The notes beneath the pieces are model-generated. The model was not told the DNA's origin, did not search any database, and worked only from the letters and a program-made list of their open reading frames with translations. The translations under genes and the position numbers were made by a program. This document shows, piece by piece, positions 1-64,000 of a stretch of DNA of 64,000 bases (position 1 is the first letter of the stretch; every line of letters begins with the position of its first letter). Source of the DNA: Plicaturopsis crispa FD-325 SS-3 (Eukaryota; Basidiomycota; Agaricomycetes; Amylocorticiales; Amylocorticiaceae); contig KN832560.1 of assembly GCA_000827205.1 (NCBI GenBank), positions 1,020,743 through 1,084,742 of the forward strand. The letters are read 5' to 3'.

Positions 1-936
1 GAGGGGTACTTGCCACGGATCTCGAACGTGTATATGTACCCCGGGACGTCCGACTGCGAGCGCGACTTCTCCATCTCACTGCGCAGCGCAATGCGTGTCT
101 CGTCCTGTAAATAGTCCGGCACCCAGTCTAACCGCCAGCATCAGCATTACGCAACTCCCGCCCAAGACGCGAACGAACGCACCGGCAAACTTGATCCACT
201 CCCCGTTCTTGCGCGCGTAGAACCCGCTCTGGCCGAGCACCTCCTTTGTGTGCTGGAAGCAAAAGCGCTCGACGTCGGGGTCAATGGCGTCAAGCGGCGT
301 GCCCGTCTTCACCAGCCGCGTGCATTGCTTGCCCGCCTTTGTCTGGCCGGCGCACTGCACGCACGCGCCCGAAGCTGCGCTGGACGAGGAGGGCGAGGGC
401 GGCGAGGAAGCCGCGCGCGGGCGGTTCGGCTTGATGTCGTCGCTCGCAAGCGGGGGCCGGAGCTTCGGTGGATTCGATGGCGCGGGGGAGGCTGCGGGTG
501 CTGCGGATGCGGAATGGGCACGAGGCGGTAGTGCGGGCGTGGCGAGGCCGAGGGCTGGACGCGCGTCTTGGGGCACGGGCGGTGCGAGTGCGTGCTTCAT
601 GGTCAATGACTGCTGGTGATTATGATATGGTTCTGGCATCGCTGGAGGGCGCGGCAGCGGCGCCTGGGCGTTATTTCCATCCTGCCATCGATTTCTAGAT
701 GGACCGGGGACAGGAAACGAAAGCGGGCGCGATCCGGGATAATGGGGTGGGGGATCGGGATAGTTTCGCGCATACGCCTCCGAGTGCGCGTTCACATGGG
801 CTTGGGGTATAAATCCACCAATGAAACCCTGCACGGCATGCGTTCTGGTGGTGTTCTTGCTGGGCTTTCCGGCGAGTGCGAGCGCGTCGAAGGACTGCAC
901 GAGGTCGTCGCGCCGCTCTGGCGAGCGGGAGGTCAT
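1..936 (-). CDS. GIY-YIG (T5orf172/MUG113-like) domain protein, 3' part off the window
   Basis: The ATG at 936 opens a proline- and serine-rich N-terminus of about 185 residues. A cysteine motif follows (CVQCAGQTKAGKQCTR, then FCFQH), typical of fungal proteins that carry a T5orf172/GIY-YIG domain, related to the S. pombe meiotically up-regulated mug113. An intron at 128-182 (55 nt, GT-AG) joins ...WIKFA to DWVPDYLQDETRIALRSEM and then PGYIYTFEIRGKYP, which is the start of the GIY-YIG fold. The rest of the domain lies beyond position 1, so catalytic residues cannot be judged. The family is predicted to be nuclease-like; its role in fungi is largely uncharacterised. It is transcribed divergently from LCP5. 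Confidence 0.75.
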
Positions 937-1487
937 AATTGATGGATGCCTATGTCTTGTCTATTCCATTGACTGACACGATCAAACGAGGCGTAGCGGG
1001 TGGTAAGAGGTAAAGAGGGAAATAAAGGAAACAGAGCGATGCGACTCGGAGGCGGGGCGGTAAGCTTGAGCTGGTCCATGGACCGGTATTATGGACTCGG
1101 GCCGTAGACCTGGGCATATAAAAAGTTCAAATTCCTGCCAAAACTTTTCAAAAATGCTTGCCATCTACCACCAACCGTCCTTTTTCTCTTCTCTAGTGTC
1201 CGGTCTACGTCCACCATAAATCGAGGGTCAATTGGTGAGTGCATAGGCTATGCTTTGTTTTTTCTCGATTCGAAAGATGAAACGCACTGGGCTCTGAGGA
1301 CAAAGTTCCTTGAGGTTACGCACTACGCTCACAGAGCGGCGGCCTAGAAAACCGTTAACTGATCCTCTCTATCTCACTATTCTCTGTAGTGGATGTGGAT
1401 GTGACGCTAATCGTCGTTTTTCCAGATTGATTCCGCCTTGGACGAAAATTTTTCGGGTCGATCTCTGTACCCACGAGCCCATACGCT
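937..1487. promoter_or_regulatory. Shared divergent intergenic region
   Basis: These 551 bases separate the start codons of the divergent GIY-YIG and LCP5 genes. No coding exon is supported here, so it must hold both 5' UTRs and promoters. I could not assign a defined TATA box or operator. Confidence 0.5.
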
Positions 1488-2765
1488 ATGGACGGTGAAG
1501 ATGACGGCCAGCAGGCCTTTTGCGATACTGTCGACGAGATGACACGCAGTATGGCATCCGTACGCGAGACGATCAAGTCACTTCGAGACAAGTCAGTTCT
1601 CAGTGAACCGTGCTTCAGGGCGAATGCTTATTTTTTCATCTTCACTTCCAGACAAATCAACACGCCCAACGATCTCGACACCAAAGACGGCATATCGCTT
1701 TTGTCTCTGAAGCACCATGTCATGCTGTCGTATCTCCAATCCCTCGTCCTCCTGGGCGCACACCGTGCAGCGGGGCACTCGCTTGCGACCCGCACACCGC
1801 CCGAGCTCCCGTTCAGCGCCATCGAGCGCGGGCCGCGTGGTGCCGACCCGGGTGACCTTGTCGACTCGATGCTCGAGGGACGTGTCGTGTTGGAAAAAGT
1901 CAAGGCCCTCGAGGGTCGCATGAGATACCAGATCGAGAAGCTCGTCCGTGTCGCTGAAGAAGTGCCAAACGCACAGAATAACAACGTCATCGACGGTACG
2001 TCCCCGAACGCTCTTTGTACCAGATAGTCATTCTAACGTTCCGCCGACCCCTCAGACCCACTGGCATTCCGGCCCAACCCGCAAGCGCTGATGGACAACG
2101 ACTCCGACTCCGGCCAAGAATCGGACAGCGACGCAGGGGGCCACGGCGGCGACGGGATCTACCGCCCGCCCAAACTCGCGCCGATGCCCTACACCGAGAC
2201 CACACGTGTAACCAAGGGCGGCGAAGCCAAATCGCGGCGGAAGCCGCTCCCGTCCGCGCTCGCCTCCCTCGCCGCCGAGGACCCGTCGCGCCCGCACATG
2301 GAGTCCACCTCCGGGCTCGGTACGGGCGGCGGCGGCGCCTCGCGCTCCGCGCGCGCGCGCGAGATTGCGCGGATGAACGAGTTCGAGGAGGAGAACTTCA
2401 CGCGGCTGGTGCTGAAGAAGAAGGACGCGAAGCGGCGGCAGCGCGACGAAGAGGATATTGCGCTGGGCGGGTCGGGCGGCATCCGTGGTCTGCGCCGTGG
2501 AGGTGGGTTCGAGGATGCGTTTGGGGATGTGTTGAGGAGTGTGGGGCGAAAGAAAGAGGGGGCATTGGGTGATGGGTACGAGGAGCTGCGGAAGCGTGGT
2601 AGGAAGGGGGATGTGTTAGAGAGGTCAAGAGCTAGGAGAGAAGGCGGGGGTGGTGTGGATGATGATGGCGACGTGGAGGAGGGACCTCGGCCAAAGAAAA
2701 GGAGTAGATTCGAGAAGGAGGCGCAGTCCCTGAAGAAACGGACTGCAGCAAAGTCGAAGAGATAG
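1488..2765 (+). CDS. LCP5: Sas10/Utp3/C1D family protein, Lcp5/neuroguidin-like U3 snoRNP factor
   Basis: Three exons (1488-1591, 1652-1995, 2056-2765) join in phase to give 385 residues. The first 130 residues form the helical Sas10/Utp3/C1D domain (SLLSLKHHVMLSYLQSLVLL, then a long helix ending in RMRYQIEKL). An acidic linker follows, then YRPPKLAPMPY, a conserved motif of this family, and a very basic, Arg/Lys-rich tail ending KKRTAAKSKR. Lcp5 acts in the nucleolus in the small-subunit processome for 18S rRNA maturation. Domain order and length fit fungal Lcp5/NGDN proteins. The gene is convergent with the uracil-DNA glycosylase gene, with only 126 bases between the stop codons. Confidence 0.88.
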
Positions 2766-2891
2766 TATTCCTATTTCATGTTCGCGCCTTCGTCGAGAAT
2801 ACACCAGGGCATTAATGTTACAGATATTGTTGTACGTTCATTGCCCATGCTACAGTCAGTGTGAAACACAACTCCCACCGAAACACGCTGG

Positions 2892-4162
2892 TCAAGCCTT
2901 TTTTGCAGTCCTGCTCGCACTGATGACCTCCCAATCCACCTCTCCGTCCGGCCCATACCTCTCTCTTAGCCACTCGTTCGCGAGCTTGAAGTGACCGTTC
3001 CCCAAGAACCCCCGGTACGCCGACAAAGGACTAGGATGTGCCGAGCGCAACACCAAATGCTTGCTCTGTCATCTCTCCCCCATAAGTGCTCCTCACCATA
3101 GAACACTACTACAAACAACGCGCACCTCGTCAATACCGACGCTTTTGCACGTCTTCTGTGCGGGCAGGCCCCACGCCATGAACACCACGCCGCGCGCACC
3201 CTCCCGCGCCATCACAGCGCGGAGCGCCTCCGCCGTGAACGTCTCCCAGCCTTGCCGCGAGTGCGACGCCGCCGCGTGCGCGCGGACGGTCAGGGCGGCG
3301 TTGAGCCAGAGCACGCCGTTCTGCGCGAGAGGCGTTAGGTCGCTAACAGAGGGGTCGGGAAAGTCAGGTCACAGGTAGAGTAGAAGGTGATAATGACGAC
3401 GGACCCGGACGACGGCACGACGAAGGACGGGTAGTCGGCCTTGATCTGCTTGTAGATGTTTTTAAGAGAGCCTGGCGGCTTTGTTGGATGCTGGACGGAG
3501 AACGATAGTCCTGATGCGCCGCGTATTGAGTTAAGTACAGGTGTAGCACAACGAGTACAAGAAGACATACCATGGGCTTGCGCGACATTGTGATACGGGT
3601 CTTGGCCTAATATAACGACTTTAACGGCATCGAGTGGGGTCAACCGTGACCACGAATATATATCTTGTACTATTCTGGGGTGAGCGGATACACGCGTTGT
3701 AAGAACGACCATGGACGTACACGGTGGATATATGGTGTGCGAGCGATGCTCCGATTCCAAGAACTTCTTCAGCTAGCTCGGGCATTCAATACTGTGCTCG
3801 AAGTATAATTAAGGTAAAACGTACTTTGACGAAGTAAGGTTTTCTAAACTCTGGTTTTAGTGCAACCACCCAGCTCGTACCCATAGTATCTTGTTCAAGA
3901 GATTCAAGTGTGGATCGTACGTCGGAGGTGGGTGGCTGGGCCTCGTCTACTACCGCGTCCGTGGTAGCCGAAGTGCTAGCAACAGGTCCGTCCCTACGTT
4001 CTCATATACTGTCAGACAGATGTCCACTTGAAATACGCGTAATGGGCTGATAGAAGGGCACCTAGTCGCGTCCTCGTCCAAGTTATTGACCTTCCTGCGC
4101 TTGATCGATTTCGACGATGCAACCGCGGTGGCGGCGCGTTTGGCGGTGCCTTTCAAACTCAT
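2892..4162 (-). CDS. UNG1: Uracil-DNA glycosylase (family 1)
   Basis: Seven exons (4162-4062, 3975-3825, 3772-3723, 3674-3571, 3510-3405, 3342-3126, 3059-2892) join in phase to 298 residues. The catalytic water-activating loop GQDPYHN is intact, as are the GLSFSV uracil pocket, the [13 protein letters not shown] strand and the [13 protein letters not shown]-intercalation loop, so the enzyme should be active. It excises uracil from DNA in the nucleus and mitochondria to start base-excision repair. The N-terminus holds a basic stretch (KSIKRRK), a plausible nuclear signal. The start ATG at 4162 is favoured because it directly precedes this basic segment. Confidence 0.93.
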
Positions 4163-4377
4163 TGTGAGTTGGCTTGAGGATATCTGTCGCGTTCCACTTT
4201 GAAGGTACAGTCGAATGAGAGAAAAGCTCAGTGTCAATTATGTAGAGAGGAGAAATTGAGAGATTGGCAGACGCGTCCGCCGCGAAACTGCTGTTATGGC
4301 GGCCACGTAGAATTTGACGTCCTTCAACGCGTCGCGCCACCGCGTCTTTCCCTTCTACCTCCAGCGCCGCCATAAAC

Positions 4378-5777
4378 ATGTCCGACATATCGCATAGCGC
4401 GCAGTTTTCCGAGCGTACATACCGCATGTCAAGGGCGTAACAGCACTATCTGAATCACTTTACAGTCGCTTTGGCCACTCAGGTGCCAGCAATATGACGC
4501 CACACGTTCGCTCACCAGTGGCGGCGAGAACAACTTGAACGTCCAGCATAGTGAGCACGCCGAAATACCTTTTAGTTTCATTTGCTGAAGGTACACCTCT
4601 TTGAAGAAATGATGGTGGGCTGTTCCGGCACAGCGCTTTGGCTGCTGGCTCGGAAGGAGGTCAAAGCGGGCCACCCAATAGGTATTTGACCCCTTCCAAG
4701 ATTTTGTTGCTGAAAGAGCATTAACAAATTAAACTGCAGCTCTCTCACCCCCCGCACCCACTTCACTACTAGCTGCTCAACCTGTGCAAGCCCAGAATGG
4801 ACAGCGTATTGAATCGCCTCCGGTGCGTACCTGCTGCATACGGCCATGTCATTTACATCATACTTAACGCCACGAACACGCGTTCAGCTCACCCTTCCAT
4901 TCCTCCCTGGAGGAGAGAAAAGCGTCAATAGAGCGGCGCATGAACGAGTATGAGGCCAAGATACGAAAGTACCAGTAAGTGGCGTATCACTCTCGACTCC
5001 AGAAGCACAAGAGCTGATGTCTTTTAATGTAGAGAGAGGTTGGATAGATTGGCTGACGAGGCCGAGGCACTCGTGCGAGAAACTCGTGCAGCCCGTGAGG
5101 GTCCATGGTCGATACCTACCGCAAACGCCACTCCCTCAGCATCCCCTGACGCATCCACGATCTACACCCCTCACACTCCAATCTACACTCCTGTCATAAG
5201 GCTTGCCAATGGCAGCTCGCTACGCGGGCTTCAAAGAGCTGGAGCGTTCTACTTACAGCCCGACAAGCCTGCCATAAACTCTGACTCGCTTGCAGGCTAC
5301 GCGGGCACCGACTTTCCCGTCAACGAGCGGGCCGAATCATCTATCGATGCGTCTGCGCCATTCGTATCATTCTATAGCCTGGCCGGAAAGGTCGTCCGCA
5401 GAGCACGCATACCTGCGACGCTACCGCCTGAGACGCCACACTCGTTGACGCGCTGGGTGTCCATCAGGGACGACCGCGGGGTCTTGCAACGTTACCAGGA
5501 GGTGCTCATTAAGAAGGAGGAGGAGGACGAACCGACGCGGCCCGTTGAGGTGTGTGATGAAGACGGACAGGCGACTAGAGGTCAATGGGCGTCCGTCCCT
5601 AAGCGGGACCGGGAGGGCGAGGACGACCGCTCGGTGCTTGCGGATGCAGCGGGATCCTGCAGCTGTTCGTCTGCGCCTGGGTCCCAAGCAAGCTCCTCGT
5701 CGGGGTCGCCGAAGCGGAGGAAACTGAGCTTAGCCGAGGATTCGGACGGACGTCAAGAAGGCAATGGAGAGCTCTAG
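4378..5777 (+). CDS. Unidentified coiled-coil protein
   Basis: I do not recognise this family. Six exons (4378-4436, 4483-4550, 4607-4681, 4740-4822, 4913-4974, 5033-5777) join in phase to 363 residues. Phase agrees at all five introns, which supports the model. Residues around 95-140 form a charged heptad-like helix (ERKASIERRMNEYEAKIRKY, then ERLDRLADEAEALVRETRAA). The second half is low in predicted structure, with acidic KKEEEDEP, many serines and a PKRRKLSL nuclear-localisation-like motif near the C-terminus. The start codon lies 215 bases from the divergent UNG1 start. A nuclear role is inferred only from the basic motif. Confidence 0.68.
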
Positions 5778-6099
5778 TGGGAAGCGTAAAACACTGTACG
5801 CGAGTCACCCGGGGCATACTATGAGGTCTGGGACTTGTTTATCTATTCATTTGACCCCCTCACTGCTCTGCAAAATGTTGTTCATACTGTACAGTGTAAT
5901 GGCATTGTCTCAAATGGACTTCGGCAGTCCCCTTCTGCTCATCTACGCAACCAGAGCTTCGTTGAGGGATGGTCGATAACTGTGCTGTCGGCGACATACT
6001 GACATCAATTTCGACACCAGGTCTTGACCAGGTCAAAATATATTCTACATTGCAACTACATTGAGTACACTGCTCCTGCGATCGTACAAACATTCTTCT
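5778..6099. other. Convergent 3' intergenic region
   Basis: These 322 bases lie between two convergent stop codons. The short open stretches here have no domain or splice support. I see only 3' UTR-like, T-rich sequence. Confidence 0.6.
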
Positions 6100-7261
6100 T
6101 CAGTAGTATGGTGCATCCTTCAGCTTCACCACGCATTCTCTCAGCTTCTCTAGCGCCCAAGGCCCCTTCTCGGATTTCGCCCCGCCATTCAGTAGTACGA
6201 GGCACGCGACGAACAGCACGTACCACACCCGCTTCGTCTGCTGCCTCGGAAAGATCGTAAGCGGACCATCCGTGTAGGCTTCACAGAGCGCCTGCGAAGG
6301 ACCCGGCGGCAGCAGCAGCAGCGCAAGGAGCGTGTCGCCCCAAATTACGTGCGTCAGGATACGCGGATGGAGGAAAACGATGGACGGCTCGGAACCGGGG
6401 GGCACGGAGAGCCACACGTCCTCGGCGCCGCCTGTGACAGACACGAGGCTCGGGACCTCCACGTCGTCAAAGAGGAAAAACCCGATCGCACGGCTGAGGT
6501 AAAGTCGCGCATCGGCGAGCTCAGGGTACGTGGGCTCGAGGGCATCGATGATCTTCTCGAGGAGCGGCGTGAAAGCCTCCTGCCACGTGAGGGCGTGCTC
6601 GTCGAAGGTGAACGCGGACGATAGGAGGGAGGAGGTTGGCGCTGCTGCGGAAGCTTCGGGTACGCCGAACCAGTCGTTCTGGATCGCGTGCAGCTGCTTC
6701 AGGTATACGCCAAGCTGCAGATCTAGTCGCACGTCGTCCACCTCCGATAACCGCCCTTGATCCCGCGCATGTGCGAGAGTCATGACATTCGGTCCGGGGA
6801 CGTACGGGTGCGCGAACAGCGCGTAGTAATAAGGCAGAACATCTAGGGATGTCGAGAATGTATGCAAGGCGGGTATCGGAATGGATGTCTGGGTCGCGAT
6901 AAGATTGTGCAGCACCTGGAGCAATTCCAGAGGCAAAATCGGTGCCGGAGATGGTGGAGGGTTCGGGTGTGACAGGAGAAGGAGATATGTGAGATTGTCA
7001 TCTGTTGGGGCAGAGACATGCAGTAGGTATGATTTTGTAGTCGGTGAATAACTTCGTATTTCAGAATCACTCCACGGTAGACGGATTGTGATTGATACGG
7101 ACATACCTGTAGCCATCGTCTCTGCTTTCTTCCAGCGACGATATGATATACGAGGGGTCAAAATGGACATTGATAACCTGCTGCGCCTGCTTAAGCGTCA
7201 GGTCGATGGGCTGCGTTGAGCCGGAATGGGCATCCGCAGGCTGCTCCTGCGTGATGTGCAT
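6100..7261 (-). CDS. Aminoglycoside-phosphotransferase-like protein, probable pseudokinase
   Basis: Two exons (7261-7107, 7051-6100) give 368 residues. Features of the APH/choline-kinase-like fold are visible: a central strand ending in a partner loop (PYYYALFAHPYVPGPNVMTL) and the helix LQLGVYLKQLHAIQNDWFG, which is characteristic of APH C-lobes. The canonical catalytic loop (HGDxxxxN) is not found at the expected place; the region reads IVFLHPRILTHVIWGDTLLA. The family assignment is therefore by fold pattern, and catalytic activity is doubtful. Similar uncharacterised APH-like genes are expanded in mushroom genomes. Its start is 198 bases from the divergent PDCD5 gene. Confidence 0.6.
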
Positions 7262-7459
7262 CCTGCCGTGTCGTACTTTGACAAGATTATACGGTAGCGG
7301 CCTAAGAACTAGATGCGCGGTGCAAAGAAAGTGTGTGCTGTAGGGCTGCAGTCGATAAGATTTTAAGATTTTAGATGGAAGTCAAGAGCAAGAAATCTGA
7401 GTTCCCGGTCAATCGATCTTTGACTTGTACCACCACCTCCACGCCCATTATATCGCACG

Positions 7460-8011
7460 ATGAACCAACTCCCCGAAGGATTAACGGCCCAGGCGCCACC
7501 TCAGCAGGGCGCTGAAGGCCAGAACCCTGCAGAACAACAAGCGAAGCAGCAACAGGAGGAACAGATGCGCCGTGATCTAATGGCCACTGTGCTGGACACC
7601 GCTGCCCGCGAACGACGTGCGCACCGTCATCCTGATGCCATACATACGCACGGTCTAAAAAATTCATACGCGTAGTGGCGCGCATAGCGCTTGTTAGCCC
7701 GGAGCGGTCGCGGCAGATCGAGTCGATATTGCTGCGTCTCGCGCAGTCGGGCCAATTGCGGGGTCGCGTGAGCGAGAGCCAGCTCATAGATCTTCTGGAG
7801 CAGGTGCGTTGGCAGAATTTAGTACCAGGCATACGGAATAACTGGACGTTCGCCATATAGGCAGAAGAGGCGCAAGGGAAGTCGGTGTCGACTAAGAAGA
7901 GGACAATTGTGGTGCGTCAATATCAATGGCTTCATCCTCGATTGAACCTCACGGCTATGACCCCAGTATCAACGGAGAAAAGACTTTGACGACGACGACT
8001 GGGATATATAA
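7460..8011 (+). CDS. PDCD5/TFAR19 family DNA-binding protein
   Basis: Four exons (7460-7616, 7676-7803, 7861-7911, 7967-8011) give 126 residues, the usual length. Diagnostic sequence includes a Gln-rich start, RRDLMATVLD, AARERLARIALVSPERSRQI and the C-terminal YQRRKDFDDDDWDI. The eukaryotic family is linked to apoptosis and to the tubulin-folding chaperonin; archaeal members bind DNA. Every intron is 49-60 nt with clear GT-AG ends, and the phases agree. The last exon codes for only 14 residues but carries the conserved acidic tail, so it cannot be omitted. Confidence 0.92.
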
Positions 8012-8347
8012 CACGCAAGACTGTATCCAACTGTATCATAACGTTCTCCTCCTACATAGCTACGCATCCTCTGGATTTTTTCATCGTTGTGCTGATCTGC
8101 GGTGTCAGTCCTTAGGAACCATCTTCTCTGGGCTCTGTCATGAGCTTACATGGATAATGCGTGCCAGTGACCGATGCGGATTGAAGAATGAAGTACACAA
8201 GACTAGGATGATATATATAACAACTCAGCAATGTCCTGCCAGTGTCCGTACAACCCGCATAACCTCATATACGCCTGAAAGGCGTGCCCTTATTTTAGCT
8301 TGAGGCGCGGAGGCACTCAAAAGACGACGCACGGTCTACGAATATCT
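8012..8347. other. Convergent 3' intergenic region
   Basis: These 336 bases lie between the PDCD5 stop and the stop of the small secreted protein gene. No supported coding exon is seen. Confidence 0.55.
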
Positions 8348-8821
8348 CTAGCAGCACTGCAAAGAAGATGAATAGGTCAGCTCTCTGTTGATTTAGCTGA
8401 TGAAGCTGATTGGAAGTGTTGTGGGATTGTAGACTGCACATAACCGAAAGCCGGTTGCACACGAAACATGGCACTCACGTATCCACAGCAGTAGCAGTCA
8501 TCCGGGTCGTCTCCCGGGCAAATCGCACAACACTCGGCCTCCGTGTCATTGTCGTCCCTCTTGAATAGGTTCGCGAAATCTGCTGGACTGGTGTTGCGAG
8601 CGGTTACCTCTCGGCCACTGGTCGTGCGGAGGGTCACTAGTCCACAGGTATGCCATGAGCTGATACGGCCAGAGGCGTAGATGGTAAACCGACGTACACT
8701 CTGAGAAAATCGACGTCTCTCGGACGGCGCGTTTGGGTACATCTCCGGCTGTGTAACCTGGACGTGCGCTCGCGAACGCTGCGAGCAGTACTACGAGAGT
8801 AGTGATGATAAAAGAGCGCAT
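8348..8821 (-). CDS. Small cysteine-rich secreted protein with Kex2-type propeptide sites
   Basis: Three exons (8821-8698, 8636-8479, 8356-8348) join in phase to 96 residues. Residues 1-19 are a clear signal peptide (MRSFIITTLVVLLAAFASA). Two dibasic Lys-Arg sites follow: VPKR near residue 30, and LFKR shortly before the C-terminal domain. After the second KR only 28 residues remain, with eight cysteines arranged CC-x2-C-x7-C-x-CC-x2-CC in an acidic context (PGDDPDD). The last exon contributes just Cys-Cys-stop. The layout is that of a secreted prepropeptide processed by a Kex2-like protease, giving a compact disulfide-rich peptide. Function is unknown; an effector-like, signalling or antimicrobial role would be inference. 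The exon 1-2 junction is the least certain. Confidence 0.62.
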
Positions 8822-8993
8822 TGTAAAGAACGGCTTGGGTAAGAAGACGGGGTTGGACCGGGGCAGCTGCAGACAGGTACGAGGATCAACAAGAGCTGTA
8901 GCGCCTGCCTTTGTATCTCTAGAAATCGCTATGGGACCGGAGCTGTTGACGGGAGGAACAGAGCATCGACGGGCGACCGATGTGGGTCTCTTG

Positions 8994-9000
8994 CTATATA
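8994..9000 (-). promoter_or_regulatory. Possible TATA box of the small secreted protein gene
   Basis: On the minus strand this reads TATATAG, about 173 bases upstream of the ATG at 8821. The rest of 8822-9342 (PAN2 3' flank and this promoter) shows no coding exon. Confidence 0.35.
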
Positions 9001-9342
9001 CACACGGAGATAAAAGCACAGATCATCTGGCATCAGACACCGAAGCTGGCCATCAGTGGCCATCCCGCCGTATCATGAGCTCGCAACCATGTGCACGGCT
9101 CCATTTCTCGCACATGCCACTTCAACGGACAAGGTGGACAAGCACAGCAGATCAAGGTTCTGCATGTACAGCTTAGCGACACGCACTCTCAGGTCTGGCC
9201 CTTGTCGCATTGCGGCACCGCGAATACCAAAATCGAACGGGGGCGCATGGAAGATATAATCCCGAAGATGTAATAAACATTGGGCATCGAGTCGATAGGT
9301 AGAACACACATGATCCAGTAATTAGTATCGGCGGGGAAGATG

Positions 9343-12300
9343 TCACCGTTGACGATTTGGACCACTCCAGGAGGGGACGAAAGCACTCGTGGACGGACTG
9401 AAAAAGTTCGGAGACGGAGTATTTGCATTGCTGCTCGGATATTTGCTTGGCGCGAAATTCGTGTGCAGAAGATTCCCCCGCACGGCGAACTGAGGTATTG
9501 TGGGGGCCACTGGTGCCGGCGCAACAGACGCAGGAGGTGCACCTGCAACAGCTGGTGGTTTCCAGTTCTATCATCAAATGTATTAGGATACCAACCATTG
9601 AGAACAAATTGAAATAACATGCACGTACGTATTGGCGACCTTCTCTGTATAGCTCTTCGAGCTTGTCATCGAAGGTACCCTCCTCCTCAAATGCATGATA
9701 CGCTTTGTAAAGCATCAGAGCAGTGCGCGCATCCTCAATAGAATCGTGCGTGTCGGTCTGAATGTTCTCGTGCAAGACGAACCACGCGAGAAACCGCAAG
9801 GATAGCCTACGTTGTCTAGCCTTGATGAAATAGAGGTCGACCGTGTCTATCACCTGTTCTGGCGGCACGAAGATATCTGCATGGTACACGCCGCTTAGAC
9901 GATGCTCGTGATCATAAGCTATACACGGAGACTCACTGATGATCCGGAAATCCTTGGACAGACCATGTCCTATGAAAATGCAGCCGCGATCCACAAGCAC
10001 CCTCAATTTCTTGTACACAAGCTTCAAAGGTGTCAGCGTATACGGAGAAAGGTTAGGGTCGAGATCGCCGACTGTCAACATATTCTTAGAACGGCAAATG
10101 GACAATATTTTGGGAAATGAGCGCACATTTGATGCCTGAGAACTCCGTCAGATAGTCGACGATGACCTCGCTGGTGTGGATATGGTCGTCGATAAAAGGA
10201 AGGGACTGTTTGGAGCCATCTCCACGTAGCACAGACACTCGTGCGAGACTGAGTCGAGCAGGTCGCAGAACTTTCTTCGTCCCATCCGAACGGTATTCTA
10301 TTTCTTCCTGAAGACAGAAATAAACATCAGCAGATATCCACAGAGTCCAGCTAAGCGACGACTTGCCTGCTGCATCGAGACGAATTCCGCATCGATTGCT
10401 ACAAGCGTTCCCGGTCGGGGCAGTTCTTCAAACCGCAAGCACTCGTGTTTGATAAGATTTTTGTCCCGATGACTGCAAAATCTGGTGAGCTAGGATAGAG
10501 CATACGCTCTAAAGCAAAGAGGCTTACGCCGATATAGAAGTATCGCAGCTTAGAATGGAGGGGTCCATCTCAACAGGTAATCCGCTATAGTCGAGGTTGT
10601 CTTGCAGATCGACCCGCTCTAAGTACATGACTGCCGGGACCTAGGAAGAAATATATATATTATTAAAGTGGGGGAGACGAAGAACCAAGTCCTTACCTTC
10701 CACTTGCCAGGGAAGCTCAGTGCCTCGTGCTCAGAGATATTCCGGACGACAAAATCGTTGAACAGATACCAAGGGCTCGCATTGTCTCCGCCCCCCTCCG
10801 CATCGGGAACTGGAAGACATTAGGACATACACTCTTATACTGCGCTGAGTGGACACACCTTTGACAATGGCGACGAGATGCGACTTCTTTTCTTTCGTGA
10901 CGATCTGGACAACTAAAGACTGTGGCAAATTCAGTAAAATGGTCTGAGCAAAAACACCGTAAAAATCTTACTCGAAGTGCATATACCGCACACTCTGGAT
11001 CATCAACGCCCTCTGCTTGGCCCCGGACTTCGACATGAGGTTTCAAGAACGTCTCGTTCCGACTGTCGAGCCAGAATTTCATGTTCTCGTCGTTATACAC
11101 GGAGGCATTGATGGCCAGGAGGGGCGGCAGGTCTCGTGTTGGTATTGAACGCCGTGACGAGAAGTTCGCAAATTGTTTGCACGTCTGGCACGTAGCCTTG
11201 TGGACCATTTGCCGCATCAAGGAGTTGCGCAGAATGCTGGCAAAGTCAGATGGAACGGGGGGCTCATTAGAGGTAGCCTGTGTTTTGGAGGGATTGTTAA
11301 TGATGAGTACGATGACGAGAACGAGAACACAAACCTTGCGGGGGTAAATCATGTCTACTATATGTGTCATATTCTCCTTCTCCCGTACGGCTTTACAGCT
11401 CATACAGACGATGATATTCTTCGCATCGATACCGAGAAGTTGGGTGATAGGTGCCGCTGCCGGAGAATAGACATCGGGCGTATGGTTCGGTTGCCTTACG
11501 AGCAAAGGGTTATGGGGGAACGCGTTTCCCTCGAGACTGAGGTGGTCGATGAGGAACCGATTGAACGACTGAATCATATGTGCATAATTGACGTCGGTCG
11601 ACTCTCGCCCATAGTCAATCAGTTCGATTGCATTTTGTGCTTGAATAGATAAAATCAGCCATCCTCCTTGATGCTAGAGAATGTACGGAAACGCGTACCT
11701 TGCGCAAGGTTTCCGACGGTCTTGCAGAAATTGCTTGATTGACAGTTGATCCCGCTCGCGTCTTGGAGCATGCATACAACGAACCCGAGCTCGCAAAGCA
11801 GGCAGTGCTCCCTAGGACAATTTGTCGCGATATGCGACTTGGCCAAACGCCTTATAGGCCGGCAATGATGCATGACCTGGACGATGGGGTTCGTGTATGA
11901 GTTCAAGATGTGCGTTTCCAGTCCGCTATATGCGGTTTTGTTGTAAAATCTAGATATTAACTATGTGAGCTCAACACGTCTACCGGACCTATGTGAAAGC
12001 ACACATACCCAAAATCGAAATCTTCGACACCAAACTTGGAGTATTCGATTTCAACGTGTTGATACATACGAGGTATTTCTTCGCCGTTGAAACCAAACGT
12101 GGGGGTGTCAGGTTCAACCTAAGACAACTTCGTATGAGAAACTCTCTGATGAGGTGAGCAGAGATTGCTTACCTCGCTTTTTCTTGCCTTTCCGCTCCTG
12201 AAGCGCCCGTTGTCTTTTCGAGGCACAGTGACCGCCAGGTTCCGTCGTCCCTTCAGCTCCTTCGGCATGGCTGCATATGCTACATTGTCGTTCATCTTCA

Positions 12301-13666
12301 TGGTATTCAAAATTTGCGGTGGGATCTTGGCCGGGGGAGGATAATTTATGCTAGTGGATACAAATTGCGGGGTCCAAGATGATAAAAGTTGCGTGTCGTA
12401 GTAGGGCATTCCGATTATATTTAATGGGCTATCCAAATATTTATCAGCGATGGCTACTGGACAGGAATGAGAGCTTACGTTGAGTCGGTCCACTCAATCT
12501 CTGGGAGGGCTTCTGGCGTATCAGCCCATTCAATGGGTTGTCCGTCAAAGCCATTGAAGGGCACACTGCCTTCTTCGTCTACGGCGGAGAGCAGGTGTAT
12601 AAGTCCTTCTGCATCGCCAAAGGCCATGTATGCACCAGTCGGAGAGACCGCCGAAGAGCTTATGTATGAACCAACGTCAAGCTATGTCACTTGTTTAGTC
12701 GCAGTCGTGAGGCGTGATCAAAGATAGTACCTGGTAGAACTCGCTGGAGCTAGAATTTGAGACGTCGACTACGTTCACCAGTCCTTCGTTTGATGTCACG
12801 ACAATCGTCGAGGAACGTTTGGGGAGCACGTCGATAAATGCAGGGCCCGATTGGAATGGCACTGGCGGAAGGGGCCGCATTGTCCGTACATCGTAGACTT
12901 TGACTAGAGGGTCGAGTGCCGGTCGTGACTGCCTGAAGAAAATATATGAGATACGTTCAGGTCCACACAATTTTGAATGATTGACCTCATACTCCAGCCC
13001 GTCGTATATACGAAGTTTCCACTGGTTTGCAGACCTTGTATAGCAGTGTGGTGGGCACGTACTAGACTCTCCCCCTCTTCTCTGCGCATAGCGGTTCGTG
13101 GGTCATGGGCGCGCAAAAATCCATCTGACGACCCAGACAGGAGACACGAGTGAGAGAATTGCAGGTGCGAGATAACGGATGGTGTCGGCGCCTTTCGCAC
13201 AACGGACCCGGTCAGCGAGTTGAGAAGGAGAAGTTCTGGGGTATCCGTTGCGACTGCAATGAGATGGGCAGATGTAGATGTGTTTGAGAACGTTGTTACA
13301 TTCGCAGGAGGCCTGTTGTGCTATATTCAATACATGGCTTCCCTATGGATGCCGAAAGACGATAGATATTCACCGAAATTGCCATTTATTCACTCCGCCC
13401 TTTCCCCAAGACCCCATGCCTTCGCCAGCGAGACCATGTGCCCTGACGTAGTTATCACCAGCGATGATTGTCTTGACCGCAAGGGTTCCTCCGACAGGAA
13501 ACGAGACACCGCGCATTCCTTGGGGACCGTAGTATGCATGGACGGTCCCGGTATTCGATCCAGCCCAGAGTACATCGGAGACGGGATCGAAGGATAGAGC
13601 CGTTACCGGCTGTCCATAGACATCTTGCTGGTGAGTGATCGGATTCAAGGGACGATAAGTCGACAT
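9343..13666 (-). CDS. PAN2: PAN2, catalytic subunit of the PAN2-PAN3 poly(A) nuclease
   Basis: A multi-exon gene of 4.3 kb starting with MSTYRPLNPITHQQDVYGQP. Domains in order: an N-terminal WD40 propeller (DVLWAGSNTGTVHAYYGPQG; LLSGSSDGFLRAHDPR), a linker, a catalytically dead UCH-like domain (LIDYGRESTDVNYAHMIQSF, ITQLLGI), then a C-terminal DEDDh 3'-5' exonuclease. Exonuclease residues are present: Asp and Glu in AIDAEF, Asp in GLSKDFRI, and His and Asp in HDSIEDA, so the nuclease should be active. The C-terminus is a Pro/Ser-rich tail that ends at the stop codon 9345-9343. PAN2-PAN3 shortens mRNA poly(A) tails in the cytoplasm, guided by poly(A)-binding protein. In the UCH-like fold no catalytic Cys-His pair is apparent, as is normal for the family. 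Confidence 0.93.
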
Positions 13667-14054
13667 CCACGGGTCTAGTTTGGAGACTGCGAGTACTGTG
13701 TTGAGTGGTTAGGCAGCCTCTACGATGCTAGCCGGTCTAGAGAATCAAAGCGAGATATATTTCGTTGCAAGAGATCAAGTGTAAACCATAGAGTCGATCA
13801 GAAATGTAGACACCACAAGCACCCACAACTGCAGAGTAAACTTGGGGGTTCAAAGCGCGTCGCGGCGAGCGGAACGTGATCGGTTTAGGCGTCGCTTCAT
13901 TTGGTTTCACTCAAAACTTGCTCTATGCCATCTTCGAGTAGAGGATCGTAGTGACTTGCAGAGTTTTACAAGTACATGCTATCTACCATTTGCAATACAT
14001 TGTTCATGATTCAAATAATCCAGCACCTCCGCCTCCGTGAATGGTCGACCGGAG
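13667..14054. promoter_or_regulatory. PAN2 upstream region
   Basis: These 388 bases lie between the PAN2 start and the stop of the monooxygenase gene; both genes run on the minus strand. No supported exon or clear promoter element is seen. A short open stretch just after the monooxygenase stop was not accepted as an additional exon. Confidence 0.45.
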
Positions 14055-16661
14055 TCATCTGTCAAAGGTGCGCACCAAGGACAACGCTTTCTCCAGCACG
14101 AATGCCCAGAAGTTAATGACACCGTAGAAGACCATCGGGATGAGCCCCATGAGCAGATTTCCCAGTAGCCCCCGTCGAGTGATAGTGTCCCAGATCTCCG
14201 TCTTGATGACCCTTGGTGCAGAGTCTGACTTGAACGGGCCCACCAAACGGTAGAACGACGTGAATGCAGCGCCAAAACTAATTGAAAGCAACGACGTCAG
14301 TGTCCAATAAGTAGCAGGGTATAAATAGGATGCTCCTTACCAATAGCAGACCAGAACGTGCGTCCCATATTCTCGCCAGAGCTCCCAGAGCCCAGGTGCA
14401 GCGCCGATGTCTTTGGCAAGGGTACTCATGTAGGTGGAATGGTCGACTCCGTATTTGATACGCGCGGTTTCTTTGACGAGAAGGTGGTAGTGTGCGGGCG
14501 TAAGCGGTTGCTTCACCTCGCCCTTTAGCAGCGAGATCCAGAAGAACGATTGCATCTCGGCAATGGGTGGTATAGCACCTGATGTGTGACAGGGCAGTGA
14601 GAACGGCGGTAGAGATGATCGCGCGCAGTATCAATGTGATCGCGCGCAGTATCAATGTGAACGTACCAACGCCGGGCCGCACGAAACCTATGAAGCTGAC
14701 AGTCTCGTCGCCACTCTTGACTACATTCCTGACATCTGCTTCACCAGGCGTCGCATATCCTCCTTCGGGGTCCAGAAAATCGAATTTCTGTGTATAACCC
14801 GTCGCGTAGATGACCATATCAGGTCGAACATCCCGCTTCGCCATCCGCACCGCGTCCTTCCTCTTCGACATCGGAAACACGACTCGGCCACTGGGAAGTA
14901 TGTGAGAGGGAAAAGGCGCGAGATCGACTGCGAACTCCGTTTGGGGCGGCGAGTCTTCGGGCGGGTCGATGTAGCGCGAGATGTATTCCAGGAAGGCGGG
15001 GCGGTTGCGGTATGGTCGGTTTATATACGGCATAGCTTTATGGGACTACAAAAAGGTCAGTACAATGCACTACTATGTGGGTGAGGCGACTCGACGGTAT
15101 ACCTTATTCAAGAAGACATAAGCACGTCCTAAACGTTCAGGCTCCAGCTCGCCAACCTGAAGTACACATATATGAATTGTGTCAAGGGATCGGTTAAATA
15201 GTTTAATGCCTACCCATTGATTGCATCCAGCCTGAGTGCCTATGCGATAGCGGAGAAACATGAGAGTTGAGAACCATGTTCCTGATACGGTTCACGTACC
15301 CGTCAAAACCCACAGGACGCGTTTGATGACAAAGTCAGAAATGCTTCAAAATCAGCCAGACTATTAGCTCTGCACTCAAGACATCATAGAGCTACGAAGT
15401 ACATACAACCAGCGAATGTGAGATGCCGCCACCCAAGGGTGCTTTACGCGCCAGGTCATTTAATTGTCAAGCTCGATAGCATGAACATAGAACAGTGGAC
15501 TCACGACATAGGCTGTTTCTGCAAGATTCGTGATCAACGAGTCGATGGGTAACGGGGTTTTCGACTCGAACTTCATTCCGAACACCGAAAAATCGTTCTT
15601 CATAGGGATGAAAATCAACCGGTATACAGCTGCAAGCGGTAAGACCCAGATAGGCACTCACAAGTGCTTTCGGAAATGACAGGAACCTTCGGTGCGGCCC
15701 ATAAGGAGTAAGATAATACGAGAAATAGGGAAAGGACGCACCCAGCGCGGGAGCACAGGACGACCTCTTTCGCACCAGCCTTCGCCGCTTCGTATGCAAG
15801 ATCCATGCCCGTCTCGCCCGTTCCGAGTATCATCACCCGTCGCCCACGCAGCTGTGACCGCGATTTATATTCGGCGGAATGAAAAACCGTTGGCGATGGG
15901 TCCGCATTAGACTCCTCTGACCGCGGAAGACCTCGGATGTGTTCAATTCCAGGTATTACTGGAATGGCAGGGGTAACATGCAGACCGGTGCACAGCGCTA
16001 TATAGGTCGCATGAATACTCCGCGGTTCTAAACAACATGCCGGGTGATTAGACTCCATTTTCGATGATTATGAGGGTTTGGTCACCTGTTTCCCATTCAC
16101 TCGCGTTCGCTGGATTTTTGGTGACGTAGCGGACAATGTGACCACCGTCCGGATTGCGCGAGATATTTACGACTTTCGACTGCAAGTGAATGCGCTCCGT
16201 TAAGCGGAAATGCGAGGCGTATGCCCGAAGATAGTCGACGTATTCCTTAGCGGTCCGTACTGCGTTAATATTTTCGGGATTTGGGCAATAGAGACGGGCG
16301 AGAGTAAGGACGAACGCACCTCCAGTGTAAGGTGATCAGGGTGGTTGAATGGGAGTCGAAAGTCAGAGAACGCAGTGAGCTGTTTTGACGATACCAGCTG
16401 TGCATTCTACACTTCCGTTGATTAGTTAGAGATGATCCCTGTGAATTTGTGCAGCAATACCTCGTATGAACGATAGCGAAACGTGCCCCCGATATCATCC
16501 TCCTGTTCTAGAATTATCGGGTCGAAAGGGAAGGCCGGTGTTGCAGCTTCAAGGAGCGATTTGCAGGTCACCAGGCCTGACGGTCCCGCACCACTATGCA
16601 AGTTTATTAGAGGGGGTCCTTGACCAAAAACAGTGTTGTCTCACATTATAACGACCTTCAT
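14055..16661 (-). CDS. Flavin-containing monooxygenase (FMO family)
   Basis: Many short exons encode an FAD/NADPH-dependent FMO. The first coding exon is only 17 nt (16661-16645); it splices to complete the FAD-binding fingerprint MKVVIIGAGPSGLVTC. Next come EQEDDIGGTFRYRSYE, the FMO signature region FHSAEYKSR, the NADPH-binding loop ILGTGETGMDLAYEAAKAGA, and the downstream YATGYTQKFDF (the FATGY motif). The C-terminal region includes a hydrophobic segment (LLGNLLMGLIPMVFYGVINF) that could anchor it to a membrane. FMOs oxygenate soft nucleophiles (N or S); the substrate here is unknown. One intron contains an exact 21-bp tandem duplication, described separately. Confidence 0.85.
14617..14658. 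repeat. Exact 21-bp tandem duplication inside an FMO intron
   Basis: The unit gatcgcgcgcagtatcaatg + t occurs at 14617-14637 and again directly at 14638-14658. It lies between the donor after ...RPGVG and the acceptor before AIPPIAEMQ, so it lengthens the intron without changing the protein. Confidence 0.9.
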
Positions 16662-17053
16662 CCCAGCCTATCCAATACTTAACTGATGTTCTTCAAGTCA
16701 ACGCGTCCAGCAGTACAGTACTTTCCGTAAATATCTGCGGTTCCTGCAGTCGTAGCCTCGTAAAGAGTGAGATATACGAATTTCAACTTGCTGTGGAAAG
16801 ACATACAGCAAAATCCTCTGGATACAGCCTGCCTGGCCGCTACTAAGGAGGTTCGTCGAACTTGTTCCTTCCCAGCAAAAATATTTGCCTGTGAGTTAGT
16901 ACCAGGTCAACGTCGGGGGCGCTGGATCCGTGGACGCGTCGTGAGTGCAGGAAGCACGCCCACGTGGCCGCTGCCGTTGCCGAGTTATTCGAGTTTGCAG
17001 ACCGTCTCAGACTGTGCAGTTACCAGTATCTTCACTTTCAACCGCTCAAATAA

Positions 17054-17702
17054 CTAGTATTGTGTGCACCGTCGTACCGAATAAACGCCCTCGAAGACGA
17101 TATAGGCGTCGCTTTCGACGTTGAATCTACGCGATATCGCTCCCAAGTTGACAGCAGTCATCATATGCAGGCTTTCGTCGCGAAAAGCGTCGCACGCTCG
17201 CGGGCCGTGGCGTGCAAATGAAAAGTGTGTACGAGAGCCTCCTACCAGCGCCATCCCATGGACTGACCAAAACTGAATCAAGGTCAGCGTCGCGGTAGTA
17301 TGATCTGCGTATGCACCCTTGAGGTCATCGTTTCCAGATCACATCCTTGCGATCGTGCACACGGTCGCTGCTATATTTGACGACCGTTGGAATGCCCGCG
17401 TCAAGAGTTCTCATTAAGCGTGTCATTGCCAGGTACTGTTCCTGTGACCAGTCATTATTTCCTGCAGACTCGAGAAGTTTCCTCACGAAGAGCACCTTCC
17501 CCATCACCGTCTTTGCATTTCTTTCCCGGGCACGACCTCTACAGTCAAGATTGAATTGCACGCGAAGATCGTTATCATACTGCGTTGCGACCCGAGGAAG
17601 CCTATGACTGGCGGGTGTACGGTTCTTGAGCGCGGTGCGAGGGAATACAAATGTCTTAAGTCCCTCACTCTTCTTCATAGAACAGGCATGATCCATGCTC
17701 AT
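17054..17702 (-). CDS. Doubtful hypothetical protein
   Basis: I do not recognise this. An open frame from the ATG at 17702 encodes MSMDHACSMKKSEGLKTFVF and continues for about 120 residues. A GT donor within ...DRKD and a TTCAG acceptor 67 nt further on join it in phase to FWSVHGMALVGGSRTHFSFA and a further exon that ends at 17054. No domain, signal peptide or membrane segment is apparent. It could be a lineage-specific gene, part of a longer gene, or chance open sequence. Confidence 0.27.
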
Positions 17703-19727
17703 GCATCTAATAATCGCACATGATCTGAGCAGGCGGCTGAACCTTCACATTCGAACGACATGGTCAACACATCATTGTTTGGCCAGGTAATGAAGAGCAA
17801 TCGCGAAAGACATTGCTGCATCCGGTTACCCTCATACCGGTCTGTGCTTTCCTACACTATCGTGAATGCTGCACGCCCTTGTGCTACTAATGGCTCATGG
17901 AGGCGGCGTGTCAAGTCACCGACTTATGTAGGTCGACCAGTATGCTCATTTCGAGACACCTGCCGATTCATTAAGGGCTCTCGCCCGAGCAGGCGCAATG
18001 GAAATCTCCGCACCAAGCCTTGTGCGCCACAATTCTTATGCTTCCCAGTACGATCCGATGTCTCACCAAGGTACAAGCTCATTCCACGATAGCCGTGTAG
18101 AGTCCGATGCTGACGTCGCGACGCATGCGCGATACCCCAGATATCATCCCACATCTGTATTTGCAGCCCTTTGACACGGCAGCTTATTCGCTGTCGGAAG
18201 AAGACATCAACATTGGCCCAGAAGATCGGTGGGAGCAGGGAGCACAGACTCGGATGTGCGGGCCTGTTCTCGAAGGCACAGCAAGAATCAAAGCAGAACA
18301 TACCACTTTTCGTCAAATTTGCGTTTGTGCTATGTCCTTGCGGATCATCGCTACTTACGTCTGATAGGCAACGGTAAAGTTTCACGGCAAGATTTCAAGC
18401 AGTGCGCCGCAGTGCGTAAAACGCTAGCGTCTCGCACACGCCCTCTACCGGCGGCTCGCTGTCCAAGAATATCGCCGGTCCTAGCGTCCCGAGGCAGGAC
18501 CTCCGCACATGATGTTGCTACCATGCAAGTTGATACTCCATTCGTTTTATCGTAGCGAAAGACACGCAGGGTCCCGGTGCTGCACATGGGGGAAGGTACG
18601 GAGAAACAAGGTGCTGGGAGGTGCGACAGGCGTTGGCTTGCACTTGCTCACCTTGGGGACCCGTCCTGACACCTGACCGAGGCTTGTGAAGATTTTCTAG
18701 CCACCTTACGAACACCTCACCCCGGCTTCGGAGTACCAGGTTCACGGCTGCCATGGATCAATGACCACCCTCTTCTCGAAGGTGTTCTTGAACCACATAA
18801 CCACGGTATGTGGGCACGTTCGTCGGACGCAGGTATTTCGTGCTAATGCGTGGCCATCTTTGCTGTGCGAGGAATTGTTGACGATGTGCGACCGGTATAC
18901 GTTTGCTCAGCCTCGACGCGACGCGACGTGTTTCTTCTCCGTGCCCCGATTACCCATACGAAGCTTGCGGCCGAGGCCACGTTCGCTTTGTTTCCTATTC
19001 TCGCGGAGCATCAATCCCGAAACTCGCTCTGATTGTCGGACCGCAGCTGCGCGCAGCAAATCCGTTTGCGGTCCAAGTATAACGTCTTAGTTTCAAGCTA
19101 ACTTCGCGTATCTCTATTCTTAACTGGGCCTTTACTACTCAAGGCTTAGCATTTGTTTCCGTGTCGATTTTTTCTTCGACTGACGAGGTGCCGTTGTGAG
19201 TGATAGGATTCAGTTCTACTCCATGATTGTGGAAGGTTGATGACATCTGACATGTTGACAGTTGCCACATCGGAAGCTAATGATGCCAATGTCGTGAGCA
19301 GTGGTCTCGCGCCTATGCGTCTGTGCCTTTTTGGCCTTTGTTTCTTCTTGTGTATCGTGTTTCTACCCCAGTGAGCTATTGGTTTGTATCCCGTGCCCTG
19401 AAGACGTCGTGCCCGAATTTTTGTCGCAATAACCCCGCGAATTACGAGTGCATCGGGGCGCAGCGACTCGGAATATGGTTTTATTGCCGCTCGTGTGCGT
19501 CGTTCCTGTGTTTAGGCTGGGCGCCCGCCGACTCCTCTTGGGCCGGTTTTTGAGCGCCTTATCGCCCACCAAATGTGCGTCTGTGTGCGTCCGCACATAT
19601 TCTAGGAAACCCTTTTCAGGGCGTGATGCTTCTTTCACTGTTGTGGTACCACCTTCCGAGCTACCGGCTGACTGTCTCCTGCTGTGCTGTGTTTTTCTGC
19701 CCGATTCAGAACGCTAGGCTTCCCTGC

Positions 19728-19734
19728 TATAAAA
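19728..19734 (+). promoter_or_regulatory. TATA box of the DUF6593 gene
   Basis: TATAAAA lies 117 bases upstream of the ATG at 19845, after a long T/C-rich tract and before a CA-rich leader. Position and orientation fit a core promoter. Confidence 0.5.
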
Positions 19735-19844
19735 CGAGCGACTGCGCCGTGGGCCAGGACATAATCGCCTCCGCCTGACGCCCACAACTTTTTGCACCGT
19801 CCACCCCTCCGCACCGCACCACAGCACACACACAGCACACACGC

Positions 19845-20593
19845 ATGAATCACGCGTACTCACTGCCTCCGCCCTACGTCCTGGAAGACAAGACAGGCTC
19901 GTTCGCAAACTCGGACTGGGATGAAATCTACGACCGCATATTTCTGCGCGTGTCCAGGTCGCCACAGGTGACGGACAGGCCGCTCTATATGATCCACGAC
20001 ATGGGGCGTCGCTCTTCACGCGTAGGCGACGCGCGGCATTTAACCAGGAGCCCTTCTGTGATCATGGACTTCACCCCGAACGAGACGATCGGCATTGTAC
20101 ACTTCATACAACAATCCCGCACCGTGTCGCTGCCCATACACCGGTATTTGCGCAAGACGTCGATGTTTGGAAGGTGTGTCCCTGTTGCATGCCCCTACTG
20201 AAATGATTTAACGATAACGACATCCCACAGTTCACTGTCCAGAAAATTCCAGGCCTCCGATGGGCGGGAATACAGATGGTGTCGTAAAATAACCGAAGGC
20301 CAAGAGTGGTCGGTGAGTCGGTATTGCGCCATCTGTGCCAACGTTCTCTCAACTCCCTCCTCAGTGCATTTCTGCTGACAACCACAATATCGCTCATTAC
20401 GATTTCAAGCCTCCACATGTACCCGCATTTGGATCGTCGGGAAACATGCTGACTATCCAAGAGCCATTCAAGTATCTTACTGTCGGTAAGTAATCGTGAA
20501 TGACCTTTTCTCCATCCGTCATACTGATGTCGTTTCACAGAACTACTCGCGTCTCTGACAATGATGCGACATATCGAACAATACAACCTATAA
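19845..20593 (+). CDS. DUF6593 domain protein
   Basis: Four exons (19845-20173, 20231-20312, 20365-20485, 20541-20593) join in phase to 194 residues. The pattern matches the basidiomycete DUF6593 family of about 200 residues: an N-terminal variable part, a strand containing FQASDGREYRWCRKI, then NIAHYDFKPP, and a C-terminal ending EPFKYLTVELLASLTMMRHI. These proteins are abundant in mushroom-forming fungi and have no established function. There is no signal peptide or membrane segment. A TATA box and pyrimidine-rich promoter precede it, suggesting strong or regulated expression. Confidence 0.82.
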
Positions 20594-20939
20594 TTCTCTG
20601 TACGGAGGCTCACACATACGACATTCTGTTCTGCACCCTTCTGCAAAGTATTGCCACATTAGCACCCATTGACTTTCACATCATCGTGTATCTTGGATCC
20701 TCATTATTATACCGTACAGCCTTGCCTCCGCGCCCTGTAGTATTTGACTTACCTTTGATCTTGTCCTCGCAATAATTTTTTCGGCTGGTACTGGGAAAAG
20801 CTGATAAGATTGTACAGTCAGGGGAAGGGTACATAAAAGGAAAATACTTCCGAGTTTTCCTTGAAGGTCGCTGAGCGCTCGCTCTCCGCAACGTCCATCC
20901 TTTGTTCCGACATTGTCGTTTCTCGCAGACTTTTGCAGC
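20594..20939. promoter_or_regulatory. Upstream region of HAP5
   Basis: These 346 bases lie between the DUF6593 stop and the HAP5 start, on the same strand. No supported coding exon is seen. Confidence 0.4.
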
Positions 20940-21806
20940 ATGACTAGCCCATTCGTGCAGCCTGGAGAGCCTCTCCATGATTTCTTACGGTCATTCTGGC
21001 AGCGACAAGTGGATGCTGCTGAACAAGAGACGCCCGATTACAGGCATCCGCCTCTCCCTCTCGCACGAATTAAAAAAGTCATGAAGAGCGATCCGGATGT
21101 CAAAGTCAGTCTTTCCAGCGCATCTCGCCAAGCCTCATTCCGCAAACTTATCGGGGTAATTGATAGATGATAGCTGCAGATGGTACGCGTCTCTAGGCCG
21201 GTCCGGTTCGCTCATTGACCATGTCTCGCGGAATATAGCGCCTATCTTGTTCTGCAAAGCTTGCGAAAGTGAGTCTTCACACATCCAATATCCTCCCACT
21301 GTGTAGCTAACGTCCGTATCAAACTTAGTATTCATTTCGGAAATAACTGCGCGCGCGTTTATCATCGCAGACTCCAACAAGCGACGGACCCTCTCACGGG
21401 CAGACATCGCCAAGGCGCTCAGCAAGTCAGACCAGTTCGACTTCCTAATAGATATCGTTCCGCGAGAGGACCCTATACCTGCACAGTCAGGGACGAATGC
21501 TACGTCGGGTGTGCCCAAGAAGGGCTCTAGGCGAAATCAGGTGAGTTTGCTATAGCCCTGCAAGCTTCATGCCCTCCCTACATTCGCTAATTACAATTCT
21601 CATAGAACCTTCCGCGTGACGGTGGAAGTGAGGATAGGCCAGCTCCTCTGGATAGCAATGGGGACGGGGACGGCTTGCCGTCCTCATCCATGCTAGATGA
21701 GGTGAGCACTATTCCATCGTTGGCCACAATATATGCTTATCGATATGTGTAGCTTCAATCTTTGTTAAACCCTCCTGGTTCCTTGGAACAAGGCCCAATG
21801 ACCTGA
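20940..21806 (+). CDS. HAP5: CCAAT-binding factor subunit HAP5 / NF-YC
   Basis: Six exons (20940-21104, 21167-21182, 21239-21268, 21329-21540, 21606-21701, 21753-21806) give 190 residues. The NF-YC core is unmistakable: [60 protein letters not shown] and [20 protein letters not shown]. This is the H2A-like histone fold that pairs with HAP3/NF-YB, and the dimer recruits HAP2/NF-YA to CCAAT promoters. Exon 2 is a 16-nt microexon and exon 3 is 30 nt; both are needed to keep the histone-fold sequence. The start ATG at 20940 has no in-frame ATG upstream. The C-terminal tail is acidic and short. Confidence 0.94.
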
Positions 21807-22230
21807 TGTGGACTTCCGGCCACAGGTCTTATCTCGTTTGCTTTCGTTGCTATCTGTGTATGTCGTGGACCTTTATTCAATCTCGCAATACTAAACCGCC
21901 GTTTCGTTCTCTTTCCTGGTCTCTACAGCATGTTCCGCCTCCATTTGGTCTCTACGTCTCAAACTCTAGCCGCTTTCCTAAGTCATTATGTAGTTATATC
22001 ACATAGACTTCGTTATCGTATCGGAAATACAAGTCTGCTCTCACCGCGCTAGCCCGTGCTTTAGTTTTCGTTCCCGATCTTAATATGTAGTGCATAGAAG
22101 TGTACTCGTCTTCGACTATGAGTCCCCCAGGCTGGCCGCTGACGCAGGCACCCGGCCAATGAATGAATGTCATAAATTAGGATTATAATATAGCAGTCGT
22201 AGATCCCTCTGTAAGAGGATGTATCAAATG
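21807..22230. other. Convergent 3' intergenic region
   Basis: These 424 bases lie between the HAP5 stop and the stop of the disrupted F-box gene. No supported coding exon is seen. Confidence 0.5.
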
Positions 22231-23484
22231 TCATGCCGACAAGTATTGCTTAGCATCAACGGCTTCGATAGCCAGACCCTCCCGGCGGAGGGCTCTCAGT
22301 TGCAGACCGACCTGCGGCGAGACCTTCTGGGGGAAAAACAGTCTGACCCTCTCCAGCTCTGCGGGTTCTGACGCGCCGCTACCGCAATACGGGGCTGCAG
22401 ACTTGAACCGCGACCGGAGCATTTGGACAAGCGACAGTCCGTCTGAAGCGTGCGATATATGCAGCTTTATTGACCGCAAGTTTGGCAGCAAGAGATTCGG
22501 CGGGCGCGACCCGCCCCTTGTGAGGGACGAGATGAGTTCGCAATCTGCGCTATGTAGGCCAGCGAGGTTGAGCTTGGATAAGGAAGGGATTTCGGCGAGG
22601 CCTGCGATAAGATTTGTAAAACTTTGCGACGTGTGGCTCCACCTCACGGAGAGCTTGTCGAGAGGGCACTTCGAACGGGCAAGGAACGATGCAAAGGACG
22701 GTGGCACGTCGCGGGTCGTCCGGGAATCGACGACGAGTTCCCGTAGATTGGGGAGCGTGAGGTGTTCAACGACTGCGGTGAAAAGCACTTCATTGGACTC
22801 GTCGGACAAGAGGACCAGAGATTCGAGTGCCGAGTGTTGGATTGAGGGAACCACGCTCGCATCGAGGCTTTCGCGCTGTATGCCGCGGTCGTCGAGTACG
22901 CATTCGCGGAGACTGGGAAGGTGCTGGAAAAGGAAGGAGAAACCGTGATTGGTAGACGCCACGTAGATGCATGTTATCTGGGCCCATGGGAGCTTCACGG
23001 CCGTTGAGAGTAGACCCCCCTCGATATTCAGGTTCCGCAATGCTGGTGCGTGTTCAAAGGCGTTAGACAGAACTTGAACATGCGAGTGCGATTCGTCGCA
23101 ACCAACAAGTCGGATTTTGAGATGATGGAGGAGTGGGATGCGCCGGCGAATGGCCGAAAGTGATTTGGCACTCTCTACTGATGTTTGCAGAGTCAAACTT
23201 TGCCAACGAGGGGAGTACGCCATGAGCACTTGAAGCACAGGCTCGCTGGCCCCGCCCACGGTAAAATATTTGGCGCCAAGATGTGCGTGCAGCGTTAACG
23301 GGCAACCCCCAGTACGTGAAAGCCACAACTTTGATATTGGCAGTTTGCTTGGCTTGTCGAGATCCAAGTACAGCGCCGTCCATAGTCGTGGCGTCGCTAA
23401 TGCAACTGCTCGCCAAAGTCGACAGATGCGGCCCAGGATCATGGGCGCGAAAAAAGGTTTAGGGTGCATTGGCAAGATCCGACC

Positions 23485-24064
23485 GAGTGTGTAGTCGATT
23501 GTTAGCAGTCGCTTCCCAGTCGGTTCCCAAGAGGGAACCGAGCGAGATTATCGCCGGTGCACACTGCTATTTCCACGATGACCCCGAATACCTTACAAGA
23601 TGCCGACGGCCACGGCTATCTTCGACGCTGCCCAAGCGCGCCTCTAGCCCCGCCGTACGCTGTCTAACACGTCGCTCACGAACTTGTTTCACTATTTTTT
23701 GCAAATATTTTGTGGTAAATGTGGTTTCTAATCAATAATCACATTACTTGTACATTTTGTTTACATTTTAAGAGACAGCGGTAGCAGATGGCTACTTTTG
23801 TTTCAGCAGTGAAATGGCTGCAGTCGTCCCAAAGGTCGGGTGTCAAAAAATGGGTGTGCGCGCCACGGTCAAACCGATTCGAACGCGGCGGCGACGCGCA
23901 CGGGCGGTCAGTGCGCTGTGAGCGACGACGCGGAACGCGTCGGGGTACGTTCGGGGGCCTCCGCGCGTCATTTTGCGGCGAGGGCAGGCACGATTAACAT
24001 TTGAATTTTTAGAAGTTTACGGGATACCGCGATCTGCCGAATGCTAACAATCGACTCAACCCTC
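23485..24064. mobile_element. Non-autonomous hAT-like DNA transposon (MITE), copy 1, 580 bp
   Basis: The direct repeat gatccgacc at 23476-23484 and 24065-24073 brackets the element; it is 8-9 bp, the size expected of hAT-type insertion. The ends are inverted repeats: left gagtgtgtagtcgattgtta, right (complement) gagggttgagtcgattgtta, with 20 matches over the first 23 bases. The interior is AT-rich on one side and GC-rich on the other, with no transposase frame. Removing the element and one target copy restores the F-box frame across GGR|ILPMHP. Confidence 0.82.
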
Positions 24065-24117
24065 GATCCGACCTCCGGTAGTGAGACATTGCATGAAGAT
24101 CTCCGAAAGTAATTCGG

Positions 24118-24886
24118 AGTTCGTAGTCGATTGTTACCGTTTCGATAAGCGAGATCCGATTCGAACTTCGGTTCGCTCTTTCCGCTCTTTCACAATTTCA
24201 AAAAATGAACCGTTGACACATTTCCGGCAGTCTCCGACAGTACCCGCGGCGCGCTACCGCTGCCACCTCGATGCGCGGGGAGCGCGTTTTCCACACATTT
24301 CAAGCCCTAATGATGCTCTAAGTAATATAAATGTATCTAGGAATAAAGTCCTTCAAATACTGTTTTTTTCCCGCTCGAAACGACGTTGAACGAGAGGAAA
24401 AAGATGTGCGCCGGGCACGCTGACTAAGCAACTGCCTTATCGGGAAATATCGAGGCGGGACCATCGCGTCCTCGTTGCGCCTCGACATGGAGCGGGGGGC
24501 CTCCTTCAATGAGATTTCTAGTGAGCAACCAGACTGTGGAAAGACATATAAGTCTCTTCACTTATACCACAGCAAGAATTTTTATTTTCTGATTTTATTT
24601 CGATTTTATTTCGATTTTATTCCTTTTTCTCACTATGAGTAGTCCCGTGCAATTTCGACATACCGAGAGCTACCTCCATATCTCGGGGCCACAGAGGAGC
24701 ATACACATTAATTAACGGTCAGTAGAAAGAGCATGGCGTGCGGTTGGACGCGACTCGCGACGCGACGCGTGTACGCGTTCAGGGAAGTATTGCAACGTGG
24801 ATCGCAAATACGTTACTGAACCGCGCTGGAAGTGTGAACCCGATCGAATCGATCGAATCGGAAAGGTAACAGGGGACTCATCACTG
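24118..24886. mobile_element. Non-autonomous hAT-like DNA transposon (MITE), copy 2, 769 bp
   Basis: The direct repeat agtaattcgg at 24108-24117 and 24887-24896 flanks the element (8-10 bp, ends ambiguous by two bases). The termini are imperfect inverted repeats that share the core AGTCgattGTTACC (left) and AGTCcccTGTTACC (right, complement), followed by related gattcg-rich sequence. The left end shares AGTCGATTGTTA with copy 1, so both belong to one family. The interior has an 11-bp tandem (gattttatttc, three copies, 24591-24623) and no transposase. Removal restores PPELL|SEIFMQ in the F-box gene. Confidence 0.78.
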
Positions 24887-25236
24887 AGTAATTCGGGTGG
24901 CAGCCGACGAATGGGCGAGAAGAGAGTTTCGTGGTCCCTGAGCGACTGCGCGAGTTCGGCGCGGGGCCAGAGAAGGCGCTCAATCTCTTCGTTTAGCCTA
25001 GCGACCTGGCGGTCGATGCCCAGTAATTTGGTTTTGAGGCTTTGAATGGTTTTCCGTGCGGCCTCAGCTTCGTAGTCCGTCAGTGTGGCGTTGGTTTTGA
25101 GGTAGTCATGCACGGGAGACATGCAAGGTTCAGAAAGTGCAGTGTCAGATATATGGCTGCCACACCCGGAGCAGGACAAGATAGGTCTCGGTGCCCGTGT
25201 CATATTTCTGGAACAAGTGAGGGAAGGAGAAGCCAT

Positions 25237-26265
25237 AGTTAGTACTGAAAATCTTGGAGTAGTGCGGCAAACTAACCTGATTTTCGACGCGAGTTTGTGA
25301 ATGATGGTGAGATGAGAGGGTGTCTCGGTTGCGAATGGCGCACTGCAGAAAGTCCGATTTATGGGGAGCAAAGTCCGCATACCGTTCCGCGGACTCAGCC
25401 ACCACGGACCTGTGGCGGAAATCCCGTAGTAAACAACACCTACAAACAACGCTTTGCCTCAACGCCGCGTCCCCATCCAATCCCCATCACCGTCGTCGCC
25501 ACAAGACTTACCTGTACGCCAAAGCGCGCGACTTACGCTCGTCGCTTTGCCCGCCCTTTAGGCCGTTCTGACAATGGTTGTGTTTCCCGTATATAGATGT
25601 GCTGCAGCAGCACGAATAGATCATCCTTTCCCCACTCATCTCCGAGCTCTTCCAAACCTACTGTCCCCCCACCGAGAGCTCAACACCGTTGAACGGATAG
25701 TATGCCTGCAGATCAAGGCCACCTCCAATGCGGCCCGATCGCACATCGCGTAGGCCGCTCCGAGAAGTGTCAGAGCATCATGTACCCGACGTCGAAGACA
25801 ATGGAATGCGAGCAATAGCCTTTTCCACCGATCGAGATAAGAGGAACAATGAGCATTTGCGGGCGGCTACTGCCGATATGCTAAAGTGTCAGGTCCGCGC
25901 AAAGGTTTGCGCACCGGCGCGCGGACTGGTACGCAGACCTTCCTCCCAGTGGATCGAACGTTCTCGCGCACTGAGAGCAGCTGTCGATGTCCTGTGGTTT
26001 TCATGATAAATTTTTTTTTGAAAAAAAAAAAAAACAATGAAACGAGAGAAAATTTCTCTACACGCAAGAAAGACAGGGGTCATGAAAACCTGATGTGGAA
26101 ATCCCGACGCAGTCTGGCGCGATCTCGGCGCGCCCATTGTGCGGCGGGGATCCAGCACCCTCAGATGATATTTGAGCTGAAACTCAGTGCCTTGCTGTAT
26201 TCGGTCGTCACCCATGCCAGGCTGGCAGGTACACAAGGATCGATTTCGTCGAGATAAAGGCTCTC
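25237..26265. other. Intergenic region with A/T homopolymers and a short hairpin
   Basis: About 1 kb between the F-box gene start and the NOT4 stop; both genes run on the minus strand. It contains a T9 tract next to an A14 tract (about 26008-26035). It also has an 11-bp inverted repeat, ggttttcatga near 25995 and tcatgaaaacc near 26080, and a GC-rich palindromic patch near 25890-25930. No gene and no target-site duplication were found. Confidence 0.5.
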
Positions 26266-29200
26266 CTACACACCTACGGGCCTATAATCTTGAATCTTCT
26301 CCATGCTCTCTCTCAATTCGGCTTCTGCAAAGCCCATCGCCTCCTTCGCCACAACTAGTTTGTCCTCCAGCTCATTAGCCGTCATAGGTCGGAGAGTTGC
26401 GTCGCCAGCGTCCACGAGACCGATGTTATCGAACCGCCGCAGGGTGTTGCCGATACGGGGCATGAAGCCGTGACGGTCCCACCCACTGTCATTGAACGAC
26501 AGCACAGCACGAACAGCAGCAGTGTTGATATCGCGATGCAGTTCCTCCAGCTTTGATAGTTGCACTTCCATCCACCGCGCTCTGCGTTCCAAGGCAAGTG
26601 TCAACGCAGCAACCTCGTCTTCTTTCCCTGGCCCATCATCGCCGCCATCATCCAGAAAGTCGTCGCCTTTGAGCATGTCACGTAGCACACCGTCGAAAGA
26701 CGAGCTGTCATCCCAGGTTGTGCGTGGGAGGAGGCGTAGTAAATCGGAGATCGTCTGCGTGAGGGTTTCTAAGAGTTGTTGGAAGGAAGAGACAGCATTG
26801 TCAATGGAGCCCGAAGGCATGTTGCTCGCGAAGGAGCCGCCACCGACAGAAAGCGCGGATAATGCATGCACCAAGGGTCCATATTCGAGGGGCATCTTCG
26901 CGGCAGGGTTGATCTTATTCATGTCGAAAAAGGGGTGATGAGGAAGGTCAAGGTGCGGGTTTCGAACGTCGATATCTTCAAAAAGGTCGGTCAGAGTGAC
27001 GGGCTTGACGGGCCCGCGTTCCAAGGATTCCGCTCTGGAATTGATGCTTGACTGCGAGACACTGCCCACTTTCATGGACGACATGTGAGGGGTATCAGAC
27101 GCAGACGCAGACAGTATGGCGGAGAGCTCCTCTTGAACACCATCGTCGTCTCGGCTAGGAATACGAATTGGCTTGGTGGACGGCTTGTTTTTCTTCGGCA
27201 TCTTGGAAAGCAACGGCATTTGACCAGCAGCGTCGCCCTCGCCCGACTTTGTTTCCTTGCTTGGAACCGGTCGCGCCGCCTTATCCACTGCCTCCTTCGC
27301 CGACTTCGTTGTTGCTGTCGGCGCGGCGGTACGTTTCTTCTGCAGTGCTGCCTTCTCCTTGGCCTCCTTCTCCTTAGCCACCCTATCCTTCTCCTTCGCC
27401 GCCCTCTCCTGCTCAGCCTGCTGGGCCCTCTCACGCACCGCCCTTTCCTTATCCGCTTTGTCTTTGGCGGCCTTGCTCTTCGCTGCTGCCTCCTGCTCCG
27501 CCTTCAACAACGCAGCCTTCTCTTTCTCTGCCGCCTTCTCCGCCGCAACCTTGGCCTTTTCAGTAGCTCGGGCTGCAGCTTTGAGCTGGGCAGCCTTCTG
27601 CCTCTCCGCTGCACGTTCCGCTGCTGCGGCCTTCTTCGCAGCTTTGCGGTCCGCTTTAGCCTGGGCTTCATTATCGGGCCGTCCATCGTTGTTCGAGGCT
27701 GGCGCAGTACGCTCGCGCGTAGGGGAGGGTTCGGCGGCGGCCAATGCGGGGAAGTCGGAAGAGGTGAGCAGGGGCGATGGGGTGGGCGAGACTTCACGAA
27801 GAGAATACGTCAGCGTGAGGATGAGGACGTGATAGCCGTACCGGAACGGTCAGAAGGGGTATGGGGAGGGAGCGACACAGTTTTTAGGATCCATCGAATT
27901 TGACATGATTATCGAGAGCCGAGGGTCCAATGAGGATGACGAGACAGAGCATAGACAGACGAGAGCGAGGGACCGAACGGAAAGCATGCAATGAAAGATT
28001 GCTTTACATCAACGCCGGTAATAGATTTTCCGCACTGAGAAAGCACGGCGCTCGGTACTCTGGCCTAGGACTCCCTCCCCAAAGATGCGAAGAAAAAGAC
28101 TCACCATGTGCGGATCCATTTCCCTCTGCCACTTGCTGGTATCCTTGACTTGAGGGCGCACGCGAGATGCCAGGTGGATAGGCAAGACCCGGTGGCGGTC
28201 CATAGGCCATGGCTTGCTGGTTTAGGTACCCGGCGTCCGACGGATGCATGGGCACGTTTGACCCGTAGCCAGCAGTCATAATGGCTGGGTCGGCGAAGGG
28301 CGGGTTTTGAGCGTACTTGTACGGCTGTTCTTGACGATCTGGTCGAAGCCGAAAAGCAAACAACGAGAACAAATTGTGATGCAAGCATACAAGGCAGATA
28401 GCAAGCAGACAATCAAACAGTTAACAAAACGTTCCGATGAGTTCATGCGAGTAGAAAGTTCCTACCAGGTCCATTGCGCATCGGCGCCCGTTCTCGACTC
28501 GCATGTATCAACTCCCGCAGTTGAGCTTCACTGACGCCCGAATCAAAGGGCTGGAAACGACCAGGCTGCTGTGCGTAAGCCTGTGTGTGCTGAGGAACCG
28601 GAGAGCTCATAGCAGAGGATTGGCTCGGTGCATATCCACCATACTCCGCACGGGCCTGGCCTGGCCACTGTGGGTGAGACGAAGGAGGCTCGCCGGAATT
28701 ATAGAAGGAGGGATGGCTTTCGCTGTTGTTGTTGCTCAGAGGAGACGAGACATGCATAGGAGACGATGCCGCCGTAGAGCTTCGTCTACCTCTGGCGAAC
28801 CCGAAGCGAGAAACTTTGCGGCCTGCATCGTCATCGACGGGCGAGAATTGCGATCGCTTCGAGGCGTCATCATTCCCATCGGCGAAAGGATTAAAGGATC
28901 CAGTGTAGCTCGACCCTCCAGCTGATGACTGCCTCTCCGAAGGCGCAACAGAGGGTGAACGTATAGCCAGGGGATCATAGATGGAACGATTAGGATTATG
29001 CGGGTAGCTTAGTCCTGGCGGAGGAGGGACGAAGCTGCCCGAAGCGGACGATTGGCCCTGGGGCCTTAGACCGGGGAAGGCGTCGACAAAGTTGCCGTGG
29101 AAGGGTACGCTCGCCTCAGCCTCTGCGGCGAAATCGGGCAGCGATGCATTGGCGTCGACATCGTCGCCCGCCAGTTTTGGATCCAGGTTGAAGCTGAAGC

Positions 29201-31187
29201 CACCGAAGGAGCCGTCCCCGCCACTCAGGTTTTGCAGTGTACGGTCAAAGTCGGGGAAGGGGCTTATTTGCGTGGTGGAAGGTTCAAAGGTTATGCGACG
29301 AGACTGCACATCGTCCAGGAGTGCCCGAGCAGCTGTCGACATTTGGTACGAGGACTGGGATGCAAGCAGAGGGGTTTGCGGAGATGCAGTGTCCGGACGA
29401 TGCAGCCTATTGGGTGCAGGGAGGCCAGGGGGAGCGGGTAGGCCAGGAGGAACAGCAGGCAGGCCAGGCGGAGCGGAGGGCACAGAGGGTACAGACGATT
29501 GTGCCGACTCCGTCGACATAGGTCGAGGGGCAGGCGATGCAGGGGCCACATCCTGGGAGCCAGAGCCAGTGTCTGACTCCACTGCGACAGACGGCGTAGA
29601 CGCACGGGACGGAAGAGGCGGCTGAGACTCCTTCTCTTTTGCCTTCAGCGCCTTCACGTCTGCAGGGGTCGCTGGACGCGCGGGTAGAGATGCAGGGGTT
29701 TGGGGCCGAGATGAAGACGGTATTGAAGGTGTTTTTGGGGTGGCGGTTGATGTCGTAGCCTTGCGATCGCGGCGAGACTCGGTAGATGTTGCCGCAACAT
29801 TGCGCGGTTGTCGTGTTTGTGCCCCCCGACGGGTCGTGCGCGGTGCGACTGTTGAGGCCGAAGACGGGCTCGCCGTAGTGGTAGCGGTATGAACCGGCGC
29901 AGGTGTTGCCACAGGAGCCGGTTTGTTCGCCCAAGCAGCGGCACGAGGTAGTCCTTCGTCGCACATAAGTAACTATAGCTTCGACACACTCGATTGGAAC
30001 TCACCTTCAGCATCCTCACCCTTCTTAACGGTCCTAGAGCGGCTTTCGCTATCTTTCATAGTGTGTTTACTGCGCAGGATACCTGTCAGTGGATATACTT
30101 GGATAGAAGGGGAAGAGCATTCATACAGGGTTGTTAAATCCTCTTTCGTGAAGCAATCCTTCTCATCCCCCCACTCGTGAAGATTCATGCAACCATGATC
30201 TGTGCATGTCGTCCCGCGAAGGAAAGCCATGCAGTATTTGGTAGTACCGTAGCTGGCTCTCATGACTTCACGACCGCCACCTGGGGAAGCTGCACCATCT
30301 ACCGCTGCGATGGCACGTGCGGCGTCCTCTCGTCGATTATACGTGATATACAAGCCAACAACCGGCGCGCCGCCGCCAGAGGGCGTCCGTTTCACAAGCA
30401 GTATTTTCGTGATTTTGCCGTATTGGCCAAAGTACTCGTTCGAACGGAGGGTCGGAATAAGCTTCGTAGAATTGATTCGTCAATGCTTAATCTCGACACA
30501 ATTGCGCGACAACGCACCTCTTCTTTGGCGAATCTGGGCCCGATGCCAACAACGTAGACAACGTTTCGCTGAACAACCCGGACATTGGAAAGCTGCCGGC
30601 GACCCAGGGCTTCGAGATCCTTGCGTTCGCGCTCCCTTTGTTTCTTCTGCTGGGTCAGGCGCTTGTGACTGCACAGCGTGAGTGTCAGCAAAACGCGTCA
30701 AGATCCTCCTGTTTTCACGACATGCAACAGGAATAGAAGAATGCGCGCTACGTACTCTTCCTTGGCGATGGGCTTGAATTGCACGGCATCGTCGGTGTAG
30801 ACCCGTCGACAAGCGGGGCACCGTCCGTTCAAGTTTTCCTTGATGTGGTGCCAGCAGAACCGGCATATCTAGTAGATCGATGTCATGACAGCATCTAGAC
30901 CGACAGCGTTATTCAGGCTCACCTGATAGCCACAAATACAGGGCTTGAAGTTGAGATCGGAAATATCCATTTCTTCGAGACAGAGCGGGCACTCCGCGTC
31001 CTCCTGTGCAGTTACCAGCAAATCAGTTCTGCTATCACCCGTGCAGTACGATTGCAAGACTCACGCCCTCATCGTCACTCCAATACGCGTCTTGAACACC
31101 CGCTAAAACATGCGACTTGGATTGGGACACGGAGAAGCCAGCGTGCACGACGGGTGCTGGCAACGACGGATGGATTCTGGTCGACAT
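26266..31187 (-). CDS. NOT4: NOT4-like E3 ubiquitin ligase subunit of the CCR4-NOT complex
   Basis: A long gene that starts MSTRIHPSLPAPVVHAG. An early C4C4 RING reads CPLCLEEMDISDLNFKPCIC-GYQICRFCW...CPACRR, the diagnostic Not4 RING. An RRM follows (RNVVYVVGIGP; YFGQYGKITKILLVKR; VGLYITYNRREDAARAI), then a CCCH zinc finger (YCMAFLRGTTCTDHGCMNLH). A long Pro/Ser/Thr-rich linker leads to a charged Ala/Lys/Glu coiled coil and a helical C-terminal domain (LVHALSALSVGGGSFASNMP; SSFQQLLETLTQTISDLLRL). It ubiquitinates stalled-ribosome and CCR4-NOT substrates in the cytoplasm and nucleus. The join at about 28100 to 27810 uses a long intron (roughly 300 nt). If that is wrong, the part below 27.8 kb would be a separate gene. 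Confidence 0.82.
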
Positions 31188-31481
31188 TATATGAAAGTAA
31201 AAAGCAGAAGCTCTGTGCGGTATAACGAGAAATAGACGGCGCGACGTGCAGAGGAAAGTGGAGGACAAGATGGTGAATGGCAACGGCCAAACGCGACAAT
31301 GCGGCGGGGGACCCAAGTATTTTTTCCCACGCGCCACTTTCATTGTGCACGTTTATTTGCGTCATGCAATCTTTGCGCCATCGATTTCATCGACAAAAAA
31401 TAAAATGTTTTCTGGCTCAAGGTCCAGTGGGTATGTACAACGGAGGGGGCATATAGCCAGGGTAAGTTACATGGGAGATAG

Positions 31482-32962
31482 CTAGAACCACATCGATACC
31501 GAGAAACTAGTATCTTCGCTCCGCATTGCATGCCACCACCCGGGAGGAAATATCAACAAGTCTCCGGGGTTGAGCGTCGCGCTCATCGCTTGAGGGACTA
31601 CATCTTTCCAGAACGCAGGAAATTCGCGCCGGCTGATTTCTTCTTGGTCCGGGGTGACGAAGACGTCTACGCGGGACGTATTGGACATCGATGGCGCGAC
31701 CGTATTCGCCGCAGGATTATTTGCTGACGCGGACGATGGTGCATACGGGTACATAGACGTGGAAATTGCGGACGGTGTGAGCCATATCGTCTTTCGACCA
31801 GCCACTTGAGCTGTACAGTTCGCGTAAGGAACGGACTTGCTTTGCATAGGTAATAGGAAACGCACCGTAAGCATTGAAATAAGGATCCTATAAGCACAGT
31901 GAAACTATAAGTCGCAACACTCGCTTACTGTGAAATTAGGTACGCACGGTGTGTGCCGGTGACACCGTCCCTTTAGGCCCTAGCCAAGAATTCAAAACAA
32001 GCTGCTCCTCGTTGGCAGGCGGCGTGTAGTCGGGATATTCAGTTGTCGGTGCTGGGCAGGTATACACATAATCGGGGAGGCATATATCGTCTCGTAACTT
32101 TGGAAATTGCATGAATAGATTGTGCTGTGCCATATACAGGACGTCACTGGACGACTCAAACTCCAGCGAAGAAAGGAGCTCGTCCCATGGCATAAGCTTT
32201 TGGGTCCAGCTTTCTGCCCGGTAGTCAGATCCTACTTCGACGGGAACAACGCGTCCAGGGCCGGCTACTGTACGCAGGTATTCGAGGGAGGCCCAAGGAT
32301 GTGACGTGAGAGCCGGCCAATCGGATACATAGCCTCGCAAGATGAAAGGGTATGACCGAAGAGTACGAAATTGTTGCAGAGATGGCGGCTTGGGCAGAGA
32401 TGGTATTTCTTGGCCGGATGTCGCCAGCGGTAGAGGCGTCCCACGAATCGACATGGATGTATGCCGACCGATGGCTGGCCTTGGGGCTGATGCAAGGTAT
32501 TGACTTTGCACTCGCTGGATCACGTCAATAATAGCATCTAGGCGCCCCGGCCCTGGGGCACCAGCAATAATAATACCGCGATCCAACCGTGCGATACACT
32601 CCGTGAAGGTATCTTCGGGTGAAGGACCCGGGTGGCTCACGTCTGCGAGCGACCTGAGGAGAGAAGCGTCCGTGTACAAGCGCCTCCAGCACCAGGAATC
32701 GCAGGCTAAAGGCATCTCTGCATGAGAGACTTCGAGCAGTCGATCAAGATTCCTGCAAGCCGTGTCTCGCGATCCTTCGTCAAAAATATTCTCAGCCGCT
32801 GAGAGAAGGAGTTTCATGTTCTCCGTGCCGCACTGCGATAGGTCTACACACAAATGAGCCGTGGCACATCTGATGCAACGAAAATGCATGCTCGCCTGCG
32901 CTGATGCTCTGTTCGATCTCTTTCTTGAGCTCCTCCCAAACCTCCAACGCCCAGACCGACAT
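31482..32962 (-). CDS. JmjC-domain (KDM8/JMJD5-like) 2-oxoglutarate oxygenase
   Basis: The C-terminal JmjC domain carries SYPFILRGYVSDWPALTSHP, VLYMAQHNLFMQFPKLRDDI and the iron ligands: His-x-Asp in SPAHTDPYFNAYAQ and the distal His in PPGWWHAM. GRKTIWL fits the 2-oxoglutarate site. Domain order matches KDM8/JMJD5 (helical N-terminus plus JmjC), a protein hydroxylase or putative histone-tail enzyme. A small exon encodes DPYFNAY. The N-terminal junction SISA|DLSQCG appears to use a GC-AG intron. The start at 32962 (MSVWALEVWEELKKEI) is favoured because an in-frame ATG at 33280 would leave only 66 bases to the divergent MOT1 start and adds unconserved-looking sequence. Confidence 0.8.
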
Positions 32963-33346
32963 TATTTGACCGTTCCGGTGAAGAGAAACACCGTACCGTG
33001 GGGTAAACGCGATAGGCAGCTCAATCAAGACGTGAAAGCCAGCCGCAGCGGTACAGATGCTTGCATGTTGGCTGCACCGTCGAGGACGTCTGAAGCAAAG
33101 GGAACAACGAGCGTTTTCTGACAGAAACCGAATGACCAGATCGCGCGCCACCGAGGAGAAAAAATGGCTGTCATCAGAGAACGTGGAACTCGGCACTAAG
33201 CCCGAAAAGGGATGCCGGGTGCGATCCGAAAATGATAAATAGTCCCAGCCTCGGAAAGGCGACCGTGAGAACATCCCCATAACCCCTCGCCCTCACGCTT
33301 CATTGCGGCACGTGCCGCACGGCGTATACCTACTTCCTTTTACGGA
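32963..33346. promoter_or_regulatory. Divergent promoter region, JmjC gene and MOT1
   Basis: This 384-base interval lies between the favoured starts of the two divergent genes. It contains an open frame upstream of the JmjC start (from 33280), which may be 5' UTR or an N-terminal extension. Confidence 0.4.
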
Positions 33347-36300
33347 ATGACTTCCAGGTACGCGTTGCTCTCTTTTTCAGTTTCTAAAATGTGCCTTTGA
33401 GACGCGACGGGGGTCATAAAAATGTACATTCTGTGGGGGGGAAATAGTTAGAGGCGTTTATGTTTTTTCGTATTTTTTGAACCGAAATTGTCGTTTTTAT
33501 TGACCGATTTTCAGGTTGGACCGGCTCCTCCTTTTACTAGACACAGGATCTTCCACCTCAGTGAGGAATACAGCCGCGAAACAACTCGCTCAACTTGCTG
33601 CAAAGAGCGTTATCAGTGATGTCGCGCTGGAAGATGATAATATCAAGGCGAGCCACAAGCACGTCTCGCTCGGGGACCCATCAGCATGGGCCGAGTTAAT
33701 GGCGGTCGTTGCACGCGTAAGTGGACAGTCATTCCCTTTTTATTTATCGAACTCACGATTAACGCATACCATAGATCATACCATACCTACATTCAAAGAA
33801 CTACGAAACGCGGACGGCAGCGTCCGTTGCGCTCTCGCAAATATTCTCTCTAGTTCCGCTCTGGGAGCCATTGCCAGGCGACGATGTCAAACCTGACAAC
33901 ACGCCTCCTCCTCCATCCGAATTCCCTTCCTTCTCCGTCGAAGATCTCATGAAGAACGGGACTCTTCTTCTCGCATCCTCAGGCAAAGAATTCGCCAGAC
34001 CGGTCCTTTCTAGTATTGCGGAGTTCAATAAGCTACGAAAGGCTACCTATGGTCGTCTAGGTGTCGAATTTCTGAACGACATCGGCGGCTTGGATGACAT
34101 GGAACTTGACAAGGACTTTGCTGCTGACGTCGAGATGGCGGAAGTGCCACCAGAGCCGTCTCCTGCCAGTGCGCGTCCCAAGTCTGAGACACCCGCACCA
34201 GCAGCAGCACCGTCACCGACGACCTCCAATGCCCCGTCTGTTGGAGATGACCTTGGCGCGCTGTCTGCACGCGAACGAAACAGACTTAAGCGTAAGCGCA
34301 AGCCCGGCAATTCGGCGTTCGTTGCCGCGCCCCCTCCTCCACCTCAGGGCTCTAGCTCGAAGTATCATGCTGCACCAACGGCAGGGCCTTCGAATAAGTG
34401 AGTACGATGTCACTGTTATATTTTATCTTTCATTAATCGTACACCAGAGCTCGCCTTGTTGCCAAAGACGACCCATCGACGGCATCCACCTCACGCGGGA
34501 CAAGTCCTGGCCCGTCTACCGAGAAAGTCGTTATAGATCCCTCCAAGGGAGGTGCAGTTGTGCCCAAGACAGCCCAGCAAGCGAAAGCGCTCGAGGTCAC
34601 CCCTGGCGCCTGGGTCTGGGATGGCGTCGTCCATGTGCTAGAAGTCGACCTGTTCAACCCATCCTGGGAGGTCAGGCACGGCTCTGCTATGGCCCTTCGC
34701 GAGCTGCTCAAGATCCAAGGCAAATACGGCGGCATGCGCGACGGTGCGAGTTTTCAAGAGAATGCCGCCGCACACGAGACGTGGTGCAATGACCTCGCGG
34801 CGAAATTTCTTTGTGTCTTTGTGCTAGATCGCTTCGGTGATTTTGTCTCCGACCAAGTAGTGGCACCGGTTCGCGAAACGGTGTCGCAGACCCTGGCGTC
34901 TCTTCTCTTGCATATGCCGCGTCGCTCTGTGGCCCATGTGCACGGCGTCCTTTTACAGATGATCCGGCAGGACTTTTCGTCGGCGACCAACGGCAACGGT
35001 GCCATAAAGGATGAGTCCGATCATGGCCACGTATGGGAGGTCCGTCACGCTGGGCTTCTTGGGATCAAGTACGAGGTCGCTGTGCGCAGCGATATATTTG
35101 AAGCCAGCGTCAAGGAGGAGGGTGACGAACTCGCCTGCACGGGCAAGGACGTATTGAAGGACGTCGTTGACGCTGCTGTCCTGGGGTACGTGCACTCCCA
35201 CTGACCTTCACTACTTTTTTCCCTCACCGTTGTTTGTTAGACTTGGAGATCGGGACGATGATGTGCGCTCCGTAGCTGCCTCATGCCTTTCGCCGGTGGC
35301 CGGGCACCTTGTTGCGAACCTTCCGGAAGCCCTGGAGAGAGTGCTAACTGTTTTGTGGAGCTGCTTGAGCGACATGAAGGACGACCTAAGCTCCAGTGTT
35401 GGCGCCGTCATGGATCTCCTAGGTCTGTGCTCCTGTGTTGCATGTATCATCCGGCGCTCAAAGTCTCCATTCGTTTTGCAGCGAAGCTCGTGACTTACCC
35501 GGAGGTGATCAATATATTCGCCAATGAAGCCATATCGTGAGTTGTTTGTGATATCTTCCGTTGTATTCCTATCAACGCATTCATGATATAGGCTGCCTCT
35601 CTCAGTTCTTGCGCCAACTCTATTCCCCTTCTTCCGACACACGATTCCGAACGTCCGCTTGGCGGTGGTAAAGACTCTGGAGTCATTCATGGCCGTTTCT
35701 TCTCTCCCGCGCGACTGGATAGCTGCTCCCTTCCTACGCCTGTTGTTCCAGAACCTCGTTGCTGAAGAGCGAGAAGACATACGTGACGCTACGCTCGCCA
35801 CCTGGCGGATAGCGCTCGGTATCATGGCCAGCATTCCCCAATTGATGGAGGCGGTCGTTACACAACAGCTGCTCTACGAGTGGTATGCTATCGCGATGAC
35901 GCCTCTAGGAATCGCGATCGACCCTTCAACATTCTACCATCCGTCGGCCACACATGACGGCAACGACGCAGCTCCTGAAAGGCACAACGTGGACAAGAAT
36001 ATGCTTGCGCAGGATCTATCCCTCATCAGTATCGAAATCACTCTGAAAGCCCGAGTAGCCGCAGCCACCGCTCTCGCGTTCGTAATGGTCTGCTGGCCTC
36101 ACTGTGAGCTCTCCATAGAGGACATCTTCCAGCCCATCCTTTCGCACTACATCGACTCCACGAGTATGCTCCAAAAATTCTTAGCTGCGGTGGTTGCCGA
36201 AGAATGGGCCACTCAGTACGATGCAGCTGCTCGTGAGGGCTCCCCTCCCCTCATCGACCACTCGCCCCTGGCCAAAGAGCTGAGCGCCAAGACGCTCGCT

Positions 36301-39300
36301 TGGCTACAAGCACCTCCGCCGACAGCCTACCACGAGATGGCCCTGACCCTGGTCAGCATACACAAGGATTGCTACAGCCTACTGCAGTCCTTCCTGCTCG
36401 ACTGCAAGGTGCCGGCGTCCTCAATCCCGCGCCTGGGGTCCGAGATCGACATCACGGGTACTCAGCCCGGGTCGTTCACAATCGATACAGCGCAGGCGGT
36501 CGTTGGCTCTATGTTCGCCAAACTGAAGGAGAGCCTCGGTCGGACGAAGAAGAAAGAGTTGTCGGCTATTAGCGAGAAGCGCAGCAAAGTCGTGGCCAGC
36601 ATCGACCGCTATATCGAAGTCAAGGCCCAGCACGACACGCGTGTATCTGCTGCATTTGCTGCTGCTTTCGTAGCGTTCAAGAGCACGCCAGACAAGGTTA
36701 GCCCGGTGGTGAAAGGTATCATGAACGGTGTCAAGGTCGGTATCTCTTAAGTTGAACTTGGCCACGAAAACTGACCCTCACTTTAGAATGAAGAGAACGT
36801 CGATCTTCAAGGTCGCTCCGCTGTTGCCGTCGCCTCGTTCATCGAATTTTGCGCCCATCATAACATCTCCCAGCCACCGGATAAAATCGTCAAGAATCTC
36901 TGCACTTTCCTCTGCCAGGATGTCGAACAGACCCCGACGTTCGCATATACTCGTAAAACTCTTCACGCCATCTTATCTTTCCAAGTGAAGGAGAAACACG
37001 CGCATCATCGCAACGGCAAGGAGACCAAGGACAAAACTGAGGTTCCAAAGTCTGAAGAGGTTGCAAAGGCCCGTCTGTCCAGACGTGGCGCTTGTTTGGC
37101 GTTCGTGCAGTTGTCGGCCAAATTCGGTCCGCGATTGCTCGACGTTATCCCGAAGATGTGGCCCTCAATGGCGGGAGGGCTCCTGAGCGCCTGCAACACA
37201 TCGTCGCCGAAAGCTACCGATAGCCTCCTCGACAAGCAATTCGGTCAGGACGTTATCGACTCGCTGAGCGTCCTTGACGCTGTAGTGCCCACTCTGCACG
37301 AGTCTCTATGGCCCAAGCTAACGGAGGTCTTCCCGATGCTGACTCTGGCACTGCGGAGCCGCTTTGCGATCATTCGGCAGTGTGCTGCACGGTGTTTTGC
37401 TACTGTGTGCGATGTCATGACCTCGGAGGCGATGCGATATGTCATCGAGAATGTGATTCCTCTTCTAGCGGACCCTTTGGTTCTCAACAACCGACAGGGT
37501 GCCGTTGAGCTGATATACCGTGAGTCGTATCAACAGCTGAGACAGTATTTGACTGATAACCTTCGTGTAGATATTGTCCAGCGACTAGACATCAAAGCAC
37601 TACCCTATGTCATCTTTCTGGTAGTCCCGGTGCTGGGTCGCATGAGCGATTCCGACGACGATATACGCTCAACTGCCACGAATACCTTCGCGTCCTTAGT
37701 GAAGATGGTGCCACTCGAGGCGGGCTTGCCTGACCCTCCCGGTTTCCCCGAGGAGCTACTAAAACGCCGCGAAACTGAACGGCAATTCCTCACTCAGCTT
37801 CTTGACGGTAACAAGGTCGAGCAGTACAACATCCCTGTTCCAATCAACGCTGAGCTGCGCAAGTACCAACAAGACGGTGTCAACTGGCTGGCTTTCCTTG
37901 CCAAATACCAATTACATGGCATTCTTTGCGACGGTATGCATCTTGAGCCTCTCTAAGTTGACGCGCCTAATACCCAACTACAGATATGGGTCTCGGAAAG
38001 ACGTTGCAGTCCATTTGCATTCTTGCCAGCAAGCATTTCGAACGGGTCGAACGATATCGAGAGACACAGTCCCCAGACTCTGTGCATCTACCCTCACTCA
38101 TCGTCTGCCCGCCAACCCTCACTGGCCATTGGTATTACGAAATCCAGAAGTACGCGGAGAATCTGCGCCCTGTCATGTACGTTGGAAACTCCCGAGAACG
38201 CACCAGGCTGCTCTCTACCCTCTCAGAGTACGACGTTGTCATCACATCGTACGAGGTCGTTCGCAACGATATCGAACATCTCGAGGAGATGAACTGGCTG
38301 TACTGCATCCTTGATGAAGGCCACGTTATCAAAAACGCGAAAACCAAGCTGACGAAGGCCGTGAAAAGCATTCGTGCCCAGCATCGCTTGATTTTATCTG
38401 GCACTCCGATCCAGAACAACGTTCTTGAGCTTTGGAGTCTGTTCGACTTCTTGATGCCGGGCTTCCTTGGGACAGAGGCCTCTTTCAACGAGAGGTTTGG
38501 AAAGCCAATACTGTCGAATCGGGACGGAAAGACCAAGAACGGCGAAGCTGGTAAGTAGCCATTGCGACCTGATTTCACCTACAACTACTCACCTTATCAC
38601 CATCAGCTGCACTAGCCCTTGAGGCTTTGCACAAGCAAGTGCTCCCGTTCCTGCTCCGGCGTTTGAAAGAGGACGTTCTGAAGGATCTTCCGCCCAAGAT
38701 TATCCAGGACTACTATTGCGAATTGTCTGCCATGCAGAGGTACCTGTACGACGACTTTTCGAAATCCTCCGCTCGTCTTTCAGCCGAAGATGTCATACAA
38801 GCCAAGCCGGATAGTGGCAAGGCCAACGGCCAGCAGCACGTCTTTCAATCGTTGCAGTATCTCCGAAGGCTATGCAATCATCCTGCACTCGTCCTCAAGT
38901 CCGACGGACAAGCCATCAAGGAGGCATTGGCCAAGGTTGGGAGTAGTCCTGACGGCTTGTCTGACATCAACAATGCGCCGAAGTTACTAGCTCTGAGGTA
39001 CGTTTCCAAACTTCGACGACCAGTCACGCGCTCTAATACATCTACACAGGCAACTGCTGACGGACTGCGGCATCGGGTGCGGGACAAGTGTAGAGCCCGA
39101 GAAAGGCGAGACTACTGAGGGCGTGTCAGGACCCAGCGGCGCATTCTCTCAGCATCGCGTCCTCATTTTCTGCCAGATGAAGCAAATGCTCGACATCATC
39201 GAGACCGACCTCTTCAAGAAGCACATGCCCTCCGTGACCTACATGCGCCTCGACGGTGGCACGGACTCCACCAAGCGTCACGCCATCGTGCAGACATTCA

Positions 39301-39846
39301 ACTCCGATCCTAGTATTGACTGTTTGCTTTTGACGACGCATGTCGGAGGGTTAGGTCTTACGCTAACCGGCGCGGATACCGTCATTTTCGTGGAGCACGA
39401 CTGGAATCCCATGAAGGATCTGCAGGCCATGGACAGAGCGCATCGTATCGGACAGAAAAAGGTCGTCAACGTCTACCGACTCATCACGAAGGGTACGCTG
39501 GAAGAGAAAATTATGGGGTGAGTCGTTATAGCCTTGCTTCGAGGCCATCTATACTGGTATTAACTAGCATGATTGCAGTCTTCAACGATTCAAGCTGAAC
39601 ATTGCCAACTCGGTCGTGACTCAGCAAAATTCTGGTCTCGCGACGATGGATACAGATCTTGTACTCGACCTCTTCCGTCGCACCACGGAAGAGGAAGACG
39701 CCGCCGCAAAGAGGAAAGCCAAAGATGCCAACACCTCCGGTCCCGTGTCCCAGAAGAACGTCCTCCAAGGCCTCGAGGATCTTCCGGCGGAGGAAGAATA
39801 CCAAGGGCTGGACCTATCGAGTTTCATGGGATCGCTCGGCAGATGA
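33347..39846 (+). CDS. MOT1: MOT1/BTAF1 Snf2-family ATPase that removes TBP from DNA
   Basis: The first coding exon is 11 nt (ATGACTTCCAG) and the first intron is 157 nt, long for this genome; exon 2 gives LDRLLLLLDTGSSTSVRNTA. A long series of HEAT repeats follows (for example VRHGSAMALRELLKIQGKYG; RLGDRDDDVRSVAASCLSPV; VLGRMSDSDDDIRSTATNTF). The C-terminal Snf2/Swi2 ATPase has Walker A DMGLGKTLQS, the Walker B variant DEGH, the SGTPIQNNVLELWSLFDFLM motif, and helicase-C motifs VGGLGLTLTGADTVIFVEHD and QAMDRAHRIGQ. All ATPase motifs are intact. Mot1 wraps TBP with its HEAT array and uses ATP to dissociate TBP-DNA complexes, redistributing TBP across promoters. Confidence 0.95.
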
Positions 39847-40108
39847 TGATATGCCCATGCTCGCGTCGATATCTTTATTATGCGCACTGTTCTCACCCCC
39901 ATCGAGGTCTCTGTTTTGTTTCTGTTCAATCACGTAGAATGCATTTGCATATAGTGTCGGGTATAAACACTCACTGTATCTCTTATAATTCTCATACGTA
40001 CTACTACATAGTAAATAACTTCATGCATGTATCAAGCCAACAAAGTTCAATTTTCCATTCAAAGTCGTTGAATATGGTCATAACATTTCTGCAACGTGTA
40101 GATGGATC

Positions 40109-40939
40109 TTAGAAAAGATAATACGGTCCCTCCTGCCTCGACCGTACAGCCCTCCTGCGAGCTAACCATTTGCGAATCCGCGGCACGACGAATGCGCTAA
40201 CGAGGAGCAGTATGCCTGCTATTACCCCCACGATCACCCCAATCTCATCACCCTTGCTAATGGGCCGACTGGCAGGCGATGTTCTCGTTGCAGTGGATGA
40301 TGCTGTCGGCGACGGAGCAGTAGAGGACGACGACGACCCCGTGAGGCAAGACACATTAGAGCCCGCAACGACAAAGAATGGCTGCGATTTTGCCGCGATA
40401 CCAAATGTGTGCGGCGTGTCCGTCGCAGATATCGTATACTGTCCTTCGGGGACGTCGACGGGGGTCCAGGAGAATCGTTGATCAGTAGATGGGGTCGTCG
40501 TCGTCAGTGTGTGGGACACAGTGTTGTTTTGTGGGGGAACACCGTCAACGGATATGGTCAGCGGGACACCGCCAGAGCCGACATAGGACCAAGATAGCGT
40601 CATGTCCTGGCAAGTCGTCACATTTGACGGCGTCGTTAACTGAATAGTGGGAGAGGAGGGTGTGGGAGTAGGTGGGAGCGGGGGTGAGGCAGACGAAGGG
40701 GTCGTTGAGCTCGTAGATGTTACGGTGGTCGTTGGTGGGGGCCTGGATGTATTCGTTGAGGACCCGGTTGAGGTCGCAGACGGCGAACTCGAGGACGTGA
40801 GTGATGCAGACGTTTCTTCGTCGTTGTCACCGTGGTCCTCGTCACTGTCGCTGCCACTACTATCACTGTCCCCGTCACCACCGTGCCTCGCAGCAAGAGA
40901 CAGGCTACGCGGCAGTGGAGGCGAGGTTATCAAGCGCAT
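40109..40939 (-). CDS. Kre9-like (Ser/Thr-rich) single-pass membrane glycoprotein
   Basis: A single long frame of 276 residues. After a short N-terminus and acidic DSDSSGSDSDED comes a Ser/Thr/Pro-rich stalk suited to O-mannosylation. Next is a beta-sandwich like the Kre9/KNH domain of mushroom fungi (TCQDMTLSWSYVGSGGVPLT; RFSWTPVDVPEGQYTISATD), a second Ser/Thr stalk, and one membrane helix (IGVIVGVIAGILLLVSAFVV, about residues 235-254). A basic cytosolic tail (RKWLARRRAVRSRQ) follows. It resembles cell-surface sensors such as Wsc/Mid2 in layout. The N-terminus MRLITSPPLPRSLSLAARHG is not a convincing signal peptide, so a small upstream exon is likely missing from this model. Confidence 0.68.
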   Translation of the reverse strand: MRLITSPPLPRSLSLAARHGGDGDSDSSGSDSDEDHGDNDEETSASLTSSSSPSATSTGSSTNTSRPPPTTTVTSTSSTTPSSASPPLPPTPTPSSPTIQLTTPSNVTTCQDMTLSWSYVGSGGVPLTISVDGVPPQNNTVSHTLTTTTPSTDQRFSWTPVDVPEGQYTISATDTPHTFGIAAKSQPFFVVAGSNVSCLTGSSSSSTAPSPTASSTATRTSPASRPISKGDEIGVIVGVIAGILLLVSAFVVPRIRKWLARRRAVRSRQEGPYYLF

Positions 40940-42512
40940 GGTTATGCTGCGCGATTGCAGTGAGCTTGCAGTGGATTTGCGTTAGTGTCAAGATGCTTAC
41001 TCACTCTTCGATGTCGTGCTGATGCCTTGGAAGTAAAGGATGCACGGGGACGAGCCTTCGTTATAAGTCCGGCGTTGCTTACTAGATTGTGAACTGCGTA
41101 TGAACGCCCAGGAAAAATGCCCGAAATACCAGCCGTTTGGAAGGCGTCGGTGCCCACGACCACCACAGCCTTGATGAGTGACGCGCCAATTTACATCTCT
41201 CCATGGGAAGAAGTTAGTAGGAGCACCTGGTAGCAACCATTTTGCACTTCGTGTGGCCTCTTTTGCTAAACGAAAATGCTTGGCCTGAGAGACGTTTTGT
41301 ATGAGTTGTGAGCGAGCCCGGGTTTATATAGGTGACAAAAAATACTCTTACCTTTTTGCATAAGTATCAAAGGCTACTTTTCGGAGCACTACGCGGATTA
41401 GAAGGTGTCCATGTGTGCGCTGGCTCGATATGCTCGCGGCAGGGACCTAGAAGGTAGCACCTCCTGTAGTTGAGAAGGTAAGCCAGCTAAAACAGCATGT
41501 CGTCTGGTTAGAATCATGTGAGCACTTGCCCTCACTCTATATTCATGCAAAGCTTCCCACAGTGGCCCGGGATGAGGCGTCTACACAGATGTTGGTAACG
41601 GCTTCACGGGAAATCCTGTAACCGTCGAACGAAGGCACTCTCATAACCTGTGTGGCAATTCGGTCAACGTCTGCGCTGTCATAGGGTTATATTATACTTC
41701 GAATACTCACACAGTAGGCGTCGTATTCCGCTGGTACTTTGTCATTCTGACATTTCGGGAGTTCATTACCATCGGAGCATCGTATAGCAGCGCCGAGTAG
41801 CGAGTAGAGGGTTAACGCTGTAGCGCATTGCTTTTTCCCTCCGTTAGCTCTGCATATAATTAGCTCCCGATACATTCCGGGGAAGAGAGAGCAAACGTAC
41901 GGGCGCTACGTGAACCCCGTCTTTCCATTCAACCCCCACATGAGCTACTTCGCAACATCTAGGACGTTAGCAGAGGTCTAGAAAACCCACTTGTTCTAAG
42001 CAGCAGTCTTGACGACTTGTCCTTATGAGCCTCTGGACAGCTCTGGCACTCCGCTCTATGGCCGCTGGACACAACATTCTCATCCTTGTGGACATGTGTC
42101 TTAGACAAACTAGCTTCGCGTCGCCGAGTCCCTAGGTTTGTCCGTCCGGCGCCGTTACCGCAGAAGGTGAACTCTCCCAAGTTGAATACTGATATTCATC
42201 GATTGCTATCAGGGCCCAGACATGACACAAAATATGAGGTGACTGAGGAGTTTGTGGCGCCACGGGGAAGACCTTCGTGAACTCAGTGGGCGGCGGACGA
42301 CGAAGGCGGCCGAGGCACCGCATAGGACTACCCGAACAGGTAATTGATGCTCCAATTTTGGCAATAATTGGCCGTACTCCGGGAAGCGGCAGGCCTCGGC
42401 AGCTCTGGCCCAATGTTTTCCAGTGCGGCTCGCAGCGGCGCCGTATGTTCATCCGTTCCACACATAAAAACCACCCTGCAGAGATGGCGCCGTTTCTTCA
42501 CAGTGCCCCACA
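40940..42512. other. 1.6-kb stretch with possible unidentified exons
   Basis: This region holds the 5' side of the Kre9-like gene, including TATATAAA on the minus strand at 41323-41330. It also holds a possible exon pair at 41543-41849 and the promoter of the first CoA transferase. Other open stretches lack consistent splice phase or family resemblance. Confidence 0.45.
41543..41849 (-). CDS. Possible exon pair of an unidentified gene
   Basis: I do not recognise this. An exon at 41849-41711 is bounded by a TATGCAG acceptor and a GTGAGT donor. It encodes ANGGKKQCATALTLYSLLGA and then CSDGNELPKCQNDKVPAEYD. A CACACAG acceptor leads in phase to VMRVPSFDGYRISREAVTNI followed by CVDASSRATVGSFA and a stop. 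Regular cysteine spacing and good splice sites argue for a real gene. A cysteine-containing segment upstream (CCEVAHVGVEWKDG, near 41.9 kb) may be another exon, but the phase linking it is not settled. Confidence 0.3.
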
Positions 42513-44432
42513 ATGTTCGTGCCCAAACCCCACAGTCTGCGCCTGTGTATCCGTGCGCGCGTCGTCGTCTACCCGCCCACTTTGGCGCGGCGATGGTACA
42601 GCACGCCCCTCAAGGAGGCTGCAGCAGCGGTGCCTAGTAGACGGAAAGTGTGGGACTCGGCGGAGGAGGCGGTCAGGGATGTCAAGAGCGGGGATGTCAT
42701 CCTCAGCGGAGGTTCGTCTCTGTCGCCTCCTGATTTATTTATCTTGCGCTGACATCACTTCCAGGCTTCGGATTATGTGGTACACCTGGTCAGTATTGCT
42801 AGGCGTCGGTCTCGATGGATAGTACTGACAGGGGTATGCTGCAGAAACTCTCATTGCTGCCCTTGCCAAGCGGAAAGAGGTTGTCAACTTGACGGCCGTA
42901 TCGAACAATGCCGGTGCGGGCGACGGCGGGCTCGTCAAGTTACTCAAGACGCGTCAATTGGACAAACTTATCATTTCTTACCTCGGCGGGTGAGTGCCCT
43001 GCGAGTTCAGCCCCTGGTACCCCCCTCTAATTACCCATGCAGGAACAAATACTTTGAGAAGATGTATCTCCAGGGGCTTGTGTCGCTGGAACTTGTACCC
43101 CAGGGCACGCTGGTCGAGCGCATGCGTGCACACGCGTCTGGCATCCCTGCATTCTATACACCCACTGGCGTCCATACACCAGTAGAGACCGGTACAATTC
43201 CTATACGGTACGGTGAGGGTGGATTCGCCGAAGGCGTTGTCGCGATTCAGGGCAACAAGAAGGAAACACGCGAGTTCAACGGGACACGATATGTACTGGA
43301 GCCCGCTATCGCGGGTGACGTCGCTTTCGTGCATGCATGGAAAGCAGACGAGGTCGGAAACTGTGTATTCAGGTATGCGCTCGCGCGTAGTTTGCGCGTA
43401 TGCTTGGGTTGCTGACGGCGCGTGCAGATATGCGGCAAACAACTTCAACGGGATCATGGGCCGTAACGCCAAATTAACAATTGTCGAGGCCGAGGAGATT
43501 GTGCCCGTGGGCACCCTCTCCCCGAACGCGGTCCACCTGCCAGGCGTCTACGTCGACCGGATCGTGCCAGCCACTGAACCGAAAGGCATCGAAATTCTCT
43601 CGACCAGCCCCTCTGCACCGACGACTACCTCGACATCTGAAGTCAAGCCATTCCCCAAGGACGCCCGAAACATCATTGCGCGTCGCGCCGCAGCTGAACT
43701 TCACGATGGCTTCTACGTCAACCTTGGCGTTGGTATCCCGACACTGACGACGGAGCACCTCCGCCCTGGCGTAAAGGTCTGGCTGCAAAGCGAGAACGGA
43801 ATTCTTGGCATGGGCCCGCCTCCCACCGAAGAACACGTGGATGCCGATATAATCAACGCGGGTAAGGAGACTTGCACGCTTCTTCCTGGAGCAAGCACAT
43901 TCGATTCTGCGGAGAGCTTCGCTATGATTCGTGGCGGACATGTTGATGTGTCAGTCTTGGGTGTAAGTGTTGGAGCTCATGTTTCGTTGAATTTATGATG
44001 CTGACTTGATGGGTAGGCCATGGAGGTATCGAAGGCTGGCGACATCGCAAACTTCATGGTGCCCGGTAAACTAGTTAAGGGTGCGTATTGCAGTGTCAAT
44101 GAACTTTTACATCAATGTAACACTTTTTTATAGGCATTGGTGGAGCTATGGACCTCGTCTCCAACCCTGAAAAGACGAAGGTGATTGCAGTGATGCAACA
44201 CACTGCGAAGGATGGCACACCCAAAATTCGCGATACCTGCTCACTGCCGTTAACTGGAGGCCGGGCCATCAGCCAAATCATCACCGAACTTGCGGTATTC
44301 AATGTGGACCGCAAGAGCGCCGAGGGTGGGCTTGAGCTTATCGAGGTCGCGCCGGGCGTCACGGTCGACGAGGTGAAGGCCAAGACTGGATGCGATTTCA
44401 AGGTTAGCGCGAACCTGAAGACCATGGAGTAA
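42513..44432 (+). CDS. Succinyl-CoA:3-ketoacid CoA transferase, copy A
   Basis: The N-terminus [20 protein letters not shown]...ARRWYST looks like a mitochondrial targeting peptide. The alpha half contains [20 protein letters not shown] and [20 protein letters not shown], followed by [20 protein letters not shown]. The beta half contains [19 protein letters not shown] and [12 protein letters not shown], whose Glu is the residue that carries the enzyme-CoA thioester. The enzyme moves CoA from succinyl-CoA to acetoacetate in mitochondria, for ketone-body or branched-chain breakdown. A 25-nt exon encodes GFGLCGTP. The gene appears complete and active. A diverged paralog lies about 8 kb away in the opposite orientation. 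Confidence 0.93.
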
Positions 44433-45016
44433 ACGCAATGTATCGCACGCAACTACATGCTCGCGGTTAAATAACGTCAGTCGGTCTCTTGAATGGTCAA
44501 TATCATTCGATGCTAATACCAATGGTCACTAGTATTCCTGCATATCCTAGACTGTCGAGTGGAGGGTAATACCAACGTTAAACGTTAAACCGGTGTATTC
44601 ATACAGATATCCCTAGAACTTTTTTTCCACCAACTACGTGCCCCGTTTCTGTGCCATCAAAGACGGCCGAATGCAGTGCCGCAACGCTGCGCTGCTGCGT
44701 ACATTTTTCGCCCGAGCCATGCCCGAGCCATCGTAAATTGAGTATGCGAGTCTACCGCTTGCGTAGGATACCCGCACTGCGATCCTGCGTGGTGATTTTT
44801 ATGTGTGATTTTTTATAAGTGTAGAGGAACGGAGGGCAACAGGCGCATCCCGCCACCCGAGAATTCGAAGAAGGCGACGGCAGGCTGAAACGGGAAGTAT
44901 CCACTGACACCGCGACTCAGGCCTGCAAGCGTTCCGCCACCACTAACTTCCCATTCTTTGCCTCTTTACCCTGCGGGCTCCCTGTTTCTCTCTCAGTCTG
45001 CACTATACCCTAAGCG
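44433..45016. promoter_or_regulatory. Upstream region of KNR4
   Basis: These 584 bases lie between the CoA transferase stop and the KNR4 start, on the same strand. Small direct repeats are present (acgttaaacgttaaac; gagccatgcccgagccat). No gene was found. Confidence 0.4.
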
Positions 45017-47148
45017 ATGGGCTGGTTCACATCCCTTTTCTCGCCAGAGGGATCTACAAACTCGAGACGAGGACAGGCCATGTCGTCGACGCATGAAGCC
45101 TTCTCTCTCCCAACATCCTCGCCCGGCTTCGTGTCACACCCAGACGCTTTCAATCCGGACATGCTGAACAACTTGGAGCCCGATTCTGCCACGAGTGCGT
45201 CGTTCACGTACCCCCCGCAGTCCAGCGGCGCATACAACTACGTGCCCACATCGTAAGCAAAGCCCTATGAAGGTTATCTATGCACTACCAAGCTCACTTC
45301 ATCGCATACCAGTTCTCGCTCAAGACCCTCCTCGTTGTTGCCTTTGCATCACACGTCCGCGTCGCCAACCCATCCATACCCGCCGCTTCCCCAGACGTGG
45401 GCCCGCCTGCGTGCCTGGCTCGCACGCGAATACCCCGAGCTTGGCGATACCCTCAACTACGGCATTCTTCCCCCCGATCTCGCCACCATCGAGATGCAAT
45501 TCGGTTTTTCATTGCCCGCCGTTGTGCGCGAGTCGTATCTCTGCGCGGACGGCCAGGAGGCCGAGTCCGCAGCGGGCTGCTCGGAGGGTCTCTTCTTCGG
45601 TCTAACCCTACTTCCGCTCGAGGACGTGCTGGATGAATGGCGGTTCTGGCGCGAGGTCGACTCGGACCCGGCGACAGGCGCGAACCCCCGGCTACGTGAG
45701 GCAATGCGCTCGATACCACCCGGGTGGGTGCGCGCCGAGTACTCGCAACGGGGGTGGATTCCACTCATCGCAGACCGCGCCGGCAATTACGTCGGCGTCG
45801 ATCTGAACCCGGGTGAAAGTGGTGCGGTCGGGCAGGTTATTGTGTTCGGACGGGACTACGACACGAAAGTTGTGTTGTACAGAGGGGATGGACCGGCTGG
45901 ATGGGCGAAATGGCTGGCGAGTTTCGTGGAGGAGCTCGAGAGCGGTGAGGGCTATGAACTCGGGCAGAACGAAGCCAGCGAGGGTAGCGAAGACGGCGTT
46001 GGATACGAAAGCTATTTCTTCGACGGAAGCGGGCGTGGTTCCGGTGACGGCGGTGGAGAAACAGGACCCGGTGGACTGCGGCTAGCGGGCGAGTACAGAG
46101 GGTGGAGTGTCTTGGATGCGTGGGCAGATCGTAGTATAAGACGCTGGCACGAAGCGGGCGTCATTCCAGATCCCGCGGAAGAGAATGTGGAGGAAAAGGT
46201 AATGCGCGTCTCCATTTCGTATATCTATCATATTGACTCGGTTTACAGAAGAGCCAACTTGGAGGTGTCCTTGACTTTGCTGCTGCGTCCTCTGGCACAG
46301 GCGCAGAAGTGCCTATCCCTCTCCTCGCTGAGGCGTCCGATGCACCGTCGTCTGCGCTCAATAACGTGGCAAATACATCACCACGGCCTCCACCTCCAAC
46401 GATATCTATCACGAAGCCTCCCGCGCCTCTCCCTGTCGATCTTCCTACTCCTCGGGACCTCGTTGCCCTTCCTTCACCGCCGGATTCCACTCGCTCATCT
46501 GACGATTTCGACCGTGATTTAGAGTCGGGAGGTCCCGATCTAGAGCTTGGACGTGGAATGCGGCAACCCCCTCGTGAAGAGGCAGTCGTAAGGCGTTCCA
46601 CCCCTTCAAACGCAGATGCCAGTGGATCCCAGCCCGAGTCTCTTGTCACGCTGACACCGGCTGTGGAATCGTCCTCGCAAACGGCTCCCTCTCGCAACAA
46701 CTTGAGCGACATCACGGACTTGCTATCGGATTCCACAGAAGTGTTGGAGGGCGCTGCGCCTATCACCCCGTCCTCGCCTGCGCCGAGCAAGTCACCAGAA
46801 ACGCCGTCCGTCCCCATTCCGGAACCCGAAGCCGCGCCTGCAGTGACCGAGGAGCCTGTTACAGAGGAGCCGGAATCAGAAACAGCGGCGGACACCACAA
46901 TTCGGCTCATCGGTGGAGGGGGCGTCGTGGGGACCGCTCAAGAGGACGAGGATGAGACAGCGGAAGACGCTGAGCCCGACGCCGCCTCGGAGGTGACATC
47001 CGTCAAGTCCTCCGACTCGGTACAAAAGACAGGAAAACACGAAAAGAAGAAGAGCATCTCATCCGGCATAAAAAAGCTGGGCAAGATGGGTGGCGGAAAG
47101 CGGAAAAAGGACTCTGTTAGTAGTTTGAAGGACGCGACGGCGGCTTGA
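45017..47148 (+). CDS. KNR4: KNR4/SMI1 cell-wall assembly regulator
   Basis: Exon 1 (45017-45252) encodes MGWFTSLFSPEGSTNSRRGQ. It joins in phase to an exon from 45313 and, after an intron near 46200-46250, to the C-terminal exon. The SMI1/KNR4 domain is clear: TWARLRAWLAREYPELGDTL; YGILPPDLATIEMQFGFSLP; SEGLFFGLTLLPLEDVLDEW; GWIPLIADRAGNYVGVDLNP; GQVIVFGRDYDTKVVLYRGD. The last 250 residues are disordered, rich in Ser, Pro and acidic residues, and end with a basic tail (KKLGKMGGGKRKKD). Knr4 links the cell-wall integrity (Slt2 MAP kinase) and calcineurin pathways to glucan synthesis in yeasts. Confidence 0.9.
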
Positions 47149-47459
47149 TGGTTAGGAGGGTTTTGCTATCATTCCCTTTTCTCTCCTTGTCACCTAACGC
47201 TATTCATTTTGGTCTGCTGGATCGAACTTTTTACATATCTTTACATCTCGTTTCCCCCATTATTGCAAAGCAATCCCCCCGCGTCGCTGGTTAATCGTCC
47301 TACATGTTCTGGCATCATACTGTCCGTCGCTTCTCTACACCTATTTCATCGTATTTCATGTACCTCTGCATTCTTTTCTGTTATACCCGATAATCACAAC
47401 GCGCCATCCATGCTATTAGTGTGCTGTCTACAGCCTGTCCGCGAATAAGTAAGAGGGCA

Positions 47460-48298
47460 AGGCAAGTGTGATTATCGAGTCTGCGTGGCGTCCATCCGGC
47501 GGATCCGGCGGACGCGCCGGATTTTCGTTCAGGACCTTCAGGAGAACGCCTCAACGCCTGAGTGCTCTCAGAAACGTTCAGGAAACTGCTTAGATTCATC
47601 TCTCCCAGCTCGACCTGAATGTTCCCGTGCTGCTATATGCAGCTCCGAGTCGATCCTTGAGGACACCGGACTTTTCACGAGGGCCTGATATCTACCGTTC
47701 AACGGATCCTCCAACGTGAAGGTACCATGCAATTGCCATGCAACCTTGCATTTCCTCGGGCTACCTTGACCTGAAGGTGACTACTATAGTCTATTACACT
47801 CAATTTATTATTAGTATTCAAAAGCCCTTCATGTTTCCGAATTTCATACGCGTCGCGCGCGAGACGCGGCCAGTCGCGTCCTGGTCGCGTCCATCGTGCG
47901 ACATCAAGCTTAGCGTCCGACTCGTCGAACCGTAGGTCCTCGGGGCTACGGCCTACACAATGCCTACTTGAGGGAACGTGTCATTGTAAAGGCGAACATT
48001 ACACTATGAGCTCAGGAAGCTGCGGGAGTGTTCATCTCAAAGACTTGAAGGATCGGACTCGCAATAGGTTTGGCTGAGCTAGATTTTCTTGGACAGAATG
48101 GATTCGTGCTCATGAAGGACTTAAGAGAAATTTTAGCCTCAAGAATATGTGCTGGAAGGCCTGCAGGTACGGGTAAAATGAGACAATCGATACAACGTTC
48201 TCCTGGAGGTCCTGAAGGTCAAAGCAAATTCATCGTGTCGCCGGATCCGCCGGATCCGCCGGATGGGAACCACGCAGACGCGATGTTCTCAGGCAAGT
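47460..48298. mobile_element. MITE with 45-bp terminal inverted repeats and 8-bp target duplication
   Basis: The direct repeat aggcaagt at 47460-47467 and 48291-48298 flanks an 823-bp element (47468-48290). Its ends are inverted repeats: left gtgattatcgagtctgcgtg..., right (complement) gagaacatcgcgtctgcgtg..., 38 of the first 45 bases matching, including the shared catccggcggatccggcgga. The similarity resumes further in at aggaccttcaggagaacg. No long reading frame lies inside, so it is non-autonomous. The 8-bp duplication fits the hAT superfamily. The terminal sequence differs from the two elements in the F-box gene, so it is a second family. Confidence 0.8.
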
Positions 48299-48511
48299 AC
48301 TGGTGCTGCCCCAGTCGAAAGCCCCTGAGTGGGAATAGCTGGACGCTCTGAAAGCGGAATGCAAGTTGATCAACGTCCTTGACCTCAAGCTCACCTTTTC
48401 TTGTCTCTCTCCTCTCTCGTCGCCGCTGTCGTTATCCTGGACCCACCAGTCGCAGTCTTAACTGGCTGCTCTTTCTTGGCTGCCGGCATAGGCTCCTAAA
48501 CCTAAGGCAAT

Positions 48512-51500
48512 ATGGCGTCGACGTCGCTCAGCTTAGAGCATATCACCGACGCTCTCGCAGCCTCGCCAGACGGCGGCGCGACACTCGACCTTACCCACAA
48601 GAACCTCACAGATGTAGGCGAGTCGGGCGCGGAGGAGCTTGCGACGATTGGTCGGGAAAACCTCGTCGAGGACGAGAGTTCTGTTCTCCGGTACGTGTCG
48701 CGAAACTAGCATGTATACTCCGAGTTGACGCAAACTGTACAGAATCGCGTTAGGGTATAACCGACTCGCGACATTGCCTATGGCTTTCGCGTTGCTGTCG
48801 CGACTCCGATATCTCAACTTGAAGAACAATAGTTTCTCTGTGTTCCCCGACGTGGTATGTGCTTTCAACCACGACGACGGAACCATGTTTAACTGAACAA
48901 CTCGTTTTCTTGAAGCTGACCGTCATGAACAATTTGGAGATATTAGACATCAGTCGAAACAAGATAAAGCGACTTCCCTCTCAACCAGGCTCCCTTATTA
49001 ACCTTCGAGTGCGTGTCTCCTTGATTGACGTGTATATACAATGTTCATCCGTATACAGGTGTTTTCCATTTCACGGAATAAACTGACGAAGTTACCTGCC
49101 TATATTGCTGATTTCCGACACCTGAACATTCTCAAAGCGGATCACAACCCCCTTGAATGGCCCCCGAAATCTGTGATGGAACCGCCGACCGGCGGTGAGG
49201 ATCCACAGGAAATGAAGCAGTGGATCCGCTCCGTGCAGAAATGGATGCGTGAGGGTACTGCGACTCGTAAAGCAAGCGACGACTCGGTTGTCGAGAGAGA
49301 TGGCGAGAGCGTTGCGTGAGTCTGCTAGGACACGCTCGCCACTTTATACTGACCCGCTAGTCCTAGTGACGAGAGCTATGGCTCGTGGTCACGATTGGCC
49401 GTCAACGAAAGCGAATTCGATGCTGGGCTTACACCCCATGCACGATCATTTTCCATAGACTCGGACGTATCTTTGTATTCCGATTTGGATCGTGCGGTAG
49501 CATCCCAGCTCCCTTCTTCGTCTGATTCCTCCAGACTTGACCGACCTCCCGCATTACACCTTGGGTCTCTTCCCTCGTTCACCCCGTCCCACTCGCCTCC
49601 TCGCTCACCTGATAGCTATCTCCCAACACCAGACGAATCTGTCTCGTCAACTGATGAAGAAGCTACTGCCGACCTCACCAGCGCCCAAATGCGAGAGCAT
49701 ATACGGAATGCGTCGTATGTTGCTGGGCTCCACGGGCCTGATAACCGTCTTCTCGGGAAGAAAAGTCTCCCTGATCTTCGGACAGCCAGGATGAACTTCA
49801 ACGTACGCCAGAGGCCTCCCGAGATGCCTGCCCGACCCCGACCCTCGGTGCCAGAGTTGCCCAGCGTCGCCATCAAGGCCCTGGACGAATTCTCTATACC
49901 TTCCCCCTCTTCGCAGCGGCAGGATTCTGGTTCATCCGAAGGACGATCTCCACATCCTCCCGTCAAGCCTTTTTCGCAAGAGCCCGCTGCCGTATCTCCT
50001 ACCGCGACAGACCGCCCTGTTCCGCCAATGGATGTGGAGCGTAACTCCTACTTCAAACGACTGTCTGCACTTCCACATAACGCCGTCGCCAAGACCCTCC
50101 CGAAATCTTTGCTATGCCTCGTCGAGACTGCGCGGAGCATCCTGTTTGCACTCACGCAGGTCTATCAGTCGCTCCAGCACTATACGATATACGCCATCGA
50201 TGATCGGTTATCTTCCGTTCTCCGGAAGGTCCTCGATCCTGCTAGCCAGTATATGCTACAGCTTATCCACACGCTGGATAAGTTCGACACCATGAGTTGG
50301 AAGATGCTTCCACCGCCTGCGATATGCCGGGGCGTGATAGAAAGCTGTAGAGACACAGTGTCTGTCTTTGGGAAAGCTGTCGGGGTGTTGACTTTGCAGT
50401 TGAAGGTCTTGGCCACACATGACGATGTGCGATACTTACGGCAGATGATCCTCATCCTTTACGGTGCCATAGCAGAGATATCCTATGCATGGCAGGCAAT
50501 GGCTCCGCACATGGAGGCTGTCCAGCCATTGTTGCGTGAGCGCCGTCGGCCACCTTTTGCGAAGTCAGCTGCGGCATCATCGCCGACGCGAACACCAATT
50601 CCAGCGAGCGTCAGCAACCCGGAATCAGTCGCAGTCACCGTACAGTCGCCGCTATCTCCATCCACATCGTCACCAGTCCCAGGATTGCGGGCGCGTGGTA
50701 GCCAACCTTCCGTTCGCACGCACACGGCGCGCAGGCATGCAGGGTCGTTCAGCTCGAAGGACGTGGAGATCGGGAAGAAATTACCGTCGTTTGACCTTGT
50801 GCCCCCTTTTGCGTTCGGCGGCGTAGGGAGTCTGAGGGGCACTCTACGGCAGGCGACATCGCCTACACCGTCTACGTCGTCCTTTGGAGTTGGCCGCTCG
50901 CAGCCCATGGCGATGTCACCGTCGGGGTCTAGTGCAGTGAGCGCTCGGGCCATACTACCTTGGTCTCAGCATTCGCGGCAGGATTCGCAAGCATCGCTTG
51001 CTGGCTCGTCAGCATCGTCCTCACCTTCGTTACCGCGACCACCGCTCCTTGAGCTCCCTCCCAACTCGAAGACGCTCGTCGATAAGGAAGCACTCGATGC
51101 CATGAAGCTTGCTGTCGAGGCAGCACCCGCAGTTTGGGCGATGATGGACGACATCCTGAGCGATACGCCGGACATGAATGGCGACGTCCAGGAGAGCCTA
51201 GAGAGAGCGAAGACCGTAACAGAGCGACTAGCAGATAACATACGTGCAGTGCAGCAGGGGGATCCAGCGGCTGATAGAAAGACCCTACGTGAGGATGCAC
51301 ACGTGTTCGTGAAGGTAAATAGACCATACCTGCTCCCTGCTGTGCCCTATAAGCATGTACTGACGCCTCGTGTTCGCCCAGACCGTCGTCCAGCTGTCCA
51401 ACATTATCAAGACGTATGGTGGCACGCATGCCGTTTCGTCTGTCCTGCGCAGCAAGATGGTGAAGCTCACGAACTCGACGGAGGAGTTTGTCATCCTTCT

Positions 51501-51798
51501 GCACGTTTCGTCATTCTCGCCGTCCTCCACTCCTCGTCCATACTCGCCCATGCTCCTGCCCAATCCCTCCACTTCACAAATGGGGCATGCGGGTATGCAG
51601 ACCGCACCGGATGACGGTCGATTGGGTACTAACCTGTCGAGAAGCCGGAGCGCTCAGCCGTCTGCCAGCTCCAAACTTTCGACACCACTATCACGGGATG
51701 GGCCTAGGAGTGCGCAGCCGTCACAGTCGTTCAAAATAAACGGCCAACATCGACAGGGAGGGGGTTCGAGCACACATCTGGCCGTAGAAGCCGGCTGA
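48512..51798 (+). CDS. SOG2: SOG2-like leucine-rich repeat protein of the RAM signalling network
   Basis: A multi-exon gene starting MASTSLSLEHITDALAASPD. The N-terminal leucine-rich repeats are LGYNRLATLPMAFALLSRLR; LNLKNNSFSVFPD; LEILDISRNKIKRLPSQPGS; and ISRNKLTKLPAYIADFRHLN. Ser/Pro-rich sequence and the conserved SOG2 domain follow (LLCLVETARSILFALTQVYQ; ASQYMLQLIHTLDKFDTMSW; LAVEAAPAVWAMMDDILSDT). The last exon begins TVVQLSNIIKTYGGTHAVSS after an in-phase intron. Sog2 works with the Cbk1/Orb6 NDR kinase and Mob2 in the RAM/MOR pathway for polarised growth and septation. Confidence 0.9.
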
Positions 51799-52066
51799 TA
51801 CTGTATATATTTCATACGTCTTGTTTTTGTTTCATCGTCTCACTTTCTTTTTCTGCTTGGGAAATTAGCTACACCCGTCTATATTATACGTAGTATGTAT
51901 TGCTTTCGACATCAATGACACAGTGCACGATATTCATGATCTAGTGACCGGGGAGACGGTGTTAAGCAAGGCCCGATGATCTTCAAACGCTTTGTATACA
52001 TTGCATTGGGGTCGAATAAAACCGGTGGGAGTACAACAGACGGGCTGTGAAGCTAGTTGAGGATCC

Positions 52067-54272
52067 TCAAATGGTTCCCAAGTTCTCCCGGACTTTGAAG
52101 TCGCAGCCTGTCTTCGCCTTCACTTCCTCGACAGTGACGCCCTCTGCCACCTCGATCAGTTCGAGCTCGCCTTTTGCACGGTCGACATCAAACACCGCGA
52201 GCTCGGTGATGATTTGGCTGACCGTCCGCGCGCCTGTCAGCGGGAGTCCGCACTTGGCCAGGATCTTCGGGGAGCCGTCTTTGGCGGTGTGCTCCATGAC
52301 CACGATGACCTTCGTTTTATCCGGGTTGGAGACGAGGTCCATTGCGCCGCCGATACCTTGGGAATGGGATTTGCAGGCGTGAGTCTTATGCAAAATATGC
52401 ACAGTTGGAAGCAGGCTTACCTTTGACCAGCTTTCCGGGAATCATGAAGTTGGCAATGTCGCCGGCTTGGGATACCTGCATGGCCTATAATAGTAATGAC
52501 TTGTGAGGCTAGTACAGAAGACTTCAAACACCAAGATAGCGTACACCGAGGATGGCAACATCAATATGGCCACCACGAATCATGGCGAAAGATTCGCTAG
52601 AATCTGCGCGTCTTGTAAGCAAAAAAACAACGAAGACTAGGCAGGACAGCGTACCAAACACGGACGCGCCAGGTAGTAATGTCACAGTTTCTTTCCCGGC
52701 GTTGATGATATCGCTACACTCTGAACGTCAATCACAAGTAGTGCCCAAGAGCCAGGGATACACTGACGCATCGAGTTGCTCCTTCGTCGGATACGGACCC
52801 ATCCCCAGGATACCGTTCTCGCTCTGCAGCCATACCTTCACGCCCGGCTGCAGGAACTCGGGCACCAGCGTCGGCATACCGATCCCAAGGTTGACGTGGA
52901 ACCCGTCTTTGAGCTCCTTGGCCGCGCGCGCGGCGATGCGTCGGCGCTGCTCCTGGGCTTTGGCCTTCTCGGGAGAGGGGCCGGTAGAGCCGGCGGCGGC
53001 GGGGGTCTCCTCGGGGGAGGGCGCAAGGGTAACGAATTCGATTTGTTTCGGGGAAGTGGCGGGGACGATGCGGTCGACGTATATACCGGGGACATGGATG
53101 GCGTTGGGTGACAGCGAGCCGACGGGCACAATTTCTTCCGCCTGTGTGCATGTATCTGTCAGAGTCGAAGAACGTCGGAGGATATGTAGGACTGACCTCG
53201 ACGATGGTGAGTTTTGCGTTCTTCGCCATGACCGTGCTAAAGTTGTTTGAGGTGTACCTGCATGACTACGGTCAAGTGACCTACCCCTGCACTCCTGCCG
53301 ATGGAGCTCACCGGAATACGAGGTTGCCCACCTCATCTGCCTTCCACGCGCGCACGAACGCGACATCGCCGGCGAGGGCGGTCTCCATCACATACCGTCT
53401 CCCATTCCACTCGCGCGCCTCCTTCTTGATGCCCTCTATCAGGACGCCCGCGCTCATGCCGCCGGGCTTATACCTGATCGGGATCAAACCCTCCTCGACG
53501 GCGGTCGATGATCCAGTCGGCGTATAGAAGGCAGGGATACCTGCAGCATGGGAGCGAAGGCGCTCTATGAGTGTCCCTTGAGGAACAAGCTCCAGGGAAA
53601 TTTGGCCGCTGAGGTAGAGGGCCTCGAATGCTTTATTCCTGTAGATCTGCCTTAGTATGCGTGTACGACTATCGCTATTATTGGAATCCCCGTACCCTCC
53701 TGGATAAGATGCGATAATCTTGTCCAACTGCTTTGAGTTAAGCAGCTTGCCTGCGCCTGGGTAAATGCACCGTGCTAGAGAGAATATACACGGACGTACC
53801 AAGGCCAGAGTCGCCTGCACCGGCATTGTTGGAAACAGCCGTCAGATTATTGACGGTGTCACTTCGCTTTGCTAGTGCACCCAATAGTGTGTCTGCAGGA
53901 CGCTGGCGATCAGCATCCTCGCAAACGCTGACCGTGACTTCCGCCACCGCCCCGCATCGTTCTCACCTGGAATCCCGCCCAAACCGAAACCTGCAAGCCC
54001 CCGTCCATCAGGATATGCATGGGCACAAAAGATCGCGCATAGGACTCACCAGCACACAGCAGAGTCATGCCGGACTTGACATCCTCGACAGCCTCGTCGG
54101 CCGAGTCCCATACCTTCCGCTTTTTGGGGACAGCGTCTGCGGCGGTGGGCGTGCTATACGCTCTCCGCCTGTTCGACTGCGATCCTATGGCATATTTGGA
54201 GCCGTTCAAACGGAGCGCGAGAGTGCGCGTCGGGCCAAAGGCGAGAGTGTGCACTCGCGCGGTCAGGATCAT
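52067..54272 (-). CDS. Succinyl-CoA:3-ketoacid CoA transferase, copy B
   Basis: The start is [20 protein letters not shown]...RRRAYSTP, a likely mitochondrial targeting peptide. Spliced coding sequence includes [79 protein letters not shown] and the active-site [12 protein letters not shown] with its Glu intact. The C-terminus ends [17 protein letters not shown]. At first sight the frame looks broken near 53.9 kb, but two introns around the small FGLGGIP exon keep it open. Intron positions around this exon and after the next GG match copy A, which shows the two are paralogs. Copy B has at least one extra intron (after PTKEQLDA). It runs opposite to copy A. Confidence 0.92.
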
Positions 54273-54639
54273 GGCGGTCGTCGCTCAGGTTTTGTGCGAC
54301 TAAGTCGGCTGCCTATAAGCACGCTTGATAGGATTGAACACCCCCGGTCCTGCGCACTCGAAAGACATTTATAGTGTAGCAGAGCACACACGGCCGACCA
54401 CACGCAAAGGTCACGAGTAAAGATAGTAAATGACAGCGCCGGCAGCGCACCCGGTCTCCGGGAAGGAAGGAAGCTGGGGTGTGGTCCCTACTATTAGAGA
54501 CAACCAGACAGCGTAGTGTCGGGATTGAAGCAGAATTATACGTGAATGCTATGCCCATAAGGACATGGGGACGACGAAAAAATTTAAAAAAATGAACAAT
54601 TGGCATAGTAGTACACTTCTCCATTGCTTCTCCACCTAT
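54273..54639. other. Intergenic region
   Basis: These 367 bases lie between the copy B start and the twinfilin stop, both on the minus strand. No supported exon is seen. Confidence 0.4.
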
Positions 54640-55964
54640 CTACTTCCGCCTCGCTGGCCCCTTCGGTCTCGCGAACAGTTTCTTGTCTTCATCAATACCT
54701 GTGGGCGTCCCTGCTGTGCTCGAGCTTCCGAGGAAACCAGTCCGTGCCGACTTGTTTAGGCCTAGCTCCGCCGCGAGGAACGCGTCGTCGAGCTCCGTCG
54801 GGTCCGACGTCTCGATCTTGCGCGAGGCGAGGGGGGACGGCGAGGACGCAAGGAGAGTTTTAGCGGACTGGAAGACCGAGGAGGAGCCGGACGAGTAGAC
54901 CATGCGGTACTTGATGGGCGAAGAGGACGGGCATGAATATATAAAGACTGTTTGGAATTAGTTCTGATGCTAGCGGCAGGGAAGACGCAATTGAGACATA
55001 CCAATCTCGCGGCGGGGTGGAGATGTGTGGCTTTGGGGCCACGCGAAGAACGCAAAGGCTGCGATAGAATGAGCTTGCATTTGACGAATGAAATTGAGCC
55101 ATACGCACAAGGTTCCGACTGTGGCAGCGCTGCGCCCAGTCCATCCACCGAGACGTCAGATACACTACCCAGAACCAAGGTCTCGTTCGCAATACTCTGG
55201 CGAGGATTAGCCAAGTAGCCAGGGTCGGCGTTGAGGAAACTTACGATCACGACTAATTGACTGCCCTCGCCGTCGCCCAAGGCCTTGACGGCTTCCTCGA
55301 CATCTTGCGACCAATTCAGGCCGACGCCCGTGCCTAGGTGATTTTGGCGCGCGCGGCTTCCCTCGTAGCCCCCGCCGTCCGCGCGTTCGGCTGCCTTTAT
55401 GTCGGCCATCTCCTTCTCGCGCGCACTGAGCGGTTTGGGCGCGGCTATGTGGGCGCGATGGCTCGCGTATGCCTCTGGCGTGAGGTCGGCTTTCGAGGTT
55501 GCGAACAGGGAGTCGGTGAAGTTGTTCGAGCCCAGCGATTTCATCAGAGAATTACGCGAAGCGGCGTATAGCATCTACGATAATTTCGTTCAGATCAGCT
55601 AGAGAGCATTGGTATAGCACACGCACCTTGTCTCTGACTTTAGCTGAATCTGGTACGTAGTACACGGCAAGCCATTCGGTAGGTGGCTCGTCCAGCCTGA
55701 CAAGCACGTACGACGGCACATTGTCCTCGAGGATGTCCTGCAGCCTGTTCAGATCGTGCACAAGCGATCCGGATACGGGCTCTGACACGTCGTATACGAG
55801 AGATTCTGTGCGATTGGATGAGATCGACGCGTCAGAGATGGCATAAGGAGATAGAGACCGTTGCGGATGGAGACCTTGAGGAATCGCACGTCTTTCGAGG
55901 CGACTGCTGCACCAAATTTCTCCGATAGCTCGGGGGAGACACCGATACCGGACGTTGCAGACAT
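54640..55964 (-). CDS. TWF1: Twinfilin, two-ADF-H-domain actin-monomer binding protein
   Basis: The start is MSATSGIGVSPELSEKFGAA, opening the first ADF-homology domain (DVRFLKVSIRNESLVYDVSE; YVLVRLDEPPTEWLAVYYVP; MLYAASRNSLMKSLGSNNFT). Then come the linker KPLSAREKEMADIKAAE and a second ADF-H domain (GVGLNWSQDVEEAVKALGDG; ending in PIKYRMVYSSGSSSVFQSAK). The C-terminal tail DEDKKLFARPKGPARRK matches the family's basic capping-protein-binding tail. Twinfilin sequesters ADP-actin and caps filament ends in the cytoplasm. It is divergent from the VAC1 homologue. Confidence 0.9.
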
Positions 55965-56491
55965 TTATCACCAATGTCTCGAGCAATAGGATCTGAGTCT
56001 GTAGGATATGCAGCAGGAAGCAAGAGTGAAACTCGGGCCACGGCCGTGCGCGCTTACATACAAGTAGCCGCCTTGAAGCTTGCAGTTAACCACATCAAGC
56101 TGCGGTTTCACACTCGGTTTACACAGGCCTCGCCATCTTTTCTACGGTCGACTCACTGCTCGAGGACGACGCTTGTGAGCTGTGCCAAGCACCGGGGCCC
56201 TACGATTTATCTGCACTCAGACTCGGCGCAGCGTTGTAATACCCGACTTTCCATTGCGGGTTTTGCTTCCGTGGAGTGCTACGACTGCACCTACGAATAT
56301 TGGACATCCAGTGTGCACCAGCCGGGAATTGGGCTAGACGATGTCATCCCCACCGCCGGCACATGTGCCGTACCAGGCTTACAAGGTGTGTCACATCTAC
56401 GCCAGAATTTAGCTGGTATTGACGAGGCATCTTTCCCTGGCAGTCAAAGAGACATTCGCGTACGCCCTCGAATCAATTCCTGGTGCCCAAT
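55965..56491. promoter_or_regulatory. Shared divergent intergenic region
   Basis: These 527 bases separate the twinfilin and Vac1 homologue starts. Open stretches on the plus strand here lack domain support. It probably holds both promoters. Confidence 0.4.
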
Positions 56492-58971
56492 ATGTCTCCG
56501 CCTCCTACTTCGCGTCCTCCGAGCATTGGGTCGCCCCGCGCTGTCATCCCCGCCCCAGATTTCACGCCCGAGGAGAAGTTGGACCTCGGACCGCCTCATC
56601 CAAACATTGTTCCATTGAAACTCGATCCAGATATGGCGCCTATTCCTGCCAATGGTTCTGTTAATGGAAACGGTGTCCATATATCTGACGATGCGAGCGA
56701 CGTACCACAGCCTACGTCGCCAACCGTCGCCATTACTGAAGCAGCCCCCGTGGAGGTACAGGCTCCCGTGCCTGTATCAGGCCAGGTGTCGACACTGGTA
56801 AATGACACGCATGCTGATGCACAAGAGTCGGCTGCGGGTCCGTCGTCGCCTTCGCCGAGCGAAACGAAGCCATTACCAGCGGTCCGCAAATCATCGACAT
56901 TCCGCCACATTCCCTTACGGGCACCCGCACGGTCCCCTATGCCCTCGTCACCTCTCCGTCCGTCGAACAGCCACACGCGAACGCTATCCACTTCCTCGAA
57001 TGCATCCCGGAACCTCGAACCGAGCCAGGGAAAGCGTCCTGCGGAGCCACGAGCCCGCGTTACATCGCGTAGCTCATCTACGATAGGCACGCCGACTGAA
57101 CGGCCTCTGCCGACTATACCGTCTTTTGAGCGCCTCGAAAAGGATGCTCCGCTGGAGCGCTCGCAGTCTGTCGACGCGTCGGCACAGCCTGCTCCACACT
57201 TCATACCGCCAACGCGTACCCACTCGCTCATGGGCCCTCCGCGGCCGCCTGTGAAAACCCCATCACCGTCCGCAACGCCCCATCCGTCAGCTCCTCCAAC
57301 ACCGAATAACACCCATTCACCTCTTCCAGCACCATCGCCACGCCCCTCGGCTCCCTACCGCCCTGGTTTCCAGCCAAAAGGTGTATACAGGCCACGGACA
57401 GACGAATTTGTCGAGGCGTGCAGGGCCAAGAGGGACGTAGGTCGGATTGAACATACCAAGCTCGAGCGACGTCTCGAGAAACTTATTAATCTGCATTTCT
57501 CGTCTGACGAGAAGCGCGCAGTTGAGCTCGGGCGACCTGCTGCGAACAGGCGGGCATCATCCTTCTTTGATATGGACTTCTCAGATCTCAAGAGCATGGA
57601 CGCTGGGGAACTGTGGCGGGGTGTATTGCAGTCGCCAGCTTTGCAAGGCAGCAAAGCGGACATACGTGGTAAGATTAGTGGGGCATACCTTTCGTTCAGG
57701 TGCTCACATGTTGTTAGCCGCGGAACAGCGGATAACACCGTGGCAGGATGATTCTACAGTGACGAAGTGCCCGCTATGCACGTATGTGTCTTCAGATTAG
57801 TATGACTTTCGGTTGTCCATTCGGTTACTGATGGATCTTCAGAGCGTCATTTCATCCTTTAACAAATCGTAAACACCACTGTCGGCTATGCGGCCAGATA
57901 ATATGTTCGTTGCCCGTAAAACGACCACAACGACCAGTACCCTGTTCTATATTATTTGTGGTAGACCCACGGACACGACGGATAGAGGAGGTTGGTGAGG
58001 GTGTTGACTACGGCGTCCGGAAACGGCGGAGTACACCTCCCCAACCAGCCAAAGGGAAGGCGAAGGACGATGCGTTGGGCGACGAGGAGAAGTTCCTCAA
58101 GGGGGTGCGGATATGCAACCAATGTCGACCTGTTCTTCTGTGAGTACCGTTTCTTTGCACTAGATCCAGGCTAATGTTTTGCGACAGGCGACAACAATAT
58201 CAGCATGAGACGGTCCATGTCCCGACGTTCGCCAAACTCTACGATGTACGCGTCTTTACTTTCCACGGCATGGGTATATCTGATGTCAATGGGCTACACC
58301 AGGCATTCATCAAACTCGAGCATGAAATCGAGGAGTCATTACCCCAATTTCAGGAGCTGATAGTCAGCTTGAGGTGTGTTCCAGCGTCCACTGAATCCTA
58401 CCACATACTCACCGAAACCCTCCAGTCACGACGATCAGCCGACTAAAGAGGCATCAGCTGCGCGAAAGCGGATACTCGAAGCATTTGCACAGTACGACGC
58501 GCTGTCGAAACGGATACGAAGATTGCCATGTCCTAGTGGGCCTGGCAGCTCGCAAGACCGTGTACAGATGGCCATCGTCACGAGAGCGAGTATATTCCTC
58601 CAGAAAAACATGTTCCCGTTACAGGTCCGTACTTGGTTGTAATCTTTGAGTCGTATGATTCGCTGATCCCAGCCGCTCGTCCCCTCCAGTCGCTACCCAA
58701 GTCAAAGTCCAAGACTACTCCAGCTGCCAGTCCCGATGACGCAGGTGCCCCGCTCATCGATCCCGACTCGGAACTGGCGCACACATTGCAACCTCTTCTC
58801 GAGCAGGAAGCACTCCTGGAATCATTCGTAGAGGAGGCAAAGGCCCACCGGAAGTTCGAGGATGCGAAGACGCTTAAGACAAACCTAGCGGAAATCAGGA
58901 CGGAGATCGACAGGATCATGGCCAACGCAGAAGGTGGGATGACTCGAGGAAACGGAAGTGCCAGAAAGTGA
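56492..58971 (+). CDS. Vac1/Pep7-like FYVE protein (rabenosyn-5 homologue)
   Basis: The start is MSPPPTSRPPSIGSPRAVIP, the first in-frame ATG of this exon. A disordered Ser/Pro-rich segment of about 270 residues precedes a conserved helical part (DEFVEACRAKRDVGRIEHTK; LERRLEKLINLHFSSDEKRA). The FYVE zinc finger follows: WQDDSTVTKCPLC, then NRKHHCRLCG (the PI3P-binding basic motif) and CNQC, with an insertion rich in Lys/Arg between the third and fourth pairs. The C-terminal rabenosyn-like Rab-binding helices are EASAARKRILEAFAQYDALS and LLEQEALLESFVEEAKAHRK. It tethers Golgi-derived vesicles to endosomes with Vps45, Vps21/Rab5 and PI3P. Confidence 0.85.
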
Positions 58972-59508
58972 TGCAGCCGTTTCCCTTCCCCCCCTTTCCC
59001 GTGCTGTCTTTAGATGCTCGATTGTCTTCATTAGGCTTGTAGTATACTTACCAGGATCATATTGAGTTGAAAGCCACAACCTTTCGCTTGCTCGCATCTA
59101 TACCTCGTGCATACTTTGGACAATGCATTGGATCTTGACATGATGCCTGTGTCTTCGGCTTCGGATTATACCACCTAGCGTAGTATGAAGTCTATGATTA
59201 CATGGTATGTAGCCGTCGATGATGATAGTACAATATGTATGCTGCAAACGACTTGTTTCCCCTCTACCTCTTAATCATAAATTGCGCGTGGATGAGTCGT
59301 AACGATCCCTCGAGTACTGCCTGCCACTCGGGCGTGATCGTGAGGTCATATCTACAATCTTGTGGATCATGAATGTGCGCAGCTGGCCATGTAGTATCTC
59401 GACCTACGGTCGCGGCTGCGCACGTTCTTCTGTAGGAAAATGTAGTAAGGCATGCTACAAGGCCTTCTCAACATAAGTTATTGGAGCAGTAGGGTAGAGG
59501 ACGTACTA
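58972..59508. other. Convergent 3' intergenic region
   Basis: These 537 bases lie between convergent stop codons. No coding exon, repeat or RNA gene was recognised. Confidence 0.45.
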
Positions 59509-61280
59509 TTACCGGACCCGCCTACGAGAGTCCGGTCTTTCCATATTTCTTGTGCGCTTCCAGTTGTCCATTTCCATGTCGTGGTAGTGGTTTGTCATTT
59601 TATCCAGTTGGCGCTGTAGCGTGGCCGCTCGGGCCTCGGCAGACTGGACCTTGCTTTGCGACCGAGCCGCTGTAACATAAGCATCGGACTCCGTCGCGCG
59701 CAGCTTCTCTTCCAGCTCCTGTATGCCCAGCCGCGCCTGTGCAAGTTCGTTGCGCAGGTTCGCCTCGCGTGCCTCTGATGCTTGGACCATAGACACGCGC
59801 CGCGTTGGCCGGGACGGACCCGCGTCAGGGGACTGGCCCATAGGCATCGGCGATGCAGTCCTCGTATTGGGAGTGGACGGCCGGGGGGCAGCGTCCACCG
59901 CAAGCGGGTGCGATGCTCGTGCATCCATGAGACGCCGGTCGCGCTCCTCCTTAGCTTGCAGTATCAGAGTGTGGTTCTGAAGGGAAAGCTCTGCGACCCT
60001 CGTTTGTAGATCCTTCACTCGCTCTTCGGCCGTCCGCGCCCTTGCATGGATCTTCTTCGCCTGGGCCTCGAAGGAGCGTGCCGTCGCCGAAGAGGCCGCA
60101 GCTGAGTTGCGGCAACGATTTCGGTCATCCTCCACGTCGGCGAGTTTGTCTTCGAGGGCACGCACGCGAGCTCGCAAGGGTACAGCATGTGCGGTGTCCT
60201 GGCGCAGCGAATCGAGTGCTCGTAGAGCGGCGTCTCGAGCTGCGCAGGCATCTACGACGTCCGACTGGAGGAATTGGACGTTCTCGCGAAGGGATGCGTT
60301 GACAGTCGTCAAATGTTGTATTTCTTGCGTTTGTTCCGCATAGGCCGATTTTGTCGCCTCCAGATCGTCCCGCAGTGACTGCTCTGTGGCACAGGCGGTC
60401 GCGAGAGCAAAAGTCGCTGTATTCCGCTCTTCTGTTTCTTTGCACAGTTGAGCGGTAAGAGTCCGTGTCTGGTCTTCCAACGACCGTATGGTGGCGCGAA
60501 GGGAATCGGAGCCAGAATGGAACTGCTCTAAAAACGCGTCGCGCTCTGCTTCGACGGTGTGCAGATCGCCCCTCAGCATAGCTACGTCAAGGTTTTGCGC
60601 CGCGAGTTTTGCAAAAGTGAGCGTGATGCATTGCGTGAAAATTTCCGCAGCCTCGCATAGAGTGGTGTTCTGCAGCAAGTACCAATTTTAGCATGGCATC
60701 ATTGGAGTTTGAAGCAGTGGGCCGTACGGTGGAGGCAGATTCGGTGTTATAGGAGGACATTAATCTTAGCTCATCCATCGCGTTTCCATTCAACGCAGTT
60801 TCCACCCGTGTGTGCAGGTCCTGCGCATAGGAGCGAAGGGCGGTGGCTTCACCAAGGTCTAAACTTGGATTTGGTGGTGGAGAGTCGACCATGGTGATGT
60901 ATAGTGGTTGGCCATCCGGATACTGGCCCAAGAAATTGTTCCAAGGGTCCGTTTGGACTTGGAGTCGCCGACGACATTTGGGACATGATGGGGCTCCCGC
61001 GGACAAAACATGGCCCGTGCAACCTCTGCAAAAGCAGTGACCTGTAATATTTCTTTTAGCATTGATTCGAACTCGCGTCATCGACAGTAAATTTCGTACC
61101 GCACGAAAAGACGCAGAAGTCGTCGACGACATGATTGTCAAGGCAGACGTCACATCGAGCGAGATGGGCTCCGGGGGGAAACATGGGCTCAGAATCGGTG
61201 GGCTGCTCGATAGTAGGCTGACGGGGATAAACTGCTCGAGCTGCGAAAGCAACGACGGAAGCTAGCGCCATCTGTGCCAT
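59509..61280 (-). CDS. RING-finger protein with a long coiled coil
   Basis: The C3HC4 RING near the N-terminus reads CDVCLDNHVVDDFCVFSCG-HCFCRGC...CPKCRR, split by an intron inside FSCG|HCFC. After DPWNNFLGQYPDGQPLYITM and a linker, a 58-nt intron joins ...TESAST to NTTLCEAAEIFTQC. The rest is a coiled coil of roughly 330 residues (AQNLDVAMLRGDLHTVEAER; RARTAEERVKDLQTRVAELS; LRNELAQARLGIQELEEKLR), ending in a basic tail RRRVR. The architecture suggests an E3 ubiquitin ligase that oligomerises. I cannot name an orthologue. The start at 61280 is the first ATG, but a later Met (MFPPGAHLARCDVC) is possible. Confidence 0.75.
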
Positions 61281-62040
61281 CCTTTATACGCAGTAGCAAC
61301 GATGCTAGCAGAATGTACCTGTACAATGCGTGTTCTTGTGCGCGACGCACAGACCTGCAGATGCAAGACCGTCGACGTTCGATGGCCCGACGGCGACTAT
61401 CTAGAGGAAGATCGAAGGAGGCCACGCCCCCTACACATGGCTCTCGGCATATTTCGCTACCACTTTGATACCGAGGACTACTTCGGTTTCCATAAAAGTA
61501 CACCGGCGTTCGCAAGAACAGGGAATCTTACCGGTCTGTCGAGGACAAGGAAGCTGAAATTCGCAGGCACACGCGTAAAAAACATGCCTTAGCGATATTA
61601 TCGTCGTTACACAACTGCGAGCAGCAAACACGTTTCCCCTCAGCACGGTGTATCCACGCATGAAGAGCATGCCTTTCAATATTGCCATATCCGCAACTGC
61701 TTGAAATTCTGCGCCTGAATATATACAAAGAGTGTTAGTCTAGAAAGAACCGGACAAACACAGCTTCACGGTTGACCGCTTGCTTGTCGCCGACATCGTG
61801 TCTTTGAATCCTGCATTTGTACGCGCAGTTCCTCAAACGAGCGTTCTCGACGGTCCGACAGAGAAGGAGTGACGTTCCTGTCCGGCCATCTGACCTGCCT
61901 TCTCCCCGCCGAACGCGCTCTTGGGTCACCGGTCTACGCCCGAGCTTGTCTGGATGACAGAGAGTCAGCGTCGCAGAACACATACTTAAGTAAAGTCGGG
62001 CACCACCTCCTTCGAATAACAGCCCCCAAGAATTGAAACG
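61281..62040. promoter_or_regulatory. Shared divergent intergenic region, RING gene and GH88 gene
   Basis: These 760 bases contain several short open stretches on both strands, none with consistent splice phase or domain. Treated as two promoters plus 5' UTRs. Confidence 0.4.
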
Positions 62041-63817
62041 ATGCTCTCCCTTCTCGCGGGCATTCTGCTCACCTGTACCCTCTCGGTCTCTGCTTCATCA
62101 GGACCTCGCGCCGATGCTTCGCCTTCCCCTCCTGCAAACCTCTTCTCCCCGCTCATTGCCCAGAAAGTCCTGGCAACAGCAAACGCCCGATCCTCTAAGC
62201 CATACCCGCAGTACACGACACGTACCGATGGCTCCTGGATCTACTTCCCCGCCGACGGATGGACGTCGGGATTCTTCCCCGCGACACTGTACGCGTTGAA
62301 CGAGCGCGAACGCCTGTGCCCGGGATCGACCAGTGTGGGGGGCACAAACCCTGACTGGCTGGCCTTGGGTAGGACATGGAGCGCGGGATTGGTCCCGAGT
62401 GAGACGCATACCGGCGTTGGACACGATGTCGGCTTCCTGAGTTTCCCGTTTGTACAGGAATTATTGATGTGAGTCCTGGTCCTGGTCACGCGCCAGAAGG
62501 GGGTCAGGTCCGACCAGTCATCCGCTCGATAGAAACCCGCAGAACCAATCCGCAATTAATGCCGTCAACGATTTTGCTGGGGAGCTCGCCGCCCGCTTTA
62601 ATCCGGTCGTTGGGTGCACCCGGAGCTGGGACAATAACACTGACCCAACAGACTTCATAGTACGATTCCTTGTCCGAGAGTCTTTGCGCGTCCGTGCTGA
62701 TTTGAAGGCGACTGTAGGTGATCATCGACAACATGATGAATCTCGAGGTACGCCGCACTCTTGAGGAAGAGAATCCGACGTCGTTAACAAGTACGACAGG
62801 TGCTGTTCAATTCGGAGGCGTTGACGGGAAACCACACGCTTAGCGAGATAGCCATGTCGCACGCCAACACGACGATGGTGAATCACGTTCGACCAGACGG
62901 TGCGCAAAATCTACTGTTTGCCCAAATCATAAAGTATCAGCAAGTGTTGACACGCAAATTGGAAAGGCTCCTCGTACCACGTCGTCGAGTACAACGAGAC
63001 AACAGGCGCAGTCATCGCCCGACGCACAAGTCAAGGATACGCGGATAACAGGTACGCATTTAACCGTCGCAGCAAGTTCAGCCGCTATGAATTGACGCAC
63101 GCTGTATTGCAGCACATGGTCGCGAGGACAAGCTTGGGGGATTTACGGCTTCGCGAACAGTGCGTTTTCCTTCTGAGCGAGATTGAAACAGGTTGCATTG
63201 TCGCATGACATTGACGCCAGCTATGATGAATAGTGTACAAGCATACTCAAGTCGAAGCGTACCTCGATACCTCTCGACGCATGGCGGAGTATTTCGTCTC
63301 CAATATCCCGTCCGACGGAATCGTCCCCTGGTAAGCCGTTGTAGGATGATAGCCCGTCGTTTCATTGAACAATTTGAAGGGACTTCAACGCGCCGCTGAC
63401 GCCACCAAGACCCGCAGATTCGTCGGCAGCAATGGTGGCTGCAACGGGCCTGCTCCTTCTCTCCGACCAAGAAAAGGCCATCTCAAATTCGACAGGCGCA
63501 GCCATCTGGAGTGATGCTGCAGTCAAGGTACGCAATCCACATTGCAGCGCATTCGAAAGATAACGAATGGGTCTAGATATTGGCCGATACGACGGGGCTG
63601 GCATGGCGCCCAGAATGGGAGAGCATTCTATCGAACGGAACGGTGAACAATCCAGCGTCACCGCCGAACAACCTCACTGGGATTGTGTATGGTGCGGCGT
63701 TTCGTACTTCTCGTCCGCGAGCCATTATTAAAGGGCGCATTCCGTGCGATAGGCGATTATTACTATGTGGTGGGAGGAAATGAGCTCCTCGAGAGACAGG
63801 TCGCAACCTGCCCTTGA
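62041..63817 (+). CDS. Secreted GH88-family unsaturated glucuronyl hydrolase
   Basis: The protein opens with a signal peptide (MLSLLAGILLTCTLSVSASS), so it is secreted. About ten exons join in phase. Blocks are DGWTSGFFPATLYALNERER; GVGHDVGFLSFPFVQELL; INAVNDFAGELAARFNPVVG; VIIDNMMNLE (containing the predicted catalytic Asp); AMSHANTTMVNHVRPDGSSY; STWSRGQAWGIYGFANMYKH (second conserved site); AEYFVSNIPSDGIVPWDFNA; and a final exon GDYYYVVGGNELLERQV. The (alpha/alpha)6 barrel family hydrolyses unsaturated glucuronyl or related residues released by polysaccharide lyases. In raw sequence it looks fragmented, but every break matches a GT-AG intron. The stop codon is at 63815-63817. Confidence 0.85.
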
Positions 63818-64000
63818 TTGCAAGGGTCTGGCGCCGGTGGTTCGTACTTATCGATGCAGGAAGGCGTCAGGAGGGTAGCAAGCGGGACCGAAGATCGCGC
63901 TCGTATTGAAAGACGAGCGCAGAACGTTTTCTTTTTGATTGATTCGCGCCGCATGAGGACCGGCCCTGCCATGAGATGAGAAAGAAGCCGTTGTTCCGGT
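63818..64000. other. Right window edge, no gene seen
   Basis: The last 183 bases show no supported exon; they are the 3' flank of the GH88 gene. Confidence 0.4.

Follow-up and report, generated by a model that had tools for sequence, protein, structure and literature searches.

Two short non-coding elements with inverted ends, inserts A and B, interrupt the F-box coding region of a single F-box/LRR-type gene in the window (the whole 64,000-nucleotide stretch analysed here, G000:C7:1020743-1084742, from a 33.2-Mb genome in 49 contigs). It is very likely that these inserts represent two MITE-like families with shared ends, which a cut-and-paste transposase making 9-bp staggered cuts would have inserted 52 bp apart in one member of a large F-box/LRR family, thereby turning it into a pseudogene, and that the enzyme most likely came from a Mutator-like (MULE-like) parent in the genome, for which a 10,487-bp element on contig C8 would be the best candidate. 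The initial annotation had already recognized two separate terminal-inverted-repeat insertions about 50 bp apart, and both prove to be non-autonomous.

The interrupted gene lies on the minus strand (25449-22231). Its 5′ part (24896..25449) encodes an N-terminal region, coiled-coil-like by eye, and the start of the F-box according to the joined frame described below; the stretch that separates the two duplications (24074..24107) is host F-box coding sequence, as judged from the joined frame and the paralogue alignment; and the 3′ part (22231..23484, including one copy of duplication A) encodes the C-terminal portion of the F-box and an LRR-like region, with an open frame of 414 aa at 22231-23475. 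A genome search with this 3′ piece gave 73 matches, one of them being the piece itself, and when scanned alone it gives a weak PF12937 match over residues 14-37 that falls below the cut-off (14.2 vs 24.3 bits). After both inserts and one copy of each duplication (1368 bases) were removed by script, the minus strand read PPELL-SEIFMQCLTTGGR-ILPMHPKPFF, exactly as had been proposed, and the joined frame was open over 616 codons from 25449, or 545 from the likely ATG. The unjoined frame from 25449 meets a stop at 24714, within insert B, and stops are present in all six frames of both inserts. We propose that the gene is a pseudogene through these two insertions, and its F-box function has presumably been lost.

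Insert A (23485..24064) is a 580-bp non-autonomous element with an imperfect terminal inverted repeat (GAGTGTGTAGTCGATTGTTAGCA and GAGGGTTGAGTCGATTGTTAGCA), the ends of which match each other at 23 of 27 positions, and its longest run without a stop is 84 codons. It is flanked by two copies of the duplication GATCCGACC (23476..23484 and 24065..24073). A second full copy, at C7:1443475-1444066, lies between matches to a tRNA synthetase and a GMC oxidoreductase and fixes the edges of the insert: it has its own exact 9-bp duplication (CAACAAACT) and differs from the window copy by 7 mismatches over 580 aligned bases and by two indels. The copy number of this type is low: in addition to the two full copies, C11 carries a terminal fragment of 174 bp and C4 a diverged relative (74% identical), which appears to correspond to the right portion of an A-like element, terminus included, and for which a left end was not found.

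Insert B (24117..24886) is likewise a non-autonomous element with an imperfect terminal inverted repeat (20 of 30 end positions match each other), and its longest run without a stop is 90 codons; it lies between two copies of the duplication AGTAATTCG (24108..24116 and 24887..24895). The direct repeats beginning at 23476 and 24065, and at 24108 and 24887, were thus found where they had been placed, and of the two reported insert sizes that of A (580 bp) holds, whereas that of B (769 bp) is corrected to 770 bp. Two copies of B on C6 and one on C9 all begin with GAGTTCG in different flanks, and for this reason the tenth base (G) of AGTAATTCGG is assigned to insert B as its first base. An 11-bp tandem repeat, TTTTATTTCGA, is present within the insert at 24580-24621.

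Copy number is low for B as well: B-type copies were detected at five places, and only those in the window and at C6b are complete at both ends, the C6a and C9 copies running into N. Compared with the window copy, 7 of 437 bases differ in C6a, 14 of 761 in C6b, 26 of 559 in C9, and 87 of 748 in the copy on C1 (86% identical). The last of these (G000:C1:1628578-1629324, L031 1067-1825) is diverged and has a degraded left end and no duplication; its right end adjoins an F-box-like frame on the minus strand (L031:1660-2094; PF00646 E 0.002, 18.4 bits, just below the cut-off of 20.5), and its left (far) flank does not carry on that frame. The C6 copies form a pair (G000:C6:988641-991127, L027 2042-4528) facing each other across 1050 N and identical over 438 bases, which may be due to an inverted duplication, to difficulties in assembly, or to a stretch that was withheld; a COX5B match is found approximately 0.9 kb from a C6 B-type copy. 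A 2.5-kb composite element made of these two inward-facing copies was considered and set aside, as the outer flanks mismatch and 1050 N lie between them. Considering the distances of A (7/580 and two indels) and B (7/437 and 14/761) from their nearest copies, the description of the insertions as recent is reasonable in a relative sense only, and we infer, rather than observe, their order and age.

With regard to their termini, A and B share approximately 20 bp at the left end and a 12-bp core, whereas a blastn comparison of their interiors revealed nothing past the ends but words of 10-13 bases. From these alignments, A and B are best described as two non-autonomous families with common ends; a single element family was rejected, only the ends being alike, and the initial annotation's term "related" applies to the ends and not to the interiors. 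Similarly, the inverted ends had been said to share AGTCGATTGTTA, which is present at both ends of A but at the left end alone of B, the right end of B reading AGTCCCCTGTTA inward. Both inserts are non-coding, under about 800 bp, bounded by inverted ends and present in more than one copy, as is characteristic of MITEs.

In total, 10 element places were counted (A and B in the window, two on C6, and one each on C7, C11, C9, C1, C8 and C4). An exact 9-bp duplication is found at four of them, namely, window A, window B, the C7 copy of A and the C8 element, and the chance of one such 9-base match is approximately 4e-6 each. At the other six, the duplication is imperfect or absent (C6b, with 6 of 9 bases, and C1) or not judgeable (C6a, C9, C11 and C4). 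A 22-base end pattern, SAGKKNKKAGTCGATTGTTASC, occurs at 12 genomic sites when up to 2 mismatches are allowed, compared with 0 for a reversed control; all but one of the 12 match perfectly and lie within the elements described here, and the remaining one, C1:1471885, is not assigned to any of them. Other genomic copies of the terminal repeats, whose absence had been named as a ground for rejecting the insertions, do therefore exist. At 3 mismatches, 25 sites were found vs 11 in the control, and nothing is built on those sites for this reason; among the 13 sites with exactly 3 mismatches, four are known element ends (three B right ends and one C4 end), and the other nine are no more than the control yields. 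For the 12-base core by itself, 12 genomic occurrences were counted, against 2 in the control, and one of the 12, C11:717127, is in none of the described elements.

The C8 element (G000:C8:428088-438574, L025 489 to L026 4974) spans 10,487 bp; its facing ends agree at 24 of 26 positions and are flanked by exact 9-bp duplications (TGCATTCCC). The ends of A are 79% identical to it across 58 bp and 96% identical across 27 bp. By eye, its minus-strand exons contain SIDTSF, ADAHKG, C-x2-H and TNxxE, and motifs of this type mark MULE-type DDE transposases; a relative on C3 is 36% identical over 152 residues, with counterparts of all four motifs, again by eye. These features make the C8 element a candidate source of transposase and the best candidate parent of the two families, and its protein may be the transposase that acted on A and B. 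Searches with ten C8 ORFs against Pfam gave sub-threshold matches only (best E 0.085), a 306-aa composite of the exons gave no Pfam match at E<=10, and a comparison with PDB gave chance matches only (best E 1.2). The genome's matches to PF10551 lie on C13, where the score exceeds the cut-off, and on C5, where it does not, with none on C8, and an hhalign comparison of the single rough C8 composite with the C13 and C5 proteins was negative (probability 0.2%). Searching the genome with the initial 2000 bases of this 10,487-bp element revealed interior repeats elsewhere and no second copy with an end. On the plus strand, one ORF (L026:2316-2780) contains a C-x2-C...H-x3-C stretch with a weak TRAFD1 zinc-finger match (E 0.16).

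Because these Pfam, PDB and PF10551 comparisons were negative, the elements are called Mutator-like by duplication length only. According to excerpts of a study of MULEs (PMC5225508), the duplications of these transposons are typically 8-10 bp and members share ends and duplication length with an autonomous element; their ends are typically long, over 100 bp, with 2 of 14 Aedes families having short ones. The 9-bp duplications observed here lie within that range, and long ends were seen in none of A, B and C8.

The two elements may have landed so close together at random and survived because the gene is expendable, or they may prefer F-box coding sequence or have met a local hot spot. Two of the 10 element places lie within 61 bp, an event with a probability of approximately 1.5e-4 under uniform placement in 33.2 Mb, and the C1 B-type copy adjoins the F-box-like frame mentioned above. 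For two F-box loci among 8-10 sites, the probability is 0.001 to 0.01 if the genome is taken to hold 146-330 F-box genes, each assumed to be 1.6 kb long. However, the events are few and the tests were picked after the fact, the four clean target sites have no motif in common by eye, and the same tilt would arise if insertions into needed genes were removed by selection. Moreover, the C1 copy lacks a duplication and the sequence on its far side does not extend the F-box frame, and the gene matches close to other copies are unrelated (tRNA synthetase and GMC oxidoreductase on C7, COX5B on C6). Target preference, as suggested in the initial annotation, is thus possible but thinly supported, and we consider it unlikely to be the better account. 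A broader proposal, that A, B and the C8 element constitute a lineage with 9-bp duplications and a DDE transposase outside the curated Pfam models, which tends to enter F-box coding sequence as a safe harbour because it is the largest expendable family, appears quite improbable.

The Mutator-like reading is preferred to the initial assignment of the inserts to hAT-type MITEs. Elements derived from hAT transposons commonly have short inverted ends and non-coding interiors, as A and B do, and the hAT duplication is 8 bp. Excerpts of PMC9674265 describe a mushroom with active hAT families whose non-autonomous members measure 597-631 bp. The duplications are, however, 9 bp rather than 8 bp at all four clean sites, on account of which the hAT label was dropped, and the scanned C8 ORFs and the exon composite gave no hAT match in Pfam; a hAT origin is therefore regarded as very improbable.

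It is even less likely that the inserts are new introns (Introner-like) and that the F-box protein is still made, although the host frame is kept and Introner families with duplications, inverted ends and median lengths of 30-654 nt are reported in excerpts of PMC9860276. Within 30 bases of its ends, A offers 8 GT/GC..AG pairs, 2 of which keep the frame, both after an in-frame TGA; within the same distance, B offers 7, and the one frame-keeping donor/acceptor pair near its ends is weak-looking (CCT|GTTACC, CGGAG|ATC). In addition, the C7 full copy of A lies outside any recognised domain. Another point in favour of introns is that length changes are tolerated within the family around the A join, as seen in an alignment of 11 paralogues, the ones fetched from among 72 further genomic matches. 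Ten of these 11 show no gap within 5 residues of the B join, and the eleventh, L043, has nothing but gaps there, probably because the frame chosen for it begins later; F-box homology is accordingly firm at this join. Paralogues differ in length around the A join, where only 2 of the 11 are free of gaps within 5 residues and none is within 8, and beyond this join the joined frame continues into a conserved APMILGRICRLWR stretch. The homology therefore does not fix the A join to the residue, and the F-box argument is weaker on that side. The claim that the joined frame is "exactly an F-box" is thus borne out at B and less so at A, and F-box homology across the joins, the absence of which in related species had been put forward as a second ground for rejection, was present in paralogues at B and only loosely so at A. 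The likelihood of the preferred explanation does not change on account of this weakness, since insertion A is sufficiently supported by its duplications and copies by themselves.

Finally, a misjoining of the inserts into the gene during assembly can be almost dismissed, since both inserts have exact 9-bp duplications and flanks in frame at a site without N, the only hint of such an artefact being the two C6 B copies, identical over 438 bases and flanking 1050 N, which may mean that the B family troubles assembly, or else that the N stand for a withheld stretch.

Returning to transposon insertion as the preferred reading, the genome contains at least 146 PF12937 matches (150 of 330 candidates scored), which agrees with the earlier view of this gene as expendable and makes the loss of one F-box member unremarkable. 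PF12937 is also described as enriched in one Ganoderma species in excerpts of PMC8955403. The event is best regarded as an ordinary transposon inactivation of a large-family member, the close spacing being a little unusual. Among the papers listed in literature searches on basidiomycete MITE/MULE or F-box insertions, none described the present case, judging by title and abstract opening. Elsewhere in the window, domain matches were found for RNase_T (9173-10126), Cupin_8 (31936-32889), DUF3535 (PF12054, 35659-36750), SMI1/KNR4 (45335-46522) and SOG2 (RAM signalling, 49395-51614). The locus provides one further case of transposons inactivating a member of a large fungal F-box family and, if the clustering reflects target choice, it may offer a way to ask whether DNA transposons of mushroom-type fungi exploit expendable multigene families.

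Several known systems resemble the one described here. MarorhAT of Marasmius oreades (PMC9674265, in excerpts) also comprises non-autonomous elements of approximately 600 bp in a mushroom-forming fungus, with ends shared with an autonomous element, but it belongs to the hAT superfamily, whereas the duplications here are 9 bp. Introners, as portrayed in excerpts of PMC9860276, are likewise short non-autonomous DNA elements with duplications in coding sequence, and they differ in that A and B have no convincing splice-site pair within 30 bases of their ends. MULEs, including Muta1 of Aedes aegypti, share with the present elements the 9-bp duplications, insertion in or near genes, and non-autonomous members whose ends are shared with a larger coding element, while the ends reported in the same excerpts of PMC5225508 exceed 100 bp and those observed here are short (approximately 20-30 imperfect positions), and the C8 transposase candidate has no PF10551 match. 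As for the host, the interrupted gene appears to have the architecture of the F-box-like (PF12937) family of mushroom-type fungi, with a coiled-coil-like N-terminus (by eye), an F-box and an LRR-like C-terminus, and it differs from that family in being interrupted twice.
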